Source: Chloroflexota bacterium
GTDB taxonomy: Bacteria; Chloroflexota; Anaerolineae; Anaerolineales; Villigracilaceae
Assembly: GCA_020217065.1 (NCBI GenBank)
Contig: JAIWOB010000061.1
Span: 1 to 10,000, forward strand
DNA: 10,000 nt
Reading direction: 5' to 3'
Position numbers and translations under genes: made by a program. Position 1 is the first letter of the stretch. Each line of letters begins with the position of its first letter. Below the pieces are notes generated by a model. The model searched no databases. It was not told the DNA's origin and worked only from the letters and a program-made list of their open reading frames with translations. Below, one piece after another: positions 1-10,000 of the stretch.

Positions 1-179
1 ACCCATTGACAGCCGACCTGTTCCGCCAGCGGCTTGACGCGGCGCTCCAGCGCTTGACCGGCGTAACTGAAGCCGAGGGTCGCTCCCTCGCGTTTGAACG
101 CTTGCGCGATTCCCCACGCAATGGATTTGTCGTTTGCCAGACCGAAAATCAGCGCGTTTTTGCCTTCCAGTAAACCCAT
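1..179 (-). CDS. fabI: Enoyl-[acyl-carrier-protein] reductase (NADH), N-terminal part
   Basis: This is the N-terminal 59 residues of a FabI-type enoyl-ACP reductase; the rest lies beyond the left edge. FabI catalyses the last, NADH-dependent reduction in each round of type II fatty-acid elongation in the cytoplasm. The visible part begins [14 protein letters not shown] and then shows the divergent-SDR nucleotide-binding pattern [13 protein letters not shown] (about residues 13-25), which is the FabI version of the Rossmann glycine motif. The catalytic Tyr and Lys are outside the window. The ATG at 179 is preceded by GGAGAA in good Shine-Dalgarno position. The mpg stop is 65 bases upstream on the same strand, so read-through transcription from mpg is likely; a palindromic repeat lies in that gap. 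Family assignment is firm. Whether it functions as FabI cannot be judged from the fragment. Confidence 0.9.
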
Positions 180-199
180 AAGTTTCTCCTCGTCTATGT

Positions 200-272
200 C
201 ATTGCGAGGGCGAAACCCAAAGCGCTCCCAAGATAAGGAGGAGACTACTTTGCCGTTTTGCGGCTCGCAATG
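200..272. repeat. Degenerate REP-like palindromic repeat at the mpg 3' end
   Basis: The arms CATTGCGAG (200-208) and CTCGCAATG (264-272) are a perfect 9-base inverted repeat. Inside them the two halves continue to resemble each other: GGCGAAACCC then AAAGC on the left, against CCGCAAAACGGC then AAAG on the reverse complement of the right. The centre holds an AAGGAGGAGA stretch. This layout matches the dispersed elements with ATTGCGAG...CTCGCAAT ends that I recall from many bacterial genomes; that comparison is from memory. The right half is translated: it encodes about the last nine residues of Mpg (AIASRKTAK) and its TAG stop. The left end stops a few bases short of the fabI ribosome-binding site. 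No second full copy occurs in this window. Confidence 0.65.
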
Positions 273-841
273 GCGGGAATGTCTTTCGCCAGAAACCGCC
301 AGGGTTTTGACAACCACGGCTCTGGCGTTTTATTTAAACCCACACGCGCAGATTTGGTCACGCTTTTTTCGGGAATGAATTCCCCCGCCTCAATCCACAA
401 CCCTGAAGTTGATTCCGTCAAATTGACGTTGTTCTCGCTTTTGGAGATTCCCATCGCCTGGGTCAACTTGCCCGGTCCCAGGGTGTCGCGCCCGCCGCGC
501 CGCGCCAGCATGACTTCGACCCCTTCCACCGGCTGTATCGCGCGGATTAACACCGCCGCGGGAAATCCTTCGCGTTCGGTGACGACGTTCAGCATCCAGT
601 GATTGCCGTAACTAAAATAGACGTAAGCGCGCCCCGCCGGTCCGTACATGGGGGCGGTGCGCCGAGTCAGCCCCGCTTTGGCGTGACAAGCCAGGTCTTC
701 CTCCCCGATGTAGGCTTCGGTTTCGACGATGACGCCCACGAGTTTTACGCCGTCCAAGATTCGCGCCAGCCGCGCGCCGAGCAACTCGCGGGCGACGGTC
801 AAGGTGGGACGGTTATAGAATGAATGCGGGAGTATCTTCAT
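245..841 (-). CDS. mpg: DNA-3-methyladenine glycosylase (AAG/MPG family)
   Basis: A 198-residue AAG/MPG-family glycosylase, close to the usual length of bacterial members. These enzymes start base-excision repair by flipping out and releasing alkylated purines such as 3-methyladenine. Recognisable blocks in order are ETEAY (residues 40-44, containing the catalytic Glu of the family, here probably E42), [18 protein letters not shown] (65-82), VLIRAIQP (97-104), [11 protein letters not shown] (122-132) and the terminal WRFL (181-184). I chose the ATG at 841, which gives MKILPHSFY. An in-frame TTG at 856 would add five residues, but neither has a clear Shine-Dalgarno sequence. The gene lies 17 bases after the epimerase stop and is probably co-transcribed with it. 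The residues after WRFL are unusual because they come from the palindromic repeat at 200-272, so the native tail has been replaced or extended. Confidence 0.93.
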
Positions 842-858
842 CGGTTCGACGTTCAACG

Positions 859-1782
859 TTACTTGAAGCGGGAATCGCGTTGCAGCGTGAGACGCAGCCC
901 TTCTTCCAATTTTATCGAAGGAGTAAACCGCAGTTTTTCTTTCGCCAGATTCAAATCCGCTTTCATGCGCGAGACGCCGCCGGAGGTTTGAGCGTTGTAA
1001 ACCACGTTGGCGTTGCTTTGCGTAACGTCCAGCACGGCGCGGATTAATTCCTTGACCGAAGTCTCCACGCCGGAGCCGACATTGATAACCAAGCCGTTGA
1101 TGTTCGGCGCGGTCGCCGCGGCGACCATGGCGCTGACCACATCGTCCACATATACGTAATCGCGCGTTTGGTTGCCGTCGCCGTGCGCGACCAAAGTTCC
1201 GCCGCGCAGGGCTTGACGAAGGTAATGCGGCACGACAGGCGGGTGGGAAGGAGGCAGATTCTGCCCTGGTCCGTAGGCGTTAAAAATCCGCAGGCTGACG
1301 GTTTCAATGTCCCACAATCCGCCTATGGTGCGGACGTAATATTCCGCTGCAAGTTTTGAAACGGCATACGGCGAGCGCGGATTTGGCGTGGCGGATTCTT
1401 TGAGGGTTGCGTCTCCCAAGTCTCCATACACCGCTCCAGACGAAGCCAGCACAACGCGCTTGACCCCTACGTCGCGGATGGCTTCCATCAAAGCCACTGT
1501 GCCGCCCACGTTAACGGCGTTGTAATCTCGCGGATACAAAATCGACTCCTGAACGGAGACCCGCGCCGCGAGATGATAGACTACGTCCACGCCTTGAAGC
1601 AAAGTCCACAATTTGGGGCGGTCGTTGACGTCGCCGCGCGTAAAATGGACATCTGGGGCAAGCGCCTGAGGGTCGCCGGTCGAAAGGTCGTCCAGTCCGC
1701 GAACTTGATGCCCTTCGCGGGCGAGCCGGTTGGCAAGGGAAGAGCCGAGGAATCCCGCGGCTCCCGTGATGAGAAAATTCAT
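859..1782 (-). CDS. NAD-dependent epimerase/dehydratase (UDP-glucose 4-epimerase-like)
   Basis: A 307-residue extended-SDR nucleotide-sugar epimerase or dehydratase, a cytoplasmic enzyme acting on UDP- or other NDP-sugars for polysaccharide or glycolipid synthesis. The N-terminal Rossmann motif TGAAGFLG is at residues 6-13, with the NAD-ribose Asp in LDDLSTG (D31/D32). HLAA follows at 70-73, SSGAVYG at 114-120 and the catalytic Y139-x3-K143 pair in SPYAVSK. RIFNAYGPGQ (165-174) and TRDYVYVDDVV (206-216) are typical of the GalE-like branch. Substrate cannot be read from sequence; UDP-glucose 4-epimerase and UDP-glucuronate epimerase/decarboxylase relatives are all possible. The ATG at 1782 has a TATAAT box ending seven bases upstream and no useful Shine-Dalgarno sequence, suggesting a leaderless message. 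It heads the block epimerase-mpg-fabI. Confidence 0.9.
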   Translation of the reverse strand: MNFLITGAAGFLGSSLANRLAREGHQVRGLDDLSTGDPQALAPDVHFTRGDVNDRPKLWTLLQGVDVVYHLAARVSVQESILYPRDYNAVNVGGTVALMEAIRDVGVKRVVLASSGAVYGDLGDATLKESATPNPRSPYAVSKLAAEYYVRTIGGLWDIETVSLRIFNAYGPGQNLPPSHPPVVPHYLRQALRGGTLVAHGDGNQTRDYVYVDDVVSAMVAAATAPNINGLVINVGSGVETSVKELIRAVLDVTQSNANVVYNAQTSGGVSRMKADLNLAKEKLRFTPSIKLEEGLRLTLQRDSRFK

Positions 1783-1788
1783 GCCTGT

Positions 1789-1794
1789 ATTATA
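1789..1794 (-). promoter_or_regulatory. -10 box of a probable leaderless promoter for the epimerase gene
   Basis: On the minus strand a perfect TATAAT is followed by six bases (ACAGGC) and then the ATG at 1782, so the expected transcription start is the A of the start codon. No convincing -35 box is seen: the correct distance falls in the terminator stem of the preceding gene. Confidence 0.45.
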
Positions 1795-1804
1795 AGCGGG
1801 GAAT

Positions 1805-1833
1805 ATGAAAAACCGCCTCGGATGAGACGGTTT
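1805..1833 (-). terminator. Rho-independent terminator of the permuted-papain gene
   Basis: On the minus strand a 10-base-pair stem (AAACCGTCTC with GAGGCGGTTT, loop ATCC) runs straight into a T tract. The fourth pair from the loop is a G-U wobble in minus-strand RNA but would be an A-C mismatch in plus-strand RNA, so the element favours leftward transcription. It starts nine bases past the stop of the gene at 1842. Confidence 0.85.
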
Positions 1834-1865
1834 CCCATTCCCTATTCACTTTTAACTTCTCTTTT
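1831..1865. repeat. Heptad repeat tract forming the tail of the permuted-papain gene
   Basis: Read on the plus strand, five consecutive 7-base units are related: TTTCCCA, TTCCCTA, TTCACTT, TTAACTT, CTCTTTT. On the minus strand these give GAA-containing heptads (for example AGTGAAT, AGGGAAT). They encode the end of the protein (REVKSE) and its stop, and run into the terminator stem. Confidence 0.5.
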
Positions 1866-2432
1866 CGCCCGTCTATGCATACACCCGCCCCAAATCTCCT
1901 GCGGATAAACGATGTTATTTGTTCCGGGTAGTTGCTCCATCGCCAGACCCGTGTTCAGGTTGACTCCGACTTGCTGATAGGCTTTGTAAATCAATTGACT
2001 GCAATAGAACGCCTTTTCGGTTTCGGCGTCGAGAAAATTTAGATTATACGGTTTGCCGACCTGCGCCAGGCAATACTCCGCCACCGTAGTACGGATGTGG
2101 AATTCCTCTTCCTCTGAGTAGCCCTGACCGTCAAGCGGAGAGGCGACGCCGTAGAAGGTGTCGAAGAGCAGACCGCGTTCCCGCGCCATGCGTTCCGTGT
2201 CCCAAGCAGAGTTGGGCATTTCAAACGTGATGACGCCCCGCGACCCCGCCTCGACGCATCGTCCACTGGGACCGACGTACATGACAACATGGTCCACGTC
2301 GCCGGGAACGAGCCGTCCCACCAGACGCCAAAACTCCCCCGGCAAGATATCGGGTTTGCCGTTGGTCGTGCAAATGACGTCGCCGGTTTGGACTACCAGC
2401 CCTTCGATTTCAAAGGTGTGAATAGCGTTCAT
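1842..2432 (-). CDS. YiiX/NlpC-like permuted papain-fold protein
   Basis: A 196-residue protein resembling the YiiX/YebB-like (DUF830) branch of the NlpC/P60 superfamily, where the catalytic residues appear in permuted order. The likely triad is H48 in DHVVMYVG, E61 in RCVEAG and C144 in FYCSQLIYKAY. These folds are amidases, peptidases or acyltransferases; the substrate is unknown here. There is no signal peptide or membrane segment, so a cytoplasmic protein is expected. I start it at ATG 2432: the upstream ATG at 2441 overlaps the TATAAT box and the TTG at 2477 lies upstream of the promoter. The gene has its own promoter and terminator and so stands alone between the helicase and epimerase units. 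Its C-terminal tail (REVKSE) comes from a heptad repeat tract and may not be part of the fold. Confidence 0.75.
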   Translation of the reverse strand: MNAIHTFEIEGLVVQTGDVICTTNGKPDILPGEFWRLVGRLVPGDVDHVVMYVGPSGRCVEAGSRGVITFEMPNSAWDTERMARERGLLFDTFYGVASPLDGQGYSEEEEFHIRTTVAEYCLAQVGKPYNLNFLDAETEKAFYCSQLIYKAYQQVGVNLNTGLAMEQLPGTNNIVYPQEIWGGCMHRRAKREVKSE

Positions 2433-2439
2433 CGTATTC

Positions 2440-2470
2440 ATTATACGGGAAACGGCGCAAGGCGTTTCAA
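2440..2470 (-). promoter_or_regulatory. Promoter of the permuted-papain gene, probably leaderless
   Basis: On the minus strand TTGAAA (2465-2470) is followed after 19 bases by a perfect TATAAT (2440-2445). The expected start point is at 2432-2433, at the ATG of the gene, with no room for a ribosome-binding site. The spacer is longer than the usual 16-18 bases. The promoter lies immediately past the helicase terminator. Confidence 0.55.
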
Positions 2471-2475
2471 ACGAC

Positions 2476-2500
2476 AAAAACCCGCTTCGCGTGAGACGGG
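2476..2500 (-). terminator. Rho-independent terminator of the DEAD-box helicase
   Basis: On the minus strand CCCGTCTC and GAAGCGGG pair around an ACGC loop (one G-U wobble, one C-A mismatch) and run into TTTTT. It lies about 37 bases past the helicase stop. A second small hairpin (GGGCG-CTG-CGCCC, 2498-2510) shares an arm with it. The element closely resembles the terminator at 1805-1833. Confidence 0.75.
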
Positions 2501-2537
2501 CGCTGCGCCCACTAAGCCCCGCAAATTGATTGCCAGC

Positions 2538-3803
2538 TTACTTCTTTCTCGGCGCCAGCCGATTCTTCGAATAACTTGTCATGGTTGAAGGCTTTGGCGG
2601 ACGTTGACCCTCTCTCGGCGCGTCCCTGCCTCTCGAACCAGGAGCAGGCTTCCCCTTTGAGGACGGCGTGGGCGGGGCGGGGACAAGGTAATTGAATCCC
2701 TCCAAAGTCTCGCGCTTGATGGGCTGCCCCATGATTCGTTCCAGAGTCCGAATCATGTCGTTGTCGTCGGGCGTGACCAGCGTGAAAGCGTCGCCTGTGC
2801 GCTGGGCGCGACCCGTGCGACCGATGCGATGGATGTAGGCGTCGGCGGTGTCGGGCATATCGTAGTTGATGACGTGCGAAATGCTTTCCACGTCCAACCC
2901 GCGCGCGGCGATGTCGGTGGCGACCATGATGTCGTGATGCCCGCTCTTGAAGCCCTTGAGCGCCGATTGGCGCTGTCCTTGCGAACGGTCGCCGTGCAGG
3001 CTGGTGACTTTGAAGCCAGCGCGGTGGATTTGCTGCGCCACTTTTTGAGCGCGATATTTTGTCCGCGTGAAGACCAGCACGGAGTTCGTGTCGGTGCGTT
3101 TGAGCAGTTCGATAAGCAGTGCCGACTTCAAATGCGGCGGCACGGGATACAGCGCGTGAGTCACCGTGTGGGCGGGACGGCTGATTCCCATCGCAATCTT
3201 TTGCGGCTGTTTCAACGCCTGTTGCGCGAGCAGTTCCACATCGGGCGGGAAGGTCGCCGAGAACATCATCGTCTGGCGTTTCTCTGGCACGGCTTTGACG
3301 ATGCGCCGCACATCGGGCAAAAAACCCATGTCGAACATGCGGTCGGCTTCGTCGAGTACGAGGATTTCGATGTTCGCCATCTTGGCGTGTCCCTGCGCGA
3401 TGAGGTCGAGCAGGCGTCCGGGGCAGGCGACGAGAATCTCCGCGCCGTTTCGCAGCGCCTGAATTTGGGGATTCGCCCCCACGCCCCCATAGATGGTTGC
3501 GCTCTTTAATTTGGTTCCAACCGACAGTTCTTTGATGACGTCGTTGATTTGTTCCGCCAGTTCGCGGGTCGGCGTGACGATGAGCGCGCGGGCGACGTTT
3601 CGCGGTCCGCTGAGGAGTTTATTCAAAATGGGGAGGACGAAGGCTGCCGTCTTGCCTGTGCCTGTCTGCGCCGTGCCGATGATGTCGCGCCCGCGCAGGG
3701 CGGCGGGGATGGCGGCTTCCTGAATGGGTGTGGCGGCGTCATAGCCCGCCTTTTTGATTCCCGCCATCAGGCGGGAATCGAGATTAAATTGTTCGAAGTT
3801 CAA
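2538..3803 (-). CDS. DEAD-box ATP-dependent RNA helicase (RhlE-like)
   Basis: A 421-residue DEAD-box helicase that unwinds short RNA duplexes with ATP, typically in ribosome assembly, mRNA decay or cold adaptation. All core motifs are present: Q motif ending TPIQ (Q28), AQTGTGKT (45-52), PTRELA (78-83), GG (106-107), DEAD (151-154), SAT (182-184), VFTRTK (244-249), ATDIAARGLD (295-304) and HRIGRTGR (325-332). Motif Ib reads CPGR instead of the usual TPGR. The C-terminal tail from about residue 375 is rich in Pro, Lys, Arg and Gly with no fold, as in RhlE-type proteins that bind RNA non-specifically. The start is TTG at 3803, giving LNFEQFNLD, with AGGAA four bases upstream. Extending upstream to 3887 would run into the -35 box. 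Monocistronic, with its own promoters and terminator. Confidence 0.94.
   Translation of the reverse strand: MNFEQFNLDSRLMAGIKKAGYDAATPIQEAAIPAALRGRDIIGTAQTGTGKTAAFVLPILNKLLSGPRNVARALIVTPTRELAEQINDVIKELSVGTKLKSATIYGGVGANPQIQALRNGAEILVACPGRLLDLIAQGHAKMANIEILVLDEADRMFDMGFLPDVRRIVKAVPEKRQTMMFSATFPPDVELLAQQALKQPQKIAMGISRPAHTVTHALYPVPPHLKSALLIELLKRTDTNSVLVFTRTKYRAQKVAQQIHRAGFKVTSLHGDRSQGQRQSALKGFKSGHHDIMVATDIAARGLDVESISHVINYDMPDTADAYIHRIGRTGRAQRTGDAFTLVTPDDNDMIRTLERIMGQPIKRETLEGFNYLVPAPPTPSSKGKPAPGSRGRDAPREGQRPPKPSTMTSYSKNRLAPRKK
3756..3779 (-). promoter_or_regulatory. Perfect hairpin in the helicase mRNA just after the start codon
   Basis: GATTCCCGCC (3756-3765) and GGCGGGAATC (3770-3779) form a perfect 10-base-pair stem with an ATCA loop, beginning 24 bases after the first base of the TTG start (codons 9-16). 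It is not followed by a T tract on the coding strand, so it is not a terminator. It could slow or gate early translation; that role is inference. Confidence 0.5.
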
Positions 3804-3858
3804 AATATTCCTGTTCTTCAGAAGTCTAACCAGTTGGGGGAAAACAACGCGGACTGCT

Positions 3859-3887
3859 GATATAAATTGAGCCGGCGGATTTGTCAA
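3859..3887 (-). promoter_or_regulatory. Helicase promoter P1
   Basis: On the minus strand a perfect TTGACA (3882-3887) and TATATC (3859-3864) are separated by exactly 17 bases. The expected start near 3852 gives a leader of about 50 bases containing the AGGAA ribosome-binding site of the TTG start at 3803. Confidence 0.65.
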
Positions 3888-3914
3888 TCAGAGACTCGAT
3901 AATTTGATGCGGGG

Positions 3915-3923
3915 ATTATAGCA
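3915..3923 (-). promoter_or_regulatory. Helicase promoter P2 (extended -10)
   Basis: On the minus strand TGCTATAAT is a perfect extended -10 element (TGnTATAAT), which does not need a strong -35. It lies just after the stop codon of the last operon gene (3931) and would add about 55 bases to the helicase leader relative to P1. Confidence 0.5.
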
Positions 3924-3930
3924 TATCGTG

Positions 3931-4827
3931 TCACGCCAGAAACAACACCGCCACGCCGAGGATTGCCAGTACGGTCCCCGCCACGCCCTGCCAGCCGACT
4001 TTTTCTTTGAAAACGAAATAACTGATGGGCAGGACGATTACAGGGGGGAGCGCCATTAACGTGCTGGCGACGCCGATTTCGGCGTGTTGCACCGCCAGCA
4101 GGGACGCGGACACGCCAAGTAAAGGTCCAACGACGGCGCCAATTGCAATCAATTGCAGGGCTTTGGGCTGCCCGCGAATCGCTTGTAGGGTCGCTCCTGC
4201 CTGACCTTCCGCCGCCGCCCAAAGCCAGATGAAAACCGCCGCAGCGGACATGCGGATGGCGTTTGCCTGAAATGGGGAGAAGTTTCCCGTCATCCCCTGC
4301 TTTGATAGGACAAGCCCGACAGCCTGTCCCAACCCAGCCATGACGCCGAAAAAGACGCCGCGCCGCGTATGTCCGTGAGGCGTGTCGGCAGGCTCTTCGT
4401 GCGAAGTCACCACCCAGCCAATGCCAGCCAAGGCGAGAACAATGCCCGCGATTTGCGGCAGGGATAACGTCTCCCCGAAAAATATCCAGGCAATCATTGA
4501 GCCGAAGATGGGAGCGAGAGCCAGCAGCAGGCTGCCCAGCCGCGCTCCCACGGAAACGTAGGATTGAAATAAAAACGCGTCGCCCAGCGCCAGTCCGATG
4601 ACGCCCGAAAGCCCCAGCCAAAACCAACGCGAGGAGTCTGCGGAAAAGGGAAGCGGCTCGCCGAAAAGAACGAGGTTCAAGATGATGAGATAAACCAGCG
4701 CAAGAACAAGGCGGACGCGATTCGTAACCTGCGAGCCAATCATTTGACTCGCCTTCGAAAAAATAATCGCCGTAATCGCAAAGAAGAACGATGTCGCCAA
4801 GCCAGCGATTTCGCCGACGAGATTCAT
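3931..4827 (-). CDS. EamA-family (DMT superfamily) transporter, last gene of operon
   Basis: A 298-residue inner-membrane protein with two EamA repeats and about ten hydrophobic helices, the normal size for the drug/metabolite transporter superfamily. Repeat ends are recognisable as LLALAPIFGSMIAWIFFGE (about 100-118) and LMALPPVIVLPISYFVFKEK near residues 257-276, each with the acidic residue that closes these helices. Members export amino acids, nucleobases, sugars or other metabolites; the substrate cannot be read. The central linker (about 142-155) is polar and His-rich (SHEEPADTPHGHTRR). The ATG overlaps the stop of the preceding transporter gene by four bases, with AGGA about nine bases upstream, so translation is probably coupled. 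No clear terminator follows within the 100 bases after its stop. Confidence 0.9.
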   Translation of the reverse strand: MNLVGEIAGLATSFFFAITAIIFSKASQMIGSQVTNRVRLVLALVYLIILNLVLFGEPLPFSADSSRWFWLGLSGVIGLALGDAFLFQSYVSVGARLGSLLLALAPIFGSMIAWIFFGETLSLPQIAGIVLALAGIGWVVTSHEEPADTPHGHTRRGVFFGVMAGLGQAVGLVLSKQGMTGNFSPFQANAIRMSAAAVFIWLWAAAEGQAGATLQAIRGQPKALQLIAIGAVVGPLLGVSASLLAVQHAEIGVASTLMALPPVIVLPISYFVFKEKVGWQGVAGTVLAILGVAVLFLA

Positions 4828-5717
4828 GATTCTGTTTTCCTATTCGCGATTTCCTTTTCGCCGCTTGCCAATTCCGACCTTGTCAGTATGATGACCGCCG
4901 CCAGAATCAGCCCGCCGCCGAGCAGGGTAATGAAAGTCAGCCTTTCTCCGAAAAGCCATGCGGCGAGCAGCACCGTCACCACAGGCTCCAGAGTGGATAG
5001 CATTGCCGCGTTGGTCGGACCGATAATTTTTATTCCAGCAAGAAAGGCGGTAATGGCGATGATGGTTGAGAAAACAACCATCCCCAGCATGGCGAGCCAT
5101 CCGGTAGCGCTCTGCGGAAGATGGACGCCGTTGGCGAAGGTCAGAATCCCATAGACCGCGCCTGCCGACATGAAAACCACCGCCGAAGATTGAAACGCCG
5201 TGACGTGTTTCATCACATTTGCGCCGACGACGATGTAGACTGAATATACGAGCGCGGCGGCGATAATCATCGCCGCGCCGAGGAGTTGTCCGCCATCGGG
5301 GTCAACGGTCAGCCCTGCGCCGACAATCGAGAGAGCCAGCGCCGTAACTTTTACTGCGGTTACTTTCTCTCGCAGAAAGATGACCGAAAGGATGAAGACA
5401 AACATCGGGTAGAGATACAAGAGCAGGGCAATCAACCCGACGGAGGCGTATTTGATGGAGGTTAGATACAGGAAGGATTGACCGACGTATCCAATCGCGC
5501 CCATGCCAATCAGTTGGGCGAGAATCCGTCCGCGCGGAAAACGCTCCTTGCGGAGAATCAGGACGGTCATCATGAAAGCGGCAGAAACGCCGAAGCGGAT
5601 GAAGAGGGCGGTGAAGATGTCCATCCCGTCGCCGTAGACGTATCGCCCAAAGATGCCAAGGGTCCCGAAAGAAGCGGCGGAGATGGCGACAAGCAGGATG
5701 CCGATGAGTTTTTTCAT
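4824..5717 (-). CDS. EamA-family (DMT superfamily) transporter
   Basis: A 297-residue ten-helix EamA transporter of the inner membrane, in two tandem five-helix repeats. Diagnostic repeat ends are LLLYLYPMFVFILSVIFLRE (about 97-116) and STLEPVVTVLLAAWLFGE near residues 241-258. It has the GTLGIFGRY start region typical of DMT exporters. It begins inside the stop codon of the glycosyltransferase gene (4-base overlap) without its own Shine-Dalgarno sequence, which argues for translational coupling and a linked role, perhaps export of the product. It is clearly diverged from the neighbouring EamA protein and not a recent duplicate. Its charged C-terminal tail (SGEKEIANRKTES) is encoded by a heptad repeat tract. 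Confidence 0.92.
   Translation of the reverse strand: MKKLIGILLVAISAASFGTLGIFGRYVYGDGMDIFTALFIRFGVSAAFMMTVLILRKERFPRGRILAQLIGMGAIGYVGQSFLYLTSIKYASVGLIALLLYLYPMFVFILSVIFLREKVTAVKVTALALSIVGAGLTVDPDGGQLLGAAMIIAAALVYSVYIVVGANVMKHVTAFQSSAVVFMSAGAVYGILTFANGVHLPQSATGWLAMLGMVVFSTIIAITAFLAGIKIIGPTNAAMLSTLEPVVTVLLAAWLFGERLTFITLLGGGLILAAVIILTRSELASGEKEIANRKTES
4828..4862. repeat. Heptad repeat tract in the tail of the first EamA gene
   Basis: On the plus strand, successive 7-base units are GATTCTG, TTTTCCT, ATTCGCG, ATTTCCT and TTTCGCC; on the minus strand these give GGCGAAA, AGGAAAT, CGCGAAT, AGGAAAA. The tract encodes the hydrophilic C-terminus after the last membrane helix. The repeat is degenerate, so chance is possible for this single tract. 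Confidence 0.4.
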
Positions 5718-6769
5718 TGTTGTTGAGTCAGAGATTGCAGGAATGTTCGGATTTGACTTGCGGTCTCATTCCACGCCGGTTGTTGAGTATACCGCCTGCG
5801 GGCGTTGAGCGAAAGTTCGGTCAGCAGGCTGCGGTTTGACGCGAGCTCCGAGATATGAGCGGCAAGGGCGGCGGAATCGTTGGGTTGAATCAGATAACCG
5901 GTTTTCCCGTGTTCGATGATTTCCCCCGCCGCGCCTGCGGTTGCGCCGACGGCGGGCAGCCCGAAACACATCCCTTCGAGATAGACGATGCCGAAGCCTT
6001 CATAACTGGACGGCACAATGAGAATGTGCGCCTGCCTGAGTTTTTTGACGAGGGCTTCATTGTCCAATGCGCCGTGGAAACGGACTGCGGACTGTAGACC
6101 GTTGACCGTGACGAAGTCTCGCATTTTTTTGGAATAGGCGGGGTCGGCGGTTAATGAGCCTATGATGTCAAGTTGAAGGTTGGAAGTTGAAAGTTTCAAC
6201 GCTTCCAGCAGGGTATGAAGCCCTTTGCGTTCGATGACGTTGCCGAGGAACAGAATCCTCAACTCGCCGCTCTTCGCCCGTTCACGAATTTCCTCCTTCG
6301 AAACGGCTTCGCCGAATCTATCGGTGGGCGGGTATGCAATGACCCCTGGTTTGCTATTCCCGATTAAACTCTTCACCGCTCCCTGCGTCGTTTGCGAATT
6401 GAAAATAAACCCGTCCACGCTTTGCAGGTACTTTTTTTCAACGATGCGGTAGAAGGCGTTTTGCCATGGAGGGCGTAACTCCGAACAGCGCAAATGATGC
6501 GCAAGGCTGACGATTGGATACGGATGCGGTCTGCGATTTGCGCCAATCAGCGAGGGATGGTTGAGTTCGTCTTGAATCAGAATATCGAGCCTGGGCGGTA
6601 GTTTGAACGTTAGGTTATCCGTTAGATGCGCGGCGTAATTCCGCCAGGGCAGGGAGATGATTTCAACCGTGTCGCCCTGCGCGCGGAGGTATTCCGTCAG
6701 TTTGCGGTCATAGAGGTAGCCGCCGCTGAGGGTGTCTAGCGAGCCGTAAATGACAAAACCGATTTTCAT
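5714..6769 (-). CDS. Family 4 glycosyltransferase (GT-B fold)
   Basis: A 351-residue cytoplasmic GT-B glycosyltransferase that would transfer a sugar from a nucleotide-sugar donor. The N-terminal domain starts MKIGFVIYGSLDTLSGGYLYDR with the Gly-rich acceptor loop. The C-terminal donor domain shows LFLGNVIERKGLHTLLEAL (173-191, the R/K pair contacting donor phosphates) and the EX7E motif E257-GFGIVYL-E265, followed by GLPAVGATAGAAGEII (270-285) and GKTGYLI. Donor and acceptor cannot be assigned. It starts 52 bases after the PTPS-like gene across a repeat, with only a weak ribosome site, and overlaps the next gene by four bases. Residues 191-200 (LKLSTSNLQL) are encoded by a heptad repeat tract lying in the loop before a beta strand. 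Confidence 0.92.
   Translation of the reverse strand: MKIGFVIYGSLDTLSGGYLYDRKLTEYLRAQGDTVEIISLPWRNYAAHLTDNLTFKLPPRLDILIQDELNHPSLIGANRRPHPYPIVSLAHHLRCSELRPPWQNAFYRIVEKKYLQSVDGFIFNSQTTQGAVKSLIGNSKPGVIAYPPTDRFGEAVSKEEIRERAKSGELRILFLGNVIERKGLHTLLEALKLSTSNLQLDIIGSLTADPAYSKKMRDFVTVNGLQSAVRFHGALDNEALVKKLRQAHILIVPSSYEGFGIVYLEGMCFGLPAVGATAGAAGEIIEHGKTGYLIQPNDSAALAAHISELASNRSLLTELSLNARRRYTQQPAWNETASQIRTFLQSLTQQQ
6171..6198. repeat. Heptad repeat tract inside the glycosyltransferase gene
   Basis: Four in-phase 7-base units on the plus strand: AGTTGAA, GGTTGGA, AGTTGAA, AGTTTCA. They are translated on the minus strand as part of the loop LKLSTSNLQL. Confidence 0.55.
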
Positions 6770-6777
6770 AGGTTAGA

Positions 6778-6826
6778 GTCAAAAGCCAGGGGTTGAAGGC
6801 TGAGGGTCGGGCTTTTGACCTTTAAC
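6778..6826. repeat. Heptad repeat element between the PTPS-like and glycosyltransferase genes
   Basis: Perfect 10-base inverted arms GTCAAAAGCC (6778-6787) and GGCTTTTGAC (6810-6819) flank the heptads GGTTGAA and GGCTGAG, followed by GGTCGG. The right end reads GCTTTTGACCTTT and supplies the TAA stop of the PTPS-like gene. The same plan, GGTCGAA-type heptads followed by CTTTTGACC(TTT), recurs inside the dehydrogenase gene at 7580-7656, so the two look like copies of one element. As RNA the arms could form a hairpin that separates the two genes. Confidence 0.65.
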
Positions 6827-7199
6827 GTTCGATTGAGTACGCCGCCCAGGCGTTTGCGTTTTCCCACAAAATCACCTTGAGCGCGGAGATATTCTTCGCC
6901 TTGATTCTGTCGTTCAACGTCGCGGCAAGGATGCGTGAAAAATGTTCGATGGACGGGTTTAGCCCTGCGAATTCGGGTTTGTCGTTCAGCGTTTGCTCTT
7001 TGTAATAATTGACCGTATCGTCGAGATGTTTTTCCACATCCACAATGTCTACAAGATAGCCGTGTTGGTCGAGCTCCGCTCCTTCCATCTGCAATTCGAG
7101 GATATAGTGGTGTGAGTTGGGGAAATTTTCCGCTCCCCAATCGCCGCCGATTAAAAAATGGCGCGCGATGAATTCTCGTCGAACAGCCAATGTGTACAT
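6822..7199 (-). CDS. Divergent 6-pyruvoyltetrahydropterin synthase/QueD-like protein
   Basis: A 125-residue protein of the PTPS/QueD family (T-fold), the usual length. True members convert dihydroneopterin triphosphate to 6-pyruvoyl- or 6-carboxy-tetrahydropterin using a zinc site of three His and a Cys plus His-Asp pair. Here H14 (FIARH) fits the first zinc ligand and E113 (LWENANAWAAY) fits the Glu that anchors the pterin ring. However, the CxxxHGH motif reads E24-x3-N-S-H30-H31, so the Cys is Glu and one zinc His is Asn. The LDHxxLND region reads YKEQTLND, so the catalytic His is also gone. Activity is therefore uncertain. GGAGAG lies five bases upstream of the ATG, and the gene follows the dehydrogenase stop by 22 bases. 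A TATAAT in that gap (7212-7217) has no -35 partner. Confidence 0.8.
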   Translation of the reverse strand: MYTLAVRREFIARHFLIGGDWGAENFPNSHHYILELQMEGAELDQHGYLVDIVDVEKHLDDTVNYYKEQTLNDKPEFAGLNPSIEHFSRILAATLNDRIKAKNISALKVILWENANAWAAYSIER

Positions 7200-7221
7200 G
7201 AGCGCTCTCCAATTATAGGGG

Positions 7222-8223
7222 TTAGATTGAGTAATCGAATATCACTTGAATTGTATCCTGCGGGTTTTCATCCAACAGGCGATAAGCCTTGTCCGCTTCT
7301 TCAATAGGGAAGCGGTGCGTAATCCATTTCGCCGGTTTGATTCTTTCCAGCGCTTTCCATGCCACGTCGAAGCGCCGCGACTTGTCCCACCTGCCCGAAA
7401 GTTCAGGCGAAATGGCGCTGACTTGGGAGGCGATAAGTTTAATCCGCGAGCGGTGGAATTTGCCGCCCAGGTTGATTTCCGCCCGCTTTTCGCCATACCA
7501 CGAGCCGATGACGATTCGTCCGCTGAAGGCGGTCTGTTCAATCGCGTCGTTCAAGGCGGACGGGGAGCCTGTCAATTCAAAAGTCAGGTCGAAAGGGTCG
7601 AAGGCGGAAGGTCGAAGGTCGTATTGTGGGATACTTTTGACCTTTGGCTTTTGACCGTCAATCTCCAGCGCTTTTCTCCGCAGTTCAAACCCATCTACCG
7701 CCACTAAACTCTCCAGCGGAAATTCGTTCAGCAGGGAGGCGGTCAACAGCCCTACCACGCCCTGACCCAGCACCAACACCCGCTCCCCAAGCAGCGGCGC
7801 GCCGTCTTGAACCAGATTCACCGCCGTTTCCATATTCGGCAGGAAGCAGGCGGACTCAGGGGAAATGAATTCGGGAATATGGAGCAAGGAGGAAGGCTGA
7901 ATGATGAAGGATGAAGCGTGAGAATGAAACGCAAAAACCAATTTTCCCCGCAATGACCTGTCTACCCTGCCGCCTATCTCCTTCACCCTGCCAACGCAGG
8001 CATACCCATATTCCAGCGGATATTTCAAATTGCCGCTCACCGCGTCGCGGGCGTCTTTCAATGGCGGGAATTGTCCGCGATAGACCAGCATTTCCGTCCC
8101 CGCGCTGACTGCGGAAAAAACGGTTTCCACCAGCGCTTCATCCTCTTTAAGGCGGGGAAGAGGAGTCTCTCGAATTTCCACCCTGCGCGGCGAAATGAAA
8201 AACAAAGTCTTGGCTTTTTCCAT
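7222..8223 (-). CDS. Zinc-free MDR-family oxidoreductase (BchC-like), first gene of operon
   Basis: A 333-residue medium-chain dehydrogenase/reductase. The nucleotide-binding domain is clear: VLVLGQGVVGLLTASLL with GxGxxG at G153-G158, and an acidic residue ending the second strand (VAVDGFE, D177), which favours NAD(H). The catalytic zinc site of alcohol dehydrogenases is absent: the Cys position reads S40 in VSAGTE, the GHE position reads YGY (72-74), and the four-Cys structural zinc lobe is missing. The S-G-T-E-like motif followed by a GYxxVG segment recalls BchC and related enzymes, by memory of the family. A reducing or oxidising role on a small molecule made with its operon partners is plausible. 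The ATG at 8223 lacks a clear Shine-Dalgarno sequence. Residues about 100-113 and 188-215 are encoded by heptad repeats. Confidence 0.88.
   Translation of the reverse strand: MEKAKTLFFISPRRVEIRETPLPRLKEDEALVETVFSAVSAGTEMLVYRGQFPPLKDARDAVSGNLKYPLEYGYACVGRVKEIGGRVDRSLRGKLVFAFHSHASSFIIQPSSLLHIPEFISPESACFLPNMETAVNLVQDGAPLLGERVLVLGQGVVGLLTASLLNEFPLESLVAVDGFELRRKALEIDGQKPKVKSIPQYDLRPSAFDPFDLTFELTGSPSALNDAIEQTAFSGRIVIGSWYGEKRAEINLGGKFHRSRIKLIASQVSAISPELSGRWDKSRRFDVAWKALERIKPAKWITHRFPIEEADKAYRLLDENPQDTIQVIFDYSI
7580..7656. repeat. Heptad repeat element inside the dehydrogenase gene (second copy)
   Basis: Units AAAGTCA and GGTCGAA (7580-7593) are followed by an in-phase run from 7596: GGTCGAA, GGCGGAA, GGTCGAA, GGTCGTA. 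After an 11-base gap, CTTTTGACC occurs at 7634-7642 and again at 7648-7656, exactly 14 bases apart. The element is in frame and encodes about residues 188-215, including KPKVKSIPQYDLRPSAFDPF, between the nucleotide-binding strand and the FELTGS strand. It shares its plan with the element at 6778-6826. Confidence 0.65.
7886..7927. repeat. Heptad repeat tract (GATGAAG type) inside the dehydrogenase gene
   Basis: Six in-phase 7-base units on the plus strand: AAGGAGG, AAGGCTG, AATGATG, AAGGATG, AAGCGTG, AGAATGA. They are 42 bases, hence 14 codons, and encode HSHASSFIIQPSSLLH on the minus strand (about residues 100-115) without breaking the frame. Confidence 0.55.
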
Positions 8224-8239
8224 GCGCCGAGTTTAACAT

Positions 8240-8266
8240 AAAAAAAACAGCCCTTTTGGCGGGCTG
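8240..8266 (-). terminator. Rho-independent terminator of the PilZ gene
   Basis: On the minus strand CAGCCC and GGGCTG pair perfectly around a 7-base loop (GCCAAAA) and are followed by eight T residues. It lies 18 bases past the PilZ stop and separates that gene from the operon starting at 8223. Confidence 0.9.
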
Positions 8267-8284
8267 ACGGCTTTCTACGCGGCG

Positions 8285-8644
8285 CTACGGCGCTGCGTCC
8301 CGCCGCAATTCGTAATTCTTCATCACGGCTTCTATGATGGCGGCTTGCTCGGCGGTCACTTTTTTGAAGACAAAACCGATGTTGAAGAATTCGGGGCTGA
8401 TATCCTGCTGACACCACACCGCGCGCGCCGGAATGGCGATGCGCGAAGCGTTTATGTTTGGCAGTTTGGGCAATTCGATGGCAAGGGTGACTTCGACGTT
8501 TTCCGCCAGCGGTTTCAACCCAATGACCATTGCCCCTTCCAAATGCAAATCTCCCAAATGACCAAGCAGAGACCCGCTGTATAAGTCGAAGACCTGGCTG
8601 TAAGCCATTAAGTTCTTGCGTTGGGCGTTCCTGCGTTCCTTCAT
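8285..8644 (-). CDS. Stand-alone PilZ-domain protein
   Basis: A 119-residue single PilZ domain. PilZ proteins are cytoplasmic receptors that bind cyclic di-GMP and pass the signal to motility, exopolysaccharide or secretion machinery. The RxxxR half of the binding site is R5-N-A-Q-R9. The second half, normally (D/N)xSxxG, reads D32-L-H-L-E-G37, so the Ser is His. Later sections IPARAVWCQ (71-79) and FNIGFVF (87-93) are the usual PilZ barrel strands. The start ATG at 8644 is well supported by AAGGAG five bases upstream. It is a single-gene unit with its own terminator. With one ligand residue changed, cyclic di-GMP binding is likely but not certain. Confidence 0.82.
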   Translation of the reverse strand: MKERRNAQRKNLMAYSQVFDLYSGSLLGHLGDLHLEGAMVIGLKPLAENVEVTLAIELPKLPNINASRIAIPARAVWCQQDISPEFFNIGFVFKKVTAEQAAIIEAVMKNYELRRDAAP

Positions 8645-8723
8645 ACGCGCTCCTTAATTAATTTTACGGCGCTTCAAGCCCAAAAATATTAATGTTTTGC
8701 GATTGCTTTGTTGAAAGGATGTT

Positions 8724-8809
8724 GTCGCGAGCCGCCGCTTGACGGGAGCCTGCTTGCCTGCGCTGCGCCGAAAGCAGCGCGGCGCAAGCGTCGTTTCGTT
8801 TGCGGCGAC
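8724..8809. repeat. Large nested inverted repeat (possible structured RNA or protein-binding site)
   Basis: The inner hairpin pairs GCTTGC (8752-8757) with GCAAGC (8784-8789) and GCGCTGC (8760-8766) with GCAGCGC (8774-8780), around a GCCGAAA loop. Outer arms also match: GTCG then CCGC (8724-8735) against GCGG then CGAC (8802-8809), with a small bulge. No T tract follows on either strand, so it is not an obvious terminator. Confidence 0.55.
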
Positions 8810-8824
8810 AGACGTTGAACGCGC

Positions 8825-8852
8825 TTGCAACGGAGCGTTTTATGGTAAAAAT
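8825..8852 (+). promoter_or_regulatory. Candidate weak promoter of the PIG-L gene
   Basis: TTGCAA (8825-8830) is followed after 16 bases by AAAAAT (8847-8852), ending five bases before the ATG at 8858. There is no Shine-Dalgarno sequence before that ATG, so if this is the promoter the message has almost no leader. The match to consensus is poor. Confidence 0.25.
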
Positions 8853-8857
8853 ACTCC

Positions 8858-9586
8858 ATGCGCTATATCTATGTTTCTCCGCATTTAGACGACGCGATTT
8901 TGTCGGCGGGCGGTTTGATTTATGAACAGACGTCTCGTGGAACGGAGGTGGAAATCTGGACTGTGACCGCCGGCTTACCCCCCGGCGGCGACCTTTCTCC
9001 TTTTGCCCAGGCGATTCATCGCTCCTGGGGCGTTCCTTCCGCCGCCGACGTTATCTCTGCGCGGCGCGCTGAAGATATAAAAGCCGCCGGCATTGTGGGC
9101 GCGAAAGCCGTACACTTTGACTTCCTCGACTGTATTTACCGCCGAGACAAGGATGGAAATTGGCTTTACGACTCGGGCATTTTCGTTCCCCCGCATAAAG
9201 AAGACGTTGACTTTCCCGCCCGTCTCGCAGAAACCCTCTCCACCCTCCTGCTGCCGACAGACCGCTTGGTTTGTCTTTTCGGAATTGGCTCTCATGTGGA
9301 CCATGTCCTCACGCGCCGCGCCGTCGAAACGCTTTGCCGCCCGCTTTATTACCTTGCCGACGTTCCCTATGTCTTCAGACAACCCGCCGAACTGGGGCTG
9401 CACACGGCGGGAAGGAAGGCGGAAACCCGCCGTATCTCCGATGTAGGCTTTTGGACATGGCTGGAAGCGGCTGCGGCTTATCAATCTCAACTGAGCAGTC
9501 TGTTCGAGAGCCGACGGGAAATGGAATCTTTATTCCAACAATATTGGTCTGAATATCTTGGAATCCGCGTTTGGCTTTCTGCCTAG
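8858..9586 (+). CDS. PIG-L family deacetylase
   Basis: A 242-residue LmbE/PIG-L family zinc-dependent hydrolase. Characterised relatives remove N-acetyl groups from GlcNAc-type conjugates, in mycothiol, bacillithiol or glycolipid synthesis and in antibiotic pathways; the substrate here is unknown. The N-terminal metal motif is SPHLDDAIL (H9, D11, D12) and the distal metal His lies in GSHVDHV (H146, D148, H149). Residues 29-40 (TEVEIWTVTAGL) are the usual second strand. No signal peptide is present, so it is cytoplasmic. The ATG at 8858 gives a natural start directly before the first strand (MRYIYVSPHLDD) and lacks a ribosome-binding site. It is the first rightward gene and is followed by greA, which has its own promoter. 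Confidence 0.9.
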   Translation: MRYIYVSPHLDDAILSAGGLIYEQTSRGTEVEIWTVTAGLPPGGDLSPFAQAIHRSWGVPSAADVISARRAEDIKAAGIVGAKAVHFDFLDCIYRRDKDGNWLYDSGIFVPPHKEDVDFPARLAETLSTLLLPTDRLVCLFGIGSHVDHVLTRRAVETLCRPLYYLADVPYVFRQPAELGLHTAGRKAETRRISDVGFWTWLEAAAAYQSQLSSLFESRREMESLFQQYWSEYLGIRVWLSA

Positions 9587-9610
9587 ACAAATTTAAGCGT
9601 CTTTTGGGGC

Positions 9611-9639
9611 TTGAAACCCCTCTGGAATTATGATATATT
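9611..9639 (+). promoter_or_regulatory. greA promoter
   Basis: TTGAAA (9611-9616) and TATATT (9634-9639) are separated by exactly 17 bases, the best promoter in the window by spacing. The expected start near 9646 gives a leader of about 90 bases before the greA ATG at 9736. Confidence 0.7.
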
Positions 9640-9649
9640 ATCGGCAGCG

Positions 9650-9676
9650 TTCCGGACAACACCCCCGGAATTTTTT
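9650..9676 (+). terminator. Intrinsic-terminator-like hairpin in the greA leader
   Basis: TTCCGG (9650-9655) pairs with CCGGAA (9665-9670) around a 9-base loop, followed at once by six T residues (9671-9676). It begins about five bases after the predicted greA start, so it could end transcripts early and give RNAs of about 30 bases. It may equally be the terminator of the PIG-L gene. Confidence 0.6.
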
Positions 9677-9681
9677 ATCAC

Positions 9682-9706
9682 TTGCATCTCTAACATAGGG
9701 ATGCAA
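9682..9706 (+). promoter_or_regulatory. Second hairpin or operator palindrome in the greA leader
   Basis: TTGCATC (9682-9688) and GATGCAA (9700-9706) are a perfect 7-base inverted repeat. Pairing continues inward with one T-G wobble and then CTA with TAG around an ACA loop, giving 11 pairs in RNA. It lies between the leader terminator and the greA ribosome-binding site. As DNA it could instead be a repressor site. Confidence 0.5.
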
Positions 9707-9735
9707 AATTAATTTCACTGGCAGGAACGGCTCCT

Positions 9736-10000
9736 ATGACAACCAATTTCCTTACCAAAGAGGGTTTTAAGAAGCTCCAGGAGGAACTGGATTATTTGCG
9801 CACCGTCAAACGTCATGAAGTGGCTGAGCGTCTCCACGAAGCCATGGAAGGCGGCGAGCTCATCGAAAACGCCGAATATGAAGCCGCCAAGAATGAACAG
9901 GCTTTTGTCGAGGGGCGTATTCAGGAGTTGGACTTGCTTCTCGCTACCGCCCAGATAATCGAAGAGAACGGAAAATCGAAAAAGAGCGACGTTGTCCAGG
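9736..10000 (+). CDS. greA: Transcription elongation factor GreA, N-terminal part
   Basis: The first 88 residues of GreA; the gene runs off the right edge. GreA enters the RNA polymerase secondary channel and stimulates cleavage of backtracked RNA. The visible part is the N-terminal coiled coil: MTTNFLTKEGFKKLQEELDYL, then the tip region GGELIENAEYEAAKNEQ (39-55) and the descending helix. The two acidic tip residues that hold the catalytic magnesium in E. coli (D41 and E44) correspond here to E41 and E44, so one is an Asp-to-Glu change at the same position. The ATG at 9736 has AGGA (9723-9726) nine bases upstream. The C-terminal FKBP-like domain is not visible. Confidence 0.94.
   Translation, partial: MTTNFLTKEGFKKLQEELDYLRTVKRHEVAERLHEAMEGGELIENAEYEAAKNEQAFVEGRIQELDLLLATAQIIEENGKSKKSDVVQ

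Follow-up and report, generated by a model that had tools for sequence, protein, structure and literature searches.

An Anaerolineales form of a conserved gene cluster that probably builds a sugar-bearing molecule from GTP

What might a Chloroflexota bacterium make with an operon that joins an oxidoreductase, a PTPS-like protein, a glycosyltransferase and two transporters? In the window analysed here, a stretch of 10,000 nucleotides, the five genes all lie on the minus strand: an MDR oxidoreductase (7222-8223), a PTPS-like T-fold protein (6822-7199), a GT4 glycosyltransferase (5714-6769; PF00534) and two EamA transporters (4824-5717 and 3931-4827; both PF00892). Open reading frame coordinates confirm their tight packing, as first described, with gaps of 22 and 52 bases followed by two 4-base overlaps. 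An upstream terminator had also been claimed, and a strong candidate is found at 8266-8248 on the minus strand, where an intrinsic-terminator-like stem with its T run (CAGCCCGCC...GGGCTG plus 8 T) stands between the MDR gene and a PilZ-like gene on its far side (8285-8644). Because the scan gave 12 such sites where shuffled sequence yields 7.3 (sd 3.2), weight is given to this strongest one only. The first-pass annotation saw in the operon the synthesis and export of a glycosylated pterin-like molecule, on the template of biopterin glucosides and cyanopterin. We consider it likely that what is seen here is the Anaerolineales version of a cluster uniting MDR, a PTPS-IV-type protein and GT4, with a SAM methyltransferase in relatives, which would follow a GTP-derived route.

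The arrangement is far from chance: gene order is maintained across many genomes. Among 116 loci holding a relative of the PTPS-like gene (eight genes on either side, loci cut by contig ends included), GT4 is present in 103, with 102 GT4 genes at position +1, and an MDR homologue in 88. MDR, PTPS-like protein and GT4 are thus a conserved core, the very neighbourhood on which the first-pass annotation had staked its reading. A methyltransferase is there in 67 loci, RibA and/or RibD_C in 57. With contig ends allowed for, named contigs give 51/66 for MDR, 59/68 for GT4, 45/62 for the methyltransferase and 38/53 for RibA/RibD_C; a second genome set, mostly of the window's family, gives 25/29, 22/28, 9/28 and 7/28, respectively. 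Genes were called simply as longest open reading frames, seeded with those matching known proteins; locus L071, on the same contig as L060, was left out of the counts, L069 and L073 yielded no PTPS, and further duplicates between the two sets remain in the counts. The core is met again in Deltaproteobacteria, Streptomyces, Agrobacterium and haloarchaea, and the cluster, whole or partial, is found in Chloroflexota, Deltaproteobacteria, Cohnella, actinobacteria, proteobacteria and haloarchaea. Distances between PTPS, MDR and GT4 proteins are correlated (0.56-0.71, n = 63, permutation maximum 0.23), to which we give little weight because shared ancestry of the genomes is reflected there too. There are counter-examples. 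One genome (G184) has the PTPS with neither MDR nor GT4 nearby, and RibA nowhere; three further PTPS loci (L055, L058, L059) also have no MDR and GT4 nearby; a Streptomyces anthocyanicus plasmid carries a PTPS-IV protein without any of the partners, and in Natrarchaeobaculum the cyclohydrolase and MDR lie in an examined stretch that contains no PTPS. GT4 does not adjoin PTPS in Cohnella and Halobellus, nor does it in Haloarcula pelagica, where one GT4 is found about 4 kb away on the opposite strand.

What kind of protein is the PTPS-like member of this core? It matches PF01242 in Pfam (81 bits) and its public annotation is 6-carboxytetrahydropterin synthase, so that one might see in it an ordinary QueD or folate-type enzyme (PTPS-I or PTPS-III) sitting next to unrelated genes. 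This is very improbable, and for this lineage the QueD role is rejected: the score with the NCBIfam QueD model (TIGR03367) is 35.3 bits, under the cut-off of 89.25, the tree separates 33 cluster-type from 13 QueD-type rows with support 100/97, and the neighbours differ, with MDR, GT4 or RibD_C in 0 of the 13 QueD-type control loci. The catalytic Cys is missing, as is, in the proteins of the window's genus, one zinc-site His. Where QueD (PTPS-I) has CxxxHGH, the window has ENFPNSH; the Glu of the PTPS-III motif ExxHGH is one place further off (ExxxNSH here, ExxxHSH in other relatives); and CxxxxxHGH, listed as the PTPS-II (biopterin) motif in PMC5041015, is absent. No QueD, PTPS-II or PTPS-III signature is matched. 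The T-fold is retained, together with the conserved Glu, the residue that anchors the pterin in the PTPS family.

Judged by its sequence, the protein is a sister of PTPS-IV. The cluster-type clade splits into two sub-branches, one of the window type and one of the FGPA type, and the seven FGPA-type loci hold MDR in 6, GT4 in 7 and RibD_C in 6. The closest solved structure is SCO6650, for which the printed alignment gives FGPAQ (PMC5041015; PMC5445326); at this place the window has WGAEN, and most relatives WGPEN or WGAEN. Where they treat PTPS-IV, a COG0720 subfamily, these two publications give PF00925 and PF01872 (RibD_C) as its neighbours, a link thus already in print, and these passages make no mention of MDR, GT4 or a methyltransferase beside it. 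PF00925 is there called FolE2, against GTP cyclohydrolase II in Pfam. A role of PTPS-IV in F420 synthesis is given as unpublished in the relevant passage of PMC5041015. In this lineage it is rejected, and we hold it to be extremely improbable: of 32 genomes, none has CofH over its cut-off, strong matches appearing only in G318 (335 bits, cut-off 374), a test that has no bearing on haloarchaea or actinobacteria. In the open-access literature, we found no demonstrated function for PTPS-IV or the cluster, and searches aimed at SCO6650, at this gene combination or at studies of formylaminopyrimidines and GTP cyclohydrolase II in Streptomyces coelicolor gave no papers.

The MDR protein is BchC-like, with BchC (TIGR01202) as its best NCBIfam match at 81.4 bits, far under the curated cut-off of 291.25, and Pfam sees only Glu_dehyd_C and ADH_zinc_N, both under cut-off. 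It has a GQGVVG nucleotide-binding motif. Zinc-dependent MDR enzymes carry catalytic ligand motifs with Cys and GHE; here Ser replaces Cys in VSAGTE and GYA replaces GHE, which agrees with the zinc-free enzyme initially proposed. Its predicted structure (mean pLDDT 67.7) is too weak to use. As for GT4, it has the E-x7-E motif in the form EGFGIVYLE.

Could these proteins simply make a biopterin glucoside or a relative of cyanopterin? FolE would yield dihydroneopterin triphosphate, the PTPS-like protein would turn it into a pyruvoyl-pterin, MDR would reduce it and GT4 glucosylate it. Of 25 genomes from the window's family, 24 do have FolE, the fold and Glu of the PTPS-like protein are kept, and GT4 matches the biopterin glucosyltransferase structure (5ze7) at 2e-12. 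This alignment is, however, limited to residues 174-312, in the C-terminal half, and ranks under 6kih (Tll1590 protein); the PTPS-II motif is lacking; FolE is absent among the annotated neighbours in relatives' records, where GTP cyclohydrolase II or IIa/III occurs, and it was not noticed among the frequent neighbour families of the 116 loci (a general listing rather than a dedicated search). This makes the scheme unlikely.

The first-pass annotation had wondered whether a GTP cyclohydrolase or a methyltransferase would join the cluster. Both do, in relatives, along with a deaminase-free RibD_C reductase (the deaminase domain is absent from all five cluster RibD_C proteins scanned). The cyclohydrolase is of type II, and in one locus (L054) a RibA-RibD_C fusion adjoins MDR; haloarchaeal clusters have GTP cyclohydrolase IIa/III (PF05165), a different enzyme family, the gene of which overlaps that of MDR in two records. 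With such cyclohydrolases, RibD_C and no canonical PTPS motif, the biopterin-glucoside and cyanopterin template is not supported, while the arrival of cyclohydrolase and methyltransferase leaves a glycosylated GTP-derived molecule as the best product class. Riboflavin genes point the same way. In a set of 160 Chloroflexota genomes that lack lumazine synthase (RibH-negative), RibA (GTP cyclohydrolase II) is found in 23/24 of those with this PTPS versus 17/134 of the others, so that in RibH-negative carriers the enzymes at the entry to riboflavin synthesis seem to supply another pathway. Three genomes (G046, G072 and G397) retain RibA without this PTPS. Lumazine synthase was not found in 23 of the 24 complete genomes of the window's family that were searched.

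The same enzymes bear on another reading, that of a glycolipid or surface glycoconjugate cluster in which the T-fold protein would bind a nucleotide sugar or be structural. A CDP-alcohol phosphatidyltransferase does occur in 21/116 loci, and, named by eye, a flippase-like membrane protein in 25/116 and a PlsC-like acyltransferase in 17/116. Yet the position and strand of these lipid-type neighbours vary more than those of MDR, GT4 and the methyltransferase, and GTP cyclohydrolase and RibD_C are left unexplained, so that we find this reading quite doubtful.

We come back, then, to the GTP-derived route. The cluster probably builds a sugar-bearing molecule from GTP, via the first vitamin B2 enzymes, in species no longer making B2; the best reading of the product is a glycosylated, often methylated, 2-amino-4-oxo pyrimidine or pteridine. 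As we infer each chemical step, GTP cyclohydrolase II would open GTP to 2,5-diamino-6-ribosylamino-4-pyrimidinone phosphate (in haloarchaea, type IIa/III would act instead, perhaps with a creatininase-family deformylase); RibD_C, without a deaminase domain, would give the ribityl form, the 2-amino group being retained; MDR would then act on the side chain, oxidising one of its secondary alcohols; the PTPS-like protein would hold the 2-amino-4-oxo ring by its conserved Glu and rearrange it or close a ring; GT4 would add a sugar, and the methyltransferase a methyl group. More speculatively, and with a rather low likelihood in our eyes, this might be a pterin route independent of GTP cyclohydrolase I. 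After GTP opening by cyclohydrolase II or III, reduction of ribose C1' by RibD_C and oxidation of C2' by MDR would amount to the Amadori rearrangement otherwise performed by GTP cyclohydrolase I, and the PTPS-IV T-fold would join the 5-amino group to the C2' ketone, closing a 7,8-dihydroneopterin-type ring, then glycosylated and methylated. If true, it would mean a natural product or cofactor that is widespread and spans domains.

In the window's genus, RibA, RibD_C and the methyltransferase are outside the operon: RibA/RibD_C are in 0/8 fetched loci, and none of the three was found in the window's own genome (66%-complete). Five genomes of the genus have the methyltransferase at a second locus, where its neighbours match, by eye, the genes flanking MDR in sister genera. 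We infer that the unlinked RibA and RibD_C genes of the genus feed the pathway. An EamA gene is near the core in 8/8 fetched loci of the genus, the second in 3/8. The carriers are a feature mainly of this genus and not of the pathway: of the proposed export, the presence of two EamA genes stands, its tie to the pathway does not, and within the genus they may export the product.

Proteins of this cluster are currently annotated as queuosine, riboflavin or alcohol-dehydrogenase genes. The cluster would account for the GTP cyclohydrolase II still present in some Chloroflexota that lack lumazine synthase, and it recasts the old question of the role of PTPS-IV as one about a definite set of genes, open to deletion in cultured hosts, for example Cohnella silvisoli, Methylosinus trichosporium OB3b or Haloarcula.

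How does it compare with known systems? With riboflavin synthesis it shares GTP cyclohydrolase II and a RibD_C reductase, but lumazine synthase is mostly absent and the scanned cluster RibD_C proteins have no deaminase. BchC dehydrogenase resembles the window's MDR as its best match, with a score far under cut-off and another gene context. The biopterin glucosyltransferase and cyanopterin systems also combine a PTPS-fold protein with a GT4, yet the window's relatives have a different GTP cyclohydrolase, its PTPS-like protein has no canonical motif and its GT4 resembles the C-terminal half only. PTPS-IV likewise groups apart from QueD and has, as do the window's relatives, PF00925 and RibD_C neighbours, whereas the window has WGAEN for FGPAQ and ExxxNSH for HGA.

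The MDR oxidoreductase (devoid of the usual zinc ligands), the PTPS-like protein (a T-fold protein, sister of PTPS-IV) and the GT4 glycosyltransferase belong to a real conserved biosynthetic unit. The first-pass annotation had placed their genes, together with two EamA genes, in a single-strand operon isolated by an upstream terminator. All five are where it put them, on the minus strand, with the same gaps, overlaps and domain assignments, and the MDR gene is separated from the PilZ-like gene by a strong stem resembling a terminator. The core families recur together across Chloroflexota and in other lineages. The PTPS-like query matched 116 of 400 genomes of the phylum, with a score gap between 29 close genomes besides that of the window (from about 131 bits upwards) and the remainder (at most 55 bits). 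All 29 neighbourhoods were fetched; allowing for contig ends, MDR is upstream in 25/29 and GT4 downstream in 22/28, a SAM methyltransferase (MT) is present in 9/28, and RibA (GTP cyclohydrolase II) or the reductase domain RibD_C is found within 5 kb in 7/28. A second scan, of named contigs, yielded at least 526 places encoding a PTPS relative. The best 80 of these were kept; their record titles name, among others, Anaerolineae, Caldilineae, Ardenticatenia, several Deltaproteobacteria and Cohnella silvisoli. Here the counts, again allowing for contig ends, are MDR 51/66, GT4 59/68, MT 45/62 and RibA or RibD_C 38/53.

As a control, 20 lower-scoring PTPS loci were fetched from the same PTPS-like search and assigned by eye, from the alignment, to the QueD or the FGPA type. 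MDR, GT4 and RibD_C are near none of the 13 QueD-type loci, whereas the seven FGPA-type loci have MDR (6/7), GT4 (7/7) and RibD_C (6/7). A tree of 46 rows separates 33 cluster-type proteins, comprising the window type and the FGPA type, from 13 QueD-type proteins with support 100/97.

Which genes join this core? Neighbours were counted within eight genes on either side at 116 loci, taken from phylum-draw genomes, from named contigs and from plasmid records; loci cut by a contig end are included, as are duplicates between sets. GT4 is there in 103, MDR in 88, MT in 67 (63 at position +2) and RibA or RibD_C in 57, sometimes as a RibA-RibD_C fusion (L054, for example), so that both a GTP cyclohydrolase and a methyltransferase, candidates named by the first-pass annotation, do enter the clusters of relatives. 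Less frequent are a flippase-like membrane protein (25, named by eye), a small membrane protein (24), a CDP-alcohol phosphatidyltransferase (21) and a PlsC-like acyltransferase (17, named by eye). In Cohnella, RibD_C, MDR, PTPS and RibA are consecutive, with no adjoining GT4. Plasmids, according to their annotation, carry MDR, PTPS, GT4 and MT with creatininase and ribA (Streptomyces fungicidicus), with RibD (Microbacterium, Thiodictyon) or with both ribA and RibD (Agrobacterium); that of Methylosinus has MDR, PTPS, GT4 and RibD, a hypothetical protein taking the place of MT. In the clusters of Thiodictyon and Agrobacterium (L066, L067), RibD has a cytochrome b gene as its neighbour. On one Streptomyces anthocyanicus plasmid, a PTPS-IV protein is encoded without any of the cluster partners.

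Haloarchaea have the whole cluster in some records and lack an adjacent GT4 in others. In two records a GTP cyclohydrolase gene, which we take to be of type IIa/III (PF05165 match for the first), overlaps the MDR gene; the stretch of one of the two is without PTPS. Relatives of creatininase deformylate the product of type IIa/III GTP cyclohydrolase, and a creatininase-family gene is near the cluster of Haloarcula marismortui pNG700. Between MDR and GT4 at this locus (L191), in a stretch with no annotated gene, tblastn gives a match to residues 22-122 of the PTPS-like protein. The strongest hint that the pathway includes GTP opening is that cyclohydrolases of different families occur next to the same MDR.

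Lumazine synthase was not found in 23 of the 24 complete genomes of the window's family that were searched, while GTP cyclohydrolase II is present in 22/25 genomes of the family and a strong RibD_C match (>130 bits) also in 22/25, the two genes often being paired about 0.8 kb apart, distant from the operon. In the phylum draw (399 genomes, the window's own left out) lumazine synthase is missing from 160; among these, GTP cyclohydrolase II is kept in 23/24 with a window-type PTPS vs 17/134 others, two confirmed FGPA-type genomes having been removed (Fisher p = 7e-16, kinship being ignored). Of the 17 exceptions, eight have an unclassified PTPS, which in G233 is a partial window-type match, and the 121 lumazine-synthase-negative genomes with no PTPS match at all have the enzyme in 9/121. 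Among the genomes listed within families of the draw, it is found in one carrier and not in eight non-carriers of f2, with one carrier against two non-carriers in f5 and one against one in f9. Contrary cases are G046, G072 and G397, with RibA but no window-type PTPS, and G184, with a window-type PTPS and RibA not found. In L159, L160, L162 and L164 the RibD_C and RibA pair adjoins two large lipoprotein-like genes, and it likewise adjoins lipoprotein-like genes in G046, which has neither PTPS-like gene nor lumazine synthase.

The window's own genome (1.6 Mb, 66% complete; the window is on contig C155) yielded no RibA, RibD_C, FolE or MT, which its incompleteness may explain. The best matches of its proteins are to Anaerolineales records, in keeping with Chloroflexota as the phylum. 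In the eight other loci fetched from its genus, EamA is always near the core, as two genes in 3/8 and after a C92 peptidase gene in 2/8; these exporters are a local addition to the unit. Among the genes listed around the core, MT is absent in 8/8. It was detected in 12/19 genomes of the family with PTPS vs 0/6 without. Five genomes of the genus carry it at a second, separate locus, with a PlsC-like gene adjoining or near it (5/5), an aldo/keto reductase (4/5), a ClpS-like gene (3/5) and a flippase-like gene (2/5), all named by eye. Because genes of these kinds, matched by eye, lie upstream of MDR in sister genera, we read the two loci as an older operon that was split. In the window's family unrelated genes separate MDR from PTPS (L037, L038, L043-L046 and others), among them a 2-phosphosulfolactate phosphatase family protein (PF04029; 8 loci) and a cation/proton-antiporter-like protein (6 loci, named by eye).

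The PTPS-like protein is not a standard PTPS, since the catalytic cysteine of QueD is replaced by glutamate in the alignment and the first histidine of HxH is lost in many rows (Asn in 19/30 Chloroflexota rows, the window included, His in 11/30; His in three haloarchaeal rows). Residues E113, which we take to be the pterin-anchoring place, S83, E85, H14 and H30 are conserved or nearly so. The best PDB match of its model (mean pLDDT 95) is SCO6650 (3d7j; TM 0.91), also its best sequence match. One study lists signature motifs of the PTPS subfamilies and has PTPS-IV serving F420, as unpublished work (PMC5041015); this role does not hold in the window's lineage, as CofH was above the cut-off in none of the 32 genomes examined. 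In another, PTPS-IV is reported to have PF00925 and RibD_C in its neighbourhood, and PF00925 is termed FolE2 (PMC5445326), whereas in Pfam it is GTP cyclohydrolase II. We found no description of the MDR-PTPS-GT4-MT set in the open-access literature.

What might be made? The order of the steps we infer. A RibD_C free of deaminase would keep the 2-amino group, which suggests a ring more like that of a pterin than that of a flavin. That MDR then oxidises the ribityl chain is a fair guess despite the missing zinc ligands, because most of the solved structures closest to it are dehydrogenases of polyols or secondary alcohols. In our own proposal, a C1' reduction combined with a C2' oxidation would amount to the Amadori rearrangement that GTP cyclohydrolase I carries out. 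The product is probably a glycosylated GTP-derived molecule. Of the operon first proposed to make and export a glycosylated pterin-like molecule, the conserved biosynthetic unit stands, while the exporters are a local addition and entry is probably of the riboflavin type. The window also holds, divergent to the PilZ-like gene, a PIG-L-type deacetylase (8858-9586, plus strand), in the same place beside the core in 8/8 fetched loci of the genus; its pairing with GT4 recalls MshA/MshB and BshA/BshB.
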